Assembly (NCBI RefSeq): GCF_030705605.1
Contig: NZ_JAPCKK010000001.1
Span: forward strand, 310,001-374,000
Source of the DNA: Paenibacillus zeirhizosphaerae
Lineage (GTDB): Bacteria; Bacillota; Bacilli; Paenibacillales; Paenibacillaceae
Direction: 5' to 3'
DNA length: 64,000 bases
Each line of letters starts with the position of its first letter. Position 1 is the first letter of the stretch. The translations under genes and the position numbers were made by a program. Below the pieces are notes generated by a model. It made no database searches, was not told the origin of the DNA, and was given only the letters and a program-made list of their open reading frames with translations. Positions 1 to 64,000 of the stretch are shown piece after piece.

Positions 1-1
1 A

Positions 2-1180
2 GAAATCGATAAGGAAATTATGGAGCTTCGCCAGCAAATCGACACCCTTCCGGACGATCCGATTGCCGGAGGCGCGACACCGCCAGCAGAAGGGAGAAGC
101 CAGCAAGTTCCAGGCGCACCTGTTGGAGCTTCTGGGCAATTGGCGCAAGTAATGTCGTCGTATGGAATGACGAACCCGGCAAATCAGCGATCTGATACGC
201 CGACTGACCCGTATGGAAGCCTTGAATATCGGCAAGCGTTTATGGCGTTTGCCGTTCATGGCGAAATCAGGCCGGAACTTCGTGCGAATGCACAGACTAC
301 GACTGCGGATGTTTCAGCCGTTATTCCGACGACGATTCTGAATGAAATCATCCGGAAGCTGGAGGTTCGCGGACGGGTTTGGGGCCGGGTTCGCAAGCTG
401 AACATTAAAGGAGGCGTGGATGTTCCAATCCTTTCGGTCAAGCCGGTTGCAACTTGGATCACGGAAACGACTCCTTCTGATCGCCAAAAGGTTCAGGCGA
501 AAGAGAAAGTTTCGTTTTCTTATTACGGACTGGAATGCAAGGTTGCCGTTTCGCTTTTGGCAGACACGGTTACACTTGAAGGCTTTGAGACGCTTGTCAT
601 CGATTTAATCGTTGAGGCGATGATTAAATCACTTGAATCAGCCGTTGTCAGCGGCACCGGCTCAGGCCAACCGCTTGGGATTACGAAAGATACCCGTGTT
701 CCTGCTGCTCAAATTGTTACGATGGATGAGACGGAGATCAGCGCATATCAACCATGGAAGAAGAAAGTATTTGCGAAAATGCCGCTTGCCTATAAGGCCG
801 GAGCGGTCTTTTTTATGGCGTCTGGTACGTTCGAAACGTATATCGATGGTATGGTTGATGATGCTGGTCAACCGATTGGTCGCGTAAACTTCGGCATTAC
901 GAACGGTATCCAGGAGCGTTTTGCAGGCAAGGAAGTTATTCTTGTTGAGGATGACTTGATCCAGCCCTATGACACGGCGGCGTCGGATGATGTGATTGCT
1001 ATTTTCTGTGATTTGTCGAACTATGCTGTGAACAGCAACATGCAGTTGACGATGTTCCGGTACCTGGATCATGACACGAACCAGTGGGTAGACAAAGCGA
1101 TTTTGATTGCTGACGGGAAACTGCTCGACCCTAACGGTGTTGTAATCATCAAGAAGGCCGAGGCAGGCAGCACGACCTAA
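2..1180 (+). CDS. Phage major capsid protein, HK97 fold (5' partial)
   Basis: This is the main shell protein of the phage head. The reading frame is open to the left edge, so the methionine at 20 is probably internal and the true start lies outside the window. The visible N-terminal part is polar and Pro/Gly/Gln-rich (about residues 1-80 from base 20), as expected for the delta (scaffold) domain that a prohead protease removes. The body from about residue 95 has the usual HK97-family pattern: a TTADVSAVIPTTI segment near the N-arm, a long helix with the VVSGTGSGQPLGI motif near residue 210, and a C-terminal A-domain ending in a VIIKK segment. Capsid followed by connector proteins is the standard order. 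A GAAA-capped hairpin follows at 1197. Confidence 0.93.
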   Translation, partial: EIDKEIMELRQQIDTLPDDPIAGGATPPAEGRSQQVPGAPVGASGQLAQVMSSYGMTNPANQRSDTPTDPYGSLEYRQAFMAFAVHGEIRPELRANAQTTTADVSAVIPTTILNEIIRKLEVRGRVWGRVRKLNIKGGVDVPILSVKPVATWITETTPSDRQKVQAKEKVSFSYYGLECKVAVSLLADTVTLEGFETLVIDLIVEAMIKSLESAVVSGTGSGQPLGITKDTRVPAAQIVTMDETEISAYQPWKKKVFAKMPLAYKAGAVFFMASGTFETYIDGMVDDAGQPIGRVNFGITNGIQERFAGKEVILVEDDLIQPYDTAASDDVIAIFCDLSNYAVNSNMQLTMFRYLDHDTNQWVDKAILIADGKLLDPNGVVIIKKAEAGSTT

Positions 1181-1196
1181 TTTGATTTTATGAAGC

Positions 1197-1212
1197 GGGC
1201 GGGAAACCGCCC
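1197..1212 (+). other. GAAA-capped hairpin after capsid gene
   Basis: A perfect 6-bp stem GGGCGG/CCGCCC closes a GAAA tetraloop just after the capsid stop codon and ahead of the next ribosome site. There is no T-run, so it is not a strong terminator. It looks like an mRNA-stabilising or processing hairpin. A second hairpin with the same loop follows the tail tube gene (3599-3620). Confidence 0.6.
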
Positions 1213-1236
1213 ATAATCTCGAAAGGAGTGTTTTCA

Positions 1237-1533
1237 ATGGCAAGAAAGAAAAGTGATGCTGAAAAACTCGTAACTGTACAAGCAACGGTTCCTGTGGTCA
1301 TCTGGCGGGCAAACCGCCCATTGTCTGAGCAGCAGCATGAGGACCTTGCACGAAAGCTTCAGGCTGAGCAAGAGCGGACGGGGGTAAAGGTGATGCTGGC
1401 TCCTAATTCGGTCGATGTAGAAATCGGGACAGATACAGTGGAACAGCAGCAATCTGCCCAGTCGGAGGAAGAGCAGCAGACAGTTGAACCTAAAGATGAC
1501 CAACCTACCGCCAGCGGTGTGGCAGATGCCTGA
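1237..1533 (+). CDS. Small acidic phage protein of unknown function (head region)
   Basis: A 98-residue protein between the capsid and connector genes. I chose the ATG at 1237 because AAAGGAG (1222-1228) sits 8 bases upstream; a GTG at 1228 overlaps that ribosome site. The N-terminal half is a compact basic-to-mixed segment (VTVQATVPVVIWRANRPL). The C-terminal third is Gln/Glu-rich and likely disordered. I do not recognise a family. Position suggests a head-module accessory or a small Ig/decoration-like protein, but this is inference. Its 3' end overlaps the next gene by about 50 bases, which argues for co-translation. Confidence 0.7.
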   Translation: MARKKSDAEKLVTVQATVPVVIWRANRPLSEQQHEDLARKLQAEQERTGVKVMLAPNSVDVEIGTDTVEQQQSAQSEEEQQTVEPKDDQPTASGVADA

Positions 1534-1810
1534 AGAAGACCTGCTGCGGGCTTGCCGGATTGGATTGGGTATGTCGCCGTCCACGACGGCTATGGATGGG
1601 GTCATTGAACAGAAGATGCTGGCGGTGAAATCCATAATGCGCGGAGCCGGAGTGTCTGAAAAGATGCTTGATGATCCGCTGGCCGTGGGTGCAATTGTGG
1701 TAGGGGTAACGGATATATGGAATTTAAGCGCAGGCGAAATCAAATTCTCGCCTGTTTTTTATACCATGATTACTCAATTAGCAGGTAGAAGTTTGGTAGG
1801 TGATAGCTGA
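1484..1810 (+). CDS. Head-tail connector protein (gp6-like)
   Basis: A small, mostly helical protein of 104-108 residues, the size and position of HK97 gp6/SPP1 gp15-type connectors, which form a ring under the portal. The sequence has the usual pattern of short helices with a central MLDDPLAVGAIVVGVTDIW segment. The start is uncertain: TTG at 1484 has GGAGGA 14 bases upstream, while ATG at 1496 has no clear ribosome site and would rely on coupling to the overlapping upstream gene. The stop overlaps the start of the next gene (TGATG at 1808-1812), typical of translational coupling in this module. Confidence 0.7.
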   Translation: MNLKMTNLPPAVWQMPEEDLLRACRIGLGMSPSTTAMDGVIEQKMLAVKSIMRGAGVSEKMLDDPLAVGAIVVGVTDIWNLSAGEIKFSPVFYTMITQLAGRSLVGDS

Positions 1811-2157
1811 TGTGGCGTCCAGATATTCAGCAAATGAATACACAAGTCCGCATCCAAAAACGGATCGAGAAGACGGTTAACGGTGCTCCGGAAATTTCAT
1901 ACCAAGATATCGCCGCCGACCCGCTTGAATTTTGTAGCTGGAAGGGGAAGGGCGGGACAGAAAGCACGCAATCCGGGACGCTGGTTGTTGAAGATACGGC
2001 TGAAGTCGTGATGTGGTATAGGTCAGGCATAACGCAAAAGGATAGGCTACTACTGAATGACGATGTTAACCAACTTTACGAGATTGTCAGTGTTGAGGAT
2101 GTTGAGCTGCGGCATATGTGGCTTCTTCTCAAGGTCAAACGGGCGGTGAATGCCTAA
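1810..2157 (+). CDS. Head closure / head-tail adaptor protein
   Basis: A 115-residue beta-rich protein beginning MWRPDIQQMNTQVRIQKR, the expected size and opening of the SPP1 gp16/HK97 gp7-like adaptor family (phage head-tail joining protein), which seals the connector and docks the tail. The central stretch with VVEDTAEVVMWYRSGI and a DRLLLNDDVNQLYEIVSV segment matches the small beta-barrel of this family. The start ATG overlaps the previous stop and its own stop overlaps the next start (TAATG at 2155-2159). The family is assigned from size, order and pattern rather than from a search. Confidence 0.8.
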   Translation: MWRPDIQQMNTQVRIQKRIEKTVNGAPEISYQDIAADPLEFCSWKGKGGTESTQSGTLVVEDTAEVVMWYRSGITQKDRLLLNDDVNQLYEIVSVEDVELRHMWLLLKVKRAVNA

Positions 2158-2582
2158 TGGCAAGACGTCGTTATACCAATTCCCGTTTTATTACGCTGGA
2201 TGTGTCAGGGTTTGAAGATTATCTGCAGAACATCGCTGCAGCAGGAAAAAATGTGGATGATGCGGTTAAAACGGCCTTGGTAGAGAGTGCGAAACCGATC
2301 CAGGAAGACATTAAAGCCTGGGCGGAAAAACATAAATTAACAGGGACTACATTGGCAGGCGTTGACCTTGCTGAACCGGTTCAAAACGGTAATGAGATTA
2401 CTGTTGCTGTCGGGATCAATGATGAGAAATCACCTGGAGCCTGGCATGCGACCTTCGTTGAACACGGGACTCCCAATCAGCCCGCTGATCCTGGTATCCG
2501 GACCGCCTTTGAGCGGAATAAATCGAAGGTCAAGAAGATTCAGCGCGATGTTTTGAAGCGGGAGGGGATGCCGCTTGACTAA
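2157..2582 (+). CDS. HK97 gp10-like tail completion component
   Basis: A 141-residue protein. The longer frame to the left (from 2118) is rejected because the ATG at 2157 overlaps the previous stop codon and gives the usual family start (MARRRY...). The sequence has the gp10 pattern: LDVSGFEDYLQNI near the N terminus, a helix with VDDAVKTALVESAKPIQEDIK, and a C-terminal FVEHGTPNQPADPGIRTAFE segment, where H-G-T and the PxDPxxRxAF motif are family hallmarks. In related phages this protein helps join or finish the tail at the head-proximal end. It overlaps the next gene. Confidence 0.88.
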   Translation: MARRRYTNSRFITLDVSGFEDYLQNIAAAGKNVDDAVKTALVESAKPIQEDIKAWAEKHKLTGTTLAGVDLAEPVQNGNEITVAVGINDEKSPGAWHATFVEHGTPNQPADPGIRTAFERNKSKVKKIQRDVLKREGMPLD

Positions 2583-2928
2583 TATGTACGCTTTGATCTA
2601 TGACACGCTGCTGCAGCTTGGGTATCCCGTGAGAGAGCAGGGGACCTATGCTGAGGGAGAGGTGCTGCCTGAGACCTTTGTCACCTACCAAGTCATTGAT
2701 ACGCCTGATGTCAGTCACGCGGATAACCTGCCCACAGCTTGGACAGTCCGGATCCAGGTAGCGTTGTACAGTAAGAAACCAGCAATCAAGCAGGGAGCAG
2801 AGGCCGCGATCAGAGACGTTATGCTCCCTGCTGATTTTATGCGTATCGGTGGACGTGATCTGCCTTACTCACAGGCGACAGGTCATTATGCTTATACCTG
2901 CGATTATCGATATTATGATCAAGCATAA
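2575..2928 (+). CDS. Tail terminator / minor tail protein (gp17-like)
   Basis: A 117-residue protein in the slot before the tail tube gene, where siphoviruses encode the tail terminator (SPP1 gp17, HK97 gp10/11 group). I chose the TTG at 2575 because GGAGGGG (2561-2567) is 7 bases upstream; the ATG at 2584 would be 16 bases away. Residues such as FVTYQVIDTPDVSHADN and the closing YTCDYRYYD match the small mixed alpha/beta fold of this family, which caps the tail tube and stops its growth. It overlaps the previous gene by 8 bases. Immediately after the stop codon lies the first copy of the TCCCAAGCGYTTGGGA palindrome. Confidence 0.75.
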   Translation: MTNMYALIYDTLLQLGYPVREQGTYAEGEVLPETFVTYQVIDTPDVSHADNLPTAWTVRIQVALYSKKPAIKQGAEAAIRDVMLPADFMRIGGRDLPYSQATGHYAYTCDYRYYDQA

Positions 2929-2944
2929 TCCCAAGCGTTTGGGA
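2929..2944. repeat. 16-bp palindrome, copy 1 (TCCCAAGCGTTTGGGA)
   Basis: The sequence follows the stop codon of the upstream gene directly and precedes the ribosome site of the tail tube gene. The arms TCCCAA/TTGGGA surround a GCGT centre. The same 16-mer recurs at 15203 and, as a perfect palindrome with a GCGC centre, at 9888. There is no T-run after it. Confidence 0.85.
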
Positions 2945-2965
2945 ATTTGAAGGAGGAATAACTAT

Positions 2966-3583
2966 ATGGATAGAAAATATGGGGAGTTTGTCGGCGTCGA
3001 TAGTCTCTATTTCGCCAAAATAAAGGCCGATACCGAAGGAGAGTATACAGCAGAAACTCCTAAATATTTGGCACCTGCTGGTGAAATTTCTGCAGAGGCG
3101 GAAGTCAATAACACCCCGACCTATTATGATAACCAGCCTGGCAACAACTATGTAACGGAAGGTGTGACCACGCTGACCATTACTGTTTCCGGGGTGCCTG
3201 CAGCGTTGGCCGCTGAAATCCTTGGTAAGGATTATGACGAGGCGACGGGGACGGTCATTGATGATGGTATTCCGAACCCACCTGATTGTGCGCTCGGCTA
3301 CCGGGCAGGCATTGGTAAATCAGACCATCGGTACACATGGTATTTCAAAGGGAATTTCTCTGGCGGTGCCGAAGAAGCGGCGACGAAATCGAATGATGTT
3401 GATATTCGTACCTACCAGCTTACTTACACTGGGGTTGCCACGACGAAGAAGTTCACAGTTAAAGGGAAATTGAAGGGGCTTAAACGGCGCTTTGGAGACA
3501 CAACGGATGAAAAATTTGACCCGACGGGCTGGTTTGATAAAGTACAAACGCCGCCTGAGCCTGCCGGGCCAGTTACAACATAA
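2966..3583 (+). CDS. Phage major tail (tube) protein
   Basis: A 205-residue protein that polymerises into the tail tube. It opens with a GVDSLYFAKI segment, as in the phi13-type major tail family, and carries the usual pattern of beta strands with YGYRAGIGKSDHRYTWYF-like core sequence (residues about 110-130, here ALGYRAGIGKSDHRY). It has a strong ribosome site (AGGAGG at about 2950) and is set apart by an intergenic stretch with the palindrome at 2929. A GAAA-capped hairpin follows the stop codon (3599-3620). The absence of a sheath gene next to it supports a non-contractile tail. Confidence 0.9.
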   Translation: MDRKYGEFVGVDSLYFAKIKADTEGEYTAETPKYLAPAGEISAEAEVNNTPTYYDNQPGNNYVTEGVTTLTITVSGVPAALAAEILGKDYDEATGTVIDDGIPNPPDCALGYRAGIGKSDHRYTWYFKGNFSGGAEEAATKSNDVDIRTYQLTYTGVATTKKFTVKGKLKGLKRRFGDTTDEKFDPTGWFDKVQTPPEPAGPVTT

Positions 3584-3598
3584 AATCTGATTAACGGA

Positions 3599-3620
3599 GA
3601 AGACGGGGAAACCCGTCTTT
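3599..3620 (+). other. GAAA-capped hairpin after tail tube gene
   Basis: An 8-bp stem (AAGACGGG/CCCGTCTT) closes a GAAA loop, followed by a short T/C-rich stretch (TTTCTTC). It may act as a weak terminator or a 3' stabiliser, lowering expression of the downstream chaperone genes relative to the tube. It has the same loop as the hairpin after the capsid gene. Confidence 0.65.
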
Positions 3621-3645
3621 CTTCGCATTTCAAGGAGGAGTTTCT

Positions 3646-3957
3646 ATGAAACCGGTATTTATTAATTTTACAGATGCCAATGGAAAAAAGACGAAAACGT
3701 ATACAACGTGTTCTTTGAAAACAGGCATGATGGATAACATTTTCGATATCGCTGAACGGGCTGAGAGTTTGCAGAAAGAAACTCCCAGCATAGCTGATGT
3801 GCGGGGGTTTTATAGGGATTTGAGGGCTATTATTGTCGCTGCTTTCGGGCGTCAATTTACCTATGACGAACTTAATGAAGGCGTTGAGAACGATGAACTG
3901 CTGAAGGTGTTCCAAAAGCTCTGTGAAAACGTGATGGGCGGCGTCAGAAAAAACTAA
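3646..3957 (+). CDS. Tail assembly chaperone, short form (gpG-like)
   Basis: A 103-residue protein between the tail tube and tape-measure genes, the fixed position of the lambda G/GT-type chaperones that coat the tape measure during tail assembly. It is helical with an N-terminal beta strand (KPVFINFTDANGKKTKTY) and a GFYRDLRAIIVAAFGRQFTYDEL segment typical of Firmicute phage members. A good ribosome site (AAGGAGG, about 3631) precedes the ATG. The zero-frame stop TAA (3955-3957) directly follows a canonical slippery heptamer, so a second, longer product is expected (3646-4187). Confidence 0.9.
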   Translation: MKPVFINFTDANGKKTKTYTTCSLKTGMMDNIFDIAERAESLQKETPSIADVRGFYRDLRAIIVAAFGRQFTYDELNEGVENDELLKVFQKLCENVMGGVRKN

Positions 3958-4187
3958 ATCCGGGGGATCAACCTAAAGACGATTCCCCGGCAACCTATAG
4001 AAGCATCATTTTGAGCTTGAAAACGAGAGTAGTAAGAGAACTACGCTGGTCCCTGTACGACATCGACGAGACAGATATTAATAATTTAATGGCCTTTATT
4101 CACTTTAAGCCATCGGATGACCCGAACGTTCGGGTGATTAACGGAAAAACCTATCATCGAGCGACCAAGCCGCCAAGCTGGTTGTAA
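3646..4187 (+). CDS. Tail assembly chaperone, frameshifted long form (gpGT-like)
   Basis: The long form is made when ribosomes slip back one base at A AAA AAC (3948-3954). The zero frame reads AGA AAA AAC TAA. After a -1 shift reading continues CTA AAT CCG ... and stays open for 77 codons to TAA at 4185-4187. The extension contains SIILSLKTRVVRELRWSLYD and ends in TKPPSWL, ahead of the tape-measure start at 4200. The total is about 180 residues. In lambda and relatives the T domain links the chaperone to the tail tube protein. Both the signal and the open -1 frame are directly visible; the protein product is inferred from family knowledge. Confidence 0.88.
3948..3990 (+). promoter_or_regulatory. 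Programmed -1 frameshift signal
   Basis: It consists of the slippery heptamer AAAAAAC (3948-3954), a 5-base spacer and a stem-loop. The arms are CCGGGGGAT (3960-3968) and ATTCCCCGG (3982-3990) with one G-U pair and a 13-base loop. Site, spacer and stem match the classical -1 frameshift layout. Confidence 0.88.
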
Positions 4188-4199
4188 GGATGTGATAAA

Positions 4200-7157
4200 T
4201 TGGCAAACGAAAATGATATTGGCGGGCGTGTCAGTCTCGATACGACAGAATTCAAGGCATCGATTGCTGCCCTGAACCGGCAAATTCAAGTCATAGACAC
4301 TGGATTCCGGGCTGCTGCGGCCGGAATGGACGACTGGGGGAAGTCGGAAGAGGGTCTACAGCAGCGGATCAACGCCTTGAATCAAATTACGGATCTGCAA
4401 CAGCAAAAAGTGGCCAACCTGACCGAGCAGTACCAGCGTATAGCAGCCGAACAAGGTGAAAACAGCAGGGCAGCACAGACTCTCCAGGTGCAAATCAACC
4501 GGGAGACCGAAGCACTTAACCGGAATTTGCGTGAGCTGAATAGTGTGACCGGCGCTCTTGATGACCTGCAAAATGCTTCGGATGATACAACCGACAGCAC
4601 GGATGAACTGGCTGATTCGACCAATGAGGCTGCGGACCAACTGAAGGAAATGGGCGGCAATGTAGCGATGGCGGCAGCGGCAGGCATTGCGGCCATTGGT
4701 GCTGCGGCCTTGGCTGCTATAGCCAGTCTGGTGAAATTCGGGGACGAGTCGAACAAGGCCATGAACCATTTGCAGACGCAGACCGGCGCGACCGCCGAAG
4801 AAATGGAAGAGTTTCGGGACATAGCAGAGTCCATCTACGCTAACAATTTTGGAGATGGTGTAGACGACATTGCTAATTCGATGGCTGTGATTAACCAGGT
4901 CACGAAGTTAACGGGCGATGAGCTGAAGCGTACAACCGAGAACGCTTTACTCATGCGTGATGTCTTTGGCTTCGAGGTTGCTGACAGTATTAAAACTGTT
5001 AACAACTTGATGAACAATTTCGGGATTTCTGCTGATGAGGCGTATACCTTGATTGCCCAGGGTACACAGATGGGTGCTAACGCTAGCGGGGACTTGCTCG
5101 ATGTTATGAATGAGTTCGCCCCACATTTCGCGCAGTTAGGCCTGGATGCGAACGAATTTACGGATACCCTGATCCAAGGAGCGTCATCCGGTGCGTTTGA
5201 AATGGCGACGGTTGGTGATGCTGTCAAAGAATTCGGTATCATCACCCGAGACGGTACAGACGAAGCTCGTGCCGCGTTGACATCTATGGGGCTGGATGCG
5301 TCCAAAGTCTTTGAGACGTTGGCGGCAGGTGGTCCAGGAGCTGCTGCTGCGTTTGACGACGTGGTTGAGCGGCTCGGAGCCATAGAAGACCCAATTGCCC
5401 GAAATACGGCGGGTGTTGCACTATTTGGTACGATGTGGGAGGACTTGGGGCCCGAGGCGATTAAAGCGCTCGGAGACATTGACGACAACGCTGATATGAC
5501 CCGGGATACACTGCAGCAACTCAATAGTGTGCAGTATAACGATATCGGTTCGGCCCTAGAAGGATTAAAACGGCAAATTGTCTCCGGTCTGGCTGAGCCT
5601 GTGCAGACTACGATTATCCCGGCGATTACGAACTTGATCCAAACGGTACAGGGAATGGACTTTTCCCCGATCATTACCGGGCTTGGTTGGATTATTAACA
5701 ATGCGGGCAGTATTGTAGCTGCTGCGGCTTCTATCACAGCGGGAATGCTTGCTTGGAATGTAGTTTCGATGGTTACCGGGCTGGTGAGTGCCTTTAAGCT
5801 CTGGCGTGAGGCTACGGTGGGCCTGTCCATTGCGCAGGCCGCACTGAACGTGGTCATGGCTGCGAATCCGATAGGTCTTGTGGTTACGGTAGTGGCTGCG
5901 CTGGTAGCCGGAATTATAACGCTTTGGAACACGAATGACGGATTCCGGAATGCTCTTATCAGCGCCTGGGAGGCTATCAAGAACGCATTTATTGCAGTAT
6001 TTGACTGGGTAAAAAACAACTGGCAAGGGCTACTGTTGATGCTGACAAGCCCGGTTACCGGATCCTTAAAGCTACTGTACGACAACAACCCGAAGTTCAA
6101 AGAATGGGTTGACAAGCTTTGGAGTATCATTGTCGATACCCTGAAGAATCTGCCGGCCACGGTGGGCAAGTTCTTCACCGACCTGTTCGGCAATATGAAA
6201 AAATGGGGTACGGATTCAGTCTCCTGGGTAACGACCGAAGTCCCAAAGATCGTTACAGGTATCATTAATTTTTTTAACGAACTTCCAGGGAAATTAGGTT
6301 ATGCCTTTGGACAAGCGCTCGGGACATTTGTCAAGTGGCATGTGGATGCGGCTAAGTGGATCATAACTGAAGTTCCTAAGCTTATCACTAGCATTGTGAC
6401 GTTCTTCCAGGAGTTGCCCGGCAAGCTGAAAACGATTCTGACGACGGCCATCAACAACATTATTGCATGGGGGAGCAGCATTGCTTCCTGGATATCCAGC
6501 ACCGTTCCGCAACTGATCAGCAATATCACTAATTTTTTCGCCCAACTGCCAGGGAAAATCGCCGCAGAGTTGTCTTCAGCTTTAGAAAAGGTTAAGGGAT
6601 GGACATTCAACCTGCTCAGTACCGCAAAAACCGAGATTCCGAAGTTTATCACTTCAGTGATTGAGTTCTTCAAAGATTTGCCGAAGAAAATGCTGGAGAT
6701 CGGGAAGGATATCGTTCGGGGCTTGTGGGATGGCATGAGCAACATGGCCGGGTGGTTGAAAAGTAAAGTCTCCGACTTCGCTACAGGCATTGTTGATGGG
6801 ATGAAGGATGCACTGGACATTCATTCTCCTTCACGAGTCATGAGAGATGAGGTCGGCAAAATGATCGGTCTCGGCATGGCGGAGGGAATCACGGACAGTA
6901 CCCGGCAGGTGAGCGCGGCCATGCAGCAAATCAACGGTGAAGTGACAGGTGGAACGTTGACCAGTGGCGACGGCCAGGCGGGCGGAGGTGCCAAAACGGA
7001 AAACACCTTTAGTTTTGAAGGTATGATGTCTGGAGCTACTTTTGTAGTACGCCAGGACGCCGATATTCAGGCCATTGTTAAAGAGGTTTCCAAGGCCATT
7101 AAAGTTAATGCGGATACTGCTGCCCGTGGTGTGGGAGCTGCGAGGGGGTATGTTTAA
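4200..7157 (+). CDS. Phage tape measure protein
   Basis: A 985-residue protein that sets tail length and is later ejected with the DNA. The start TTG at 4200 has AAGGATG about 8 bases upstream. Order: coiled-coil N-terminal region (1-150, Gln/Asn/Leu-rich), an Ala-rich membrane-like segment (about 155-180), the conserved TMP domain (about 190-440) with the FGTMWEDLGPEA motif, further hydrophobic segments (about 500-590), then four 44-residue repeats from residue 680, and a C-terminal part with IHSPSRVMRDEVGKMIGLGMAEGI, the usual tape-measure ending motif. I see no lysozyme or peptidase domain. Long open frames on the reverse strand here are codon-bias shadows. Confidence 0.96.
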   Translation: MANENDIGGRVSLDTTEFKASIAALNRQIQVIDTGFRAAAAGMDDWGKSEEGLQQRINALNQITDLQQQKVANLTEQYQRIAAEQGENSRAAQTLQVQINRETEALNRNLRELNSVTGALDDLQNASDDTTDSTDELADSTNEAADQLKEMGGNVAMAAAAGIAAIGAAALAAIASLVKFGDESNKAMNHLQTQTGATAEEMEEFRDIAESIYANNFGDGVDDIANSMAVINQVTKLTGDELKRTTENALLMRDVFGFEVADSIKTVNNLMNNFGISADEAYTLIAQGTQMGANASGDLLDVMNEFAPHFAQLGLDANEFTDTLIQGASSGAFEMATVGDAVKEFGIITRDGTDEARAALTSMGLDASKVFETLAAGGPGAAAAFDDVVERLGAIEDPIARNTAGVALFGTMWEDLGPEAIKALGDIDDNADMTRDTLQQLNSVQYNDIGSALEGLKRQIVSGLAEPVQTTIIPAITNLIQTVQGMDFSPIITGLGWIINNAGSIVAAAASITAGMLAWNVVSMVTGLVSAFKLWREATVGLSIAQAALNVVMAANPIGLVVTVVAALVAGIITLWNTNDGFRNALISAWEAIKNAFIAVFDWVKNNWQGLLLMLTSPVTGSLKLLYDNNPKFKEWVDKLWSIIVDTLKNLPATVGKFFTDLFGNMKKWGTDSVSWVTTEVPKIVTGIINFFNELPGKLGYAFGQALGTFVKWHVDAAKWIITEVPKLITSIVTFFQELPGKLKTILTTAINNIIAWGSSIASWISSTVPQLISNITNFFAQLPGKIAAELSSALEKVKGWTFNLLSTAKTEIPKFITSVIEFFKDLPKKMLEIGKDIVRGLWDGMSNMAGWLKSKVSDFATGIVDGMKDALDIHSPSRVMRDEVGKMIGLGMAEGITDSTRQVSAAMQQINGEVTGGTLTSGDGQAGGGAKTENTFSFEGMMSGATFVVRQDADIQAIVKEVSKAIKVNADTAARGVGAARGYV
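6237..6764 (+). repeat. Four 132-bp (44-residue) repeats in tape measure gene
   Basis: The motif E-V-P-K-x-I-T-x-I-x-x-F-F-x-E-L-P-G-K starts at residues 680, 724, 768 and 812, each exactly 44 residues (132 bp) after the last. Copies 3 and 4 have diverged (TVPQLIS, TEIPKFIT). Eleven-residue-based periodicity is common in tape measures, and 44 is four such units. The fourth copy is assumed to run to 6764. Confidence 0.85.
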
Positions 7158-7718
7158 TTGACGGTATATAAAATAGCAGGAATCCGGCCGATTTCCATTG
7201 GCCTATTAGTCATGCGCGGGACCGAGCGTCCGATCCTATCCGGAACGCGGGACAGGACTTTGACCATTCCCGGCCGGGTAGGCGCATGGGATTATGGTGC
7301 TGACTTGGATGTGAAGAACTTTTCTCTCAACTGTCGGTTCATAGCCAAGTCGCCTGCAGAACTACAGTACAGCGCGGAAACCCTGGCGCGGCTGCTGATT
7401 GATTCCTATGGGAAGCCCAGAACGTTTGATTTGTCCTTTGAAGACCATCCGGACCGGACATATAAGGTTCGATATTCCGGAAGTCTTTCGATTGAGCGAC
7501 TGGTTGGGATGGGAGATTTCAGTCTGCCGCTGACAGCCTTTGATCCTTTCGCATATGGGCCGCAGAAGCTCCAGGAGCTTATTATTACGCAGTCACCTCA
7601 AGTCATTTCAGTGAGATCGGAAGGTGACATCCGAGCTGCGCCGGAGATTATTCTAACCAATACCGGTACAACGACGATCAGGCGGTTCCGGATAGCAAAT
7701 GAGTACTTAGTAGAATAG
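7158..7718 (+). CDS. Distal tail protein (Dit), N-terminal portion
   Basis: A 186-residue protein starting with TTG immediately after the tape-measure stop. It has the Sipho_tail/Dit opening (YKIAGIRPISIGLLV), the TIPGRVGAWDYG segment and the SLSIERLVGMGDFSLPLTAFDPFAYG motif that closes the N-terminal ring-forming domain. The galectin-like C-terminal domain starts (SEGDIRAAPEIILTNTG) but the protein ends soon after (FRIANEYLVE). The missing half of that domain appears to be at the end of the gene at 9917-10540, beyond an inserted fibre cassette. Dit forms the hexameric hub between the tube and the tail tip. Assignment to Dit is firm; the split is my inference. Confidence 0.85.
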   Translation: MTVYKIAGIRPISIGLLVMRGTERPILSGTRDRTLTIPGRVGAWDYGADLDVKNFSLNCRFIAKSPAELQYSAETLARLLIDSYGKPRTFDLSFEDHPDRTYKVRYSGSLSIERLVGMGDFSLPLTAFDPFAYGPQKLQELIITQSPQVISVRSEGDIRAAPEIILTNTGTTTIRRFRIANEYLVE

Positions 7719-7730
7719 GAGGTTTTATCT

Positions 7731-8141
7731 TTGGTGGATGTATTGTTGAGTAAGTCAAATTATTGGAAAACAGCCTGTATCAATGCGGCTCTGCGTGGTA
7801 TCGCCTTTACGTCGCCGTCTCAGGTGTATATTGCTCTGTATACCAGCGATCCAACCGATGCAGACACGGGCCAGGAGGTAACCGGAGCAGGGTATGCACG
7901 CCGAGCTGTGACGTTTTCGGCTCCAATGCTTCAGGACCGCAGGGCGGCGGTATCCAGCACGGCAGATGTGTCTTTTCCGATTGCTGGTGCTGAGTGGGGG
8001 TTGATCACACACATCGGGATCCGTGACGCTGTTACAGGCGGCAACCTGATTTACCACGGAGCAGTGACGACACCACGCACAGTACAAACCAATGACACGC
8101 TTCGGTTTTTAGCCGGGCAAATCAAGATTGATGAGGGGTGA
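7731..8141 (+). CDS. Small tail fibre-associated structural protein
   Basis: A 136-residue protein in the fibre cassette. AGGAGG (7717-7722) lies 8 bases before TTG 7731; GTG 7734 is an alternative. The sequence contains YIALYTSDPTDADTG, a motif I know from small tail proteins encoded next to fibres, followed by a beta-rich body (AEWGLITHIGIRDAVTGGNLIYHGAV) and a TPRTVQTNDTLRFLAG ending. It probably forms a fibre base or collar. The exact role is unknown. Its stop overlaps the ribosome-site region of the fibre gene. Confidence 0.7.
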   Translation: MVDVLLSKSNYWKTACINAALRGIAFTSPSQVYIALYTSDPTDADTGQEVTGAGYARRAVTFSAPMLQDRRAAVSSTADVSFPIAGAEWGLITHIGIRDAVTGGNLIYHGAVTTPRTVQTNDTLRFLAGQIKIDEG

Positions 8142-8146
8142 TTGAC

Positions 8147-9367
8147 TTGGAAAAAATGTATGCTGCGGTGGTCAACTCTCCTAAAACAGAGCTGACAGAG
8201 CTGATCACCGATACACAAACGGATATTGCGGTGACTGATGCCTCCGTGTTGCTACAGGGCGAGGGTATTGCGGTTATTGGCAACGGGGACGCTGCCGAGA
8301 CCATAAACTATACGTCCATAGACAGCAATACGCTGAAGGGTTGTGTGCGTGGGTTTGAGGGGACTGCCCGCGCCTGGATCGCCGGGACCCGTGTAGCGCG
8401 TAATTTCACGGCTTACGACCACAATTCATTTAAGGCTAACATAGAGGAACTGGAGACGGAACTTGCAAATGCTGCTGCTGTGGCAGATGCGGCCATCCCA
8501 TCTTCAGAAAAAGGAGCTGCCAACGGGGTGGCTACACTAGGCACGGACAAAAAGGTGCCTGCTGCTCAATTGCCTATCAGCACAGCGACAAACAATACAA
8601 GTACAACTCAGGTAGCCAGTGCATCAGCGGTAAAGGCTGCGAATGACTTGGCTGCTGCCGCATTTCCTAAAAAATATCAAGACCTCCCCCAGGACGTAGA
8701 CATGAACAGCATGACAACGCCCGGGAACTATCAGGGCGTATGGCCATCACCTAGAATAAACGAGCCCTTTCAAAACACAGGGGCAAGACGGGTCGAATTA
8801 ATTGTGTTTGGTGTTGGGTCACTTGCTTTTCAAAGACTCACTTACATTGACGGAGCCGGTACAGGTAAAAGCTTTTGGAGAGAAAACGGTAGTGGCTCAT
8901 GGCGTGGGTGGAACGAGGTATTCACCACATCGGGCGGAACGATTAACGGCTCTTTCACAGTTAATAGTCCGATAACTCTACCGGGAGCAGCTAACTCTGC
9001 GCAAGATATAAGCGCATCGACAATCTATGTAGGTGGCGGGAACGTTGTCAAATTGATAACAAAAGCAGTGCGCACTGCTGTCGGCACTAATTGGGAATCT
9101 ACTGCTATAGACTTACAACGTGTTACAGATTCCACCGATCAGGCCGTGCTAAGGTTTCAAGGGGATGACGTCCTATTCCGAAATGCCGATGGAACGTGGA
9201 CATCTTTACGGAGCTTAAAGGCAAACAGCTTTTCGGGGAACGGTAGTCCAGAGGGTGCACTGCCCGCGCCGGTTGGTAGTTTGTATCGGAGATGGGACGG
9301 CGGCACTGGGTCAACGCTTTACGTGAAGGAATCCGGATCAGGCAACACAGGATGGAGGGCGATTTGA
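8147..9367 (+). CDS. Tail fibre / receptor-binding protein
   Basis: About 406 residues. I prefer TTG 8147 (GAGGGG 8 bases upstream) to the GTG at 8138 inside that site. The N-terminal 100 residues are a beta domain with the LQGEGIAVIGNGDAAETINYTSI and VRGFEGTARAWIAGTRVARNFTAYDHN pattern found at the base of many fibres. Then follow an Ala-rich helical segment, a ATLGTDKKVPAAQLP linker, and a C-terminal domain with YQGVWPSPRIN and the SFWRENGSGSWRGWNEVFTTSG pattern of pyocin-knob-like fibre heads. The variable C terminus presumably binds the host surface. It overlaps the next gene by one base. Confidence 0.82.
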   Translation: MEKMYAAVVNSPKTELTELITDTQTDIAVTDASVLLQGEGIAVIGNGDAAETINYTSIDSNTLKGCVRGFEGTARAWIAGTRVARNFTAYDHNSFKANIEELETELANAAAVADAAIPSSEKGAANGVATLGTDKKVPAAQLPISTATNNTSTTQVASASAVKAANDLAAAAFPKKYQDLPQDVDMNSMTTPGNYQGVWPSPRINEPFQNTGARRVELIVFGVGSLAFQRLTYIDGAGTGKSFWRENGSGSWRGWNEVFTTSGGTINGSFTVNSPITLPGAANSAQDISASTIYVGGGNVVKLITKAVRTAVGTNWESTAIDLQRVTDSTDQAVLRFQGDDVLFRNADGTWTSLRSLKANSFSGNGSPEGALPAPVGSLYRRWDGGTGSTLYVKESGSGNTGWRAI

Positions 9368-9747
9368 TGATAAAGGATGTTGTGGCATTAGATGGACAGG
9401 TAATCAATATCGGTCCGTGGGATGAGCAAATACGACCCTTTTTGGTTTCACCTGAAGAGCGAGACGAAGAGGGCAATGTCACGAAAGAGGCTGTTTATGA
9501 GGACCGGGTAACCAACCCTATGCCTGAAGGTGCAGTTATCGAGCAGCGGGAGATTGAGACGGCCCCGGACGGCGGACTGATCGTAAAGGGATCGGCCAAG
9601 CCGTCAGAAACGGAATTGCTCGGGCGGCAGTTGGCTCAAATGAAGCTGCAGGGCATTCAGCAGCAGACAACCATTAGCGCACTTGGTCAGGAGCTGGCTG
9701 CGGCTAAACTGGAGATCATCAATATGAAAGGAGCTGGGCAGGCATGA
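9367..9747 (+). CDS. XkdW-like tail accessory protein
   Basis: A 126-residue protein whose ATG overlaps the stop of the fibre gene (TGATG, 9365-9369). The N-terminal part has IKDVVALDGQVINIGPWDEQI and a VYEDRVTNPMPEGAVIEQREIE segment. The C-terminal third is a helix suited to a short coiled coil (LGRQLAQMKLQGIQQQTTISALGQEL). Size, position before an XkdX gene and layout resemble B. subtilis PBSX XkdW and relatives, which sit with fibre genes. The role in those phages is not well known; it may be a fibre chaperone or linker. Confidence 0.65.
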   Translation: MIKDVVALDGQVINIGPWDEQIRPFLVSPEERDEEGNVTKEAVYEDRVTNPMPEGAVIEQREIETAPDGGLIVKGSAKPSETELLGRQLAQMKLQGIQQQTTISALGQELAAAKLEIINMKGAGQA

Positions 9748-9887
9748 TGTTTTGGCAGATGGCTTTTGTATGGGGTTGGGTTGACGCAGATAGTCTGAAG
9801 GGGGCCGTTAAGACGGATGTTAACCCATACGGCGAGATTACACCTGATGAGTACAAAACCATTACAGGCGTAGACTTCGCGCAATAA
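9744..9887 (+). CDS. XkdX family small tail protein
   Basis: A 47-residue gene with AAAGGAG (9727-9733) 10 bases before ATG 9744. It has the XkdX pattern: an aromatic start (MMFWQMAFVWGWVDADSL) and the closing ITPDEYKTITGVDF, where the I-T-x-x-E-Y-x-x-I-T-G core is the family signature. XkdX proteins follow fibre/XkdW genes in many Bacillus and Paenibacillus phages; the function is unknown. The second copy of the 16-bp palindrome directly follows the stop codon. Confidence 0.85.
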   Translation: MMFWQMAFVWGWVDADSLKGAVKTDVNPYGEITPDEYKTITGVDFAQ

Positions 9888-9903
9888 TCCCAAGCGCTTG
9901 GGA
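9888..9903. repeat. 16-bp palindrome, copy 2 (TCCCAAGCGCTTGGGA)
   Basis: This is a perfect 8+8 palindrome directly after the xkdX stop codon and just before the ribosome site (AAAAGGAGG) of the next gene. As with copy 1, the preceding bases are TAA of the stop codon. No T-run follows. Confidence 0.85.
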
Positions 9904-9916
9904 AAAGGAGGGCGCT

Positions 9917-10540
9917 ATGTTTGGTGGAGGATACAGTAGCTTAGGATTTAACACCGGGGCCGAAGAGGGGAATGTTTTGGACTTCTCGGCCCATCTCTCC
10001 GGCTCGGGAACAGTTTACTCCCGAAAAGTACAAACCGATACGGACGACTATAATAATGCATTTAACCAAATGTCCTTTAATGTCATTGACGAAGGAACGT
10101 CGTTTGAATACTTTCTGGAATTTGCCTTGGATATGACCGCAGCAACCAGCCTCTCGGGTGAGGGAAGCATGCAGGCGGATTTCACTCGGGAATACACTCT
10201 TGAGGCAGATGGGATGTCCGGTGAGGCGAGAATGCAGGTGGATTTCATCCGGGATATTCTTACGGGGGCTAAAATGTCGGGGGAGGGCCGGGTTATCGCG
10301 GCAAATGCCAACCGATATCATACCGACTTTATAGAGTTTGTTGGCGGATTCGCGCCAGGCGACCGCATCATTATAGATTCCAACAAGCTGAAAATAACCA
10401 AAAACGGTCAGAATGTCCTGTATGAGATGCAGGGCAATTTTTTTGACCTGAATTTAGGCGATAACACACTAACCTGGACCGATTCAGAGACCGGCAGACA
10501 GGTGTTGTGCCGGATTACGTGGTCTGATCGTTTTGTATAA
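9917..10540 (+). CDS. Tail protein with Dit C-terminal segment and SGEG repeats
   Basis: A 207-residue protein. The N-terminal half has three short repeats built on L/M-SGEG/A-x-M-Q-x-DF-x-R (residues about 78-135), likely beta-hairpin units. The last 70 residues read as the second half of a Sipho_tail/Dit C-terminal domain: FAPGDRIIIDSNKLKITKNGQN, then MQGNFFDLNLGDNTLTW. In ordinary Dit proteins this follows directly on the segment where the gene at 7158-7718 stops. It has its own ribosome site (AAAAGGAGGG) and is followed by the tail-tip gene 9 bases on, the normal dit-tal order. It may be a second Dit-like hub protein or the displaced C-terminal half of one. Confidence 0.75.
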   Translation: MFGGGYSSLGFNTGAEEGNVLDFSAHLSGSGTVYSRKVQTDTDDYNNAFNQMSFNVIDEGTSFEYFLEFALDMTAATSLSGEGSMQADFTREYTLEADGMSGEARMQVDFIRDILTGAKMSGEGRVIAANANRYHTDFIEFVGGFAPGDRIIIDSNKLKITKNGQNVLYEMQGNFFDLNLGDNTLTWTDSETGRQVLCRITWSDRFV

Positions 10541-10549
10541 GGAGGAACC

Positions 10550-12565
10550 ATGCCGAAGTCTTATGTAACCGTATATGACCTACAAATGCGCAAGGTGGCG
10601 CTGCTGGAAAATGCCTTTGACATAGGCTATTCACAGGAATATAACGCCTTGTGGACAGCGCAGTTCTCGCTTCCGGTCGACGATGAAAAGAACGCGGAAT
10701 GCAAGCCGCTCTACTTTGTGGAGATCTTCGACGGGGGCGAACGCCTGGAGCTGTTCAGGATTTTACCGAATACCGCCCAGCGTGGGAGCGACGGGGAGAC
10801 GGTCGCATATCAATGTGAGCATGTCCTGGCTACACTGCTTGATGATGTGTTGTTTCAATACCATACGATCGGCAATTTGGGCGTTCACACTCGGGATGTG
10901 CTGCAGTACATCCTTGACAGACAGACGGTTAAACGCTGGAAGCTGGGCACCGTCCAGTTTAGCCGCCAGTTCGAATATAACTGGGAAAACGTAAACCTGC
11001 TGGGAGCACTGTTTAGCGTCCCGCAGCCCTTTGTTGAGGAGTATCAGTGGACCTGGGACACGACGACGACGCCATGGACCCTTAATCTGGTGCAGCCCTC
11101 TACGCGGGAGCAGGCGTACATCCGCTATGGTGTCAATTTGCAGGGTATCAGCAAGGTATCTGACCCGTCAAACGTTGTCACGCGGTTGTACGGACTTGGG
11201 TACGGAGAGGGTGTCAATCAACTGACGTTTGCCGACATCAACGGTGGACAGCCATACATCGACGCTGAGCCGGAGTATATCGCCAAGTATGGCATAGTAT
11301 CATCTATCTTTGTCGATCGGCGCTACGAGTATCCGGAAACACTGCTTGCGGTCTGCCAGGCCATGCTGCAGGAATCCAAAGTGCCTGCGGTGTCCTATTC
11401 TGTGGATGCCGCCGAAATCTACGCACTGACCAATGACCCTATTGACCGCTTTGCCTGTGGTGCAATGGTTCGGGTCATCGATCAGGAAATGGGCGTTGAT
11501 ATCGTTGCGCGGGTCATGAAGGTGAGCAAAGGGGATGTGTTGGGGCAGCCGGGTGCGGTGACGCTGGAGATTGCAAACAAGGTGCAAGACATTGCTGGTA
11601 GCATAGCAAACCTAAGGGACCGTATGTATATTAGTCAGGTTTCAGCTCAAGGCTCTACTAACCTGGATACACGGGATTTTGCAGACAACTGCGATCCACA
11701 GCATCCGGCAGTGCTTAAGTTTTACGTACCGGAGGAGACAGCTCGGATTAATAAGGTGATGTTGAATTTTCAGACAGAGCCATTCAGAGCTTATTCGAAG
11801 GCAATTGAGGGTGGCGGGGGTGTACAAACGACGTCCGGTCCAAGCAGCACCCAAACGACAGCGGCTGGCGGAGGGACGTCAACAACAACGTCTGATGGCG
11901 GTGCTTCTGTGCAAACCACTTCAACAACAGATACTCAGACGCCAACCACGTCGACGAAACAAGCTGTTATAGAATCATCGGCAACTTCTGATGATTGGGA
12001 TCAGTATGTGCTCGATGTTCCAGAAGCTGTGAGTGTCGAGGGGAAGCATAATCATGGTATACCAGACGGGACTAATTTGGTGACTACCTCTGGCGAAACA
12101 GTTACTTTTTCTGAATCGGGAAATCATTCGCACGCTCTTACTTCCGACCATAGGCACAATGTTACAATTCCGGCGCATAATCACACCGTTACGATACCAG
12201 GCCATAACCATAAAGTTGATATACCGAAACACAAGCACGAGCTCACACTTCCAAACCATACACATGATATGGACCATACACACAGTATTACCATTCCGCC
12301 TCACACACATCAGATTGAATACGGTATTTACGAGGGGCCGAGCCCTACAGTGGTAACGATAACCGTTGATGGAAATCAGGTTCCTGTGAGTGGTACGAGT
12401 GGAAATGACATTAACATAATCCCGTATCTCGCAAAAGACGGAGAGGGGAAAATCACACGGGGAAACTGGCATGAAATAAAAATAGCCCCAAATAGTTTGG
12501 GGCGTATCGTGGCTAATGTCGTTACACAGCTTTTTGTCCAGTCGAGGGGTGGCGGTAATTATTAA
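10550..12565 (+). CDS. Tail-associated tip protein (Tal / prophage endopeptidase tail family) with HxH shaft
   Basis: A 671-residue tail-tip protein following the Dit-like gene. Residues 1-375 match the phage minor structural protein N-terminal (gp44/Tal) domain: YVTVYDLQMRKVALLENA, an EIFDGGERLELFRI strand and a RLYGLGYGEGVNQLTFADIN segment. Residues about 430-490 are a Thr/Ser/Gly-rich linker. Residues 526-587 hold eight His-x-His units spaced by short hydrophobic strands (NHTVTIPGHNHKVDIP), with another HNH just upstream. Such HxH motifs bind iron in the intertwined trimeric tips of other phages. I see no cell-wall hydrolase motif. The gene's last 4 bases overlap the reverse-strand moron. 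Confidence 0.88.
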   Translation: MPKSYVTVYDLQMRKVALLENAFDIGYSQEYNALWTAQFSLPVDDEKNAECKPLYFVEIFDGGERLELFRILPNTAQRGSDGETVAYQCEHVLATLLDDVLFQYHTIGNLGVHTRDVLQYILDRQTVKRWKLGTVQFSRQFEYNWENVNLLGALFSVPQPFVEEYQWTWDTTTTPWTLNLVQPSTREQAYIRYGVNLQGISKVSDPSNVVTRLYGLGYGEGVNQLTFADINGGQPYIDAEPEYIAKYGIVSSIFVDRRYEYPETLLAVCQAMLQESKVPAVSYSVDAAEIYALTNDPIDRFACGAMVRVIDQEMGVDIVARVMKVSKGDVLGQPGAVTLEIANKVQDIAGSIANLRDRMYISQVSAQGSTNLDTRDFADNCDPQHPAVLKFYVPEETARINKVMLNFQTEPFRAYSKAIEGGGGVQTTSGPSSTQTTAAGGGTSTTTSDGGASVQTTSTTDTQTPTTSTKQAVIESSATSDDWDQYVLDVPEAVSVEGKHNHGIPDGTNLVTTSGETVTFSESGNHSHALTSDHRHNVTIPAHNHTVTIPGHNHKVDIPKHKHELTLPNHTHDMDHTHSITIPPHTHQIEYGIYEGPSPTVVTITVDGNQVPVSGTSGNDINIIPYLAKDGEGKITRGNWHEIKIAPNSLGRIVANVVTQLFVQSRGGGNY

Positions 12566-13116
12566 TTAGCTATTCCTAGAGCTTGCAGGGTATCACTTCC
12601 TAAATAGATGGCCCCGTCCTGTATTTTTAGGCTAGAGCTGTTGTCTGTGCTCTTGTATATCTTTCCTCCTTTATCGGAAGTATCGCGCATAGACAACGGG
12701 AAACTGATTTCTTTGCCGTCATGACTTACGGTTGTTGTATCACTCATAACAATAGAGATGTCATATTGCTTTTTTGCGTCCCTAGCGGTGATCCATGTCA
12801 ATGAATCAGTTGATGCTGCAGGGCTTGTATTGTCGCTCACGGTCACGTCTCCTTCGGATTTGGATTCTAATTCAATGGATTTCGCTTTGGAATCAAACGT
12901 GAGGTCATAGCCGGTTATTTCAGCAACCTCACGGACAGGCAGGTATGTAGTGCCTTTGTACACCAAAGGGTCAGACTTAAGATTCTTCGACTCTCCATCA
13001 ACACTAAAACTGAATTTGCTCAACGTTGCTTGTACTGTTGGTGTAGTAGCTGCGGCGGTAACAGTGGCCGATCCAATCAGCATACCAGTAACTAAACCAA
13101 TAACCATCTTTTTCAC
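12562..13116 (-). CDS. Secreted copper-amine-oxidase-N (stalk) domain protein, phage moron
   Basis: A 184-residue protein on the opposite strand to the structural genes. GTG 13116 has AAAGGAG 12 bases upstream. Residues 1-24 form a signal peptide (MKKMVIGLVTGMLIGSATVTAAA). Residues about 40-85 are a copper-amine-oxidase-N/stalk unit: a DPLVYKGTTYLPVREVAEITGYDLTFD core with the YLPVR motif. The rest is Asp/Ser-rich and unassigned. The domain name is historical and no copper chemistry is implied. A private promoter, reverse orientation and location between tail and lysis genes fit a moron expressed from the lysogen, possibly acting at the cell surface. The endolysin at 13720 carries the same domain. 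Confidence 0.8.
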   Translation of the reverse strand: MKKMVIGLVTGMLIGSATVTAAATTPTVQATLSKFSFSVDGESKNLKSDPLVYKGTTYLPVREVAEITGYDLTFDSKAKSIELESKSEGDVTVSDNTSPAASTDSLTWITARDAKKQYDISIVMSDTTTVSHDGKEISFPLSMRDTSDKGGKIYKSTDNSSSLKIQDGAIYLGSDTLQALGIAN

Positions 13117-13143
13117 AGGGAGTGCAGCTCCTTTTTATCATAG

Positions 13144-13174
13144 ATTATACCATTATTACGGCATATTACGGCAA
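13144..13174 (-). promoter_or_regulatory. Moron promoter with tandem 10-bp repeats
   Basis: Read on the reverse strand there is TATAAT (13144-13149) and TTGCCG (13169-13174), with a long 19-base spacer. The spacer and -35 hold two exact tandem copies of TGCCGTAATA (13154-13163 and 13164-13173), one helical turn apart. This layout suggests a regulator binding site. Confidence 0.6.
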
Positions 13175-13250
13175 AAGTTTTATAGTCCGGTACGGAGGTG
13201 ATTGCTTATGTAGTTGCTTAATTGAATTTAAATAGACTGTGCCTGCGGGA

Positions 13251-13275
13251 TTCCCGGAGGCTTATTTGCTTTTTA
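13251..13275 (+). terminator. Terminator after tail operon
   Basis: Stem GCCT-CGGG / CCCG-AGGC with single G mismatches and an ATT loop, followed by TTATTTGCTTTTT. It separates the tail and moron region from the lysis genes. Confidence 0.55.
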
Positions 13276-13297
13276 AAAAAAGAATGGGGGAAATGGA

Positions 13298-13723
13298 ATG
13301 GATAATTGGAGTTTAGTAGGTAAATGGATTATGGTTGCAGCAAGCGGGGTGGCGTCATACCTTTTCGGCGGGTGGTCTGGCATCCTTGGGACGTTGTTGT
13401 TTCTAGTCGCTATTGATTACCTAACCGGTATTTGGGCTGCTTTTATTTTAGGTCAGCTCAAAAGTAAAATTGGTCTGATCGGTATCGCTCGAAAAGTGTT
13501 TATCTTCGCTATGGTGGCCATCGGCCATTTGGTTGACGGTGTGCTCGGGGATTCTCATTTGTTCCGCGATACGATCGCGTTTTTTTATATCGCGAACGAG
13601 CTTCTGTCCATTGTTGAAAACGGCGGCAAGCTGGGGGCGCCAATCCCTCCGGTAATCCGCCAGGCGGTGGAAGTTCTCAAGGGCAAAGGCGGTGATGTAG
13701 AGAGAGGAGCTGATAAGCAATGA
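13298..13723 (+). CDS. Phage holin, holin_4 (TcdE/Cph1-like) family
   Basis: A 141-residue membrane protein that makes the lesion letting the endolysin reach the wall. Three hydrophobic helices are visible: residues about 10-45 (VAASGVASYLFGGWSGILG, LLFLVAIDYLTGIW) and 63-85 (IARKVFIFAMVAIGHLVDGVLG), with a weaker one near 90-105. The AIDYLTGIWAA and NELLSIVENGGKLGAPIP segments are typical of this family. The C terminus is charged. Its stop overlaps the endolysin start (ATGA, 13720-13723), the usual coupling of holin and lysin. Confidence 0.92.
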   Translation: MDNWSLVGKWIMVAASGVASYLFGGWSGILGTLLFLVAIDYLTGIWAAFILGQLKSKIGLIGIARKVFIFAMVAIGHLVDGVLGDSHLFRDTIAFFYIANELLSIVENGGKLGAPIPPVIRQAVEVLKGKGGDVERGADKQ

Positions 13724-14409
13724 CATTGACACTCGAATATGTAATGTCCAAGTCGGCAAAAAAGCTTGAGGGTTTGTTGCCTGTTGTCCGCACAGCCACA
13801 GAGCGGCTTATCCAGCGCTCTTTTGCTACCGGAATACCTATCGTCATCACGCAGGGCTTACGCACCGTAGCAGAGCAAAATGAGCTTTATGCTCAGGGTC
13901 GGAGCAAGCCGGGACAGGTTGTCACAAACGCTAGTGGAGGCTACTCATTTCACAATTTCGGCGTGGCCGTGGACTTTGCGTTGTTGCTGCCGGATGGTCG
14001 CTCGGTGAGTTGGGACACGTCGAGGGATGGGAATGCCGATCGTAAAGCGGACTGGATGCAGGTTGTCTCTATTGGTAAGGCCCTGGGTTTTGAGTGGGGA
14101 GGCGATTGGACAAGTTTTAGGGATCTACCACATTTCCAAATGACCTTTGGGCTGTCCACGGCCCAATACCGGGCTGGAAAACGACCAAGCCAGGCGCAGA
14201 TTCGGACGGTTATGAAGCGGATAGGGGAAGGGGTTGAAGAAAGGATGGACAAAGCAGCAGTTACGGTAAATGGCAAGAAGATTGAGGACGGCGTGCTGAT
14301 CGGCGGGACGGTATTTGTGCCGCTGCGGGCAGTCGGCGATGCTTTAGACCTGCAGGTTGGATGGGATAACCAGAACAAAACGGCCTCATTGACGGATAAA
14401 TCAAAATAG
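13720..14409 (+). CDS. Endolysin: M15 (CwlK/VanY-like) peptidase with C-terminal stalk domain
   Basis: A 229-residue lysis enzyme. Residues about 20-155 form an M15 zinc peptidase that would cut L-Ala-D-Glu or D-Ala-type bonds in peptidoglycan: ITQGLRTVAEQNELYAQGR, the zinc motif SFHNFGVAVDFALL (S-x-H-x-x-G-x-A-x-D), then LPHFQM with the second zinc histidine. Residues about 180-225 are a copper-amine-oxidase-N unit (VTVNGKKIEDGVLIGGTVFVPLRAVGDAL), probably used for wall binding. There is no signal peptide, so release depends on the holin. A strong terminator follows at 14447. The fusion of a stalk domain to a lysin is less common than LysM or SH3 partners. Confidence 0.9.
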   Translation: MTLTLEYVMSKSAKKLEGLLPVVRTATERLIQRSFATGIPIVITQGLRTVAEQNELYAQGRSKPGQVVTNASGGYSFHNFGVAVDFALLLPDGRSVSWDTSRDGNADRKADWMQVVSIGKALGFEWGGDWTSFRDLPHFQMTFGLSTAQYRAGKRPSQAQIRTVMKRIGEGVEERMDKAAVTVNGKKIEDGVLIGGTVFVPLRAVGDALDLQVGWDNQNKTASLTDKSK

Positions 14410-14446
14410 AATATACTGAGGTCAAATCCGAAAGCATTGGTAAAAA

Positions 14447-14485
14447 GGGGCTCTACCGGCATATAGCTGGCAGAGCCCCTTTTTT
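14447..14485 (+). terminator. Strong terminator after endolysin
   Basis: GGGGCTCTACCGGC pairs with GCTGGCAGAGCCCC across a short ATATA loop, followed by six T. It ends the phage late transcript, just short of the convergent hicB stop. Confidence 0.92.
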
Positions 14486-14494
14486 GTAGTTATA

Positions 14495-14881
14495 TTATTC
14501 CTTGCTGCTTAGTTCTTCCCGGAGCGCGCGTTGTAGGACCTGGGAAAAATTAAGCCCTGCATCTATTGCAGCTTCGTTTAGGTCTTCCGGAATCGTTAGA
14601 TTTTTACTGACGTACCTGATCTTTTCATCCAGATTGACCGTGGCTACAATCGTGCGTTGTCCAGTAGTAAGCTCTAACTCATTCAAAGGTGTAGCTGGAG
14701 GGATTTCCTCTTTATCCTCTAATCGGCTTTCAATTGTGAGCTTCAACACTTCATTGGCCCGTCTGAGCGCTTCTTCAACGGTCTCGGCTTGCGACAGGGC
14801 TTCCTCCAGATCAGGAAATGAAATCTCGATATGTTCGCCTGAAAAGTTCAGTATTGCAGGGTAGGTGTAGCTTTTCTTCAT
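14495..14881 (-). CDS. hicB: HicB family antitoxin
   Basis: A 128-residue antitoxin. The first five codons (MVIKM) offer two starts; the ATG at 14881 has AAAGG about 11 bases away, while the one at 14893 abuts that site. The N-terminal half is the degenerate-RNaseH-like HicB fold (YPAILNFSGEHIEISFPDLEEALSQAETVEEAL). The C-terminal part (IPEDLNEAAIDAGLNFSQVLQRALREEL) is a ribbon-helix-helix-type DNA-binding segment, expected to autorepress the operon. It lies downstream of hicA on the reverse strand. Confidence 0.92.
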   Translation of the reverse strand: MKKSYTYPAILNFSGEHIEISFPDLEEALSQAETVEEALRRANEVLKLTIESRLEDKEEIPPATPLNELELTTGQRTIVATVNLDEKIRYVSKNLTIPEDLNEAAIDAGLNFSQVLQRALREELSSKE

Positions 14882-14938
14882 CTTGATAACCATCCTTTCT
14901 TCAGTATCTAATTATCATTTATGTTCTAAGAAGGAGGG

Positions 14939-15133
14939 CTAGAATTTCAGCCCTGTCTTCTTTTCGATATCCTTCATGATGTGTATTGCTACATCCTTAA
15001 CGGGGTGGGTTAATGTAACCTTCCCCTTAATCGTAGGGTGCTTAAATTGGAAGTGATCGCCAACGACATGTACCACGAACCATCCGTTAGCTTCCAGTAT
15101 CCGTTTCACTTCACGCGAAGAGTAACCCTTCAT
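14939..15133 (-). CDS. hicA: HicA family mRNA interferase toxin
   Basis: A 64-residue toxin with the dsRBD-like HicA fold. It starts MKGYSSREVKRILEANGWFV and carries the catalytic histidine in GDHFQFKHP (family pattern G-S/D-H-x-x-F-x-H-P). HicA cleaves mRNA and is neutralised by HicB. The ribosome site AGGAGGTGAGG lies about 9 bases upstream and a good promoter lies at 15158-15187. Its position next to the attachment site suggests it stabilises the prophage or acts in phage exclusion; that role is inference. Confidence 0.93.
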   Translation of the reverse strand: MKGYSSREVKRILEANGWFVVHVVGDHFQFKHPTIKGKVTLTHPVKDVAIHIMKDIEKKTGLKF

Positions 15134-15157
15134 TCCTATTCCTCACCTCCTGAATAT

Positions 15158-15187
15158 ATTATAACACGCATCAATGCGCATTGTAAA
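15158..15187 (-). promoter_or_regulatory. hicAB promoter with inverted repeat
   Basis: Reverse-strand TTTACA (15182-15187) and TATAAT (15158-15163) are separated by 18 bases. The spacer contains GCAT-CA-ATGC (15168-15177), a likely HicB operator. Confidence 0.75.
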
Positions 15188-15202
15188 GTGATTGTTTCAA
15201 AA

Positions 15203-15218
15203 TCCCAAGCGTTTGGGA
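15203..15218. repeat. 16-bp palindrome, copy 3 (TCCCAAGCGTTTGGGA)
   Basis: Identical to copy 1, with the arms extended to AATCCCAA/TTGGGATT (15201-15220). It lies 15 bases upstream of the hicAB -35 and about 145 bases from the attachment site. Confidence 0.85.
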
Positions 15219-15231
15219 TTTTAAGTGGCGC

Positions 15232-15251
15232 ATGGGGCAATTATGGGGCAA
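15232..15251. repeat. Paired ATGGGGCAA direct repeats, candidate integrase arm sites
   Basis: Two exact copies of ATGGGGCAA (15232-15240 and 15243-15251) with an 11-bp period lie about 115 bp inside the attachment site. Tandem short repeats at this distance are typical binding sites for the arm-binding domain of tyrosine integrases. The function is inferred. Confidence 0.5.
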
Positions 15252-15364
15252 ACATATTTCAAAAACATCATTTTGTTTGCATAACAATGACACATATATT
15301 ATAGTAGAAACAGGTATTCACCAGTCAATTTGGCGGCGGTGACATGTCAGGAATAAGCCTCATA

Positions 15365-15413
15365 TCAGCCTTCCAAGCTGGTAGCGTGGGTTCGATTCCC
15401 ATCACCCGCTCCA
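15365..15413 (+). other. Prophage attachment site: 3' end of tRNA-Gly(TCC)
   Basis: The 49 bases reproduce a tRNA-Gly from the anticodon stem to the CCA end: anticodon loop CTTCCAA, variable region, T-arm GTGGG-TTCGATT-CCCAT, 3' acceptor strand CACCCGC, then T and CCA. No matching 5' half (GCGGGTG and a D-arm) lies upstream; the bases there are unrelated. This is what integration into a tRNA gene leaves at the far end, with the intact tRNA expected at the other end of the prophage, outside the window. Confidence 0.88.
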
Positions 15414-15431
15414 TCTAGACTTCGAGCGACC

Positions 15432-15457
15432 AGTCCTTGTGAATTCAGGGGCTTTTT
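15432..15457 (+). terminator. Terminator originally serving tRNA-Gly
   Basis: Imperfect stem AGTCCT/AGGGGCT followed by TTTTT, 19 bases after the tRNA-Gly CCA. Outer arms CGAGCGA (15423-15429) and TCGCTCG (15464-15470) enclose it. Confidence 0.5.
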
Positions 15458-15751
15458 CTATATCGCTCGGATATTATACTGAATGACGAAGCGTAAATTT
15501 GCCGAAAGGAAGGTAACCACACGTCCGATGAAGTAAGCACATCGATTTTCCAGTCCAACTGCATGTGATAGGCAGGCGGCCGCTGCGGCTGCAAAGGGAC
15601 AGGTGTGCTGAAAATTGACTTGCGGATGAGATGGTTGCTTTACCATAGACGGAAATCCATATCTCATAAGGGATAGGATGGGCAGATTTAGGCTTTTTTG
15701 TGCTGCTCATTCTACAGGCAAGCCCTTGGCAGAACCTTTCTTTGTACGCAG
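15458..15751. other. No confident gene (prophage-chromosome junction)
   Basis: Two overlapping reverse-strand frames of 69 and 78 codons cover 15458-15710 in different phases. The longer starts MSSTKKPKSAHPIPYEIWIS, which looks protein-like for about 20 residues, while the rest is Ser/Cys-rich. No ribosome site supports either. This could be a frameshifted remnant of a small host gene next to the tRNA, but I cannot name it. Confidence 0.3.
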
Positions 15752-15829
15752 TAAGCGCCGCAGTCCGTCTGCGGTTATTCGCCGTTCCTGTGATCGGAAT
15801 CAGGGCGGCTGCTTAAGAGACAAGGGAGG
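15752..15829 (+). promoter_or_regulatory. Structured leader of ABC-F gene
   Basis: Two competing structures are visible. A long-range stem pairs TAAGC-GCCGC (15752-15761) with GCGGC-T-GCTTA (15805-15815). A local hairpin CCGCAG/CTGCGG (15758-15774) uses the same GCCGC bases. The ribosome site AGGGAGG follows at 15823. ABC-F resistance genes are often controlled by such leaders; no T-run is present here, so control of translation would be more likely than termination. Confidence 0.45.
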
Positions 15830-15840
15830 ATGATGCCTTA

Positions 15841-17688
15841 ATGACAACTCTTTTGAGTGTAAAAAATATAAAGAAAGAATGGAACGGACAGCCGCTATTT
15901 GAAAATGTGACGTTTCACATCGTGAAAGGTGAGCGAATTGCGCTTCACGGAAGAAATGGATGTGGAAAGACTACACTGCTGCGCATGCTTCTTGGCGAAG
16001 AAGTCTGCACATCGGGCATGATTGAACGCTCGCTGCCTCTTGAAGAATGGGGGTGGATGAAGCAACACGACGTTTCAGCCGACGGCTTGACGGCTATCGA
16101 GGTGGCACAGAGGGAAAGCGGCCGGTGCTGGGAGCTGAAAATGGCGCTGCGTAAGCAAGAGCTAGTGCTGGAAGGTCTTACAGGAGCCGAAACGGAACGG
16201 GAGGCCGCCAGGTACGGCGAGCTTTTGGAAGAGTATGCCTCGCTTCAGGGCTACAACTGGGAGGCCGAAACGGAAGCGGTCCTGCAACGGGTGGGTATGC
16301 CTGCTGATACTTGGTCTGTGCCTTATAGCAAGCTGAGCGGTGGCCAGAAGACCCGGGTGCGCATTGCGTCGCTAATGCTTCGCAGACCGCAGGTACTCGT
16401 GCTCGATGAGCCGACCAATCATCTGGACAGTGCCGGTCTAGAATGGCTGGAGCAGTGGATCAGGGAATATCGGGGGACTCTGATTTTTGTGTCCCATGAC
16501 AGAACCTTCCTGGATCGAATAGCAACCGGCATTTATGAGCTGTCGTCAGGCGGTATGAAGTGCTATAAGGGAAACTACAGTGATTATCGGCTGCAAAAGG
16601 AAAGAGAGATCAAGGAGCAGCAAACCGAATACCGCAAGCAGGAGCAGGCAAGGGCCGCTCTGGAAGCCTCCATAAGGAACTACAGGGAGTGGTTCCATCG
16701 TGCTCATCGTGCCGCCACCGATGTTGAGGTCAAGATTACGCAAAGTTATTACAAGGCGAAAGCCAACAAAAACATCTCCCGTTATCATGCGAAGCAAAAG
16801 GAGTTGGAGCGTCTGGAGCAGGACCGGGTTGAAAAACCGCGGGAAGAGCAGCGGCTGAAAATCAGGCTGGAAGATACCGGCTTTCAAGCTAGGACGCTGC
16901 TGCGGATGGAAAGGGTTCACTTCGGGTTCGGCGATACAGTTATTTTTCAGGACCTGACCATGAGTCTAGGCCGAGGTGACCGGCTCGCGGTACTGGGTCC
17001 TAACGGATCAGGCAAAACCACCCTCCTGCGGCTGCTGGTTGGTGAGATTGAGCCGATTGCGGGAGATGTGTTAAGACATCCGCAGTTGAAGATCGGGTAC
17101 TTTTCACAGGAGCTTGAGGAGCTGCCCTATCATCAGACGCTGCTTGACAGTCTGCTTGAGCTGCCTTCCATGACCCAGACGGAAGCACGTACCCTTCTGG
17201 GCTGCTTTCTCTTCTCCAGGGAGTCTGTATATAAAAAGATTGGAGACCTAAGCATGGGTGAGCAGTGCAGAGCTGCCTTCCTGCGTCTTTATTTCAGCGG
17301 GGCAGACCTGCTCGTTCTGGATGAGCCCACCAACTATCTGGATATCAGCACGCGAGAGGTGCTTGAAGACGCGCTTTTGAAGTATGAAGGAGCGCTTGTC
17401 CTGGTCTCGCATGACCGGGAGCTGATTCGCAGAACCGCCAACCGTTTGCTGGAGCTCCAGCCTGGAGGGGGGCACGAATGGTATGAAGGTGGAATCAAGG
17501 AGCGGGAGGAATCGCGTGTTGCTGGTGTTGTGTCGGCAGGATCTGACGGCGAAGAGCGGATGAGGCTTGAATGGCGGCTTACTGAACTGTTGGGAACAAC
17601 GGACAGTGAGGCTGTTGATCAGAAGTCTGTGTTGGCGGAAATTCGCAAGATCCGCAGCAGGCTGGATGAATTGAACCACAAGGGCTAA
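15841..17688 (+). CDS. ABC-F family ATPase (ribosome-associated)
   Basis: A 615-residue protein with two ABC domains and no membrane segments, the ABC-F layout of translation factors and antibiotic-resistance ribosome-protection proteins. Domain 1 has Walker A GRNGCGKT (37-44), signature LSGGQ (165-169) and Walker [12 protein letters not shown] (D189). Domain 2 has GPNGSGKT (386-393), a variant signature LSMGE, and [11 protein letters not shown]. The linker (about 240-330) is long, charged and helical, as needed to reach the P-site tRNA. The C terminus is a short coiled coil. The degenerate second signature occurs in resistance-type members such as Vga/Msr/VmlR, but I cannot tell a resistance factor from a housekeeping one. 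The start ATG overlaps a tiny MMP-stop frame (15830-15841). Confidence 0.88.
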
Positions 17689-17694
17689 TACAGG

Positions 17695-17723
17695 TTGCAA
17701 GCACAGTTAGTTTGACCTATAAT
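17695..17723 (+). promoter_or_regulatory. Promoter of pheST T-box leader
   Basis: TTGCAA (17695-17700) and TATAAT (17718-17723) with a 17-base spacer, just after the ABC-F stop codon. Confidence 0.85.
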
Positions 17724-17732
17724 GAATGGGTC

Positions 17733-18057
17733 ACAGTTTTTTTGTAGCTCGTGAAAATGAAAATGCCTTGATGGAGAGAGTAGGCAGTGCCTGGTGCACA
17801 GGGAGGAAACGCCGTGGATTGAGAGCGTTTCTGCAGACACAGACCTGTTGAAGTTCACTCTGGAGCAGTCCCTTGAACCTTGACCGTATATACTGCGCGG
17901 CAGGACAGTAGGGGGTACCGGTTCACGACCGTTACAGCGTGTTGAGCGAGACGATTGATGAAATGCTGGAATTGGAATCCGTATTGGATTTCCCGATCGT
18001 CTAACAAGGGTGGTACCACGGTCTTTTCGTCCCTTACGGGAGAGAAGGCCTTTTTTT
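17733..18057 (+). promoter_or_regulatory. T-box leader of pheST (Phe specifier)
   Basis: The leader has the T-box motif AGGGTGGTACCACG (18007-18020) and a competing terminator in which GGTCTTTTC pairs with GAGAAGGCC, followed by seven T (18020-18057). A Stem I region lies at about 17760-17870; the triplet TTC followed by A at 17854-17856 is a good Phe specifier. Uncharged tRNA-Phe would bind, stabilise the antiterminator and let transcription reach pheS. No phe leader peptide is seen. Confidence 0.9.
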
Positions 18058-18109
18058 GTTGCGTACATACCGGAAGCTACCGGGTGATTACACAAAGGAG
18101 GCATCAGGA

Positions 18110-19147
18110 ATGATGAAGGAAAAACTGGAAGCATTGAAGGTTGAGGCCCTGGCTCAGTTGGAGCAGGTATCCGATCCCCAGACATTGAACGACCTGCGTG
18201 TCAAGTACTTAGGCAAGAAGGGAGCGCTGACCGAAGTTTTGCGCGGCATGGGCGGGTTGAGTGCGGAAGAGCGTCCAATCATTGGCCAGGTGGCCAATGA
18301 TGTGCGCGGCGCGATTGAAGAGATTATTGAATCCAAGCAGCAGGCTTTCCAGCGTGCCGAGACAGAGCAAAGACTGCGCGCGGAACGAGTGGATGTCACA
18401 CTGCCGGGCCGTAACATGCCGCAGGGCGGCGTTCATCCATTGAACAAGGTGATCGCTGAAATTGAAGATATCTTTTTGGGCATGGGCTACCGTGTGGCGG
18501 AAGGACCGGAGGTTGAGACCGATTATTTTAACTTTGAAGCGCTGAATTTGCCGAAAAACCATCCGGCCCGCGATATGCAGGATTCCTTTTATATCACTGA
18601 GGAGCTGCTGATGCGTACGCATACTTCACCGGTGCAGGTGCGGACGATGCAGTCCATGCGCGGAGAAGCCCCGCTCAAGGTCATTTGCCCGGGCAAGGTG
18701 TACCGTCGTGATGATGATGATGCTACCCATTCCTTTCAGTTCCACCAGATTGAAGGTATCGTTATTGGCGAAAATATCCGTATGAGTGATCTTAAAGGGA
18801 CGCTGCTTCAATTCTCCCGGGAGATGTTCGGCAGTCAGACACAGATTCGCCTGCGTCCGAGCTTCTTCCCGTTCACTGAGCCAAGCGCTGAAATGGATGT
18901 GACCTGTGTGCAGTGCGGCGGCAGCGGCTGCCGGATGTGCAAGCAGACAGGCTGGCTTGAAATTTTGGGCTGCGGTATGGTGCATCCGAAGGTTTTGGAA
19001 ATGGGAGGATACGATCCGGAGAAATACAGCGGGTTTGCGTTTGGCATGGGCGTGGAGCGAATCGCGATTCTGAAATACGGCATTGACGATATCCGCCATT
19101 TCTATAATAGCGATATGGCGTTCCTGAAGCAGTTCGCACGGAATTAA
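18110..19147 (+). CDS. pheS: Phenylalanine--tRNA ligase alpha subunit
   Basis: A 345-residue catalytic subunit that joins with PheT in an alpha2-beta2 enzyme. AAAGGAGG (18094-18101) lies 8 bases before ATG 18110; the longer frame runs into the T-box terminator and is rejected. The N-terminal coiled coil (about 1-85) binds tRNA. The class II core shows motif 1 around [20 protein letters not shown], motif 2 [26 protein letters not shown], and motif 3 [18 protein letters not shown]. The phenylalanine-binding FTEPSAEMD segment is present. Length is normal for the family. It is co-transcribed with pheT 27 bases downstream. Confidence 0.98.
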
Positions 19148-19174
19148 TACTCGGATAAAAGGAAGTGAGCGTAG

Positions 19175-21619
19175 ATGAAAGTATCAACCGAATGGCTGTC
19201 TGACTATATATCGCTTGAGCAGGTGACTGCTGAGGAGCTGGCTGAGCGCATTACCCGGGCGGGTATTGAAATCGATGTGGTGGAGAACCGGAACAAGGGT
19301 GTCTCGGGAGTTGTTGTAGGTTACGTTAAAAGCAAGGAGAAGCACCCGGATGCGGATAAGCTGAACGTCTGTGTCGTCGATGTAGGGCAAGGCGAGGATT
19401 TGCAAATCGTATGTGGCGCTAAAAATGTGGATGTGGGCCAGAAGGTGCCGGTAGCGATGATTGGGGCCAAGCTGCCCGGCGATTTCCAAATTAAAAAAGC
19501 CAAGCTGCGCGGCGTCGAGTCCCAGGGCATGATCTGCTCCGCCAAGGAGCTGGGCATGAACGACAAGCTGCTGCCGAAAGAGCAGCAGGAAGGTATCCTT
19601 GTTCTTCCGGCAGACGCCGAGCTGGGCACTCCGATCGAAAAGCTGCTTGGCCTGGACGATAAGGTTCTGGAATTCGACTTGACTCCGAACCGCTCGGACT
19701 GCCTCAGTATGCTGGGAGCTGCTTATGAAGTGAGCGCGATTCTCGGAAGAGACATCAAGGTTCCCGATCCGGAGCAGGACCTGATTGAAACGGCTGAATC
19801 CGCAGCGGGACATCTTTCAGTATCCGTGGCGGCATCCGAGCTGTGCAGCCACTATGCGGCTCGCGTAATCACCGGAGTAACGATCGGAGCCTCCCCGTTG
19901 TGGATGCAAAACCGCTTGATGGCAGCCGGCATCCGCCCGATCAATAACATTGTCGACATCACCAACTACGTGATGCTGGAATACGGACAACCTTTGCATG
20001 CTTTTGATGCGGCCAAGCTGAGCGGACGGATTGACGTGCGTCTGGCGCGTGCAGGCGAAACGCTTGTAACGCTGGACGATCAGGAACGCAAGCTTGAGCC
20101 TCATATGCTGCTGATTACTGACGGAGAGAAACCGTTGGCCTTGGCGGGTGTCATGGGCGGAGCCAACTCGGAGGTTACTGCGGACACGGTCGATATTGTG
20201 CTGGAGTCGGCGAAATTTGACGGCGGAAGCGTGCGTAAGACATCCCGTCAACTAGGGCTGCGTTCCGAAGCAAGCCTCCGTTTTGAAAAAGAAGTTGATC
20301 CGGCTGCAGTCATCCCTGCGCTCAACCGTGCGGCAGCGCTGATCCAGCGCTACGCAGGCGGAGCGGTACAGCAGGGCATTGTCCAGTATAATGAAGCGAA
20401 TATCGCTCCACGGATCATTACCTTGTCGCTGGAGAAGCTGAATCGTTACCTGGGGACTGACCTATCTATGCTGGAAGTGAAGACGATCTTCAGTCGGCTT
20501 CATTTTTCTTGCGGGGACCTTGAGCATGGCCAGCTGGAAGTGGAGGTTCCGACACGGCGCGGTGATATTACGCTGGATGTGGACTTGTTCGAAGAGGTTG
20601 CCCGCCTCTATGGGTACGATAATATTCCGACCACAGCTATCGAGGGCCCTACAACGCCTGGTGCGCTGACTCCTGCACAAGCTCTGCGCCGTTCTCTGCG
20701 CGGCCTGCTTGTTCATGGCGGATGGCAGGAGATCATCAGCTATTCCTTTATTCATCCGGATCGTACGGGACTGTATCCTGCTCTTACAGAAGGCAGTCAC
20801 CCGGTAGCTTTGGCTATGCCAATGAGTGAAGATCGGAGCATGCTGCGTACCAGCATCATTCCCCAACTGCTGGATGCCGCCGTATACAACATGAACCGCA
20901 AGCAGGAAGATCTGGCCCTGTTTGAAATTGGCAGTGTGTTCTTCAGCGGTGAGAAGACGTTGACTAAGCAGCCGCAGGAGATTCTTGTGCTCAGTTTGCT
21001 TCTGACAGGCAAGCGCCGCAGCCAGCAATGGAACATTAAGGCGGAGGCTGTCGATTTCTTTGACATCAAGGGTGCTCTTGAAACGCTGTTGGACTATGTG
21101 GGTCTGGCAGGTAAGGTACGTTATACCGCTGATAGTCCGGCAGGATACCATCCGGGGCGTTCCGCTTCCGTATATCTGGAGATCGAAGGGCGAGCGGAAC
21201 TGATCGGCACGGTGGGCCAGGTTCACCCTGAGCTGCAGCAGCAATACGACCTACAGGACACGTATGTAGCGGAAATTGCTCTAGAGCCGGTAATCCGTCA
21301 CCAAAATGGCGCCATCCGTTATCAGGAGTTGACCCGCTTCCCTTCCGTCGAACGTGATATTGCGGTAGTTGTCAACGAAACGGTGGAAGCAGGCGAGCTG
21401 CTGCGTGTGATTCGCGAAAACGGCGGCGAGCTGCTGACTCAAGCTCGGGTGTTCGATGTCTTCACAGGCAGCAAGCTTGGAGAAGGCAAGAAAAGCATTG
21501 CCATTGCGCTGCTGTACCGTCACCGTGAACGTACATTGACCGATGAAGAAATTAACGGCACGCACAGCCGGATCGTTGAGGCACTGGAACAAACTTTTGG
21601 CGCTGAATTAAGAAAGTAG
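19175..21619 (+). CDS. pheT: Phenylalanine--tRNA ligase beta subunit
   Basis: An 814-residue subunit of normal bacterial length. Order: EMAP-II-like tRNA-binding OB domain (about 40-155, GYVKSKEKHPDADKLNVC), B3/B4 editing region (about 210-400, with the NNIVDITNYVMLEYGQPLHAFD motif), B5 DNA-binding-like domain (about 405-475), a catalytic-like core (about 480-690) and the C-terminal ferredoxin-like anticodon-binding domain (about 720-814, RFPSVERDIAVVV). The B3/B4 domain removes mischarged tyrosine. The start has AAAGGAAG upstream. A terminator follows at 21633. Confidence 0.98.
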   Translation: MKVSTEWLSDYISLEQVTAEELAERITRAGIEIDVVENRNKGVSGVVVGYVKSKEKHPDADKLNVCVVDVGQGEDLQIVCGAKNVDVGQKVPVAMIGAKLPGDFQIKKAKLRGVESQGMICSAKELGMNDKLLPKEQQEGILVLPADAELGTPIEKLLGLDDKVLEFDLTPNRSDCLSMLGAAYEVSAILGRDIKVPDPEQDLIETAESAAGHLSVSVAASELCSHYAARVITGVTIGASPLWMQNRLMAAGIRPINNIVDITNYVMLEYGQPLHAFDAAKLSGRIDVRLARAGETLVTLDDQERKLEPHMLLITDGEKPLALAGVMGGANSEVTADTVDIVLESAKFDGGSVRKTSRQLGLRSEASLRFEKEVDPAAVIPALNRAAALIQRYAGGAVQQGIVQYNEANIAPRIITLSLEKLNRYLGTDLSMLEVKTIFSRLHFSCGDLEHGQLEVEVPTRRGDITLDVDLFEEVARLYGYDNIPTTAIEGPTTPGALTPAQALRRSLRGLLVHGGWQEIISYSFIHPDRTGLYPALTEGSHPVALAMPMSEDRSMLRTSIIPQLLDAAVYNMNRKQEDLALFEIGSVFFSGEKTLTKQPQEILVLSLLLTGKRRSQQWNIKAEAVDFFDIKGALETLLDYVGLAGKVRYTADSPAGYHPGRSASVYLEIEGRAELIGTVGQVHPELQQQYDLQDTYVAEIALEPVIRHQNGAIRYQELTRFPSVERDIAVVVNETVEAGELLRVIRENGGELLTQARVFDVFTGSKLGEGKKSIAIALLYRHRERTLTDEEINGTHSRIVEALEQTFGAELRK

Positions 21620-21632
21620 CAGGAGATAAGTC

Positions 21633-21679
21633 AAGCCACATCGAATCTAAGGTGAAGAGGTTCGGTGTGGCTTTTTTTC
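21633..21679 (+). terminator. Terminator of pheST operon
   Basis: AAGCCACA...TGTGGCTT stem with an inner GAA/TTC pairing, followed by a run of seven T. Confidence 0.85.
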
Positions 21680-21830
21680 TCTTCGCTAGCGCCGTTCGCT
21701 CGCTTCACTTGATTGATGATGAAATAAGTTGCAAAATAGATAATGAACAGAATTCCCAGTCCGAACGGGAGTTGAAAACGAACAACAGACATCCCAGAAT
21801 CAACACACAGAACTGGAGGAGGGCATAATT

Positions 21831-23753
21831 GTGACTACACCGGATCGCACACGCGTTACCGTTGAAATATACGGAAATTCCTATAAGCTTGTTGGAAGCA
21901 GTACAGAATATATGAAGCAGGTTGCAAGCTATGTAAATGATAGAATGCATACGATAGCGCAGGCTCACGCTCATCTGGATATTCCGCGCATTGCGGTACT
22001 CGCTGCAGTTCACATGGCGGAAGAAGCAGTTAAATCCCAGGAAATCGAGAGGAAAATGAACCGAATCGTCGAGGAACGTTCTGAATTGCGGGAAGACCTG
22101 GCAAAGCTGCAAACCCTCCTCGGGGAGCAGCAGCAGAAGAATGCCGTACTGCTGGAAGCAGGCGACCGTATCGTACAGGAGAAGGAACAGGCGTTGGCGA
22201 GGCTGGCGGAAGCCGAACAGAATGCGGCACGGGAAAAGGCTGAACTGAAGAGCAGGCTGGAGCAACAGATGAAGAAAGAGGCCGAGCTGCTTAAAGAGAA
22301 GGAGCGGACACAGACAGCCGCCAGACAGGTCGAGACCAAGCTGGCCGCTGCAGAGAAGGAATATAAATCAAGACTGCAATCGGAGAAGGAGCAGCTGCAA
22401 TTCAGCCTGAACGAAGAACAGCAAAAGGCAAGAGCAGCCTGGCAATCCGAGCTGGCGGCCCTTCGCAAGCGCTTGGAGGATGAGAAAGGACAGATCCTCA
22501 CTTCATTAAAAGAAGAACAGGCCTTGCGCCAACAGGCTGAGACCCTTCAAGAAGAGATTCGGCAAGAGTACGAGGAAGAGCTCAAGCAGTTCCGAAACCG
22601 TTTGGACGAGCTTGAGTTAAGTGAACAGCTACTCACCGAGGAACTGCAAGGTACCTCAGAACAGATGAAGCAAGCCGAAGCTGCCCGTCAGGAGCTTGAA
22701 GACCGCTTGAAGGAGGCAGCGGCCGCAGAGGAAAAGTCTGCTAGCAGACTCCAATCTCTTCAAGGTGAGATAAATGAGAAGAATACTGAGCTGAAACGGA
22801 TGCAGCAGGCTTCCTCCAAAGCGGAGGAAGAGCAGAGAAGGATGCAGAAGCTGCTTGAACAGGCACATGTCTCGGTACGCAAACTGCAGGCTGAAATGGC
22901 TGATCTATCCAAGAAAGAGCAGACGGCTCGCGAGCTGGCCGGCAAGCATGTGGCAGAGCTTAAGCAGCGCCAGCAGGAGTTGATCGTGAAGACGGATCGG
23001 ATCGGACAGCTTGAGCGGACCATCGAGCAGTTGGAGGAAGACATGGTCGCCGCGCTCAAGCAAGCGGAGGAATTGCAAGGCCGGAACAGCAGCCTGCAGC
23101 GCCAGCTTGCGGAGCAACAGACGGAGATGGACGAGCAGCGTAACGCCCTTGAGCTAGCGCGTGCTGAGGCGCAACAGGCTGCGGAGCTTGCCGCACAGAG
23201 TGATCATCGATACGAGCTTCTGCGCGAGGAGGCCGAAAATCTGCAACAGCAGTCGGAACAGCTTCAGGCTGAACTCGAACGGCTGAATAGACAGGCTGCA
23301 GAGCAGCGGACTGAGTTCGAACAGGCGGAGGAAGAAGCAATAGAGTGGCAGGTCAAGTACGAGGAGAAGCTCGCCGAACTGGAGCATATCGCTGCGGAGG
23401 AGGCACACCGTCAGGAAGAACTGGCGGCATGGGAGCAGCAGATTGCATCCGCATCCGAGGTCCGCGAGCGGCTCCAGCAGGAGGTCGCTGATGTGACCCG
23501 GGAGCAGCAGGATACATTGGCCGAACTGCAGACCGTGACGCAAGCCCGCGAGGAGTTACAGACTCAACTTACAGAAATTGGCGATCGTTATGAGTTGGCT
23601 GCTCATCAACTAAGATTGCTGCAGGTGGAACGCGATATGGAGCGTGAGAAAACGGAGAATCTGGCTGAGAAGCTTGAGCAGCTTCAGGATGAGTATTCAA
23701 AGCTTCAAACGGAGTATAACGAGTGGATCGAGCTCATTGAGCAGGACCAATAG
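21831..23753 (+). CDS. zapA: ZapA-domain cell division protein with giant coiled coil
   Basis: A 640-residue protein. Residues 1-90 are a clear ZapA domain: TRVTVEIYGNSYKLVGSS, a YMKQVASYVNDRM helix and IAVLAAVHMAEEAV. ZapA bundles FtsZ at the division ring. Residues about 90-640 are an almost unbroken Glu/Gln/Lys/Leu/Ala coiled coil without Pro or Gly-rich breaks. B. subtilis ZapA is only about 85 residues. GTG 21831 has GGAGGAGGG about 8 bases upstream. The order pheT-zapA-mutS2 matches the usual Bacilli neighbourhood, so this is the standard zapA locus with a large extension. The reading frame and codon use are continuous, so this does not look like an assembly fusion. Confidence 0.88.
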   Translation: MTTPDRTRVTVEIYGNSYKLVGSSTEYMKQVASYVNDRMHTIAQAHAHLDIPRIAVLAAVHMAEEAVKSQEIERKMNRIVEERSELREDLAKLQTLLGEQQQKNAVLLEAGDRIVQEKEQALARLAEAEQNAAREKAELKSRLEQQMKKEAELLKEKERTQTAARQVETKLAAAEKEYKSRLQSEKEQLQFSLNEEQQKARAAWQSELAALRKRLEDEKGQILTSLKEEQALRQQAETLQEEIRQEYEEELKQFRNRLDELELSEQLLTEELQGTSEQMKQAEAARQELEDRLKEAAAAEEKSASRLQSLQGEINEKNTELKRMQQASSKAEEEQRRMQKLLEQAHVSVRKLQAEMADLSKKEQTARELAGKHVAELKQRQQELIVKTDRIGQLERTIEQLEEDMVAALKQAEELQGRNSSLQRQLAEQQTEMDEQRNALELARAEAQQAAELAAQSDHRYELLREEAENLQQQSEQLQAELERLNRQAAEQRTEFEQAEEEAIEWQVKYEEKLAELEHIAAEEAHRQEELAAWEQQIASASEVRERLQQEVADVTREQQDTLAELQTVTQAREELQTQLTEIGDRYELAAHQLRLLQVERDMEREKTENLAEKLEQLQDEYSKLQTEYNEWIELIEQDQ

Positions 23754-23771
23754 CAATGAGCAAAAATAAGG

Positions 23772-23810
23772 CAAGCCGGCCCGGTTGCAGGTCAGGACGG
23801 CTTGTTTTGT
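23772..23810 (+). terminator. Terminator between zapA and cupredoxin gene
   Basis: CAAGCCG (23772-23778) pairs with CGGCTTG (23798-23804), followed by TTTTGT. It ends zapA transcription and abuts the convergent gene's stop codon. Confidence 0.7.
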
Positions 23811-24212
23811 CTATTCAACAATGAGTTTGGCGGTCATGGTGTGATGACCGGTGCCACAGAACACGGAACAGTCAATCGCGTATTCACCTTTTTGCTCGGG
23901 CGTGATTACCTGAGACGTATTTCTGCTATCCAGTCGAACGTTAAGATTCTGGATGATGACACCATGTGTGCCCTCTGTGTTCTCAAATGAGATTTTTACG
24001 GGGACGCCCTGTTTCACACGGTATTCCTGCTGGTCAAATGCAAAATTGCTGGCCTTGATCACGACTTCTTCACTGGCAGTGGCTGCTTCGTCTGTCGTTT
24101 GCTGTCCGGATGAAGCCGGAGAAGCCCCGCTTCCGCAGGCAGACAGGAACAGAAGCAGCAGGCCTGCTGCTACCAGTAAGGATGCATTCCTTTTAACGAG
24201 CTTGATTCCCAC
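23811..24212 (-). CDS. CuA-type cupredoxin lipoprotein (cytochrome oxidase subunit II-like)
   Basis: A 133-residue lipoprotein. I chose GTG at 24212 because GGAGGAG precedes it by 6 bases and it gives a proper signal: KLVKRN, a hydrophobic core and the lipobox L-S-A-C at residue 26. The mature part is one cupredoxin domain with the full CuA ligand pattern: a histidine in TEGTHGVII and C-S-V-F-C-G-T-G-H-H-T-M (C-x3-C-x3-H-x2-M). There are no transmembrane helices beyond the signal, so it is not a true oxidase subunit II. It may carry electrons or copper to an oxidase at the membrane face; no other oxidase gene is nearby. Confidence 0.85.
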   Translation of the reverse strand: MGIKLVKRNASLLVAAGLLLLFLSACGSGASPASSGQQTTDEAATASEEVVIKASNFAFDQQEYRVKQGVPVKISFENTEGTHGVIIQNLNVRLDSRNTSQVITPEQKGEYAIDCSVFCGTGHHTMTAKLIVE

Positions 24213-24311
24213 ATGCTCTCCTCCAATTCGTTGGCTTATTCTATTTGCCATCATACCGCAAGTTGTCCTGGGAAGAGTGTGAAGAAATTTCGAAAAAGAT
24301 ATTCAAGCTGT

Positions 24312-24352
24312 AAAAAAAGAGGCGCTTCCCGGCGTTTGGGAAGGCCTCTTTT
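24312..24352 (-). terminator. Bidirectional-type terminator after yvlD-like gene
   Basis: GAGGC-TTCCC and GGGAAG-GCCTC arms around a GC-rich loop. On the reverse strand the stem is followed by seven T, and on the forward strand by TTTT. Confidence 0.85.
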
Positions 24353-24377
24353 GCCTGCTGTAGTTTCTTCGATAAAT

Positions 24378-24743
24378 CTAAGCACGGTCGTTGCTGCCCC
24401 GTCCGGCTTCAAAAGGCGTGGAAACCGGAATAAACAGGTCGATAAGTCCGATAACAAGTGCAGCAAGCAGAGCACCCAGCACAGAAACCTCCACACCGCC
24501 AACGATAAATTGTGCGATGTAGATGACTAGCGCGCTGACTAAAAAGCCTACTATGCCGCGCCCGAACGGATTGACTCTGCGGCCGAACATGGCTTCGATG
24601 ATAAAGCCGATGACGGCAATCACGATGGCGAGAATCAGAGCGCTCCAAAAACCGCCCACGCTGAATCCAGGTACAATCCACCCGACAACGAGAATCACGA
24701 GTGCTGCAACTACAAAACGTACAATAGTGCCTAGAATTTTCAT
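24378..24743 (-). CDS. YvlD-like four-helix membrane protein (phage holin superfamily IV)
   Basis: A 121-residue protein with four hydrophobic helices: about 5-25, 31-50, 58-80 and 84-106. The GWIVPGFSVGGFWSALILAIVIAVIGF and GRGIVGFLVSALVIYIAQFIVGG segments are typical of the YvlD/holin-superfamily-IV group. In B. subtilis, yvlD sits in a SigW-controlled envelope-stress operon; no other yvl gene is next to it here. The ribosome site AGGAGG precedes ATG 24743. The likely place is the cell membrane; the mechanism is unknown. Confidence 0.85.
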   Translation of the reverse strand: MKILGTIVRFVVAALVILVVGWIVPGFSVGGFWSALILAIVIAVIGFIIEAMFGRRVNPFGRGIVGFLVSALVIYIAQFIVGGVEVSVLGALLAALVIGLIDLFIPVSTPFEAGRGSNDRA

Positions 24744-24927
24744 GATTTGCCTCCTGTTCTGCTCTCAACCTGCAAATCGAATGGCAGGCTGGAGATTGCC
24801 GCGGGTTTCTTTAAAAATCCGCGCATATGCAAGCATTAGTATGTTACGTGGACGTCCGTCTTATGTGTGATGCGTCTATAATGCATTCAGAGCAAAAACA
24901 TGTTTGGATGCAAACGGCTGTAAATAG

Positions 24928-24953
24928 CGAAAGCTGCCAGCTTTCGTTATAAT
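24928..24953 (+). promoter_or_regulatory. mutS2 promoter region with palindrome
   Basis: TATAAT lies at 24948-24953. Immediately upstream, CGAAAGCT-GCC-AGCTTTCG (24928-24946) is a perfect 8-3-8 inverted repeat filling the -35/-10 spacer. I do not see a convincing -35. It may be an operator. Confidence 0.55.
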
Positions 24954-24981
24954 ACAGATATAACTGAGAGGAGCTGTAACG

Positions 24982-27345
24982 TTGGACGCAAAAATTTTGC
25001 AAACACTGGAATATGGTAAAATCTTAAGCTCATTGTCTAATTACACGCAAACGCCGTTGGGTAAACATGCAGCCATGCAGCTTCGCCCCAGCTCGGATGC
25101 GGCTCATATACAAGCATTACTGAAAGGAACGGATGAGGCTTTCGCTGTAGATCGTCTGAAGGGAACTCCTTCGTTTACCGGAGTGGTTGACATATCGCCT
25201 GCCGTAAAGCGTGCGCGCATCGGCGGCACATTGAATCCGCATGAACTGCTCGGCATTCGGACAACGATTCAGGCAGGACGGCGTATCAAGGTGTACATCG
25301 AGGGCGTGCATGAGGAGCATACCATTGAATCCCTGCTGTTTATCAGTGAACAGCTTTCCGACCAGAAGCTGCTGGAAAATGCGATCAAGGCATGTATCGA
25401 CGATAATGCCGAGGTGCTTGATACGGCAAGCTCGGAGCTGGCCCAAATACGCCGTGAGCTGCGTTCGGGTGAGGTAAGAATCCGTGAAAAGCTGGATTCC
25501 ATGATCCGCTCCTCTACGGTATCCAAGATGCTGCAGGATCAGATCATTACGATTCGCGGTGACCGGTTTGTGATCCCTGTCAAAGCGGAATACCGTTCCT
25601 ACTTCGGCGGCATTGTGCATGACCAGTCCGGCTCGGGCGCTACCCTGTTCATTGAGCCTGAATCGATCGTCACGATGAATAACAAGCTGCGTGAAACGAG
25701 ATTGAAGGAAGAACGGGAGATTGAGGTCATTTTACAAAAGCTGACCGCACAGGTGGGAGAACAGGCCGAATTGCTGCTCTACGATCTCGATCTGCTCGGT
25801 AACCTTGACTTTATATTCGCGAAAGCGCGTCTGGCCCGGGAAATGAAGGCAACGCTTCCGATGATTAACGATCGTGGCTTTGTAAGGCTGAAGAAAGGTC
25901 GCCATCCTCTGATTCCATTGGATAAAGTAGTGCCGATCGATGTTGAGCTGGGCGGCAGCTATTCGTCTATCATCGTGACCGGCCCGAATACCGGGGGAAA
26001 GACGGTAACGCTCAAAACGATTGGTCTGCTCAGTCTGATGGCCATGTCGGGACTGTTTGTTCCTGCTGAGGATGAGAGTGAGCTGTCTGTGTTTGATGCC
26101 ATCTATGCCGACATCGGCGATGAACAGAGCATCGAACAGAGCCTTAGTACATTCTCCAGCCATATGACGAATATTATCGGCATACTGCGGCAGATGACTC
26201 CGAGAAGCCTTGTGCTGTTGGATGAGGTGGGAGCGGGTACCGATCCTGCGGAGGGCTCGGCATTGGCGGTGGCTATATTGGAGCACATTCATGCCAGTGG
26301 CTGCCGCATGGTAGCGACAACGCATTATAGCGAGCTTAAGGCATATGCATATGAACGGGATGGCATTATTAATGCCAGTATGGAGTTTGATGTGGCTACG
26401 CTGAGTCCGACGTACCGCCTGCTCGTTGGTGTGCCTGGCCGAAGCAATGCTTTCGCGATTGCGGAACGGCTTGGTCTGTCCAAGCCAATTCTGGATTATG
26501 CCCGTGGTGAGGTAACAGAGGAGGATCAGCGTGTCGAGCATATGATTGCTTCTCTGGAGGAGAACCGGCTGACCGCTGAGCAGGAGCGCACTGCAGCCGA
26601 ACGGGTGCGCAGGGAGAATGAGGAGCTTCGCAGCCGCTATCAGGAGGAGCTCGACAAGCTTGAAAGACAGCGTGAGCGCATGCTGGAAAAAGCGGAGGAA
26701 GAAGCACGCCAGGTCGTGGAGAAGGCCCGCAGCGAATCGGAACGTATTATTACCGATCTGCGTAAGCTTGCCCAAGAGGAAGGCGCCGCAGTGAAGGAAC
26801 ATCGTTTGATCGCGGCCCGCAAGGAGCTTGATAAGGCGGAGCCGAAGCAGCGCAAAAAATCGTCCGTTCCACGTCAGTCCTCCAGAGCAAGGGCGATTGA
26901 GCCGGGAGATGAGGTTCATGTGCACAGCCTGAGGCAGAAGGGGCATGTTGTGGAGCTGTCCGGCAGCAAGGAGGCCGTCGTGCAGATGGGCATTATGAAA
27001 ATGAAGGTAAGCTTGGATGATCTTGAGCTGCTGGATGCGCCGAAGGCCGCTCAGCCGAAGCAACGCCCGGTTACCGGCGTGAACCGAACTCGCGACGACC
27101 GGGTGCGGAGCGAGCTGGATTTGAGGGGAGCCAATGTGGAGGAAGCGCTGATTGAAGTGGACCGATTCATGGACGAAGCCTTTATGGCTAATCTGGGCCA
27201 GGTCTACATTATTCATGGAAAAGGCACAGGTGTGCTTCGCTCCGGCATTCAGGACTATCTGCGCCGTCACAAGCATGTGAAAAGCTACAGGCTAGGCAAT
27301 TATGGGGAAGGCGGGTCAGGTGTGACTGTCGCCGAGTTAAAATAA
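24982..27345 (+). CDS. mutS2: Endonuclease/ribosome-splitting ATPase MutS2
   Basis: A 787-residue MutS2 of normal length. It has the core and clamp domains (about 1-290), the ATPase domain with Walker A GPNTGGKT (334-341), Walker B VLLDEVGAGTDP and a TTHYSELKAYAY switch, a long charged coiled coil (about 515-630), a KOW-like segment (EPGDEVHVHSLRQKGHVVEL) and a C-terminal Smr domain (about 708-787, LDLRGANVEEAL, IIHGKGTGVLR). MutS2 suppresses recombination and, in B. subtilis, splits collided ribosomes with its Smr domain. It starts at TTG 24982 with GAGAGGAG upstream. It lacks the mismatch-binding domain of MutS1, as expected. Confidence 0.97.
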   Translation: MDAKILQTLEYGKILSSLSNYTQTPLGKHAAMQLRPSSDAAHIQALLKGTDEAFAVDRLKGTPSFTGVVDISPAVKRARIGGTLNPHELLGIRTTIQAGRRIKVYIEGVHEEHTIESLLFISEQLSDQKLLENAIKACIDDNAEVLDTASSELAQIRRELRSGEVRIREKLDSMIRSSTVSKMLQDQIITIRGDRFVIPVKAEYRSYFGGIVHDQSGSGATLFIEPESIVTMNNKLRETRLKEEREIEVILQKLTAQVGEQAELLLYDLDLLGNLDFIFAKARLAREMKATLPMINDRGFVRLKKGRHPLIPLDKVVPIDVELGGSYSSIIVTGPNTGGKTVTLKTIGLLSLMAMSGLFVPAEDESELSVFDAIYADIGDEQSIEQSLSTFSSHMTNIIGILRQMTPRSLVLLDEVGAGTDPAEGSALAVAILEHIHASGCRMVATTHYSELKAYAYERDGIINASMEFDVATLSPTYRLLVGVPGRSNAFAIAERLGLSKPILDYARGEVTEEDQRVEHMIASLEENRLTAEQERTAAERVRRENEELRSRYQEELDKLERQRERMLEKAEEEARQVVEKARSESERIITDLRKLAQEEGAAVKEHRLIAARKELDKAEPKQRKKSSVPRQSSRARAIEPGDEVHVHSLRQKGHVVELSGSKEAVVQMGIMKMKVSLDDLELLDAPKAAQPKQRPVTGVNRTRDDRVRSELDLRGANVEEALIEVDRFMDEAFMANLGQVYIIHGKGTGVLRSGIQDYLRRHKHVKSYRLGNYGEGGSGVTVAELK

Positions 27346-27401
27346 TCGTCTTGGTATAAAAAGTGTTTGTTGTTGGACTGTAGCCGATTGGGAGGGAGAA
27401 A

Positions 27402-27818
27402 GTGAGAGAGATCGATCAACTGCTGACCTATCCGCTTGGCATGCTGCTGGGGTATTTTTCGGTTGCGGTGCTTCAGCTCATTGTATATTTGTATTGTTTT
27501 GAACTGGTGACCCGCTATAAGTGCTGGGATGAAATCCGCAAAGGTAATGTGGCAGTCGCCATGGCCACCGGCGGGAAAATATTCGGGATATGCAACATTA
27601 TGCGCTTCAGCATCACCGGCAGCTCCTCAGTGTACGATACAATGATCTGGTCGTTTCTAGGGTTCCTGCTGCTGCTGGCCGCTTATTTCTTGTTTGAATT
27701 TTTAACACCCGTATTTTCGATTGATCAGGAGATCAAAGAAGACAACAGGGCTGTAGGTTTGTTTTCCATGATCATTTCCGTCTCGCTGTCATATGTCATC
27801 GGTGCCAGTGTCGGTTAA
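27402..27818 (+). CDS. DUF350-like four-helix membrane protein
   Basis: A 138-residue membrane protein with four helices (about 12-35, 48-65, 80-102 and 115-135). The GNVAVAMATGGKIFGICNIM segment on helix 2 and the EFLTPVFSIDQEIKEDNRAVG loop are the pattern of DUF350/UPF0719 (YjfL) proteins, whose function is unknown. GTG 27402 follows GGGAGGGAG. It lies 57 bases after mutS2 and just before the zinc-ribbon gene, so the three may be one transcript. Confidence 0.75.
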   Translation: MREIDQLLTYPLGMLLGYFSVAVLQLIVYLYCFELVTRYKCWDEIRKGNVAVAMATGGKIFGICNIMRFSITGSSSVYDTMIWSFLGFLLLLAAYFLFEFLTPVFSIDQEIKEDNRAVGLFSMIISVSLSYVIGASVG

Positions 27819-27856
27819 TTTACAGTTTTAATTGCAATGAAATGGAGGATATGGAT

Positions 27857-28417
27857 ATGGAAAAAACCATTTGTCCTTGGTGCCAAACGGAAATCGTTTG
27901 GGATGAGGAGCTGGGCCCGGAAGAAGAGTGTCCCTACTGTCATAATGAGTTGAAGGGGTACCGGACGTTAACGGTCGATATTGGCGAAGATGAGGATGGA
28001 ACTTCGCGTGACCGTCAACTGGATGATCAGGATGATACGGAAGTGCAGGATGAGGAGATATTTCCCTGGCAGGGGGAAGATCTTCACAAGCTTCCGGTCC
28101 TGCATACGTTGCAGAAATATGAAGAAGGCGGGGAAGACCTGCTTGCCTATGAAGAGGGTGTCGAAAAAGTGCTGGACAGCCAGGAAGAGGTGCCTGAGTG
28201 TCCGCATTGCCGCGAATACATGCTGTTGACCGGAACAAGAACCGTTACGGTAGATACATTTATACCTTCTGTACCGGCTGTGCTCGGAAAACCCGTCCTT
28301 GAAGCGCCCTTTACCTTGAACCTTTACGTATGCACCGGATGTTTTCAGGTACAACAAAGTCTAGCCGAGGATGACAGGCTCCGGCTGATGCATACGCTGG
28401 GTTCCGGTCGTAAATAA
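27857..28417 (+). CDS. Acidic two-zinc-ribbon protein of unknown function
   Basis: A 186-residue soluble protein. I chose ATG 27857, which has GGAGG 8 bases upstream; the ATGs at 27842 and 27851 overlap that site. The N terminus has CPWC...CPYC (residues about 6-30) and the C-terminal half has CPHC...CTGC (about 119-160), two rubredoxin-like zinc knuckles. Between them is a very acidic linker (EDEDGTSRDRQLDDQDDTEVQDEE). I do not recognise a named family. Neighbours on both sides are membrane proteins. It could be an adaptor or RNA-binding protein; that is a guess. Confidence 0.75.
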   Translation: MEKTICPWCQTEIVWDEELGPEEECPYCHNELKGYRTLTVDIGEDEDGTSRDRQLDDQDDTEVQDEEIFPWQGEDLHKLPVLHTLQKYEEGGEDLLAYEEGVEKVLDSQEEVPECPHCREYMLLTGTRTVTVDTFIPSVPAVLGKPVLEAPFTLNLYVCTGCFQVQQSLAEDDRLRLMHTLGSGRK

Positions 28418-28508
28418 AAGACAGCAGCCCTCCTGACATGTTTTATGCATTTTGGGGCATGTTAACGGAAAGCCCGTAGGGCGGATTTCGGTTAGAGGGG
28501 GGACTCTG

Positions 28509-29723
28509 TTGAAATCGAGCTTGAATAAACAGTCCATTCTACTGCTTGGCATGAATGGGCTGTTTGTATTTGCAGGAGCGTTGTCAGGCACGTTTCTCAA
28601 CGTATACCTGTGGAAAGCCAAACCGGATTATGCTATGATCGGCTGGTTTACCGTTAGCCAGCAGTTGGCGCTGGGGCTGACCTTCTGGATCGGGGGCAAA
28701 TGGATAAAGGAGCATAATAAAATGAATGCGCTCCGCGTAGGTACCGCCCTGTCTGGGATCTTTTATCTGCTTGTGCTATGGTCCGGGCCCAGAGCTGTCC
28801 ATTTTATTTGGCCGCTCGGCTTACTGTTGGGTATTGCGCTCGGTCTGTTCTGGCTTGCTTTTAACGTTGTATATTTTGAGGTGACGAACAGCGACAATAG
28901 GGATCGATTTAACGGCTGGGTGGGTTTGCTCGGATCTTTGACGGGTATCGTCGGTCCGTGGCTCTCGGCTTGGATTATAGCAAGCATGGAAAATGACACA
29001 GGTTACCGTATCATCTTCAGTATTTCACTTGCGGTGTATACCGTCGGGGTGATCCTCAGCTTCTTCCTCAAGAAACGTAAGGTTGAAGGGAAATACGATT
29101 GGGCAGAGCCGTGGAACAGGCTTAATGACAGGAAAAGCTCCTGGAGGCCACTCTCTTTGGCGCTTGCCGCCCAAGGAATCCGTGAAGGGGTATTCTCCTT
29201 TCTCATCATTCTGCTCGTCTTTGCGGCAACCAAGCAGGAGTGGAAGCTCGGGCAATTTTCGTTGATTACGTCTGCGGTATCGCTTGTCAGCTTCTGGGCG
29301 GCTGGCAGATGGCTGCGGCCGCGCTACCGTTCCGCAGGCATGCTGCTGGGCGCGCTGCTGCTGGTTATGGTCCTGTTCCCTTTGTTGTGGAAGGTCCAGT
29401 ACGGTACGCTGCTGTTCATGGGCATCGGGACGTCCTTGTTTATCCCGTTATATATAATTCCCATCACCACACTTGGCTTTGATCTAATGGGGATGACGGA
29501 TCATGACGTTGCGAAACGGGTCGAGCTTGTTGTATTGCGAGAGCTGTGTCTCATGTCAGGCCGGCTGCTGGGCACCTTTATTTTTATCGGTGTGCTTTCT
29601 GTCAGCCGCATGCCACACGTTATTACATGGCTGATGATCGGCCTGGGGACGGCCCCTGTAATCGGCTGGTTCTTCGTGCGGGGCATGATGAAATCGGCAG
29701 AGTGGAAGCCGGCATCGGAATAA
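28509..29723 (+). CDS. Major facilitator superfamily transporter
   Basis: A 404-residue membrane transporter. I chose TTG 28509 after GAGGGGGG; the longer frame has no ribosome site and adds a polar N terminus. About 12 helices are visible in two blocks, separated by a basic cytoplasmic loop (FFLKKRKVEGKYDWAEPWNRLNDRK, about residues 190-215). The WIGGKWIKEHNKM loop after helix 2 corresponds to MFS motif A in degenerate form. The substrate is unknown. It resembles the YqgE/YttB-like group of Bacilli without a known role. An alternative is a general efflux pump. Confidence 0.85.
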   Translation: MKSSLNKQSILLLGMNGLFVFAGALSGTFLNVYLWKAKPDYAMIGWFTVSQQLALGLTFWIGGKWIKEHNKMNALRVGTALSGIFYLLVLWSGPRAVHFIWPLGLLLGIALGLFWLAFNVVYFEVTNSDNRDRFNGWVGLLGSLTGIVGPWLSAWIIASMENDTGYRIIFSISLAVYTVGVILSFFLKKRKVEGKYDWAEPWNRLNDRKSSWRPLSLALAAQGIREGVFSFLIILLVFAATKQEWKLGQFSLITSAVSLVSFWAAGRWLRPRYRSAGMLLGALLLVMVLFPLLWKVQYGTLLFMGIGTSLFIPLYIIPITTLGFDLMGMTDHDVAKRVELVVLRELCLMSGRLLGTFIFIGVLSVSRMPHVITWLMIGLGTAPVIGWFFVRGMMKSAEWKPASE

Positions 29724-29928
29724 CTGTGGCGTTTTTCTTAAGATTAAAGAATATACAAATTTCCAGTGAAGCTGAAGTACTCTTTAATCGCGAGAAAAGC
29801 TTCCGTTAATCGTGGTCTATCTTCTTACTATGCACTTGTTATAAATTGATGTAATATAAGTATTATCTTTTCCGCAGACCTGACATGAATTCAGTCATCG
29901 TCCGCGAAAACACGCTGGAGGTCTTTGC

Positions 29929-30429
29929 ATGACAGAGTTGAATGAGACAAAATTAAAAGTGCTGGAGCTTCTGAAAGAGGATGCCAGACGTACGCCCGCT
30001 CTGCTGGCGACCATGCTCGGCACTGCCGAGGAGGATGTCAAAGCGGCCATTCAAGAGCTGGAAGATAAGCATGTGATCGTGAAATATGCAGCGGTCGTCA
30101 ATTGGGACAAGGTTGATGACGAGAAGGTCACCGCGTTGATCGAGGTTCAGATTACGCCGGAACGGGGCAGAGGCTTTGAAGGCATTGCGGAGCGTATTTA
30201 TCTGTATCCACAGGTGAAATCGGTCTATTTGATGTCTGGAGCTTACGATCTGCTGGTCGAGGTAGAGGGCAGAAATCTGCGCGAAGTAGCCAATTTTGTA
30301 TCGGAGAAGCTGTCCCCGATTGACTCCGTATTATCGACCAAAACGAACTTTACACTTAAAAAATACAAGCAAGACGGCATTATCTTTGAGGATAAGGAAG
30401 AAGATAACCGTCTTATGATTTCGCCGTAA
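29929..30429 (+). CDS. alaR: Lrp/AsnC family regulator, AlaR-like
   Basis: A 166-residue regulator. Residues 1-60 are a winged HTH (KLKVLELLKEDARRTPALLATMLGTAEEDVKAAI), and residues about 65-145 are the RAM ligand domain (VTALIEVQITPERGRGFEGIAERIYLYPQVKSVYLMSGAYDLLVEVEG). It lies 14 bases before an alanine-type aminotransferase, the same pairing as B. subtilis alaR-alaT (yugG-yugH). It therefore probably senses alanine or a related amino acid and controls this operon. The symbol is given by synteny and family. Confidence 0.88.
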   Translation: MTELNETKLKVLELLKEDARRTPALLATMLGTAEEDVKAAIQELEDKHVIVKYAAVVNWDKVDDEKVTALIEVQITPERGRGFEGIAERIYLYPQVKSVYLMSGAYDLLVEVEGRNLREVANFVSEKLSPIDSVLSTKTNFTLKKYKQDGIIFEDKEEDNRLMISP

Positions 30430-30443
30430 AGGAAGCGACTCCC

Positions 30444-31658
30444 ATGACACTTAACCAAGAACAAGCTCCGAATGCCGACACCAGATCCATGAGTTCTTAT
30501 CTGGCACCCTTGGTCCGTGACATCCCGGCCTCAGGCATTCGGAAGTTTTTCGATCTCGTCGGAAGTAATAAAGATATTATTACATTGGGTGTGGGTGAGC
30601 CTGATTTTACAACACCTTGGCATATGCGTGAGGCCTGTGTGTATTCTCTGGAACGGGGATTTACAAGCTATACGTCCAACGCGGGCATGCCGGAGCTCCG
30701 CGAGGCGCTCAGCGGTTATTTGAGCGAACGGTTTTCCGTACATTATAATCCGCAGGATGAGATGATTGTAACGGTCGGTGGCAGTGAAGCCATTGATCTT
30801 GCTCTGCGGGCGCTCATTACACCCGGGGATGAAATTCTGATTCCGGAGCCTTGTTATATTTCCTACTCGCCGATTACGGCCATTGGTGGTGGTGTTGCGG
30901 TAGGTATTGAAACCTTCGCAGACAATGACTTCAAACTGACGGCGGAAGCGCTGGAGGCGAAAATAACGCCCCGCTCCAAGGTGCTGATTCTCTGCTATCC
31001 CAGCAATCCGACAGGTGCAACGATGACCTACGAGGATTGGCTTCCCATTGCGAAGGTGGTTGAAAAGCATGATCTGATCGTGATTTCAGACGAAATCTAC
31101 GCTGAACTCACCTATAATCAGAATCATGTCAGCTTTGCGGCAATACCGGGAATGATGGATCGTACGATTCTCGTTAGCGGCTTCTCCAAAGCCTTTGCGA
31201 TGACCGGCTGGAGAATCGGCTATACATGCGGGCATCGGGATATCATTTCCGCCATGCTTAAAATCCATCAATACACCGTCATGTGCGCACCTTCTATGGG
31301 GCAGGTGGCCGCATTGGAGGCGTTGCGGAACGGAATGGGCGAGAAGGACCGAATGGTCGATGCGTACAACCAGCGCCGCCGTCTGATGGTGCAGGGCTTC
31401 AGGGACATGGGACTGGATTGTCATGAACCGCAGGGGGCTTTTTATGTGTTTCCGAGTATTCAGTCCACTGGGTTAAGCTCGGATCAGTTTGCCGAAAGGC
31501 TGCTTTATGAGGCGAAAGTCGCCGCCGTGCCCGGAAATGTATTCGGTCTGGGTGGCGAAGGATATATGCGGTGCTCCTATGCAACATCGGTTGCTCAACT
31601 GACGGAGGCTTTGGAACGGATCGGGAATTTTGTGCACAAGCTGAGGGCCGAAGGTTAA
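30444..31658 (+). CDS. alaT: PLP-dependent aminotransferase, AlaT-like
   Basis: A 404-residue class I aminotransferase. The PLP lysine is K249 in VSGFSKAFAMTGWRIGY. Other marks are SNPTGATMTYEDW, ISDEIYAELTY and the C-terminal arginine in YMRCSYATS. The close coupling to an Lrp-type regulator matches B. subtilis alaRT, where the enzyme makes alanine from pyruvate and glutamate. Substrate preference cannot be read from the sequence alone; aspartate or aromatic activity is possible in this subgroup. Confidence 0.88.
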   Translation: MTLNQEQAPNADTRSMSSYLAPLVRDIPASGIRKFFDLVGSNKDIITLGVGEPDFTTPWHMREACVYSLERGFTSYTSNAGMPELREALSGYLSERFSVHYNPQDEMIVTVGGSEAIDLALRALITPGDEILIPEPCYISYSPITAIGGGVAVGIETFADNDFKLTAEALEAKITPRSKVLILCYPSNPTGATMTYEDWLPIAKVVEKHDLIVISDEIYAELTYNQNHVSFAAIPGMMDRTILVSGFSKAFAMTGWRIGYTCGHRDIISAMLKIHQYTVMCAPSMGQVAALEALRNGMGEKDRMVDAYNQRRRLMVQGFRDMGLDCHEPQGAFYVFPSIQSTGLSSDQFAERLLYEAKVAAVPGNVFGLGGEGYMRCSYATSVAQLTEALERIGNFVHKLRAEG

Positions 31659-31762
31659 GCTTTGATTTTTTTGAATAAAAAACCATTTAGTTCTTTTCTT
31701 TTTCCAATAATATGATATAATCCATTTTGGTATCGGGAGTAGATTTCTGGGAGGGGAAGTTC

Positions 31763-31981
31763 TTGTCTTGCACTGAGTATAGCCCGCTGATTCGGAATAC
31801 AAGCAGTAACCCCCTGGAGGATGAAATCTGTTCCTTGCGGGATCAAATGGTGCGCATATTTGAGCAGGGGAATCCTTTTACTTCTAATCAGGTGATTGAA
31901 ATTAGCTGTGAACTCGATCTTAAGATTAACGAATATATGAAATCTTGTTACGCTTATGTCGGCCACAGTCGGAGTACATAG
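31763..31981 (+). CDS. Spo0E-like aspartyl-phosphate phosphatase
   Basis: A 72-residue protein starting at TTG 31763 after GGGAGGGG. It carries the Spo0E family core: two helices ending in VIEISCELDLKINEYM, where the S-x-x-L-D motif holds the catalytic region. Family members dephosphorylate Spo0A-P and delay sporulation. A TATAAT at 31716-31721 may be its -10 and a clear terminator follows at 31996, so it is a single-gene unit. Paralogues are common in Bacilli and I cannot say which one this is. Confidence 0.85.
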   Translation: MSCTEYSPLIRNTSSNPLEDEICSLRDQMVRIFEQGNPFTSNQVIEISCELDLKINEYMKSCYAYVGHSRST

Positions 31982-31995
31982 CGACAAGTTATTAC

Positions 31996-32022
31996 GAGGA
32001 CCCTCCGGGGTCTTCTTTTTTT
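31996..32022 (+). terminator. Terminator of Spo0E-like gene
   Basis: GAGGACCC-TCC-GGGGTCTTC stem followed by seven T. Confidence 0.88.
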
Positions 32023-32073
32023 GCATTCACAACCTGTGCTATATTGGATGCATGGGAAAAGGGAGGTACATAG

Positions 32074-32637
32074 ATGAAGAGGCTGTTCAAGCTGTTCGGT
32101 GTGTTGGCATTTTTACTCGTGGCGGCAGGCTGCGGACAGGATGAAAGCACGACATTTTCCATCTTTATTATTGATAATCAGGGGGACCCGACATCCGTTA
32201 GCCAAGAGCTTGAGCAAAAGCTGCAGCAGAAGCTGGGGGAAGGGGGAACGACCGTTGAGGTTGTGGCCAGCCCAATGTATGACCGTTCAAAGCTATTAGT
32301 GGAATACGTGGCTGGAGAGCATGATATCTTCATTTTGCCGGAAGAAGATATGAGAAATAACGGAAGCGAAGGTGGAAATTTGCCTTTGGATGAATACTTT
32401 GATAAGAAAGCCTACCCTAGGGGAGTTTTTGAAGGAGCTATATTTAAGCCGGTCAATAAAGAGGGGCAGGCGACAGAGGAGACGGTCACGGAAACTCATT
32501 TGTATGGCATTCCTGCCGATCAGATGGCTCTGTTTAAGGACGTCGGTTACGCTTCATCCAATCTGTTTGCAACAATTCCGCCAAGAACGGGCAATTTGGA
32601 AGAAGCGGTCAGTGTATTGCAGGCATTGGCTGAATAA
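32074..32637 (+). CDS. Lipoprotein of unknown function
   Basis: A 187-residue lipoprotein with signal MKRLFKLFGVLAFLLVAAGC (lipobox V-A-A-G-C, Cys20). The mature part begins SIFIIDNQGDPTSVSQELEQKLQQKL and resembles the alpha/beta start of a binding protein: it contains VVASPMYDRSKLLVEYVAGEHDIFILPEEDM, much like lobe 1 of an ABC substrate-binding protein, but is only half that length. No ABC permease is adjacent. The ribosome site GGGAGG precedes ATG. It lies 48 bases before the cobU-like gene. The role is unknown. Confidence 0.8.
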   Translation: MKRLFKLFGVLAFLLVAAGCGQDESTTFSIFIIDNQGDPTSVSQELEQKLQQKLGEGGTTVEVVASPMYDRSKLLVEYVAGEHDIFILPEEDMRNNGSEGGNLPLDEYFDKKAYPRGVFEGAIFKPVNKEGQATEETVTETHLYGIPADQMALFKDVGYASSNLFATIPPRTGNLEEAVSVLQALAE

Positions 32638-32685
32638 TATTATTATTTACCGCTGTTTCTGTACGCTGACTGGGAGGGAATTTGC

Positions 32686-33243
32686 ATGCTAATCATGGTT
32701 ACAGGGGGACTGGGAACAGGGAAGACGCGATTTGCTTTGTCGATGGCTGCACGTCTTGCCCGTGAAGGGATTTATATTTCGTCTCCCGGTCGTACTGCTG
32801 CTGTTGGGATACCGGCTGAAGGACTTGTACTGCCGTCGTCTTACCACAGAATCAGCACAGACCGTGAGATGCCGCTACCCAATGTGCTTGAGCATCTCAA
32901 TATGGAGTCCAATATCTTCCGCGCTGACCGGAGAATGGTTATTGTTGACAGCGTTACAGGCTGGATTGGCAGTGAGTTCGGCACTGGACCGCTGGAACCA
33001 GCGGATAGAAGGCGTCTTGAAGTGAAGGCAGAGCGATTATCCGACAAGCTGCTGAGCTATCAGGGGATGCTGCTCGTGATTACGAACGAGCTGTCACCCA
33101 TGCTGTATCCCAGCGAAGAAGAGGCGCTGTTCGCCAGGCTGGTCACCCGTTTGAATATGGAAATAGCGGAGCGTGCGGACAGAGTGTACCATCTTATATC
33201 AGGTTTACCAGTGGAATTGAAGGAACGCAGCTTTCGGTATTGA
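32686..33243 (+). CDS. cobU: CobU-like adenosylcobinamide kinase/guanylyltransferase
   Basis: A 185-residue P-loop protein. GGLGTGKT (residues 7-14) is the nucleotide motif of CobU, and VIVDSVTGWIGSEF matches its second motif region, with the C-terminal LVTRLNMEIAERADRVYHLISGLPVELK segment typical of the family. CobU phosphorylates adenosylcobinamide and transfers GMP, in the lower-ligand branch of cobalamin assembly and salvage. The usual kinase-active His in the family's G-x-x-R-H motif is not evident: the corresponding SPGRTAAVGIP has no histidine. This makes the guanylyltransferase step doubtful. It is next to a PduO-type adenosyltransferase, which supports a cobalamin role. Confidence 0.7.
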   Translation: MLIMVTGGLGTGKTRFALSMAARLAREGIYISSPGRTAAVGIPAEGLVLPSSYHRISTDREMPLPNVLEHLNMESNIFRADRRMVIVDSVTGWIGSEFGTGPLEPADRRRLEVKAERLSDKLLSYQGMLLVITNELSPMLYPSEEEALFARLVTRLNMEIAERADRVYHLISGLPVELKERSFRY

Positions 33244-33288
33244 AAAGGAAGAGCGCTGTGATAGGCGCTTGATCGATAAAGGAGGAGT

Positions 33289-33861
33289 ATGATGGGCGTA
33301 TATACAAGAACCGGGGATGAAGGCGAAACCTCTGTCATTGGAGGAAGAGTCCGCAAGGATGATGACCGGGTTGAGGCTTACGGTACAATCGATGAATTAA
33401 ACAGTTTTGTGGGGCAGGCGCTCAGTTTTGCGGAGGAAGAGGTGCTTGAGGATCTGCGGGAGCAGTTGGCCGAAATTCAGCAGGAGCTGTTCGACTGCGG
33501 TTCCGATCTGGCTTTTGTCAAGCTGAGTGATAAAAAATATAAGGTGAAGGAAGAAATGGTGCTGCGGCTGGAGCAGTGGATCGACCACTGTGAAGAGGAG
33601 AATCCGAAGGTGGAGCGGTTTATTATCCCAGGAGGAAGCCGTCTCTCTTCGGCCCTGCATGTATGTCGTACGGTCTGTCGCCGCGCCGAACGGCGGACGG
33701 TTACGCTTGGCTCCCATACAGAGATCAATCCTGCGGTCCGCAGATATTTGAACAGGCTGTCCGATTATTTCTTCGTGGCTGCACGTACGGCTAATGTAAG
33801 GCTAGGTGTGGCTGATGTGGAATACGTGCGTAGCAAAAAGGTGTTTGGTAGAAAAGAATGA
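33289..33861 (+). CDS. PduO-type cob(I)alamin adenosyltransferase
   Basis: A 190-residue trimeric-type adenosyltransferase that attaches the adenosyl group to reduced cobalamin or cobinamide. The N terminus VYTRTGDEGETSVIGGRVRKDD holds the ATP-binding T-G-D-x-G motif, VEAYGTIDELNSFVG is the second conserved block, and CRTVCRRAERRTV with LNRLSDYFFVAARTAN is the third. It matches B. subtilis YvqK. A strong AAAGGAGGAG precedes the ATG. It overlaps the pseudouridine synthase gene by 4 bases (ATGA). Confidence 0.95.
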   Translation: MMGVYTRTGDEGETSVIGGRVRKDDDRVEAYGTIDELNSFVGQALSFAEEEVLEDLREQLAEIQQELFDCGSDLAFVKLSDKKYKVKEEMVLRLEQWIDHCEEENPKVERFIIPGGSRLSSALHVCRTVCRRAERRTVTLGSHTEINPAVRRYLNRLSDYFFVAARTANVRLGVADVEYVRSKKVFGRKE

Positions 33862-34820
33862 CCGCTTACTATGACCCAATCATTTACGATGTCCCCCCCG
33901 AAGATGAAGGCATTCTGCTGAAGACGGTTTTGAACAAAAGAATGGGGATTTCACGCAAGCTGCTTTCCCGTTTGAAGCTGACGGAGAAGGGGATTATGCT
34001 CAACGGAATCCGCGTGTATATTGACGTGAAGGTGCGAGCTGGTGACCGGGTGGAAATCCGTATGGAGCAGGAGATTTCGGAGGATATCCTGCCTGAGCCC
34101 CTTCCCTTTGACGTCCTGTACGAGGATGCGCACCTTCTGATTGTAAATAAAGTCGCAGGCATGATTGTGCACCCGACGCACGGTCACTACACTGGAACGC
34201 TTGCCAATGCGGTTGTCTATTACTGGCAGTCCAAGGGACAATCGTTCCGTTTTCGACCAGTGCACCGGCTGGATCAGGACACATCAGGTGTGCTGGCTAT
34301 AGCCAAAAACCCATACGCCCACCAGCATATATCTGAGCAAATGATCGCAGGAACGGTGGATAAGCGGTATATTGCTTATGTGCACGGCAGCCCGGAGCCG
34401 CCTGTAGGAAGAGTAGATGGCCCGATCGACCGTGACCCGGCCAACCTGCATAAACGCATCGTCACCCCGGACGGGTATCCTGCCCTTACGCTATATACTC
34501 TGGAGGAGAGCTGGCCGGAAGGCAGCAGAATCTCCCTGAAGCTGGAAACGGGGCGTACTCATCAGATTCGTGTGCATATGACCCATATCGGCTGCCCGCT
34601 GATCGGAGACCCGATGTATTTCGCTGATTTGCCGGATGAGAAGGAGGGGACTGCTGAACGTTCGCGCAGAGAATTTCTCGATAGATTGATCTCCAGACAG
34701 GCTTTGCATGCCGCCGAGCTTTCCTTCGATCACCCGCTCAGCGGAGAACGCTGCACGTTCCGGGCCCCGTTGCCGCCGGATTTGCTTCGTTTGGAAGAGG
34801 CGTTACGTACTGTTACATGA
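33858..34820 (+). CDS. RluD/RluA-family pseudouridine synthase
   Basis: A 320-residue RNA pseudouridine synthase. An S4-like N-terminal segment (LLKTVLNKRMGISRKLLSRLKLTEKGI) precedes the catalytic domain with HRLDQDTSGVL (136-146; Asp139 is the nucleophile), YIAYVHG and TGRTHQIRVHMTHIGCPLIGD. The target in RluD proteins is helix 69 of 23S rRNA, while other paralogues act elsewhere, so the exact uridine is not certain. It starts within the end of the adenosyltransferase gene. Confidence 0.92.
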   Translation: MTAYYDPIIYDVPPEDEGILLKTVLNKRMGISRKLLSRLKLTEKGIMLNGIRVYIDVKVRAGDRVEIRMEQEISEDILPEPLPFDVLYEDAHLLIVNKVAGMIVHPTHGHYTGTLANAVVYYWQSKGQSFRFRPVHRLDQDTSGVLAIAKNPYAHQHISEQMIAGTVDKRYIAYVHGSPEPPVGRVDGPIDRDPANLHKRIVTPDGYPALTLYTLEESWPEGSRISLKLETGRTHQIRVHMTHIGCPLIGDPMYFADLPDEKEGTAERSRREFLDRLISRQALHAAELSFDHPLSGERCTFRAPLPPDLLRLEEALRTVT

Positions 34821-34875
34821 CACAACCACTAAGAAGAATATGGAATTTGCAAGGAATGACGGAGGACACCAAAGT

Positions 34876-35241
34876 ATGAGTAAATTGACGGTTTATCAAT
34901 ATCCAAAATGCAGCACCTGCCGCAATGCGGTCAAATGGCTGCAAAACCAGGGGCATGAGCTTGAGCTTCACCACATTGTGGAGGAAACACCGACAGTCGG
35001 GCAGCTTGCGGAACTAGTGGACAAGAGTGGGCTTGATCTCAAAAAGTTCTTTAACACCAGCGGTGAGGTGTATAAAGAACTAAAGCTGAAGGACAAGCTG
35101 CCTGGCATGAGCAGGGAAGAGCAGCTTAATTTGCTGGCCTCAAACGGCATGTTGATTAAAAGGCCTGTCGTCACCGACGGGCAGCGGGTAACTATAGGAT
35201 TCAAAGAGGAACAGTACGGAGAAGTATGGGGACAGGCGTGA
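34876..35241 (+). CDS. ArsC/Spx-fold protein (YusI-like)
   Basis: A 121-residue thioredoxin-fold protein starting at ATG 34876 after GGAGGA; the long upstream frame overlaps the pseudouridine synthase gene and is rejected. It begins KLTVYQYPKCSTCRNAVKWL with a C12-x-x-C15 motif and includes KFFNTSGEVYKELKLKDKLPGMS and the IKRPVV element of the ArsC family. This matches the YusI/MgsR group rather than true arsenate reductase, where a single cysteine serves. Its activity is unknown; a redox role or regulation of RNA polymerase is possible. Confidence 0.85.
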   Translation: MSKLTVYQYPKCSTCRNAVKWLQNQGHELELHHIVEETPTVGQLAELVDKSGLDLKKFFNTSGEVYKELKLKDKLPGMSREEQLNLLASNGMLIKRPVVTDGQRVTIGFKEEQYGEVWGQA

Positions 35242-35336
35242 GTGCCTGTCTTTTTGTAACTGGAGCGAAGATTTTTTATGGGAAGGGAATTTAGAGCTGT
35301 TTGTTATTTGCCAAGGTTGCGGAAGGATGGGATACG

Positions 35337-36125
35337 GTGATAGGAACGTTGATCGGCCAAGGCAATACGGCGGATATATTTGATGCAGGCAATAACAGAG
35401 TGGTTAAGCTGTTCAAGTATGGTTATCCATTGGATGATGTTCGGCTTGAAATTAATAATTCGAGGCTGTTGAACGGTTTGAACCTTCCAACAAGCAAAAG
35501 CTACGAATTAGTTACGCACGAAGGAAGACACGGCATCCTATACGATAAAATAGACGGGCAATCGCTGCTTGAGTTAGTTCTGCAGACGGGGGAAGTGGAG
35601 CGGTACGCGGTCGTTTTAGCACAGTTTCATAAACGAATCCTGGCCTGTAAATTGGAGGGTGCCGCAAGTTTGAAGTCCATTTTAAAAAGAAATATCGAAC
35701 GCGCGAATGATTTAACGGGCTTATGCAAATCGCAATTGTATGCTGTCTTGGAAGCGTTGCCGGATGGTGGCCGGCTTTGTCATGGTGATTATCACTTTGA
35801 CAATGTGCTTGTGAACGATGAGAAGAATTACATAATAGACTACATGAATGTATGCCGTGGACACGAATACGGAGACGTGGCCAGAACGGTGTATTTGATT
35901 GAAATGACCCCTGTGCCTTCCCAAATGAGCGATGTCGAACGAATTTTGTGGATGAAAAAAAGGGCAACTGACGTTTATTTGCAGGAAATGGGTGTTCCCC
36001 GGGAAGAGCTGTCCGAATGGTTACTGGTAACCGTCGCTGCCCGACTTTCGGAATTGAGTGGTGAGCAGCGAGATGAGAAAAACTCGGTCCTTAAGTTTTT
36101 GTCGATGTGGGGAGTGTATGAGTAA
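35337..36125 (+). CDS. Aminoglycoside-phosphotransferase-like kinase
   Basis: About 262 residues from GTG 35337 (AAGGATGG upstream); a TTG at 35301 would add 12 residues. It has the APH fold: a glycine loop start (IGTLIGQGNTADIFD), the lysine in VVKLFKYG, the catalytic CHGDYHFDNVLV (His149, Asp151, Asn156) and the metal-binding IIDYMN aspartate. The substrate is not known; many members phosphorylate small metabolites, not antibiotics. It lies about 60 bases after the ArsC-like gene and may be a separate unit. Confidence 0.85.
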   Translation: MIGTLIGQGNTADIFDAGNNRVVKLFKYGYPLDDVRLEINNSRLLNGLNLPTSKSYELVTHEGRHGILYDKIDGQSLLELVLQTGEVERYAVVLAQFHKRILACKLEGAASLKSILKRNIERANDLTGLCKSQLYAVLEALPDGGRLCHGDYHFDNVLVNDEKNYIIDYMNVCRGHEYGDVARTVYLIEMTPVPSQMSDVERILWMKKRATDVYLQEMGVPREELSEWLLVTVAARLSELSGEQRDEKNSVLKFLSMWGVYE

Positions 36126-36219
36126 AGAGCAGAAAAGTTCGTGGGTAAGCCCCTGAATGGGATGCAATATGGTATACTCGTAAAAGGTTATTTTTATCGA
36201 AATGGAGAGAGACATTTAA

Positions 36220-37116
36220 GTGACACAAAATAACAAACAATCGGTTATGCTGGTAGACGGCATGGCGCTGCTCTTTCGCGCCTATTACGCCACAGCGGCT
36301 CATGGATATATACGTCGTACCAAAGAAGGAACTCCGACCAACGCCATCTACGGTTTTATCCGTTATTTCTGGGATGCGGTGCAGGCCTTTGGCCCGACAC
36401 ATGTCGTCTGCTGTTGGGATATGGGAGGCAAGACGTTCAGAGGGGATCACTTTGCGGCGTACAAAGGGAATCGCGCCGAAGCGCCGGACGATCTGATCCC
36501 CCAGTTTACACTAATCCGTGACGTGATGGACAGTCTGGGGGTTCCGAACATTGGGGCGGAAGGCTACGAAGCTGATGACTGCATCGGTACCCTAGCCTGC
36601 CATTATTCCCGAGACGAGAATATGAACGTGCTGGTTCTGTCAGGCGATCATGATTTGCTGCAACTGGTGGATGAGCGGATTAAAGTCATTATTATGAAAA
36701 AAGGCCAGGGCAACTATATGGTCTATACACCTGCAAGCCTGATGGAGGAGAAGGGACTGCAGCCGCGTCAAATCATAGATGTCAAGGGATTGATGGGAGA
36801 CACAAGCGACAACTATCCCGGGGTGCGCGGCATTGGCGAGAAGACGGCACTGAAGCTGGTGCAGGAATACGGTTCCATCGAAGGCATACTGGAAAATCTG
36901 GAGCTTCTGAGCCCTTCGGTCAGAAAGAAAATCGAGAATGATCTGGACATGCTCCATTTGTCTCGTAGGCTTGCGGAAATCCATTGTGCGGTGCCGATTG
37001 TCTGTTCGCTGGAGAGCAGCCTGCTGCGGTTGGATCACGGACTGATCGTGGCTAAATTTGAACAGCTTGAAATGAAGAGCCTTTGTACCATGATGGGAGT
37101 GGCGGTTGGATCATGA
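36220..37116 (+). CDS. 5'-3' exonuclease / flap endonuclease (YpcP-like)
   Basis: A 298-residue 5' nuclease, equivalent to the N-terminal domain of DNA polymerase I as a stand-alone gene. Acidic metal ligands lie in VMLVDGMALLFRAYY, HVVCCWDMGGKTFR, EGYEADDCIGTLA, VLVLSGDHDLLQLV and LMGDTSDNYPGVRGIGEKTA (the helix-hairpin-helix). It removes flaps and RNA primers. B. subtilis YpcP is the close counterpart. GTG 36220 follows GGAGAGAG. A TATACT at about 36171 may be its -10. Confidence 0.92.
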   Translation: MTQNNKQSVMLVDGMALLFRAYYATAAHGYIRRTKEGTPTNAIYGFIRYFWDAVQAFGPTHVVCCWDMGGKTFRGDHFAAYKGNRAEAPDDLIPQFTLIRDVMDSLGVPNIGAEGYEADDCIGTLACHYSRDENMNVLVLSGDHDLLQLVDERIKVIIMKKGQGNYMVYTPASLMEEKGLQPRQIIDVKGLMGDTSDNYPGVRGIGEKTALKLVQEYGSIEGILENLELLSPSVRKKIENDLDMLHLSRRLAEIHCAVPIVCSLESSLLRLDHGLIVAKFEQLEMKSLCTMMGVAVGS

Positions 37117-37135
37117 GCAACGGGACGAGTAAGCA

Positions 37136-37258
37136 ATGGAGAAAATGAACACCTGGATGCTGGCATTGACGATGTCAGTGTCCTTTTTGCTGTCCGGATA
37201 TGCCATAACGCCTCATATTCGGAACAAATTTGCAAACGTTTTAGCTTTACGCAATTGA
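37136..37258 (+). CDS. Possible 40-residue membrane peptide
   Basis: A short frame MEKMNTWMLALTMSVSFLLS... with a hydrophobic helix at residues 6-24 and a basic tail (HIRNKFANVLAL). It sits between the nuclease gene and the MOSC gene. The ribosome site is weak (GGGACGAG, 9 bases upstream), so I cannot be sure it is expressed. Confidence 0.3.
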   Translation: MEKMNTWMLALTMSVSFLLSGYAITPHIRNKFANVLALRN

Positions 37259-37317
37259 CGGCTTCACCATTTAGGGAGAAGATAGGGTTAATATATATTT
37301 GCAGGGAGGCTCAGGGA

Positions 37318-37971
37318 ATGAACATGAGCAATGCAGCTCCATTGGCCGTTTCAGTGAATATCGGATTGCCAGCCGTACTCACGCATGGTGAAAAAGAAGT
37401 GCTCAGCGGCATTAACAAGCTGCCTGCAGAGCGGCCGATTCTTCTCACTAGCAGTGGAATCCCCGGTGACGGACAGGCGGATCTTGTGCATCATGGAGGC
37501 CCGGACAAGGTGGTATGCGTGTATGATTACAGTCGCTATGCGCACTTTGAGCAGCTTATGGACCGTAAGCTTGCCTTCGGGGCTTTCGGGGAAAATGTGA
37601 CGACAGCGGGGGCGTCGGAGGATAGGGTAAGTATTGGGGATCTATACCGCCTGGGCCGTGCGCTCGTGCAAGTCAGCCAGCCCCGTCAGCCCTGCTTCAA
37701 ATTGGCGGCAAAATACGGGTGGAAGGAGCTTCCGCAACAATTTCAGCAGACGGGCTACACCGGCTACTATTTCAGGGTGCTTGAAGAAGGGGAGCTGGCT
37801 CCCGATGACTCGATGGAACTGGTGGAGAGGCAGCAGGACCACATCACCGTAATGGAGGCCAATCGGATTATGTACCAGCAGAAAGATCAGGCTGAACAGA
37901 CATTGCGGTTGCTGAATGTGGAAGCGTTATCTGAGAGCTGGAAGTACTCGTTGCGTAAACGTTTGGGCTGA
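37318..37971 (+). CDS. MOSC-domain protein (YiiM-like)
   Basis: A 217-residue protein starting at ATG 37318 (GGGAGG 8 bases upstream). It has the YiiM layout: an N-terminal strand region (VSVNIGLPAVL), the GDGQADLVHHGGPDKVVCVYD core, FGENVTTAGASEDRVSIGDLYRLG, and the conserved molybdenum-site cysteine in PRQPCFKLA. A 3-alpha C-terminal domain follows. In E. coli, YiiM reduces N-hydroxylated bases such as 6-N-hydroxylaminopurine using a molybdenum cofactor. The Cys supports an active enzyme. Confidence 0.92.
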   Translation: MNMSNAAPLAVSVNIGLPAVLTHGEKEVLSGINKLPAERPILLTSSGIPGDGQADLVHHGGPDKVVCVYDYSRYAHFEQLMDRKLAFGAFGENVTTAGASEDRVSIGDLYRLGRALVQVSQPRQPCFKLAAKYGWKELPQQFQQTGYTGYYFRVLEEGELAPDDSMELVERQQDHITVMEANRIMYQQKDQAEQTLRLLNVEALSESWKYSLRKRLG

Positions 37972-38008
37972 ACCGGGATGTGATGACATAGCGAAGGGAG
38001 AGGTTAAA

Positions 38009-38881
38009 ATGGCTGTATTGGGTGCTATTGAAGCAGGAGGAACTAAATTCGTTTGTGGTATAGGTAATGAACAAGGGGAAATTATGGACAGGGTCAGCTT
38101 CCCAACGGAAGCGCCCGAAATTACAATGGCCCGTGTCATTGAATATTTTGACGGAAAAAATGTTGAAGCTATCGGGGTAGGCTCCTTCGGTCCGATTGAC
38201 CCGATTATCGGCAGCAGTACATACGGGTACATTACAACAACTCCCAAACCCCACTGGAGCAACTATAATCTTATCGGCAAGCTGAAGGCTCATTTTAACG
38301 TTCCGATGGGCTTTGATACGGATGTGAACGGAGCCGCATTAGGGGAATATACGTGGGGGGCAGCCAAGGGCCTGGACAATTGCATCTATATTACGGTTGG
38401 CACAGGCATCGGTGCAGGAGCCGTTGCCGGAGGGCAACTGCTTCACGGATTATCCCACCCGGAAATGGGGCATATTCTAACCCGCCGCCATCCAGAAGAT
38501 TCTTATGAGGGCTTTTGCCCATATCATGGCGATTGTCTGGAAGGGCTGGCTGCGGGGCCCGCCATCAGCAGACGATGGGGAACACAGGGAGCTGAGCTGG
38601 CCTCGGATCATCCGGCATGGGAGCTGGAGGCATATTATCTCGCACAGGCTTTGATGAATTATATACTGATCCTTTCCCCGCAGAAAATCATTATGGGTGG
38701 GGGAGTTATGAAGCAGGAGCATCTCTTTCCGCTGGTCCGCCGCAAGCTGCAGGAGATACTCAAAGGATACATTCAGCATGCAAGTCTTGCGGCGGATATC
38801 GACAGCTATATCGTTCCGCCTGGGCTGGGCGACAATGCCGGCCTGTCCGGTGCGCTTGCATTGGCACGCCTTGGAGTATGA
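38009..38881 (+). CDS. ROK-family sugar kinase (fructokinase type)
   Basis: A 290-residue ROK kinase starting at ATG 38009 (AAGGGAGAGG upstream). The ATP site is GAIEAGGTKFVCGIG, the sugar-binding E-M-G-H occurs in SHPEMGHILTRRH, and the zinc cluster follows: H-x9-C-x2-H-x4-C in HPEDSYEGFCPYHGDC. GFDTDVNGAALGE carries the catalytic Asp. This is the ScrK/YdhR-type fructokinase group. No sugar transporter lies nearby, so the substrate is only inferred. A terminator follows. Confidence 0.92.
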   Translation: MAVLGAIEAGGTKFVCGIGNEQGEIMDRVSFPTEAPEITMARVIEYFDGKNVEAIGVGSFGPIDPIIGSSTYGYITTTPKPHWSNYNLIGKLKAHFNVPMGFDTDVNGAALGEYTWGAAKGLDNCIYITVGTGIGAGAVAGGQLLHGLSHPEMGHILTRRHPEDSYEGFCPYHGDCLEGLAAGPAISRRWGTQGAELASDHPAWELEAYYLAQALMNYILILSPQKIIMGGGVMKQEHLFPLVRRKLQEILKGYIQHASLAADIDSYIVPPGLGDNAGLSGALALARLGV

Positions 38882-38995
38882 CAATATTTCGCGGTGAAAT
38901 GCTGAGTTTCTTGGCTGGACGTGAAAAAAGTTTTGACGGGGATGCTGCTTCCGTTATAAGATGGGCTTAACAGCATAGTACGATGATGAATAAGG

Positions 38996-39037
38996 AAGCA
39001 CCTATTTTGCAAACACGCGAAATAGGTGCTTTTTTTT
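38996..39037 (+). terminator. Terminator after ROK kinase gene
   Basis: AAGCACCTATTT pairs with AAATAGGTGCTT across a short loop, followed by a T-run. Confidence 0.92.
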
Positions 39038-39075
39038 GTGCTGAATGCTGTATACATAGCGAGGAGGATTGGGGT

Positions 39076-40068
39076 ATGGAGATTGTATTCTTGAATAAGC
39101 TTTCGAAGTCGGAGAAGTCGGATGAACTGGGATCTGCCCAGGTGTGGATTGGGGAAGAAGAGGGGATATGGTGCGTCGGCTGGCGGACCGCGGCAGTGGA
39201 TAGCGTCTGGTATGAAGGCTGTTCATGGCAGGAGATGCTCTCCATTTACCGTTATCAGCTTGCTTTGAAGCTGGCTGAAGGATACCGTCCGCTTATCGAA
39301 GGGGTGTTCCATGAGCCTGTAGAGAGCGGAGGTCGCAGTTTGTTTGTACAAAAGTTATTCTGCTACAGTGACCTTCATCCCCGCGACAGTGTTTACAGCG
39401 AGCTTAGTGTCTGGCGTCGGCGCCAGGCGGCAGCCGAGAATAGGGCACCGTACATGATCGCGAGCAACCGTTTGCTGAAGCTAATCAGCGTCTTTCTTCC
39501 CCGGAACGAAGCGGATCTGCTTGAGCTGCCGGGCGTAGGGGAGACCAAGGTGCGAACCTATGGAGCGGACCTGCTGGCGATTACCTCCCAGGTAGAGCAA
39601 TACCGTCCGTTTCCTTTGAGCTGGGTTGAGGAAGAACTTGATGCTCAGGATTTTATCAGTTGGAGCTATCGTCAGAAGGAACAGAAATACAAACTGGAGC
39701 TCGACAAATATCATCAGCGTCAGGCAGTTCTCCAGGGATCTGCGGAAGGGCTGGGATTAGAGGCCATCAGCCGGCAGTCTGGACTGCCGCGAAGAGAAGT
39801 TATTGAAATGCTGGAGGTACTTGTGAGTGAAGGGTACGATGTGGATAACGTCATACAGAGCGAGCTGTCGGGTGCTCCAGAGCAGGAGCAAACGGCGATC
39901 CGGGCTGCATATAGGGAGCTGGGGGATCGTTTTTTGAAGCCTGTCATGCAGCGGGTGTACGGCGACCAGAATAGCGAGACTTTGAAGCTGGATGAAATTT
40001 ATGAGCGACTGCGGCTGGTGCGCATCTGTTATCGCCGTGATGAAGGAGACAAGCGAAGCGCCAGCTAA
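39076..40068 (+). CDS. HRDC-domain protein of unknown function
   Basis: A 330-residue protein. ATG 39076 follows GAGGAGG; the longer upstream frame runs through the terminator at 38996 and is rejected. Residues about 124-170 are an HRDC domain (RLLKLISVFLPRNEADLLELPGVGETKVRTYGADLLAI), a helical nucleic-acid-binding unit found in RecQ and RNase D. The N-terminal part is a mixed domain with two close tryptophans (WCVGWRTAAVDSVWY). The C-terminal part has an HTH-like segment (LGLEAISRQSGLPRREVIEMLEVLVSEGY). No helicase or nuclease motifs are present. It may be a nucleic-acid-binding accessory factor. Confidence 0.85.
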   Translation: MEIVFLNKLSKSEKSDELGSAQVWIGEEEGIWCVGWRTAAVDSVWYEGCSWQEMLSIYRYQLALKLAEGYRPLIEGVFHEPVESGGRSLFVQKLFCYSDLHPRDSVYSELSVWRRRQAAAENRAPYMIASNRLLKLISVFLPRNEADLLELPGVGETKVRTYGADLLAITSQVEQYRPFPLSWVEEELDAQDFISWSYRQKEQKYKLELDKYHQRQAVLQGSAEGLGLEAISRQSGLPRREVIEMLEVLVSEGYDVDNVIQSELSGAPEQEQTAIRAAYRELGDRFLKPVMQRVYGDQNSETLKLDEIYERLRLVRICYRRDEGDKRSAS

Positions 40069-40097
40069 GCCCAACTGCATTTAGCAGCTAATACAAA

Positions 40098-40141
40098 TAG
40101 ACGGACCCTGTCCTGAAGGAAGGCTCCGTCTTTCATTTTTG
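40098..40141. terminator. Bidirectional terminator between HRDC gene and corA
   Basis: GACGGAcCCT...AGGctCCGTC stem with T-rich flanks on both strands (TTTCATTTTT on the forward side). It serves the two convergent genes. Confidence 0.75.
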
Positions 40142-40159
40142 TTTTGTACTATGAACCGT

Positions 40160-41095
40160 TCAGATCCAGTCTTTCTTGCGGAAAATCAAAAACATGCTAC
40201 TGCCGAGCACGATCATGATACCAATCACGACAAAATATCCGTATTTTGTGTGTGTCTCAGGCATAAAATCAAAGTTCATTCCATAGATGCCCGTAATGAC
40301 GGTTAGAGGCATAAATACAGTTGTAATGGCTGTAAAAACTCTCATGATTTCGTTGGCCCGGTTGGCGATGCTGGACTGATAGGCTTCACGAAGGTTGCCC
40401 ATCAGATCGCGGTAGGTGTCGAAGGTTTCGGAAATTTTTACGGCATTTTCATAAATGTCGCTGAAATATTTCTGCAATTGGTCGTCAATCAGGCGCAGAT
40501 CCCGTTTGTTTAACGTGTTAATGACTTCCTTTTGCGGGCCAAGCACTTTTTTTAGCCACAGAATTTCACTGCGCAGACCGATAATCTCATTCAGGTGGGA
40601 TTTTTTGGTGTGCATCAGGATATCCTCTTCGAGCTTTTCGATCCGGACTTCGATCCGATCACCGACGAGAAAGTAATTGTCTACGATCAGGTCAATCAGG
40701 AGATACATAAAACGGTCGGGCGTGTGTACTTCCTGTTCCCAAAGCAGCGGCTTCAAGGAACGAAGCTCGTTAATTTTTTGCTTGGTAATCGTGATGATAT
40801 AATGTCTGCCGAGAAAAATATTAAGGGAACGAAGGAATATTTCTTCGTCATCAAATCGTATGCTATTTACAACGATAAAGTAATGGTTATCATAGATTTC
40901 AATTTTAGGACGCTGATCTTCCTCGCTCAGGCAGTCCTCCACAGCCAGATCATGAATGGAAAAGAGCGGCTGCAGTACTGCGAGATCATCAACATCGGCA
41001 TCGATCCAGTAGAAGCCGTCGGCCGGAGCCGTTAATGTTTTTTCGATGTCATCAATCAGGGTGAATACCCCGTTGTTCACTAACCGGATTTTCAT
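40160..41095 (-). CDS. corA: CorA-family magnesium transporter
   Basis: A 311-residue protein starting at ATG 41095; the GTG 9 bases earlier lies within the ribosome site TAAGGAGTGAGG. A large cytoplasmic domain (about 1-240) precedes two C-terminal helices. The first ends in GIYGMNF, the G-M-N selectivity motif, followed by the periplasmic EXT loop (DFMPETHTKYGY), then the second helix and a basic KKDWI tail. These are the full hallmarks of CorA channels. It has a long, possibly structured leader (41105-41304). Confidence 0.95.
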   Translation of the reverse strand: MKIRLVNNGVFTLIDDIEKTLTAPADGFYWIDADVDDLAVLQPLFSIHDLAVEDCLSEEDQRPKIEIYDNHYFIVVNSIRFDDEEIFLRSLNIFLGRHYIITITKQKINELRSLKPLLWEQEVHTPDRFMYLLIDLIVDNYFLVGDRIEVRIEKLEEDILMHTKKSHLNEIIGLRSEILWLKKVLGPQKEVINTLNKRDLRLIDDQLQKYFSDIYENAVKISETFDTYRDLMGNLREAYQSSIANRANEIMRVFTAITTVFMPLTVITGIYGMNFDFMPETHTKYGYFVVIGIMIVLGSSMFLIFRKKDWI

Positions 41096-41104
41096 CTTCC
41101 TCAC

Positions 41105-41304
41105 TCCTTATGTTCCGCCTGAGGCGAATGGTGTTCACAAGGAATGTTTCAGACTAGCGGAGACCCTGGAAGTTGTACAGACATACAGAACGTGCGTCCC
41201 GTCTCCGGCAAGCTGAAGTCATTCCTATACTGTTGTCATGCTTCCGCCGCCTATTCGGACTCGGGTCGCCTTCCATGGTAGGTGTCACCTCTTATCGAAT
41301 TATA
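41105..41304 (-). promoter_or_regulatory. Long leader of corA with candidate RNA structure
   Basis: A reverse-strand TATAAT at 41299-41304 would give a leader of nearly 200 bases. In it, read 5'-3', CGGAGAC and GTCTCCG form a 7-bp stem closing a loop of about 45 bases. It does not match the M-box (ykoK) consensus that I know for Mg2+ genes. I see no obvious terminator within it. Confidence 0.4.
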
Positions 41305-41570
41305 TTAGGATGAGCTGCTGCAGCCCTTGAAAAACTTTCGCTAAACGCGGTCCGGCTTCTTTGAAAGTATGTCGATAAACGTTTTTCTTATACGTAGAAC
41401 TTTCACTACGCAAATGTTCAACCGCTTGCAGCACTTGTCTAGTATAACGCTCGGTATAGAGCCTTTCAAGGATAAAATTGGGACATTCGTAGCGCTGATT
41501 TCATCCTATGGGTGAACCCCGGTCTGGGTGTGCAAAGGTCGGATTTTTTTGAAAACTTGCTGCTTGACGA
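41305..41570. other. Intergenic region without recognisable gene
   Basis: About 265 bp between the divergent corA and met promoters. No open frame with a ribosome site and no clear repeat or RNA was seen. A GGCTGCAGCAGCTC element with a palindromic centre lies near 41311-41324. Confidence 0.5.
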
Positions 41571-41636
41571 AAGAGGCGCTAATGCATTAAAGTTTGATAC
41601 AGGATATTTGTATTAACTAAAAATGAAAATAGCGAA

Positions 41637-41810
41637 ATCTTATCAAGAGCAGGTGGAGGGACTAGCCCGATGAAACCCGGCAACCGGCGATTACTCGCAC
41701 GGTGCTAATTCTTGCAGATCACACATTCTTTAAGAATGGGGACCTGAGAGATGAGAGAGGCGCATATGAGTATGATATGACCTTTCTCGTATACCGAGAA
41801 GGGTCATTTT
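41637..41810 (+). promoter_or_regulatory. SAM-I (S-box) riboswitch with terminator
   Basis: The aptamer shows all core pieces in order: TTATCAAGAGCAGGTGGAGGGA, GCCCGATGAAACCCGGCAACC, GGTGCTAATTC-TTGCAG and GATGAGAGAGG (41637-41760). A terminator follows with ATGACC-TTCTCG pairing to CGAGAA-GGGTCAT and a short T-run (41777-41810). High SAM would favour termination and shut the metA-metI-metC operon. A possible promoter is TTGATA (41594) with TAAAAA (41618), 18 bases apart, but it is weak. Confidence 0.95.
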
Positions 41811-41869
41811 AATATGCCCGGCATCTCAGCAATGATTTTCGCCAACTTCACGAACAGGAGTGAGTTTTT

Positions 41870-42799
41870 ATGCCAATTAAAATTCCAGACGCCCTGCCCG
41901 CGAAGGAAATTCTTGCGGGTGAGAACATTTTTGTAATGGACGAAAGCAAAGCCTATCACCAGGATATTCGTCCGCTCCGCATTGCAATTCTTAACCTGAT
42001 GCCGACCAAAGAAACGACCGAAACTCAATTACTGCGGCTGATCGGTAATACACCGCTGCAGGTGGATGTTACGCTCGTGCATCCGCAGTCGCATGTATCC
42101 AAGAATACCTCGCAGGAATACTTGGATATGTTTTATAAGACGTTCGACGAGATCAGAAATACCCGCTTTGACGGCATGATTATTACGGGGGCGCCTGTGG
42201 AGCAACTGGAGTTTGAAGATGTGAGCTATTGGGAGGAGATTCGCGGCATCTTTGACTGGACCCGGACAAATGTAACCTCCACCATGCATATCTGTTGGGC
42301 TTCGCAGGCGGGCTTGTACCATCATTTCGGTGTTCCCAAATATGGACTGGACTCCAAATGCTTTGGGATCTTCCCGCATACGGTGAACAAGCCGCATGTG
42401 AAGCTGCTTCGCGGCTTTGACGAGGTCTTTTATGCGCCTCATTCCCGCCATACGGAAGTGCGGCGCGAAGATATCGAGCGTTTTCCCGAGCTGGAGCTGC
42501 TCTCGGAATCGGAAGAAGCCGGCGTATATATTGTGGCGACAACCGACGGCAAACAGATTTTTGTTACAGGCCATTCCGAATATGATCCGTTATCATTAAA
42601 ATGGGAGTATGACCGGGATATGGCCAAGGGCATGGATAATGTTCCCTTGCCCAAAAACTATTTCCCGCAGGACGACCCGTCCCGCACCCCGCCGTCCACG
42701 TGGCGGGCGCATGCCAACTTATTTTTCTCGAACTGGTTGAACTACTATGTGTACCAGGAGACCCCTTATGACATCGGTGATATCGGGCCTCAAATTTAA
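41870..42799 (+). CDS. metA: Homoserine O-acetyltransferase (MetA family)
   Basis: A 309-residue MetA-fold enzyme, the first committed step to methionine. The nucleophile is Cys142 in HICWASQAG, and the histidine/glutamate pair lies in the [15 protein letters not shown] and VTGHSEYD segments. Residue 111 is Glu (APVEQ), the position that in the B. cereus enzyme sets acetyl-CoA rather than succinyl-CoA preference. I therefore call it an acetyltransferase despite the family's old name. It lies just behind the SAM-I riboswitch and 31 bases before metI. Confidence 0.93.
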
Positions 42800-42830
42800 T
42801 ATAAGGATAGAAACGGACAGGAGGATTCAT

Positions 42831-44015
42831 ATGGATAATCAAAAGTTGAAGATCGAAAGCAGACTTGCCCAAATCGGTTCCGTCAACGAGCCGGTCACCG
42901 GTGCGGTGAATTTTCCGATTTACCAATCGACAGCCTTCCGCCACCCGCGGCTCGGACAGAGCACAGGCTTCGATTATATCCGTACCACGAATCCCACCCG
43001 TAAGGTGCTCGAAGAAGCAGCGGCAGAGCTGGAATCCGGAGATGCCGGATTCGCCTGCTCCTCCGGCATGGCCGCCCTGCAGACGATCTTTACGCTGTTC
43101 GGTCAAGGGGATCATCTGATCGTCTCCCTGGACTTATATGGAGGAACTTACCGCCTGCTTGAACGCATTCTTTCCAAATATGGCGTAACTGCCTCTTATG
43201 TGGATACGAATGATCTTGATGCGCTGGAGTCGACACGCCGCCCGAATACCAAGGCCGTTTTTATCGAAACGCCGACGAATCCGCTCATGATGATTACCGA
43301 TATTGCGGCAGTGGCCAACTGGGCCAAGCAGCATGGAATGCTCACCATTGTGGACAATACACTGCTTACGCCTTATTTCCAAAGACCCATTGAATTGGGG
43401 GCCGACATTGTAGTCCACAGCGCCACCAAATATTTGGGCGGTCATAATGACGTCCTGGCCGGACTGATCATCACCCAAGGACAAGAGTTGTCCGCAGAAA
43501 TGGCGTTTCTCCATAACTCGATCGGAGCAGTACTGTCCCCCACCGACAGCTACCAGCTGATGAAAGGCATGAAGACCCTTGCCCTGCGTATGGACAGGCA
43601 TGAGCAGAATGCAACCCGGATCGCACAGTATCTGCTGTCCCACCCGCTCGTGACGGACGTATACTATCCAGCGCTGGAAAGCCATCCGGGATATGAAATT
43701 CAAAGAAAGCAATCATCAGGCAATACGGGAATCTTCTCGTTCAAAGTCAAGGATGCCCGCTACGTAGAGCCTTTGCTGCGTCATATCAAGCTAATCGCTT
43801 TTGCCGAAAGCCTGGGCGGGGTTGAATCGCTGATGACCTATCCGGCTGTTCAGACTCATGCGGACATTCCTGCTGAAATCAGGGATGCGGTAGGTGTCGA
43901 TGACAGGTTGCTTCGTTTCTCCGTCGGCATCGAGCATGCAGAGGATCTCATTCAGGATCTGGGCAATGCGCTTGAAGCTGCCCGCCGGGAGATTGAAGAG
44001 GGGGCATCGGCATGA
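42831..44015 (+). CDS. metI: Cystathionine gamma-synthase / O-acetylhomoserine sulfhydrylase
   Basis: A 394-residue trans-sulfuration PLP enzyme. ATG 42831 follows AGGAGG; the earlier start overlaps metA and is rejected. The PLP lysine is K200 in VHSATKYLGGHND, with FPIYQSTAFRHPRLGQ, DYIRTTNPTRKVLEE and the C-terminal RFSVGIEHAEDLI typical of the Cys/Met family. Position between metA and metC matches B. subtilis metI, which joins acetylhomoserine to cysteine and can also use sulfide. It overlaps metC by 4 bases. Confidence 0.92.
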   Translation: MDNQKLKIESRLAQIGSVNEPVTGAVNFPIYQSTAFRHPRLGQSTGFDYIRTTNPTRKVLEEAAAELESGDAGFACSSGMAALQTIFTLFGQGDHLIVSLDLYGGTYRLLERILSKYGVTASYVDTNDLDALESTRRPNTKAVFIETPTNPLMMITDIAAVANWAKQHGMLTIVDNTLLTPYFQRPIELGADIVVHSATKYLGGHNDVLAGLIITQGQELSAEMAFLHNSIGAVLSPTDSYQLMKGMKTLALRMDRHEQNATRIAQYLLSHPLVTDVYYPALESHPGYEIQRKQSSGNTGIFSFKVKDARYVEPLLRHIKLIAFAESLGGVESLMTYPAVQTHADIPAEIRDAVGVDDRLLRFSVGIEHAEDLIQDLGNALEAARREIEEGASA

Positions 44016-45190
44016 GTGGTGGCGGACAGCGGAATAAAGCGGACAAAGAATTGAAATTCGGTACCCGTCTGCTGCACTTCGGCGCAGAAATTGACGGCCA
44101 GACAGGGGCGTCAAGCGTACCGATTTACCAGGCCTCCACCTTTCATCATCATGACATTTTTAATCCGCCGCAGCATGATTACAGCCGTTCTGGCAATCCG
44201 ACGCGGCAGGCTTTGGAGGATTATATTGCGCTGCTGGAAGGCGGAGTGCGTGGGTTTGCTTACTCATCCGGAATGGCCGCGATTTCCAGCACTTTTATGA
44301 TGCTGTCGGCTGGCGATCATATCATTGTAACCGAGGATGTGTATGGAGGGACTTACCGTCTGCTGACCGCGATACTGAGCCGGATGAATATCGAGTCCAC
44401 CTTTGTGGATATGACGGATCTGGATGAGGTTAGACAAGCGCTGAAGCCTAACACCAAGGCGGTTTATATGGAGACGCCGTCTAATCCGACTTTGAAAATA
44501 ACGGATATTGCTGCGGTAACGAGTTGGGCCCGCGAGCATGGGCTCATCACTATGCTGGACAATACTTTTATGACCCCCTACTATCAACGGCCGATCGAAC
44601 AGGGAGTGGATATCGTTCTGCACAGCGCCACCAAGTTTCTCGGCGGCCACAGCGATGTCCTGGCAGGTCTGGCCGTTGCGCGCACGGAAGCGATAGCGGT
44701 GCAGTTGAAGCAGCTTCAGAATGGGTTAGGCACCGTATTAGGCGTCCAGGAATCCTGGCTGCTAATGCGGGGAATGAAGACGCTGGAAGCCCGCATGGCG
44801 CACAGTGAGAAAAGCGCACGCCGCCTGGCCGAATGGCTGTATGCTCGGGAGGATATCAAGGCAGTCTACTACCCCGGTCTTTCAGAGCATCCAGGGCGCG
44901 AAATTCACGAGAGACAATCCAGCGGATTCGGTGCCGTAGTCTCCTTTGACGTCGGCTCTGGCGAACGTGCCAAGACAGTATTGAGCCGCGTCGGTCTTCC
45001 GATCGTTGCCGTGAGCCTTGGCGCAGTCGAAAGCATTCTGTCCTACCCTGCCATGATGTCTCATGCGGCCATGCCGCACAGCGTCCGGCTTGAGCGTGGA
45101 ATTACGGACGGATTATTGCGCTTCTCGGTAGGTTTGGAGAATATTGAAGACCTTATTTTCGATCTCGAACAGGCTCTGCTATTTGAATAA
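44012..45190 (+). CDS. metC: Cystathionine beta-lyase
   Basis: A 392-residue paralogue of the preceding enzyme; PLP lysine K208 in LHSATKFLGGHSDV. The VPIYQASTFHHHDIFNPPQHDYSRSGNPTR block is typical of lyase members paired with MetI in Bacilli. It would cleave cystathionine to homocysteine, pyruvate and ammonia, completing the route that starts with metA. The start overlaps the metI stop (ATGA). The whole operon is under the SAM-I riboswitch, and a terminator follows at 45201. Confidence 0.92.
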   Translation: MSGGGQRNKADKELKFGTRLLHFGAEIDGQTGASSVPIYQASTFHHHDIFNPPQHDYSRSGNPTRQALEDYIALLEGGVRGFAYSSGMAAISSTFMMLSAGDHIIVTEDVYGGTYRLLTAILSRMNIESTFVDMTDLDEVRQALKPNTKAVYMETPSNPTLKITDIAAVTSWAREHGLITMLDNTFMTPYYQRPIEQGVDIVLHSATKFLGGHSDVLAGLAVARTEAIAVQLKQLQNGLGTVLGVQESWLLMRGMKTLEARMAHSEKSARRLAEWLYAREDIKAVYYPGLSEHPGREIHERQSSGFGAVVSFDVGSGERAKTVLSRVGLPIVAVSLGAVESILSYPAMMSHAAMPHSVRLERGITDGLLRFSVGLENIEDLIFDLEQALLFE

Positions 45191-45200
45191 ATGACCTTGC

Positions 45201-45233
45201 AAAAACAGTACCTTTGGAATAGGTGCTGTTTTT
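45201..45233 (+). terminator. Terminator of metA-metI-metC operon
   Basis: AAAAACAG-ACCT and AGGT-CTGTTTTT arms with a short loop and T-run. Confidence 0.85.
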
Positions 45234-45237
45234 CACA

Positions 45238-45266
45238 TTGCACCTGTGTTACGATGGTAATATAGT
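45238..45266 (+). promoter_or_regulatory. Promoter of mqnC
   Basis: TTGCAC (45238-45243) and TATAGT (45261-45266) with a 17-base spacer. Confidence 0.65.
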
Positions 45267-45331
45267 GATTTCATATATCTTAATTGTCATAATCGACTTT
45301 TTTAAGGATGAAGGATAGGAGGAAGCGTACG

Positions 45332-46465
45332 ATGAGTGGAATAGATCGTATCTTAGATAAAGCGCTGCGCGGTGAACGAATGACCCTGGAGGATACTATA
45401 ACGCTGTTTGAATCCAATGAGGTTGAGAAGATGGGGGATGCGGCGAATGTGATCATGAACCGGATGCACCCGGATCCGATCAAAACCTTCGTCATCGGAC
45501 GAAACGTAAACTACACGAACGTATGTGATGTGTACTGCCGTTTTTGCGCATTTTACCGCAGACCTGGGTCAGAGGAGGGGTATGTCCTTCCCGATGAGGT
45601 CATTTTTCAGAAGATTAAGGAGACACAGGACGTTGGCGGCACGGAAATTCTGATGCAGGGCGGAACCAATCCGAACCTGCCCTTCAGCTATTATACAGAT
45701 TTGTTAAGGGCCATTAAGGAGCGCTTCCCGGATATTACGATGCATTCCTTCTCACCGGCTGAAATCCAGAAGATGAAGGTCATTTCCGGGCTTTCTCTTG
45801 AAGAGGTGATTCGGCAGATTCATGAAGCAGGTCTGGACTCCCTGCCTGGCGGGGGTGCTGAAATTTTGGACGACCGTACTCGCCGCAAGATCAGCCGCCT
45901 GAAAGGCTCCTGGACGGATTGGATGGACGTCATGAAAACAGCCCACAAAATCGGCATGAATACGACAGCAACGATGGTCATCGGGTTGGGTGAGTCAATG
46001 GAGGAGCGCGCGCTGCATCTGATGCGTGTCCGTGACGCTCAGGATGAATGTATTGCCAACAAGTACGATTCGGAAGGCTTTCTTGCCTTCATTCCCTGGA
46101 CGTTCCAGCCGGATAATACCAATCTGAAGCTGGAAAGACAAACACCAGAGGAGTACCTGAAGACCGTTGCGATCAGCCGGATCGTGCTGGATAATATCAA
46201 GCATATCCAGTCCTCGTGGGTAACGATGGGGCCAGAGATCGGCAAGAAGTCTCTGTACTACGGCTGCGATGATTTCGGCAGCACCATGATTGAAGAAAAT
46301 GTGGTGTCGGCAGCAGGCGCTACTTATAAAGTCAATATTGAGTCGATTTTGCAGTTGATTCGCGAAACCGGGCATACGCCTGCCCAGCGCAACACCCGAT
46401 ATGACATTCTGCGTGTCTTTGACGAAGCCAGCAGTGTTGAGCGCGATTTTATTATGCAGAACTAA
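45332..46465 (+). CDS. mqnC: Dehypoxanthine futalosine cyclase (radical SAM)
   Basis: A 377-residue radical SAM enzyme of the futalosine route to menaquinone. ATG 45332 follows ATAGGAGGAAG. The cluster motif is C65-D-V-Y-C69-R-F-C72-A-F (C-x3-C-x2-C), preceded by RNVNYTNVCD. Other family marks are EILMQGGTNPNLPFSYY, SLPGGGAEILDD and FIPWTFQPDNTNL. It forms the cyclic product from dehypoxanthine futalosine. The presence of MqnC implies this organism uses the futalosine pathway and not the classical Men pathway of B. subtilis, although no other mqn gene is in the window. Confidence 0.95.
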   Translation: MSGIDRILDKALRGERMTLEDTITLFESNEVEKMGDAANVIMNRMHPDPIKTFVIGRNVNYTNVCDVYCRFCAFYRRPGSEEGYVLPDEVIFQKIKETQDVGGTEILMQGGTNPNLPFSYYTDLLRAIKERFPDITMHSFSPAEIQKMKVISGLSLEEVIRQIHEAGLDSLPGGGAEILDDRTRRKISRLKGSWTDWMDVMKTAHKIGMNTTATMVIGLGESMEERALHLMRVRDAQDECIANKYDSEGFLAFIPWTFQPDNTNLKLERQTPEEYLKTVAISRIVLDNIKHIQSSWVTMGPEIGKKSLYYGCDDFGSTMIEENVVSAAGATYKVNIESILQLIRETGHTPAQRNTRYDILRVFDEASSVERDFIMQN

Positions 46466-46481
46466 CCTCTAATATAAAAAG

Positions 46482-46520
46482 GAGCTTGCCGCACAACTAT
46501 CATGCGGCAAGCTTCTTTTT
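46482..46520. terminator. Bidirectional terminator between mqnC and khtU
   Basis: GAGCTTGCCGCA pairs with TGCGGCAAGCTTC. A-run before and T-run after the stem serve both convergent genes. Confidence 0.9.
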
Positions 46521-47745
46521 AATTTGAGGTGCTGTTTTCCTTCCTCAAGCGGTGGTCCTTAAACTTAAATACTTTATTCAATGCCATAAAAATGGGCTTC
46601 GACTGCTTGGTCAGTACAGGGCCAAGGATGGCAAGAATCAGGACATACATGGCGGCAAACGGCTGCAGAATATCCATCAGACCGCCTTCCCGTCCAAGAT
46701 TCGCCATAATGATGGAAAATTCGCCTCTGGACACAATAGTCAGTCCGATATTGGCTGAAGCTTTAGGCGAAAGGGATGCCGTGCGCCCGGCAAGCATACC
46801 TGCCGTAAAGTTCCCGACCAGTGTGACAAGCACCGCCGCAAGGGCGATCCATACCGCGGTGCCGCCAAGGGACAACGGATCGATGGATAGTCCGAAGCTG
46901 AAGAAGAACATGGCTCCGAAAAAATCGCGGAAAGGCACAATCAGGTGCTCGATCCGCTTGGCATGGTCCGTTTCCGCCAGCACAAGTCCCACCAGAAGCG
47001 CTCCAATGGCTTCGGCCACATGAATCGTCTCTGAAAATCCAGCAACCAGGAAAAGTGTGCTAAATATCACAAGCAAAAACAGCTCATTAGACCGGATACG
47101 CAGTGCCTTGTTTAATAGAGGAACAGCTTTACGTCCGATAATGATGACTGAGAGCATAAAGCCCAGCGCGATCAAGGCGGACAGCACAACCCCTCCGACC
47201 GAGGACGAATCGCTTAGCACAAGTCCCGACAGGATGGAGATATATACGGCAAGAAACACATCTTCAAACATGATAATACCAAGAATCATTTCGGTTTCCG
47301 GGTTGGCAGTTCGTTTCAGATCCACCAATACCTTGGCGACGATGGCGCTGGAGGAAATGGTTGTAATACCGGCGACCACCAGGGTTTCAGCAATGGGGAA
47401 GCCCGAGAAGAATCCCAGGGCAAGCCCCAAAGTGAAATTGATCAGAATATAGATGGTTCCTCCGACTGCGATCGACCGCCCTGATTTGATTAGTCTGCCT
47501 ACAGAGAACTCCAGACCCAGATAAAAGAGCAGGAACAATACGCCGATTCGGCCCATAAAATCGATAAAAGGCTCGCTTTCGATAAAACGGAAGTCAAAGT
47601 GCCATATTTCCATGGCATGGGGGCCTACGATCATGCCGACTAATATATAAAAAGGGATCACCGAAAAGCGCAGCTTGGCGGATATCAGACCTGATAAAGC
47701 GATGAGTGCGATGGCTAATCCAACTTCAAATACGAGATGGTCCAT
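46519..47745 (-). CDS. khtU: K+/H+ antiporter, KhtU-like (CPA2 family)
   Basis: A 408-residue membrane protein with about 12 helices and no TrkA-N domain. It has the CPA2 pattern: FLLFYLGLEFSVGRLIKSG, ISSSAIVAKVLVDLK in the discontinuous helix, MILGIIMFEDVFLAVYISIL with the E-D pair, and SRGEFSIIMANLGREGG. It lies 4 bases after a KhtT homologue, matching B. subtilis khtSTU (yhaSTU), where KhtU exports K+ under KhtT control. The KhtS counterpart is not seen here. Confidence 0.92.
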   Translation of the reverse strand: MDHLVFEVGLAIALIALSGLISAKLRFSVIPFYILVGMIVGPHAMEIWHFDFRFIESEPFIDFMGRIGVLFLLFYLGLEFSVGRLIKSGRSIAVGGTIYILINFTLGLALGFFSGFPIAETLVVAGITTISSSAIVAKVLVDLKRTANPETEMILGIIMFEDVFLAVYISILSGLVLSDSSSVGGVVLSALIALGFMLSVIIIGRKAVPLLNKALRIRSNELFLLVIFSTLFLVAGFSETIHVAEAIGALLVGLVLAETDHAKRIEHLIVPFRDFFGAMFFFSFGLSIDPLSLGGTAVWIALAAVLVTLVGNFTAGMLAGRTASLSPKASANIGLTIVSRGEFSIIMANLGREGGLMDILQPFAAMYVLILAILGPVLTKQSKPIFMALNKVFKFKDHRLRKENSTSN

Positions 47746-47749
47746 CCAA

Positions 47750-48244
47750 TCACCCGCTTCCGTTCATCAGGATTTGTTTGAACCGTTTCTGCTGTTCACG
47801 TTCTCCGACGGCAAGCACAGTGGACTCCGCCCTCAGAACAACGTCAGGGCCCGGGTTGATATGCTTTGTTTTTTTATCCTCCATGACGACAATAATGGAT
47901 ACGCCTGAATTTTGGCGCACATCCAATTCACCGATCGTTTTGCCCACGCAGGCATACTGGGACTCGATTTTATACCATTCAATAATGAGGTCGTTGAACG
48001 CCATCTCTACACTTTCAAGGTTCTTTGGTCTGTAGGCCATGCCCCCGATAATGGATGCAATTTGTCTTGCCTCCTGATCTTCGAGTGTAATCATGGAGAT
48101 GCTTTGTTCCAGGTCTTCGTAGTCAAAATGGTACAGCTCACGTCTGCCGTCATCGTGAATAATAACCACGAGCCGGTCTCCGCTTGCGGTATCCATCTGA
48201 TATTTCATTCCAATTCCGGGCAATATTGATTCACGTATTTCCAT
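47750..48244 (-). CDS. khtT: KhtT-like regulatory subunit of K+/H+ antiporter
   Basis: A 164-residue soluble protein with an N-terminal domain (ESILPGIGMKYQM, VVIIHDDGRRELYHF) and a C-terminal RCK_C/TrkA-C domain (about 80-160, IGELDVRQNSGVSIIVVMEDKKTKHINPGPDVVLRAESTVLAVG). In B. subtilis KhtT binds c-di-AMP and controls KhtU. The residues here agree closely with that protein as I recall it. It is the first gene of the pair. Confidence 0.93.
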   Translation of the reverse strand: MEIRESILPGIGMKYQMDTASGDRLVVIIHDDGRRELYHFDYEDLEQSISMITLEDQEARQIASIIGGMAYRPKNLESVEMAFNDLIIEWYKIESQYACVGKTIGELDVRQNSGVSIIVVMEDKKTKHINPGPDVVLRAESTVLAVGEREQQKRFKQILMNGSG

Positions 48245-48298
48245 GATTGTTAGCCTCCTGATTTCTAAATGTACAGCTCTAATCGATTTCTGAAGTGA

Positions 48299-48676
48299 TT
48301 AGGCGTAGTACACTACAAATCTGGAGGTGAATTTAATCGGTTTCAGGTATAGGCGCTTGTAAATAATATAGATAATGGGTAGAAAGAGCAAAGAAGGACG
48401 AGGATAGGATGAAATAATCAAAACAGATGGCAAGGAGAATACAGGAATGGTATTGGATACAGCAACCATTTTGACTAATATAGGAAAGTGGGCCCGGATG
48501 GCGGGCTTCTGGTAGGTTTCTTTGGGATGGCTCAGGTTGAAAGCTTCCGCCAAGGAGTCAGCACCTGCGGCTGAACCGCGATCTTCGTCAACAAAAGGAG
48601 CAGGGAAGGAGAACAGCATAATGATGCTGAGCAGCATAACTGTCCATAGACGCGCAGTCGAAATGATTGGGTTCAT
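48299..48676 (-). CDS. Small membrane/secreted protein of unknown function
   Basis: A 125-residue protein with an excellent ribosome site (AAGGAGGGAG, 6 bases before ATG 48676). The first 30 residues look like a signal sequence (LWTVMLLSIIMLFSFPAPF). A second hydrophobic region lies at about 85-108 (LPSVLIISSYPRPSLLFLPIIYIIY), followed by a basic tail. I do not recognise a family. The strong start site supports expression. Confidence 0.55.
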   Translation of the reverse strand: MNPIISTARLWTVMLLSIIMLFSFPAPFVDEDRGSAAGADSLAEAFNLSHPKETYQKPAIRAHFPILVKMVAVSNTIPVFSLPSVLIISSYPRPSLLFLPIIYIIYKRLYLKPIKFTSRFVVYYA

Positions 48677-48766
48677 ATGGTTCTCCCTCCTTGTAAAAAT
48701 GTTAGCATAAATAGCGTATCATATTTACTCTATCACACAATCTTGATCTCATTCAAATCCATCAGC

Positions 48767-48820
48767 AAAAAAACGCCTGTCAGGACCGGAAAGAAATTCA
48801 CTTTCTGGCTGAAGGCGTTG
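48767..48820 (-). terminator. Terminator of diguanylate cyclase gene
   Basis: On the reverse strand AACGCCT pairs with AGGCGTT, with an inner GAAA/TTTC pairing, followed by a run of seven T. Confidence 0.75.
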
Positions 48821-48844
48821 TTTATTTTATAATAGTAAGCTAGG

Positions 48845-49924
48845 CTATTGTTCAGTTTGAAATACGGTTTTGTTTTTGCCGGTTCGTTTGGCTGTGTAAA
48901 GGGCTGTATCCGCCCCGTGAAAGAAATCTTCTTTTCCTTTGCTTTGCTGATACGCATTGATTCCCGTACTGATGGTTACAGCCGATTTATTCAACCGTTC
49001 AAAAGTATGAGCCGAAATTTCCCGGCGGATCGATTCAACTACCGCATATACTTCAGAGGTGCTTTTTTCCGTGAAAATCACAGTAAACTCTTCCCCGCCG
49101 TATCTGGCGGCAAAATCATTCGGACCCGCATGCTTTTGTATGATCAGAGATACGTTTTTCAGCACAAGATCTCCTGCGCGATGCCCGTAGGTGTCGTTGA
49201 CGCATTTGAAATTATCCACATCAATCAGGGCTAGGTGAATTCGGAAGGGATTATGCTCACTGTGAGCGATGAGCTTGTCCAAATACTCCTGGAAGGTCAT
49301 ATGATTATAAAGGCCAGTTAGCGGGTCGGTTTTGTTCATATATTCCATCATGACGTTTTGAATCATCAGCTGTTCGTTATTCTTCAGCGACTTTTCGAGA
49401 TGGTTCATCAAATCCCGACTATGCTGTACGATGCTGAACATCAAAGCCGTCAAAAAGAGCTGGTAAATGATCAGCAATAACAGGTCTTGAACATGCAGGC
49501 TGCGTATGCTGTCCACATAATAATAACAGACAACAAGGCTGATCAGGCTGCAGACCAGACCGAAAATGATTTTTTTGTACTCGAAGCTGAGGACGGAAAG
49601 CAGCAGGGGGAATAAAACAACCAGAACCATCGTGCTGCTCTCCGGATGGCTAAGCACTGGAATGATTGAGAAGGCGGCTGTTCCCGCAATCCCGGCGTAA
49701 TGCTTCAGAGAAGGGCGAAGTCTGTCTGTAACCATTTTGGTAAAAAGCAGGACTAAAAGCTCAAGCCCTACCGGGACTATAGACAACAAATTTTCCGTAA
49801 GGGTGTAGTCTGCGTTCAAATCAAAAATGATGGTAAGAATCAAGCTGGTTACAATAAAGAACAACATGCATTCCAGCGTTCTGCTGGAAGGTTCTCTATG
49901 CCTTTTGACATATTGCCTGAACAA
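48845..49924 (-). CDS. Diguanylate cyclase with N-terminal membrane domain
   Basis: A 359-residue enzyme that makes c-di-GMP. Residues 1-185 hold five or six hydrophobic helices. The GGDEF domain (about 195-355) has the active G-G-E-E-F (276-280), the upstream DPLTGLYNHMTFQEYLD block and LIDVDNFKCVNDTYGHRAGD, which binds Mg and GTP. The RxxD inhibitory site is absent upstream of GGEEF (the residues there are PNDFAARY). No EAL domain is fused. It is a single-gene unit. Confidence 0.95.
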   Translation of the reverse strand: MFRQYVKRHREPSSRTLECMLFFIVTSLILTIIFDLNADYTLTENLLSIVPVGLELLVLLFTKMVTDRLRPSLKHYAGIAGTAAFSIIPVLSHPESSTMVLVVLFPLLLSVLSFEYKKIIFGLVCSLISLVVCYYYVDSIRSLHVQDLLLLIIYQLFLTALMFSIVQHSRDLMNHLEKSLKNNEQLMIQNVMMEYMNKTDPLTGLYNHMTFQEYLDKLIAHSEHNPFRIHLALIDVDNFKCVNDTYGHRAGDLVLKNVSLIIQKHAGPNDFAARYGGEEFTVIFTEKSTSEVYAVVESIRREISAHTFERLNKSAVTISTGINAYQQSKGKEDFFHGADTALYTAKRTGKNKTVFQTEQ

Positions 49925-50117
49925 GTTGCGATCACTCTCCGTATCGTCATAGGCCTGTCGTCCGAACGAACAACAATCAAACTATAACACGTGAAACCGT
50001 ACATTGAAATAGAGGAAGCGAAAAAATAAGCGGGCTGCGGGCTTCCAGTAGTCCACCTCGTATAACCCTGCACATGGTGCCATATACTTAGAGCAGTCAG
50101 TGAAAGGAGTGGGCAAA

Positions 50118-51137
50118 TTGGAACTGTTCACGGTTTGGACTGAGACTAAAGATCCAATAGATGCAGACTGCTTTTACCAAGTCTTGAAAGGCAAAGGCAG
50201 GGGTTTACATATGTCACGTTACGGATTAAGCTTTTCCTTCAGCCAGTCCGGAAACAGGGTGGCCTGGACCTGTAAATATAAGGGCCGGGAAGAAGTGGAT
50301 CAAGATCAGCTTGTCCGCGTCAAGAACTTCATGGCCGACGCCTTCGCGGGGTACATTCAACAGCAAAGGGAGCCGCTGTTGCTGCTGGAGGCTTTATCCG
50401 GGGAATGCAGGTATATGAGCGACGAAGAAACGCAAAGAATACGCGAAATCAGCATTGGATTGCTTAAGAAAGATCTGAATAACGGTCGCAAAAAGAGAAG
50501 GGGAATGATCGTATCACCACTGGTCCAAAGTTTTCAGGAAATGCAGTCTGTTAATCTGGAGGGATTGCTCCGGTTTCGCCTTCAGGCGTACAAGCAGGAG
50601 CTTGGGGAGCTTATCGAATACGCTTTGGACGAGTTTTGGGGAGAACGGCAATACGAGGAATTTGTTCAATTATTAAAGTACTTTGTTTTCTTTCAGGAGC
50701 ACCACGTTCCACTTGTACATGTGATTCACAAGGGAGAGCATAACTTCACCATACTGGATACGGAAATGAAGCTTATTAGCCTCGGGCAGTCGGATCCCAT
50801 CACGGTAGAACTTCCGGGTCTGGAAATAGGTATGCCAGCCGAAGACATGATTCTCAGCAATCTGATCTCTATTGCTCCGGCACGCATTATGCTGCATACA
50901 CAGGAACCGAATGCCTTTGTGGTGCATACGTTGATCAATATATTTGAAAATAAGGTGGAGCTGTGCCGTTTTTGCCCTCATTGCGGGACTTGGCAGAGTG
51001 ATTCCGATCACCTTGACGGAAAAGAAGCAGGGAATTATAATAACTGTGAATCAGGGGCACTGAAACAAGTGAACCCGTTTTTTTCAGAAAAAGCTGAGAC
51101 AAAGACAAGAACCAAAGACAGGCCGTTCCAGAGATGA
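50118..51137 (+). CDS. ytxC: Sporulation protein YtxC
   Basis: A 339-residue protein starting at TTG 50118, with AAAGGAG (50103-50109) 8 bases upstream. The pattern matches YtxC: ISIGLLKKDLNNGRKKRRGMI, NLEGLLRFRLQAYKQELGELIEYALDEFWGERQYEEFVQLLKYFV and a C-terminal half with HVIHKGEHNFTILD. A CxxC pair (CRFCPHC) lies near the end. It sits directly before thrS, as ytxC does in B. subtilis. It is known as a putative sporulation protein; the mechanism is unknown. Confidence 0.9.
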   Translation: MELFTVWTETKDPIDADCFYQVLKGKGRGLHMSRYGLSFSFSQSGNRVAWTCKYKGREEVDQDQLVRVKNFMADAFAGYIQQQREPLLLLEALSGECRYMSDEETQRIREISIGLLKKDLNNGRKKRRGMIVSPLVQSFQEMQSVNLEGLLRFRLQAYKQELGELIEYALDEFWGERQYEEFVQLLKYFVFFQEHHVPLVHVIHKGEHNFTILDTEMKLISLGQSDPITVELPGLEIGMPAEDMILSNLISIAPARIMLHTQEPNAFVVHTLINIFENKVELCRFCPHCGTWQSDSDHLDGKEAGNYNNCESGALKQVNPFFSEKAETKTRTKDRPFQR

Positions 51138-51159
51138 GGAAACTTAGTGCTGAAATTTC

Positions 51160-51366
51160 CTTACGATACCGGCTTTGGATTACCACTTTGTAGCTGCGCT
51201 TCCGAACCCCGTGTGGGCATTACGTGTGGGCATTAAGATGCGCCGGATCATTCCCGTTACAGAATGCCAATAAGGGCAGATCAGTTCATACCAAGGCTGA
51301 TTCGCCGAAATAGGGTGGAACCACGAGTACATACACTCGTCCCTTTTACGGGACGGGTGTTTTTTG
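51160..51366 (+). promoter_or_regulatory. T-box leader of thrS (short or atypical)
   Basis: The T-box motif AGGGTGGAACCACG (51312-51325) is followed by a terminator in which ACACTCGTCCC pairs with GGGACGGGTGT, then six T (51333-51366). The region from the ytxC stop to the motif is only about 175 bases, and I cannot place a full Stem I in it. Possible Thr specifiers are ACC followed by A at 51182-51184 or 51290-51292. The leader contains a perfect 13-bp tandem duplication. Confidence 0.75.
51210..51235 (+). repeat. Perfect 13-bp tandem duplication in thrS leader
   Basis: CGTGTGGGCATTA occurs twice head to tail (51210-51222 and 51223-51235). Confidence 0.95.
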
Positions 51367-51391
51367 TGTTCACAAAAAGGAGGAAAAGGAA

Positions 51392-53329
51392 ATGGCAGTC
51401 CATATTAAATTGCCCGATGGCTCAGTCCGTGAGTATGCAGAGGGCAGCAGTATCGATGATGTTGCCGCTTCGATCAGCAGCGGTTTGCGTAAAAATGCCG
51501 TGGCAGGTAAATTAAACGGGGTAGTGGTAGATTTGTCCACTCCATTGACTGAGGGAGCCCAGATTGAGATCGTAACCCAGGATACGCCCGAAGGTCTTGA
51601 GGTCATTCGCCACAGCACCGCGCATTTGCTTGCACAGGCCGTAAAAAGGTTGTTTGGCAGCAAGGAAGTACATCTGGGAGTAGGTCCTGTGATTGAGGAT
51701 GGCTTCTATTATGATATGGATCTGGAGCATCCATTGAATCCTGAGGATTTGCTCAAGATTGAGAAGGAAATGGAGAGAATTGCTGGTGAAAATCTGCCAA
51801 TTACCCGTAAAGAGGTAAGCCGTGAAGAAGCGCTGTCCATTTTCAATGAGGTAGGAGACCCTTATAAGCTGGAATTGATCCGTGACCTTCCTGAAGACAG
51901 TGTCATTTCCATATATGAGCAGGGAGAATTTTTTGACCTCTGCCGTGGACCGCACGTTCCTTCAACCGGCAAGCTTAAGGTGTTTAAACTCATGAATGTG
52001 GCTGGTGCTTACTGGCGCGGGGACAGCAAAAATAAAATGCTGCAGCGTGTATACGGCACTGCTTTTGTGAAAAAGGCTCAGCTCGATGAGCATCTGCATA
52101 TGCTTGAAGAAGCGAAAAAGCGCGATCACCGCAAACTCGGCAAAGAGCTCGGCATGTTCACCTTCTCCTCACTGGTAGGGCAAGGTCTCCCAATCTGGTT
52201 GCCGAACGGGGCCAAGCTTCGTCGCACCTTGGAACGGTATATCGTGGACCTTGAGGAACAATTGGGCTACCAGCATGTATACACACCGGTTCTGGGAAAT
52301 GTGGAGCTGTACAAGACATCAGGCCACTGGGAGCATTACCAGGAAGACATGTTTCCAAAAATGGAGATGGATAACGAGGAGCTGGTGCTCCGTCCGATGA
52401 ACTGTCCGCATCATATGATGGTGTACAAGAGTGAAATGCGCAGCTACCGGGATCTTCCGATTCGTATTGCGGAGCTCGGCATGATGCATCGTTATGAGAT
52501 GTCGGGTGCATTGACAGGACTTCATCGTGTACGCGCGATGACGCTTAATGATGCACATTTGTTTGTGCGTCTGGATCAGATCAAGGACGAGTTTAAACGG
52601 GTGATCGAGCTCATTATGATTGCTTACAAGGATTTCGGTATTCATGATTACCGTTTCCGTCTCTCCTATCGTGATCCACAGGATAATGAGAAATATTTTC
52701 AAAATGATGAGATGTGGGATACGGCGCAAAGTATGCTGCGTCAGGTCGTTGAGGAGACGGGGCTGCCATTTTACGAAGCGGAAGGAGAAGCGGCCTTCTA
52801 CGGTCCTAAGCTGGATGTACAGGTGAAAACCGCTCTCGGCAAGGAAGAGACGCTGTCCACCGTGCAAATCGACTTTTTGCTGCCTGAACGCTTCGAGCTG
52901 GAATATGTGGGTGAAGACGGACAGAAGCACCGTCCGGTTGTTCTGCACAGAGGTATTTTAGGTACAATGGAGCGCTTTACAGCCTTCCTGCTGGAGAATT
53001 TCGCAGGCAACCTGCCGCTCTGGCTGTCGCCGGTTCAGGCTAAAGTCATTCCGGTTTCCGGCAACTATGATGATTATGCGCGTGAGGTTACGGATCAGCT
53101 TCGTCGTGCAGGGGTTTCGGTAGAAGCCGATCTGCGCAATGAGAAGCTGGGCTATAAGATCCGCGAGGCGCAGTTGGAAAAAACACCGTACATGCTTGTT
53201 GTTGGTGAGAATGAGAAAAATGAAGGTAGCGTCTCGGTGCGCAAACGCGGACAGGGAGACCTAGGCGCCAAGCCGCTGAATGAGGCAGTCGCCATGCTGA
53301 AGGAAGAAATTGCTACTCGGAGCATTTAA
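51392..53329 (+). CDS. thrS: Threonine--tRNA ligase
   Basis: A 645-residue enzyme of normal length. It has an N-terminal TGS domain (1-65), an editing domain with [16 protein letters not shown] (H-x3-H), a class II core with RPMNCPHHM (zinc cysteine), motif 2 ([27 protein letters not shown]) and motif 3 ([17 protein letters not shown]), and a C-terminal anticodon-binding domain (about 540-640). ATG follows AAGGAGG. The editing domain clears Ser-tRNA-Thr. It is regulated by the T-box just upstream. Confidence 0.98.
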
Positions 53330-53397
53330 TATTTTTAATCCTCTGCTGAATAGCGAAAAAGAACTCTGGAAAACCTTTCATTAGGGAGGTTTGTCGG

Positions 53398-53985
53398 ATG
53401 AATTCAATTTCGTATAGGCGGAGGATTTTTTTATGGCTCATGATATGTGCCGTGCTTCTGCCTACCGGGCCAGACCTGGTATTCTCGGCGCTTACAGTAC
53501 CCGACCCGTCCGGGAACAATGAATCTGTATCCGTTCTTGCGCCACGTGATGAACAAATTTTGACAACGATGACAGTCATGGCTACCGGATACACAGCAGG
53601 GTATGAATCTACAGGAAAAGGACCGAAGCACCCGCTCTACGGCATTACCTATTCGGGAGTAAAGGTCCAGCGGGATAAAAATTCACTTTCAACTATTGCC
53701 GCTGATCCCAAAATATTTCCCTTGGGCAGCATCCTGTATATTCCAGGCTACGGTTACGGTATTGTAGCGGATACTGGCTCGGCCATAAAAGGAAAGAAAA
53801 TTGATCTGTATTTCTCCACCATCAAACAAGTGTATAACGAATGGGGCAAAAAGGAAGTTGATGTGCAGATCATCAAACTCGGTAACGGAAAATGTACCGA
53901 AGAAATGGTCGACCAATTCCAGAAAGCGATTCAAGTACACAAAACCATTCCATCCGAAATGCTGGATGAGCCGGTAAATATGTAG
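53398..53985 (+). CDS. Secreted 3D-domain protein (YuiC-like, lytic transglycosylase type)
   Basis: A 195-residue secreted protein. A basic N terminus and a hydrophobic stretch (residues 7-30) form the signal. Residues about 60-150 are the 3D (three-Asp) beta-barrel: [64 protein letters not shown]. The three aspartates in ADPK, ADTG and IDLYF are all present. Such domains (YuiC, YocH) act as small lytic transglycosylases or in resuscitation from dormancy. The following gene is a spore protein but has its own sigma-G promoter. Confidence 0.9.
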
Positions 53986-54006
53986 ACTTTTCTTCAGGAC
54001 GCGGAT

Positions 54007-54037
54007 TGCATAATGTGCTTAGCATCTTCCCATACTA
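54007..54037 (+). promoter_or_regulatory. Sigma-G-type promoter of spore protein gene
   Basis: TGCATA (54007-54012), 18 bases, CATACTA (54031-54037). This fits the forespore sigma-G consensus (TGnATA / CATnnTA) exactly. Confidence 0.85.
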
Positions 54038-54085
54038 CTTGAGGGATGAAACGTCCCACAATATAAGTCAGGGAGGAATTTTACT

Positions 54086-54382
54086 GTGAACAATTTTAAA
54101 AATTTTGGTAGTAAGCAGCCCGGTAACCGTCAAATGAGAAGCAAAATGCCTGTAGGCCAACAACAGCCGGGAGGACAATTCACAGCAGAATTTGCGCAGG
54201 AAAGTGACGTTGCTCAAGTAGCTAAACGGGCCAAGCAATCGGCGCAGAATAAAATTCAGGACAATTTTATGACTCCGAATGAGAAATTTAATTCCGAGTT
54301 TGCTTCCGAAACCCAAGGCACGCTTAGCCAAAAGGCGCAGCAATCCGTAAAAAGCAAAGTTCAGGATTTTGATTCCAAATAA
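54086..54382 (+). CDS. Gamma-type small acid-soluble spore protein
   Basis: A 98-residue Gln/Asn/Lys-rich protein. It has two units ending in an E-F-A pattern: GQFTAEFAQESDVAQVAKRAKQ and FNSEFASETQGTLSQKAQQS. The second contains E-F-A-S-E-T, the GPR protease cleavage motif of gamma-type spore proteins (SspE). These serve as an amino-acid store that is degraded at germination. GTG 54086 follows GGGAGG. The sigma-G-type promoter upstream supports forespore expression. It is longer and less repetitive than B. subtilis SspE. Confidence 0.88.
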   Translation: MNNFKNFGSKQPGNRQMRSKMPVGQQQPGGQFTAEFAQESDVAQVAKRAKQSAQNKIQDNFMTPNEKFNSEFASETQGTLSQKAQQSVKSKVQDFDSK

Positions 54383-54403
54383 TCTGATTTGAGTGATTTA
54401 ACA

Positions 54404-54432
54404 GCCCCCGGTGATCATCGGGGGCTTGCTAT
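54404..54432 (+). terminator. Terminator of spore protein gene
   Basis: GCCCCCG/CGGGGGC stem with an 8-base loop, then TTGCTATTT, a weak T-tail. Confidence 0.75.
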
Positions 54433-54516
54433 TTCCGCTGAAAGGCATACATAAATGATTCAACCGAATGCCCGTATCCCGTGTTGTACGAGGTTTTATC
54501 TGCTTTTATGTTGTTT

Positions 54517-54531
54517 TTAATGTGACATTAA
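54517..54531. promoter_or_regulatory. Palindrome upstream of htrA (TTAATGT-G-ACATTAA)
   Basis: A perfect 7-1-7 inverted repeat lies about 70 bases before the htrA start, in an AT-rich region that should hold the promoter. It is a likely operator; the regulator is unknown. Confidence 0.5.
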
Positions 54532-54600
54532 GGTTTAAGGTACAAAATAAAGACAGTTGATAACGAATGATTTGCCAAGTGAAAGTTTAGGAGGAGATAC

Positions 54601-56184
54601 ATGATGGATGAGTTTAATAAAAACAATACCGGACGTCGTGAAGGGGATGAAGCCGAACGGAATACTGAGACTGCACGTCAGCCGGAAAGCAATGATTCTT
54701 CCTATTATTATTCCTACGGACCGTTTTCATCCATTAACGCCGAAGATAAGCGTGCGCAGAACGGCATGCATCATCGTACCGAGGTCGAGGTAACGGAGCC
54801 TGCTCCGGTTAAACCAGTGCCAACGTTGCACAGCAATGCTTCCCGTGATTATCAGAATAGTAACAGAAACCGTCAGGAAGGGAATTGGCAGTTCAAGCAG
54901 AAGAAGCCCAAATCCACTTTGAAAACAGCGTTTCTGTCATTTCTGGCAGGCATGCTGGTCATCACAGTGCTTATGTATACGGCTGACCGGATGAATTTAT
55001 TTACCGGTAATGCGGCTGAATCCGCAACAGCGGCTGTACAAAACGATTCACCAAGTGCATCAAGCAGCAATAGCGGCTCTAACGCCATACCCGCAGTTAT
55101 GCCTGCTGGTACGGCTGATGTCCAGTCCGTGGTGAAAACGGCAAGCCCGGCAGTCGTCAAAATCGAAACATTGGCTCGTCAAACGAGCGGCAGCCGCCGC
55201 AACAGCCAGTTCGATGATCCGCTGTATCAATACTTCTTCGGAGATTCCTTTGGAGGCAGCAGCCAGAACAATAGTGGCAGCCAGAGCGGACAACTACAAC
55301 CTTTGGGCATTGGTTCAGGCTTCGTTTTTGATAAATCAGGCTACATTCTGACTAACAACCATGTCATTGAGGGTGCGGACGTCGTTCAGGTTACGGTTGA
55401 AGGCAACAACAAGCCTTATGAAGCCAAGGTGCTTGGCAAAAGCGCGGATCTTGACCTTGCTGTCCTCAAAATTGAGGGGGACAATAATTTTCCGACCGTT
55501 TCACTAGGGGATTCCGATCAGGCCCAGGTAGGTGAATGGATGGTCGCCATCGGCAACCCTGAAGGCTTTGAACACACGGTTACCGCCGGTGTACTGAGTG
55601 CGAAGGATCGCACGATTACCATTAATGACGAGAGTACAGGACAGCCTAGCGAGTATAAAAACCTGATTCAGACAGACGCCTCCATCAATCCCGGTAACTC
55701 CGGCGGCCCGCTGCTTAACCTCCAAGGACAGGTTATCGGCATGAATGTGGCGGTGAGCGCAGATGCTCAAGGGATCGGCTTTGCCATCCCGTCTAAGACG
55801 ATCAAGGGTGTCTTGGAGCAACTGAAAAATAATCAGGAGATTCCACAAGAGCCTGTGCCGTTCATTGGTGCGAGTCTGATTGACCTGACATCGGAAGTGG
55901 CAAATCAGATGGGTACCTCGCTTGCGGAAGGTTCTGTAGTTGGCGAGATCGTGTATAAGTCCCCTGCATATGACGCAGATCTTCGCCCTTACGACATTAT
56001 CATCGGTGCCAATGGTAAGAATTATGCGACAGCACAGGATTTGATCGAATTTATCCAGTCACAGAAGGTGGGCGACACCATCACCTTGAACATTGAGCGT
56101 AATGGACAAAAAATGGATCTAACTGTAAAAATAGGCAACAAAAACGATTTTACAACACAGACGGATCAAAATAGCAATCAATAA
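54601..56184 (+). CDS. htrA: HtrA-like membrane serine protease (S1C)
   Basis: A 527-residue protease. Residues 1-105 are a disordered cytoplasmic region rich in Asn/Gln/Glu; one helix follows (about 109-127). The trypsin-like domain has the triad His254 (TNNHVIEG), Asp285 (DLAVLKI) and Ser367 (NPGNSGGPL), and the last 100 residues form a PDZ domain (VVGEIVYKSPAYDADLRPYDIIIGANG). It degrades misfolded proteins outside the membrane. GGAGGAG precedes ATG 54601. The adjacent two-component pair recalls the CssRS control of htrA/htrB in B. subtilis, but direct control is not shown. Confidence 0.95.
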   Translation: MMDEFNKNNTGRREGDEAERNTETARQPESNDSSYYYSYGPFSSINAEDKRAQNGMHHRTEVEVTEPAPVKPVPTLHSNASRDYQNSNRNRQEGNWQFKQKKPKSTLKTAFLSFLAGMLVITVLMYTADRMNLFTGNAAESATAAVQNDSPSASSSNSGSNAIPAVMPAGTADVQSVVKTASPAVVKIETLARQTSGSRRNSQFDDPLYQYFFGDSFGGSSQNNSGSQSGQLQPLGIGSGFVFDKSGYILTNNHVIEGADVVQVTVEGNNKPYEAKVLGKSADLDLAVLKIEGDNNFPTVSLGDSDQAQVGEWMVAIGNPEGFEHTVTAGVLSAKDRTITINDESTGQPSEYKNLIQTDASINPGNSGGPLLNLQGQVIGMNVAVSADAQGIGFAIPSKTIKGVLEQLKNNQEIPQEPVPFIGASLIDLTSEVANQMGTSLAEGSVVGEIVYKSPAYDADLRPYDIIIGANGKNYATAQDLIEFIQSQKVGDTITLNIERNGQKMDLTVKIGNKNDFTTQTDQNSNQ

Positions 56185-56197
56185 TACGGAAACGGCG

Positions 56198-56230
56198 GAG
56201 CGGAAGGATATTCCTTTCGCTCCTTTTTTT
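56198..56230 (+). terminator. Terminator of htrA
   Basis: GGAGCG-AAGGA-TAT-TCCTT-CGCTCC stem with a run of seven T. Confidence 0.92.
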
Positions 56231-56310
56231 CTTGCAGAGAGCTGTTGGATTTATACGAAATGCTCCTGTTACAATAAGGATGAATAGATGATAAAGGAGT
56301 TCGATCCGGC

Positions 56311-57000
56311 ATGCGTTCCAAAGTACTCATTATTGATGATGATGAAAAAATTGTTTCTATGCTACGCAGAGGCCTTGCGTTTGAAGGATATGAAGTAACG
56401 ACTGCCGCTAACGGTGCGGAAGGGCTGAATCAGATGCTGGCCGATGAGCCTGACCTCGTTGTGCTGGATGTCATGATGCCTCAGGTTGACGGGTTCGAGG
56501 TATGCCGCAGGTTAAGAGCTGCGGGCAGCACTGTACCTGTTCTGATGCTGACGGCCAAGGACGAAGTGGAGAATCGTGTCAAGGGTCTGGATACCGGGGC
56601 TGATGATTATCTGGTCAAGCCATTTGCGCTTGAAGAGCTGCTGGCCCGGGTACGAGCGTTATTGCGGCGGAAATCCGAACACCAGGAAGGCGGCGGACAG
56701 AAGCTGGTATTCGAGGATCTCAAGCTGGACAATGATTCGCGGGAGGTTGTCCGCGGCGGGCAGCGCCTGGAATTGACAGCCAAGGAATTTGAGCTTCTGA
56801 ATCTGTTTATGCAAAACCCTAAAAGAGTGCTCTCTAGAGATCTCATTATGGATAAAATTTGGGGTTATGACTACAGTGGCGAATCCAATGTGCTGGAGGT
56901 TTACATTGCGATGCTGCGGCAGAAAACAGAGGAGCACGGGGGGAAACGCTTGATTCAGACCATCCGGGGGGCCGGTTACATCTTGAGAGGTGACTCATAG
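56311..57000 (+). CDS. OmpR/PhoB-family response regulator
   Basis: A 229-residue regulator. The receiver domain has IIDDDEK at the acidic pocket, the phospho-acceptor Asp53 in VVLDVMMP, a Thr in MLTAKDE, and the Lys in LVKPFAL. The C-terminal winged helix (about 130-227) has LTAKEFELLNLFMQNPKRVLSRD and IRGAGYILR. ATG 56311 follows AAAGGAG. It overlaps the reading of the kinase gene region by a couple of bases at most and is co-transcribed with it. Direct targets are unknown; htrA upstream is a candidate. Confidence 0.95.
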   Translation: MRSKVLIIDDDEKIVSMLRRGLAFEGYEVTTAANGAEGLNQMLADEPDLVVLDVMMPQVDGFEVCRRLRAAGSTVPVLMLTAKDEVENRVKGLDTGADDYLVKPFALEELLARVRALLRRKSEHQEGGGQKLVFEDLKLDNDSREVVRGGQRLELTAKEFELLNLFMQNPKRVLSRDLIMDKIWGYDYSGESNVLEVYIAMLRQKTEEHGGKRLIQTIRGAGYILRGDS

Positions 57001-57001
57001 T

Positions 57002-58474
57002 ATGTCCATACGCTGGCGGTTGACCGCCTGGTATTCAAGTATTTTGGCCATCGTGCTTGTTATATTCGGTGTTGCCATTTACGGGTTAGTTTATTATTCA
57101 ACTTACAATGAGGTAAAAAACTCGGTGCAACAGGAAGCGCTGCGAATCAGGCAACAGCTGAAGGTTACGATTAACGGGGATTTTTTCGCAGGCACCGAGC
57201 CCAATCTGGACTTTAACCTGGGCAGAAAGCTGGACGATACACAGGTCTATGTTCAGATTTACAACTATACCTCGGGCGTGCTGAAGACGTCCGCCAATCT
57301 TCAAGGCGTTCAACTGCCTGTACCGTCTACGCGAGAAGGCGCGTATGCAAGCAAGGGGTTCAAAAAAGTAAGCGAAAGCGGAAATTCATTCCTGATCTTT
57401 CACCAGCCCTTGATCCTTGAGGATAACAATCAGGTGGTCGGGCTGCTGCAGGTTGCGCAATTGACCAATTCCCAGGATAAGTTGCTGCAAAGACTGCAGA
57501 ATGTGCTCGTATACGGTTCACTGGTGGCTCTGATTGCGGCGGCGACTTCCGGTCTATTTCTGGCTCGTAAATCCATGAAACCACTGGTAAACGTCATTGA
57601 AGGCGCTAATCAGATTCAGTCCGGCGATGATTTAAGTGTAAGGATTGAATACGATGGTCCAGCTGACGAGATTGGGCAGTTGATCGCTACGGTGAACAAG
57701 ATGCTTGGACGGACAGAGGTGTTCTACAAGGAGCTTGAGGATGCTTATGCCGCGCAGCGCCGCTTCGTGGCGGATGCGTCTCATGAGCTGCGCACACCGC
57801 TGACCACACTGCGTGGCAATGTGGACTTTCTGCACAAGCTGTGGACTGCACACCCGGCAGAACGGCCGGATATGGATGACAAGATGATTCGTAAGCTTTC
57901 TTTAGAGGCCATTGAGGATATGGCCGACGAAGGAAAGCGGATGAGCAGGCTGGTTGCGGACATGCTGTCCCTGGCCAGAGCGGATACGGGGCAGACCTTT
58001 GAAAAGGTATCCACCGCCCTGCAGCCGCTTGTCACGGAAGTAGCGCGGCGGGCGCAGTTTTTGGAGCGAAGCGCGGAATGGATCGTGGGGGATTTTTCAT
58101 TCCTGAACGGAATTTACCTGGAGGGGAACAAGGATTATTTACAGCAGATGCTGTTTATTTTTATCGATAATGCCTTTAAATACACCCCGGAAGGCAGTGT
58201 ACGCTTTGACGCGATTCTGTATCAGGGGCAGGTCGGGCTGCGGATCAGTGACACGGGCATTGGCATGGATAAAGATGAAGTGCCTCATATATTCGAACGC
58301 TTTTACCGGGCAGACGAGTCCCGCGGGGTGACGGAAGGCATTGGACTGGGGCTGTCTATCGCCAAATGGATCATTGATGAGCACCACGGCTCGGTCGAGG
58401 TTGTTACCCGTCGCGGTGAAGGAACCACCTTTTTAGTCTGGCTCCCGGTAAGCTTTTCCGCTCCGCTTGAATAA
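57002..58474 (+). CDS. Membrane sensor histidine kinase (HisKA type)
   Basis: A 490-residue kinase. ATG 57002 is chosen over GTG 56990, which overlaps the GAGAGG site. Two helices (about 10-30 and 165-185) flank an extracytoplasmic sensor region of about 130 residues. HAMP and dimer helix follow, with the phospho-acceptor His261 in ASHELRTPL. The ATPase domain has the N box (LFIFIDNAFKYTP), G1 (ISDTGIGMDKDE), the F box and G2 (GIGLGLSIAK). It pairs with the regulator encoded just upstream. The stimulus is unknown. Confidence 0.95.
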   Translation: MSIRWRLTAWYSSILAIVLVIFGVAIYGLVYYSTYNEVKNSVQQEALRIRQQLKVTINGDFFAGTEPNLDFNLGRKLDDTQVYVQIYNYTSGVLKTSANLQGVQLPVPSTREGAYASKGFKKVSESGNSFLIFHQPLILEDNNQVVGLLQVAQLTNSQDKLLQRLQNVLVYGSLVALIAAATSGLFLARKSMKPLVNVIEGANQIQSGDDLSVRIEYDGPADEIGQLIATVNKMLGRTEVFYKELEDAYAAQRRFVADASHELRTPLTTLRGNVDFLHKLWTAHPAERPDMDDKMIRKLSLEAIEDMADEGKRMSRLVADMLSLARADTGQTFEKVSTALQPLVTEVARRAQFLERSAEWIVGDFSFLNGIYLEGNKDYLQQMLFIFIDNAFKYTPEGSVRFDAILYQGQVGLRISDTGIGMDKDEVPHIFERFYRADESRGVTEGIGLGLSIAKWIIDEHHGSVEVVTRRGEGTTFLVWLPVSFSAPLE

Positions 58475-58552
58475 GGTATAATGAGCTTTGGCTATATTGA
58501 ACAAATACTGCGAATAGCGCAGACATTCCGGCTTACAGAAAGCAGGTGCTAT

Positions 58553-59509
58553 ATGGAAGTATTGAAGATATCACCGCGCGGCTACTGTTATGGAGTAGTG
58601 GATGCTATGGTAATGGCCCGGCAGGCGGCCAAAAACCTGGATCTTCCGCGTCCTATTTATATACTGGGCATGATTGTGCATAACAGCCATGTCACCAACT
58701 CTTTTGAAGAGGAAGGCATTATTACACTGGACGGACCGAACCGGATGGAAATTTTGAAGAAGGTAGACCGTGGAACGGTTATTTTCACCGCGCATGGTGT
58801 CTCTCCCGAGGTCAGGAAGCTGGCAAGGGAGAAGGGGCTTACTATGGTGGATGCCACCTGTCCCGATGTGACGAAGACCCATGACCTGATCCGGGACAAG
58901 GTGGCCGAAGGCTACGAGATTATTTATATCGGCAAGAAAGGGCATCCCGAGCCCGAAGGCGCCATTGGCATTGCTCCCGAGCGTGTGCATTTAATTGAGC
59001 GTGAAGAGGAAATTGCCAGTCTGAAGGTGGAGTCCGGACGTATTATTATTACGAATCAGACGACCATGAGCCAATGGGATATCAAGCATATTATGAAAAA
59101 GCTGCTGGAGACATTTCCGGGTGCCGAGGTTCATAATGAAATTTGCCTCGCGACCCAGGTGCGCCAGGAGGCGGTTGCGGAGCAGGCAGGGCGGACGGAT
59201 CTGGTTATTGTCGTTGGTGATCCGCGCAGCAACAACTCTAACCGGCTTGCGCAGGTGTCTGAGGAAATTGCCGGGGTGAAGGCCTACCGCATCGCGGACA
59301 TAACGGAGCTTAAGCGTGAATGGCTGGAAGGGGTGGCCAAAGTTGGCGTTACATCGGGGGCCTCAACCCCTACCTTGATCACGAAGGAAGTCATTCAATA
59401 TTTGGAACAGTATGATCCTGAAAATCCAGAGACGTGGGAAATCAAGCGCACGGTTAATATGCGCAAAATTTTACCGCCTGTAAGGGAGAAGAGCAAGAGC
59501 GCAACCTAA
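58553..59509 (+). CDS. ispH: 4-hydroxy-3-methylbut-2-enyl diphosphate reductase
   Basis: A 318-residue iron-sulfur enzyme, last step of the MEP route to IPP and DMAPP. ATG 58553 is favoured because it gives the normal start ([15 protein letters not shown]); the longer frame overlaps the upstream intergenic sequence, although the ribosome site (AGCAGGTG) is modest. Cluster ligands are Cys12 (GYCYG), Cys103 (DATCPDV) and Cys198 (NEICLAT). Other active-site segments are [34 protein letters not shown] and [14 protein letters not shown] terminator follows at 59530. Confidence 0.95.
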
Positions 59510-59529
59510 CATAGCTGTGGTACAAGAAG

Positions 59530-59564
59530 CGGAGAGCAGTAGGAACTGTTACTCCGTTTTTTTA
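59530..59564 (+). terminator. Terminator of ispH
   Basis: CGGAG-CAGT and ACTG-CTCCG arms with small mismatches, followed by seven T. Confidence 0.85.
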
Positions 59565-59584
59565 TTGCAGGATTCAGAAAGAGA

Positions 59585-59613
59585 TTGACGAGAGAGGCTT
59601 AATTTTATACAAT
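59585..59613 (+). promoter_or_regulatory. Promoter of DAHP synthase gene
   Basis: TTGACG (59585-59590) and TACAAT (59608-59613) with a 17-base spacer. Downstream, CTTAAA-AG-CG...CGTTTAAG (59632-59655) forms an imperfect inverted repeat in the leader. Confidence 0.8.
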
Positions 59614-59699
59614 TACTTTAATGAATAAAAGCTTAAAAGCGAACAAGCGTTTAAGTGTAAAAATATATAGATCAATCAGCATGGAAGGGACGGGATCAT

Positions 59700-60764
59700 A
59701 TGATCGTTATAGCAGGCAAGAATACACCTCAGGAGCAAATTCAGGATATCGTAGCAGTTATTGAAAAGGAAGGGCTGCAGGCTCATGTCTCCCATGGAGC
59801 AGACCGGACCGTAGTTGGCCTGATCGGCAGTGTGGCTCCGAAGCTGGCCGAGCATTTAAGACAGATGAAGGGAGTCGAAAATGTCGTTAAAATTTCGAAA
59901 TCATACAAGCTTGCAAGCCGTGATTTTCACCCTGACAATACTGTAATTTCCATCAAAGGCGTTAATATCGGCGGTGGAGAGCTGGTGGTTATGGGGGGGC
60001 CGTGCGCTGTCGAATCTGCCGAGCAGATTGATGAGATTGCGGGACTCGTGAAGGCGGCAGGCGGGCAAGTGCTGCGCGGAGGCGCATTTAAGCCTCGTAC
60101 AGGCCCATACAGCTTCCAGGGGACAGGAGTCGAAGGATTAATCATGATGGCTGAAGCCGGCCAAAAGCACGGCCTGCTGACCATAACGGAGGTTATGACG
60201 CCGGAATACGTGGATATCTGTGCGGAATATGCCGACATCCTGCAGGTTGGAACACGCAATATGCAGAATTTTGATTTGCTGCGCAAGCTGGGAACTTGCG
60301 GCAAGCCAGTGCTGCTGAAACGTGGATTTAGCGCCACCTACGATGAATTTCTGAATGCTGCGGAATATATCCTTGCCGGAGGCAATACGAATGTCATGCT
60401 GTGCGAACGAGGGATACGGACCTTTGAGACGTATACACGCAACACCCTCGATTTATCAGCGATTCCGGTATTGCAGCAACTCAGCCATCTGCCGGTTATT
60501 TCCGATCCGAGCCATGGAACAGGACGTAGAGAATTGGTGGAACCGATGACCAAGGCTTCTGTTGCGGCAGGGGCAGATGGTTTAATTATTGAAATGCATA
60601 CCGATCCGGACAATTCCATGACAGGCGACGGGGTTCAATCTTTATTTCCGGACCAGTTTGCGGCTCTTCTCCAGGATTTGGAGAAGCTTGCGCCACTCGT
60701 GGGCAAATCGTTCACAACAGCCAAAAAGCCATTGCAACGGTTTCCTTCGAGCATTAATGCATAA
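59700..60764 (+). CDS. aroF: 3-deoxy-7-phosphoheptulonate synthase, type I-beta with regulatory domain
   Basis: A 354-residue enzyme, first step of aromatic amino acid synthesis from PEP and erythrose 4-phosphate. Residues 1-70 form a ferredoxin-like regulatory domain, as in the Thermotoga enzyme where it gives feedback control by aromatic amino acids. The TIM barrel follows with VVMGGPCAVES, GGAFKPRTGPYSFQG, TEVMTPEYV, GTRNMQNFDLL, KPVLLKRGFSAT and DPSHGTGRRELV, containing the PEP and metal residues. It is a single-gene unit with its own promoter and terminator. The symbol is by function; names vary between species (aroA, aroG, aroF). Confidence 0.93.
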   Translation: MIVIAGKNTPQEQIQDIVAVIEKEGLQAHVSHGADRTVVGLIGSVAPKLAEHLRQMKGVENVVKISKSYKLASRDFHPDNTVISIKGVNIGGGELVVMGGPCAVESAEQIDEIAGLVKAAGGQVLRGGAFKPRTGPYSFQGTGVEGLIMMAEAGQKHGLLTITEVMTPEYVDICAEYADILQVGTRNMQNFDLLRKLGTCGKPVLLKRGFSATYDEFLNAAEYILAGGNTNVMLCERGIRTFETYTRNTLDLSAIPVLQQLSHLPVISDPSHGTGRRELVEPMTKASVAAGADGLIIEMHTDPDNSMTGDGVQSLFPDQFAALLQDLEKLAPLVGKSFTTAKKPLQRFPSSINA

Positions 60765-60796
60765 AAGCAATACTGCTAGAAAGCGAAAAAAGGGGG

Positions 60797-60839
60797 AAAA
60801 GCCCGAATGCGCGCAGATACCGCGTGTTTTGGGCTTTTT
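60797..60839 (+). terminator. Terminator of DAHP synthase gene
   Basis: AAAAGCCC...GGGCTTTTT stem with an inner CGCG/CGCG pairing. Confidence 0.88.
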
Positions 60840-60909
60840 CTACTTCTATAAACCGTGTCGAAAGCGTGAGCATAGCTGACATAAGCTTAAAAAATACCTG
60901 ACATAGCAC

Positions 60910-60939
60910 TTGACCCATGTCACATTTGGGCTTTATAAT
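60910..60939 (+). promoter_or_regulatory. Promoter of glnA
   Basis: TTGACC (60910-60915) and TATAAT (60934-60939) with an 18-base spacer. The leader has an inverted repeat GAACATT (60966-60972) and AATGTTC (60992-60998). I see no good GlnR/TnrA site. Confidence 0.75.
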
Positions 60940-61021
60940 GACGACAGAAAATATAATTCGTTCATGAACATTGGTTGCGTAAAATCCGTTTAATGTTCGG
61001 GAAAATTGGGAGGAAGAAAAC

Positions 61022-62446
61022 ATGTCCGTTGAAAATGTTTTGAAAACGATCCAGGAAAACAATATTGAGTGGGTGGACTTCCGTTTTGTTGACCTCTCCG
61101 GTCGCGCACATCATATTTCGTTACCGGCTTCCGCAGTAGATGAAGAAACCTTTGTTAATGGTGTAGCTTTCGACGGATCTTCCATTCCCGGCTACCGCGG
61201 TATCGAAGAATCCGACATGGTTATGATGCCAGATCCGGAAGCTTGCTATGTAGATCCATTCACACAACACCCGACACTGAACGTTATGTGTAATATTGTA
61301 ACGCCTGACGGCGAGAAATACGATCGTGACCCTCGCGGTATCGCGGTTAAAGCTGAAGAATATCTTCAGCAAAGCGGTGTAGGTACAGCTGCATTCTTCG
61401 CACCAGAATCCGAGTTCTTCGTTTTCGATGACGTACGTTATGAGAGTGGCATGAATACCTCTTCCTATGTTGTGGATTCCGAAGAAGCGGCATGGAACAC
61501 CAACCGCAAGGAAGAAGGCGGAAACCTCGGCTTCAAGGTAGGCGTAAAAGGCGGTTATGTTCCGGTTGCACCGGTGGATACGCAGCAGGATATCCGCAGC
61601 GAAATGTGCCGTCTGCTCGAAGAAGCTGGTCTGAGCATTGAGCGTCATCACCATGAGGTGGCAACTGCAGGCCAAGCGGAGATCAACTTCCGTTTCGACA
61701 CACTGAGAAAGACAGCGGACAACCTGCTGGTTTACAAATACATCGTTCACAACACGGCTCGTCAATACGGCAAAGTGGCGACATTTATGCCAAAACCATT
61801 GTTTGGAGATAACGGTAGTGGTATGCACGTTCACCAATCCATCTTCAACGGCGATACTCCTCTGTTCTATGAAAAAGGTGCATACGCTAACCTGAGTGAA
61901 ATGGCATTGAACTATATCGGTGGTATCCTGTACCACGCTCCGGCGTTGATCGCTCTGACCAACCCAAGCACCAACTCTTTCAAACGCCTGGTGCCTGGTT
62001 ATGAAGCACCGGTTAACCTTGTGTTCTCCAAAGGCAACCGTTCTGCTGCGGTACGTATTCCGGTTGCTGCAGTAACACCTAAAGGATGCCGTATCGAGTT
62101 CCGTACACCGGACTCCACAGCGAACCCTTATCTGGCCTTTGCTGCTATGCTGATGGCTGGTCTGGACGGAATCAAGCGCAAGTTGAACCCAATCGAGCTG
62201 GGCTATGGTCCTCTGGATACGAACATCTATGAGCTGTCCGATGCTGAGAAGGCTAAAATCCGCAGCGTTCCTGGAACACTAGACGAGGCTCTGGACGCTC
62301 TGGAGGCCGATTACGAGTTCCTTACAGAGGGCGGAGTCTTCACGAAAGACTTCATCGACAACTACATCCAATTCAAACGTAATGAAGCTAAAGATGTTGC
62401 GATTCGCGTTCATCCACACGAGTTCAGCCTTTACTTCGATTGCTAA
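61022..62446 (+). CDS. glnA: Glutamine synthetase, GSI-beta (enterobacterial) type
   Basis: A 474-residue type I glutamine synthetase making glutamine from glutamate, ammonia and ATP. Catalytic blocks are DGSSIPGYRGIEESDM, FFAPESEFFVFDDV, HHHEVATAGQAEINF, FMPKPLFGDNGSGMHVHQS and VPGYEAPVNLVFSKGNRSAAVRIP. It reads closer to the E. coli enzyme than to the shorter (about 444-residue) GSI-alpha of Bacilli, with the beta-type insertion near GYVPVAPVDTQQDIRSEM and a Tyr403 (DTNIYEL) in the place of the adenylylated tyrosine. GlnR is not encoded upstream. ATG 61022 follows GGGAGG. Confidence 0.93.
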   Translation: MSVENVLKTIQENNIEWVDFRFVDLSGRAHHISLPASAVDEETFVNGVAFDGSSIPGYRGIEESDMVMMPDPEACYVDPFTQHPTLNVMCNIVTPDGEKYDRDPRGIAVKAEEYLQQSGVGTAAFFAPESEFFVFDDVRYESGMNTSSYVVDSEEAAWNTNRKEEGGNLGFKVGVKGGYVPVAPVDTQQDIRSEMCRLLEEAGLSIERHHHEVATAGQAEINFRFDTLRKTADNLLVYKYIVHNTARQYGKVATFMPKPLFGDNGSGMHVHQSIFNGDTPLFYEKGAYANLSEMALNYIGGILYHAPALIALTNPSTNSFKRLVPGYEAPVNLVFSKGNRSAAVRIPVAAVTPKGCRIEFRTPDSTANPYLAFAAMLMAGLDGIKRKLNPIELGYGPLDTNIYELSDAEKAKIRSVPGTLDEALDALEADYEFLTEGGVFTKDFIDNYIQFKRNEAKDVAIRVHPHEFSLYFDC

Positions 62447-62463
62447 AATTGTATTTATCCTTC

Positions 62464-62492
62464 GGTCCCCCGTTTATCCGGGGGGCCTTTTT
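62464..62492 (+). terminator. Terminator of glnA
   Basis: GGTCCCCCG/CGGGGGGCC stem with a 6-base loop, then TTTTT. A second 7-bp hairpin TTGAGGC/GCCTCAA lies just after (62495-62514). Confidence 0.92.
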
Positions 62493-62556
62493 AATTGAGG
62501 CGTCAAGGCCTCAAAATATAAAGTGAACAGTTTCACACAAAAGTGACTTCTTACTC

Positions 62557-62585
62557 TTGAACAGCCTATTGATTACTGCTATTAT
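62557..62585 (+). promoter_or_regulatory. Promoter of serC
   Basis: TTGAAC (62557-62562) and TATTAT (62580-62585) with a 17-base spacer. Confidence 0.6.
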
Positions 62586-62694
62586 AAGCGGTAATATTTG
62601 TGCTACTTTACCGTATCAAACAGTTCCATAAATCAAAACTTCACAAGATATGTAATGGTTAATTGCCATTTGCAGACGAAAGGACGGGGAAAGT

Positions 62695-63783
62695 TTGAAC
62701 AAGAGAGCCTATAATTTTAATGCAGGTCCTGCTGCGCTGCCCTTGAAGGTGCTGGAACGGGCTCAGGCCGAGTTTGTCGATTTTCGTGGAACTGGGATGT
62801 CCATTATGGAAATGTCGCACAGAGGGGCCGTGTATGAATCGGTACACAATGAAGCGCAAGAGCGTTTGCTTCGCCTGCTGGGCAATCCGAAAGGGTATAA
62901 GGTGCTTTTCCTGCAAGGGGGGGCCAGTACACAATTCGCTATGATTCCCATGAACTTTCTGAAACAGGGAACGGTGGGCAGTTATGTGATGACAGGAAGC
63001 TGGGCTGATAAAGCTTTAAAAGAAGCTAAACTGTTCGGTGAAACCAGTATCGCTGCCTCCTCCAAGGAAGATCAATACATGCGAATCCCTGATCTGGATC
63101 ACCTTGAGCTGCCTGACCGTACAGCATACCTTCATATTACTTCAAACGAAACGATTGAGGGGGTACAATTTCAGAAATATCCGGAAACGGGACAGGTGCC
63201 GCTCATTGCCGATATGTCGAGTGATATTTTTTGTCGCGTAACAGATGTCAATAAGTTCGGTATGATATACGCCGGTGCTCAGAAGAATCTAGGGCCATCT
63301 GGCGTTACTGTAGTCATTGCCAAGGAAGATAAGCTCGCTGAGCAGGTGGAGAATATCCCCACCATGTTCCGTTACAGCACATTTTTAAAGAACAACTCTC
63401 TGTACAATACACCACCGTCCTTTTCTGTTTACATGGTAAATGAAGTGCTGCGCTGGATTGAAGAGGAAGGCGGATTAACCGCTATGGAGCAAATGAACCG
63501 TGAGAAGGCAGCGCTCCTGTATGATGGCATAGACCAAAGCGGCGGCTTCTACAGAGGCTGTGCCGAGCCTAGAGACCGTTCTTTGATGAACATCACCTTC
63601 AGACTGGCTTCTGAAGAGCTGGAGAAGCTATTCGTGAAGGAATCCGAGAAGGAAGGCTTTATTGGGCTGAAGGGACATCGCAGCGTGGGAGGGCTGAGAG
63701 CTTCCACCTATAATGCTGTTCCTTATGAGAGCTGTAAAGCGCTGGCTGATTTTATGGATGTATTCCAGAAACAGCATGGTTAA
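62695..63783 (+). CDS. serC: Phosphoserine aminotransferase
   Basis: A 362-residue class V PLP aminotransferase that makes 3-phosphoserine in serine synthesis (and acts in B6 synthesis in some species). TTG 62695 follows AGGACGGGGA. Family marks are NFNAGPAALPLKVLE, GTGMSIMEMSHRG, LQGGASTQFAMIPMNFL, HITSNETIEGVQF, the PLP lysine K197 in YAGAQKNLGPSG, and GLKGHRSVGGLRASTYNA near the end. Length is normal. Confidence 0.97.
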   Translation: MNKRAYNFNAGPAALPLKVLERAQAEFVDFRGTGMSIMEMSHRGAVYESVHNEAQERLLRLLGNPKGYKVLFLQGGASTQFAMIPMNFLKQGTVGSYVMTGSWADKALKEAKLFGETSIAASSKEDQYMRIPDLDHLELPDRTAYLHITSNETIEGVQFQKYPETGQVPLIADMSSDIFCRVTDVNKFGMIYAGAQKNLGPSGVTVVIAKEDKLAEQVENIPTMFRYSTFLKNNSLYNTPPSFSVYMVNEVLRWIEEEGGLTAMEQMNREKAALLYDGIDQSGGFYRGCAEPRDRSLMNITFRLASEELEKLFVKESEKEGFIGLKGHRSVGGLRASTYNAVPYESCKALADFMDVFQKQHG

Positions 63784-63818
63784 TAAGCTTTCATTCTCAT
63801 GATAAAGAAATATACTAG

Positions 63819-63853
63819 AAACCTTCCCTTCTTACTGGCAGGGAAGGTTTTTT
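63819..63853 (+). terminator. Terminator of serC
   Basis: AAACCTTCCCT/AGGGAAGGTTT stem followed by more T. Confidence 0.92.
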
Positions 63854-63891
63854 GAAGAAATGGAAAGTGACAAGCACATGGGGGTCTAATT

Positions 63892-64000
63892 ATGCCACTG
63901 CATATCGTACTGGTGGAGCCGGAGATTCCGGCTAATACAGGAAATATTGCGAGAACCTGTGCCGCAACCGGCACACATTTACACTTGGTCAGACCGCTGG
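63892..64000 (+). CDS. trmL: tRNA (cytidine(34)-2'-O)-methyltransferase, 5' part
   Basis: The first 36 residues of a SPOUT-fold methyltransferase are visible before the window ends. [20 protein letters not shown] is the family opening, with the E-P-x-x-P-x-N-x-G-N-x-x-R-T motif of TrmL (YibK/CspR), which methylates the wobble base of tRNA-Leu. ATG 63892 follows GGGGGT, a moderate ribosome site. Only the start can be judged. Confidence 0.88.

Follow-up and report, generated by a model that had tools for sequence, protein, structure and literature searches.

In the order Paenibacillales, the division protein ZapA occurs in a long form in which a predicted coiled-coil rod of up to many hundreds of residues lies between the N-terminal head and a short C-terminal tip matching the end of ordinary ZapA, and we propose, at a probability of roughly 45%, that this form would crosslink FtsZ filaments over a long reach. 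ZapA is small and occurs widely as a conserved component of the Z ring; a short C-terminal helix determines its reach, which is nearly constant among the species examined to date. The ZapA domain and the name ZapA, which the long relatives carry in public records, are already known; among the literature matches listed, in which subscription journals are sparsely covered, we found no publication on long ZapA in Paenibacillus, on the inserted rod or on the conserved tip. The protein that we started from is encoded in a window of 64,000 nt, the whole stretch of DNA analysed (positions 310,001 to 374,000 of NZ_JAPCKK010000001.1, assembly GCF_030705605.1, Paenibacillus zeirhizosphaerae), and the family, order, class and phylum of this source genome are Paenibacillaceae, Paenibacillales, Bacilli and Bacillota.

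The zapA gene (21831..23753, plus strand) is a single 640-aa frame with a GTG start at 21831 and a stop codon ending at 23753, and a ribosome-binding-like GGAGGAGGG, read from the sequence, stands 7 bases ahead of the start (21815..21823, plus strand). On the same strand, the frame divides into the ZapA head (residues 1-63, 21831..22019), the inserted rod (residues 64-617, 22020..23681) and the C-terminal tip (residues 618-640, LQDEYSKLQTEYNEWIELIEQDQ, 23682..23750). Tblastn synteny places a gene that we take to be pheT upstream (19175..21619, plus strand) and what is presumably mutS2 downstream (24982..27345, plus strand), beyond two minus-strand genes at 23811-24254 and 24378-24743. The latter two look cupredoxin-like and phage-holin-4-like by eye, and have tblastn matches in the equivalent place in many relatives. 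The pheT locus recognized in an initial annotation of this DNA was borne out, as pheT lies upstream and on the same strand at 58 of the 59 loci read by tblastn synteny, and at 51 of 51 within Paenibacillales. The long form occupies this one place in independent genomes, which rules out the misassembled fusion that the same annotation had raised.

The Pfam ZapA profile (PF05164, cut-off 23.8) matched residues 9-95, extending from the head into the rod, with 42.2 bits for the whole 640-aa protein and 57.6 bits for its first 100 residues alone, and this gene was the sole ZapA match in the source genome assembly (94% complete). At E values up to 0.1, ZapA was the only Pfam match in the protein, with neither EzrA (PF06160) nor ZapB found. 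The NCBI equivalog for short ZapA, PRK14126, scored 60.5 bits with the whole protein, below its cut-off of 80. In sequence, the head is related to the solved ZapAs 2mmv, 1t3u and 9isj, and the best-scoring named relatives, in a database comparison from which the source genome's own records were possibly excluded, were Paenibacillus proteins such as those of P. brasilensis (44% identity) and P. ottowii (41%, both for the best segment), whose matches span residues 1-640. The source genome retains the FtsZ N-terminal tail (MLEFDFEMESLAQ). The FtsZ-contact residues R46, V47, T48 and N60 of Klebsiella ZapA correspond to A47, H48, L49 and H61 in the window protein, in an alignment that is a weak match (E 0.0056); the short Bacilli ZapAs compared are also without R46, V47 and T48, and nearly all of them retain the Asn.

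ZapA was present in 293 of 295 Paenibacillaceae genomes, and the 71 complete proteins, from 17 genera, ranged from 267 to 1612 aa with a median of 913. The set read comprised 72 Paenibacillaceae proteins from 17 of the 19 genera (g27 and g31 were left out), and we excluded L068, which is cut by a contig end, and L126, a 101-base piece. Ten other families of the order contributed 20 proteins of 123-1663 aa, family f6 alone spanning 138-1663 aa. Elsewhere in Bacilli, 48 ZapAs measured 73-241 aa (41 of them at most 105 aa), and no ZapA frame over the family cut-off exceeded 258 aa in the 139 genomes outside the family of a Bacilli sample, open-frame lengths running from stop to stop and being upper bounds. 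Phylum-wide, at least five frames above 250 aa lay outside the family among the matches listed; four of the five, with G561 left out, were translated and held ZapAs of 92, 92, 184 and 173 aa, their frames running on upstream of ZapA, and the two longer proteins have a Pro/Gly-rich tail. Long ZapA marks Paenibacillales in the sampled genomes, and its length is very free, varying more than tenfold between species. A short ZapA with a separate coil gene, the arrangement that the initial annotation had named as evidence against its reading, was not seen in Paenibacillaceae, where the comparison of zapA lengths showed the same long protein in the relatives, and we reject it for the family.

Several records at the margins of this distribution were noted. 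ZapAs of family f58 (L212, L213 and L214) carry Pro/Gly/Ala-rich, probably disordered tails and no coil, and a 180-aa ZapA of family f145, outside the order (L216), has a coil-like extension. Records named Neobacillus mesonae MER 107 and Bacillus sp. FJAT-26390 (L261 and L327) match Paenibacillus-type ZapA, and their names may be wrong. The fungal record Hortaea werneckii KC345_g11072 combines a 62% identical ZapA head with PF03147 and PF17759, which we take to be pheT-type domains, and probably reflects Paenibacillaceae DNA contaminating the fungal assembly. We also compared ZapA frame length with genome size, finding a rho of 0.83 in genus g28 (35 genomes) and of 0.74 over 16 genera of other families; in 168 Paenibacillaceae genomes, among the matches listed, the within-genus signal was z 3.7 when pooled and z 1.5 without g28. 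We do not claim that rod length tracks genome size in general; the relation is weak or absent in most genera besides g28.

Several features of its sequence strongly suggest that the rod is a coiled coil. Residues 73-618 consist of heptad repeats free of proline and cysteine, 71 of 91 proteins have proline-free rods, and the hydrophobic periodicity of the roughly 550 rod residues at 3.5 residues stands 20.5 s.d. over shuffles. We trained a cyclic model on 11 rods, giving it no labels, and applied it to 6 held-out rods; there the gain per residue was largest at period 7, with 0.111 bits, followed by 0.063 at period 11, and all eight remaining periods (3-6, 8-10 and 12) fell below zero. A Viterbi heptad reading of the window protein needed 4 register shifts in 575 residues, all before about residue 244-245, and then ran unbroken to the end. 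AlphaFold2 predicted helices at residues 51-197, 214-386 and 421-639 (mean pLDDT 68.9), in a monomer prediction of low confidence (pTM 0.24) that is silent on oligomers. The PF05164 match, the 640-aa frame and the 3.5-residue periodicity together confirm the ZapA domain with a coiled coil of about 550 residues described in the initial annotation, and its estimate of a rod of about 80 nm agrees with simple arithmetic (555 residues x 0.1485 nm, or approximately 82 nm). Similarity to SMC/Rad50 coils is weak and confined to the coil region (TIGR02168, 49.1 bits; equivalog cut-off 567 bits). Near the end of the rod, a subterminal motif, HQLRLLQVERD (residues 592-602, 23604..23636, plus strand), has invariant columns Q593, R595, L596, L597, V599 and D602 in an alignment of 7 proteins, and is missing from some genera.

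The direction in which the chains pack was read from their charges. In parallel, in-register chains, a charge at heptad position g pairs with the partner's e five residues further. Across 35 proteins, 11 of which had been used in training the heptad model, g-to-e complementarity at spacing five reached a combined z of -10.4, as against -1.4 to +5.5 for the other six position pairs at this spacing; at spacings three and four, charges were complementary at all positions, as in any helix. The g-to-e signal favours chains that run parallel and in register, with the heads at one end and the tips at the other, and strongly suggests this packing for the predicted coiled-coil rod.

The C-terminal tip links the long form to ordinary ZapA, in which the terminal helix, for example ADEYFRLRLEYEELIKLLEE, stands directly behind the head. 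For a profile of this helix we used 40 short ZapAs belonging to other families, leaving out 8 of the 48 outgroup ZapAs (L195 and those longer than 106 aa), and slid the profile along every rod. In 89 of 91 proteins the top window fell within the final 35 residues, where the best ranks in the remaining two were 3/719 and 9/1134; with one protein per genus, the tip came out on top in 31 of 33, against 3.5 expected. Among the 89 matches, 79 share the same register, 9 lie one heptad earlier and 1 is without the W. For the window protein, the tip window QDEYSKLQTEYNEWIELIEQ scored 21.6 bits (rank 1/556) versus -3.8 for the helix adjoining the head, and the matching stretch covers about 23 residues. 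Since the best match lies at the C-terminal end, the rod sits between the two ends of ordinary ZapA, and by this comparison it is apparently an insertion between head and tip rather than a plain extension of the ZapA C-terminus. The heptad repeats of the initial annotation, which had the coil running to residue 640, hold up; the conserved tip had been overlooked. Some relatives also keep an ordinary-like helix beside the head (31.1 bits in L095 and 24.4 in L080), so that the tip may be a duplicate instead of the displaced original, and several (L103, L111, L114 and L098) have a Pro/Gly-containing break ahead of it. What is seen in family f29 looks like a similar, smaller insertion event, the 241-aa L115 having its top window, of 156, near the C-terminus and, by eye, an ending similar to that of its 87-aa relatives L168 and L170. 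Family f35 has a similar look with mixed support, its tip windows ranking 5/132, 1/88 and 1/46, all with scores below 0.

The final turn of the tip, W-I-x-L-I, is hydrophobic at e and g as well as at a and d. Its Trp is present in 90 of 91 proteins, with hydrophobic residues at W+1 (heptad e) in 88 of 90 and at W+3 (heptad g) in 89 of 90; in short ZapAs, the four corresponding places are hydrophobic in 40, 29, 22 and 36 of 40 (29 at W+1 and 22 at W+3), and the W itself is found at the equivalent place in 0 of 40. This hydrophobic face exceeds the needs of a two-stranded coil.

Ordinary ZapA, which the initial annotation had taken for an antiparallel dimer, is an antiparallel tetramer whose two heads are each a dimer (PMC12754632, PMC12216130); in these and a third report, C-terminal helices join the dimer heads, each head binds FtsZ, and ZapA function in E. 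coli requires tetramerization (PMC12754632, PMC12216130, PMC7246612). The B. subtilis type and the solved structures 2mmv, 1t3u/1w2e, 4p1m and 9isj share with long ZapA the head, the pheT locus, the single copy and the C-terminal helix motif, and only in the long form do hundreds of rod residues separate head from motif. Because of the match between the tip and the terminus of ordinary ZapA, we argue first for ZapA-to-ZapA joining. The simplest reading would be the dumbbell of ordinary ZapA with a rod spliced into each arm, in which two parallel rod dimers would join tip to tip, as ordinary ZapA does, and two arms of about 82 nm would hold the putative FtsZ-binding heads up to about 160 nm apart. 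Counted against such a crosslinker are the Klebsiella-type FtsZ contacts missing from the head, together with two features that would fit another partner for the tip, namely the absence of its W from the 40 short ZapAs and the Pro/Gly-containing break ahead of it in several relatives.

The main rival to the crosslinker is a tether, which we consider doubtful: the head would bind FtsZ while the tip, which parallel packing places at the opposite end of the rod, would bind another partner such as the nucleoid, a membrane protein or a cell-wall factor, so that one chain would do the job of E. coli ZapA-ZapB-MatP. Parallel rods would hold the tips away from the heads, the tip is conserved as strongly as the head, with its nearly invariant Trp, and streptococcal ZapA offers a precedent in its lineage-specific partner ZapJ (PMC8687745). 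Set against this are the match of the tip to the terminal helix of the self-associating ordinary ZapA and the absence from the window protein of any membrane segment recognizable by eye. The nucleoid or envelope role suggested in the initial annotation has no direct support, and the E. coli protein beyond ZapB, there called MatB, is MatP. The coiled-coil factor ZapB acts together with ZapA, whereas in long ZapA the coil belongs to ZapA itself; ZapB and ZapJ are separate proteins, ZapB found only in gammaproteobacteria and ZapJ only in streptococci (PMC8687745).

A further point for the tether is that EzrA, an FtsZ-associated membrane protein of Bacilli that is long and helical like long ZapA, was over the profile cut-off in 0 of 36 same-genus genomes; it was also below cut-off where ZapA is short, in sampled families f16, f17, f23, f27 and f28. 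Therefore EzrA loss does not predict the rod, and the rod as a substitute for a lost EzrA is unsupported as a rule. EzrA itself differs from long ZapA in its N-terminal membrane segment (PMC8687745) and has triple-helix repeats (PMC4243239). The members of the order over the EzrA cut-off were L061, L062, L063 and L064, of which L061 has an EzrA-like part and no TPM match. Two frames, L217:453-3146 (minus strand; genome G064, in Paenibacillaceae) and L064:541-3201 (plus strand), combine an N-terminal TPM domain with a long stretch resembling EzrA, each scoring above its Pfam cut-off, and possibly represent a type of membrane protein with the TPM domain on the outer side and an EzrA-like part inside. 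No TPM match was found in the source genome.

It is improbable, in our estimate, that the rods form a full-overlap antiparallel bundle, lying side by side with heads at both ends about 80 nm apart and each tip docked by an opposite head. Ordinary ZapA tetramers are antiparallel, and in crystals of the ZapAs from Klebsiella and E. coli the C-terminal tail lies over part of the head site that the FtsZ N-tail takes in the complex (PMC12754632 and PMC12216130, respectively). The g-to-e charge pairing, by contrast, fits parallel in-register chains; rod positions e and g are hydrophobic in only about 12% and 7%, contrary to the need of a four-helix bundle; and an antiparallel charge scan gave no clear register, which is neither proof nor exclusion of antiparallel packing.

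Both ends of the protein are held more tightly than the rod. In 8 species with gapless 674-aa proteins, dN/dS in the head, rod and tip was 0.034, 0.099 and 0.033, respectively (the tip value from 25 of 28 pairs), ratios that are rough because dS differs between the regions (0.26, 0.82 and 1.08), and the information per column over 22 representatives was 2.95, 1.44 and 3.11 bits. Insertions and deletions of 0 or 4 residues modulo 7 keep the phase of a coiled coil or leave a mild stutter. Such lengths account for 17 of the 23 distinct rod indels counted between proteins with 85% identity or more (binomial P 9e-6 if independent, although the large indels in g33 overlap at one spot and are not all independent, and the proteins share ancestry), the remaining six being 9, 12, 15, 22, 44 and 110. 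Judged from these alignments, the rod changes length mostly in steps that a coiled coil tolerates while staying a predicted coil. Large differences also occur between close relatives, with 1305, 1407, 1433 and 1466 aa in ZapAs 87-93% identical; L085, L123, L163 and L164, at this identity, differ by 95, 110 or 154 residues near residue 257, lengths that suggest an 11-residue repeat array of changing copy number. A near-neutral spacer, in which head and tip would matter and the rod would do little and drift in length, might account for such jumps, for the range within family f6 and for a rod dN/dS about three times that of the head, and is nonetheless the least probable reading, given purifying selection on the rod (dN/dS 0.1), a kept register, avoidance of proline and lengths of at least 267 aa in all 17 of the 19 Paenibacillaceae genera that were read.

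For the long-reach crosslinker, we would picture a rod that grows and shrinks through duplication and loss of repeats, coil phase being its main limit. More tentatively, Paenibacillales ZapA may be a strut of evolvable length, whose tip-to-tip dumbbells would space FtsZ filaments by tens to several hundred nm. Natural ZapAs run from 123 to 1663 residues with matching ends, and therefore the relation of crosslinker reach to Z-ring shape is testable by rod swaps. Both ends of a core division protein can stay conserved while its interior varies by hundreds of residues from one relative to another, and, if the proposal is true, a strut of evolvable length would provide a natural length series on Z-ring spacing and width.
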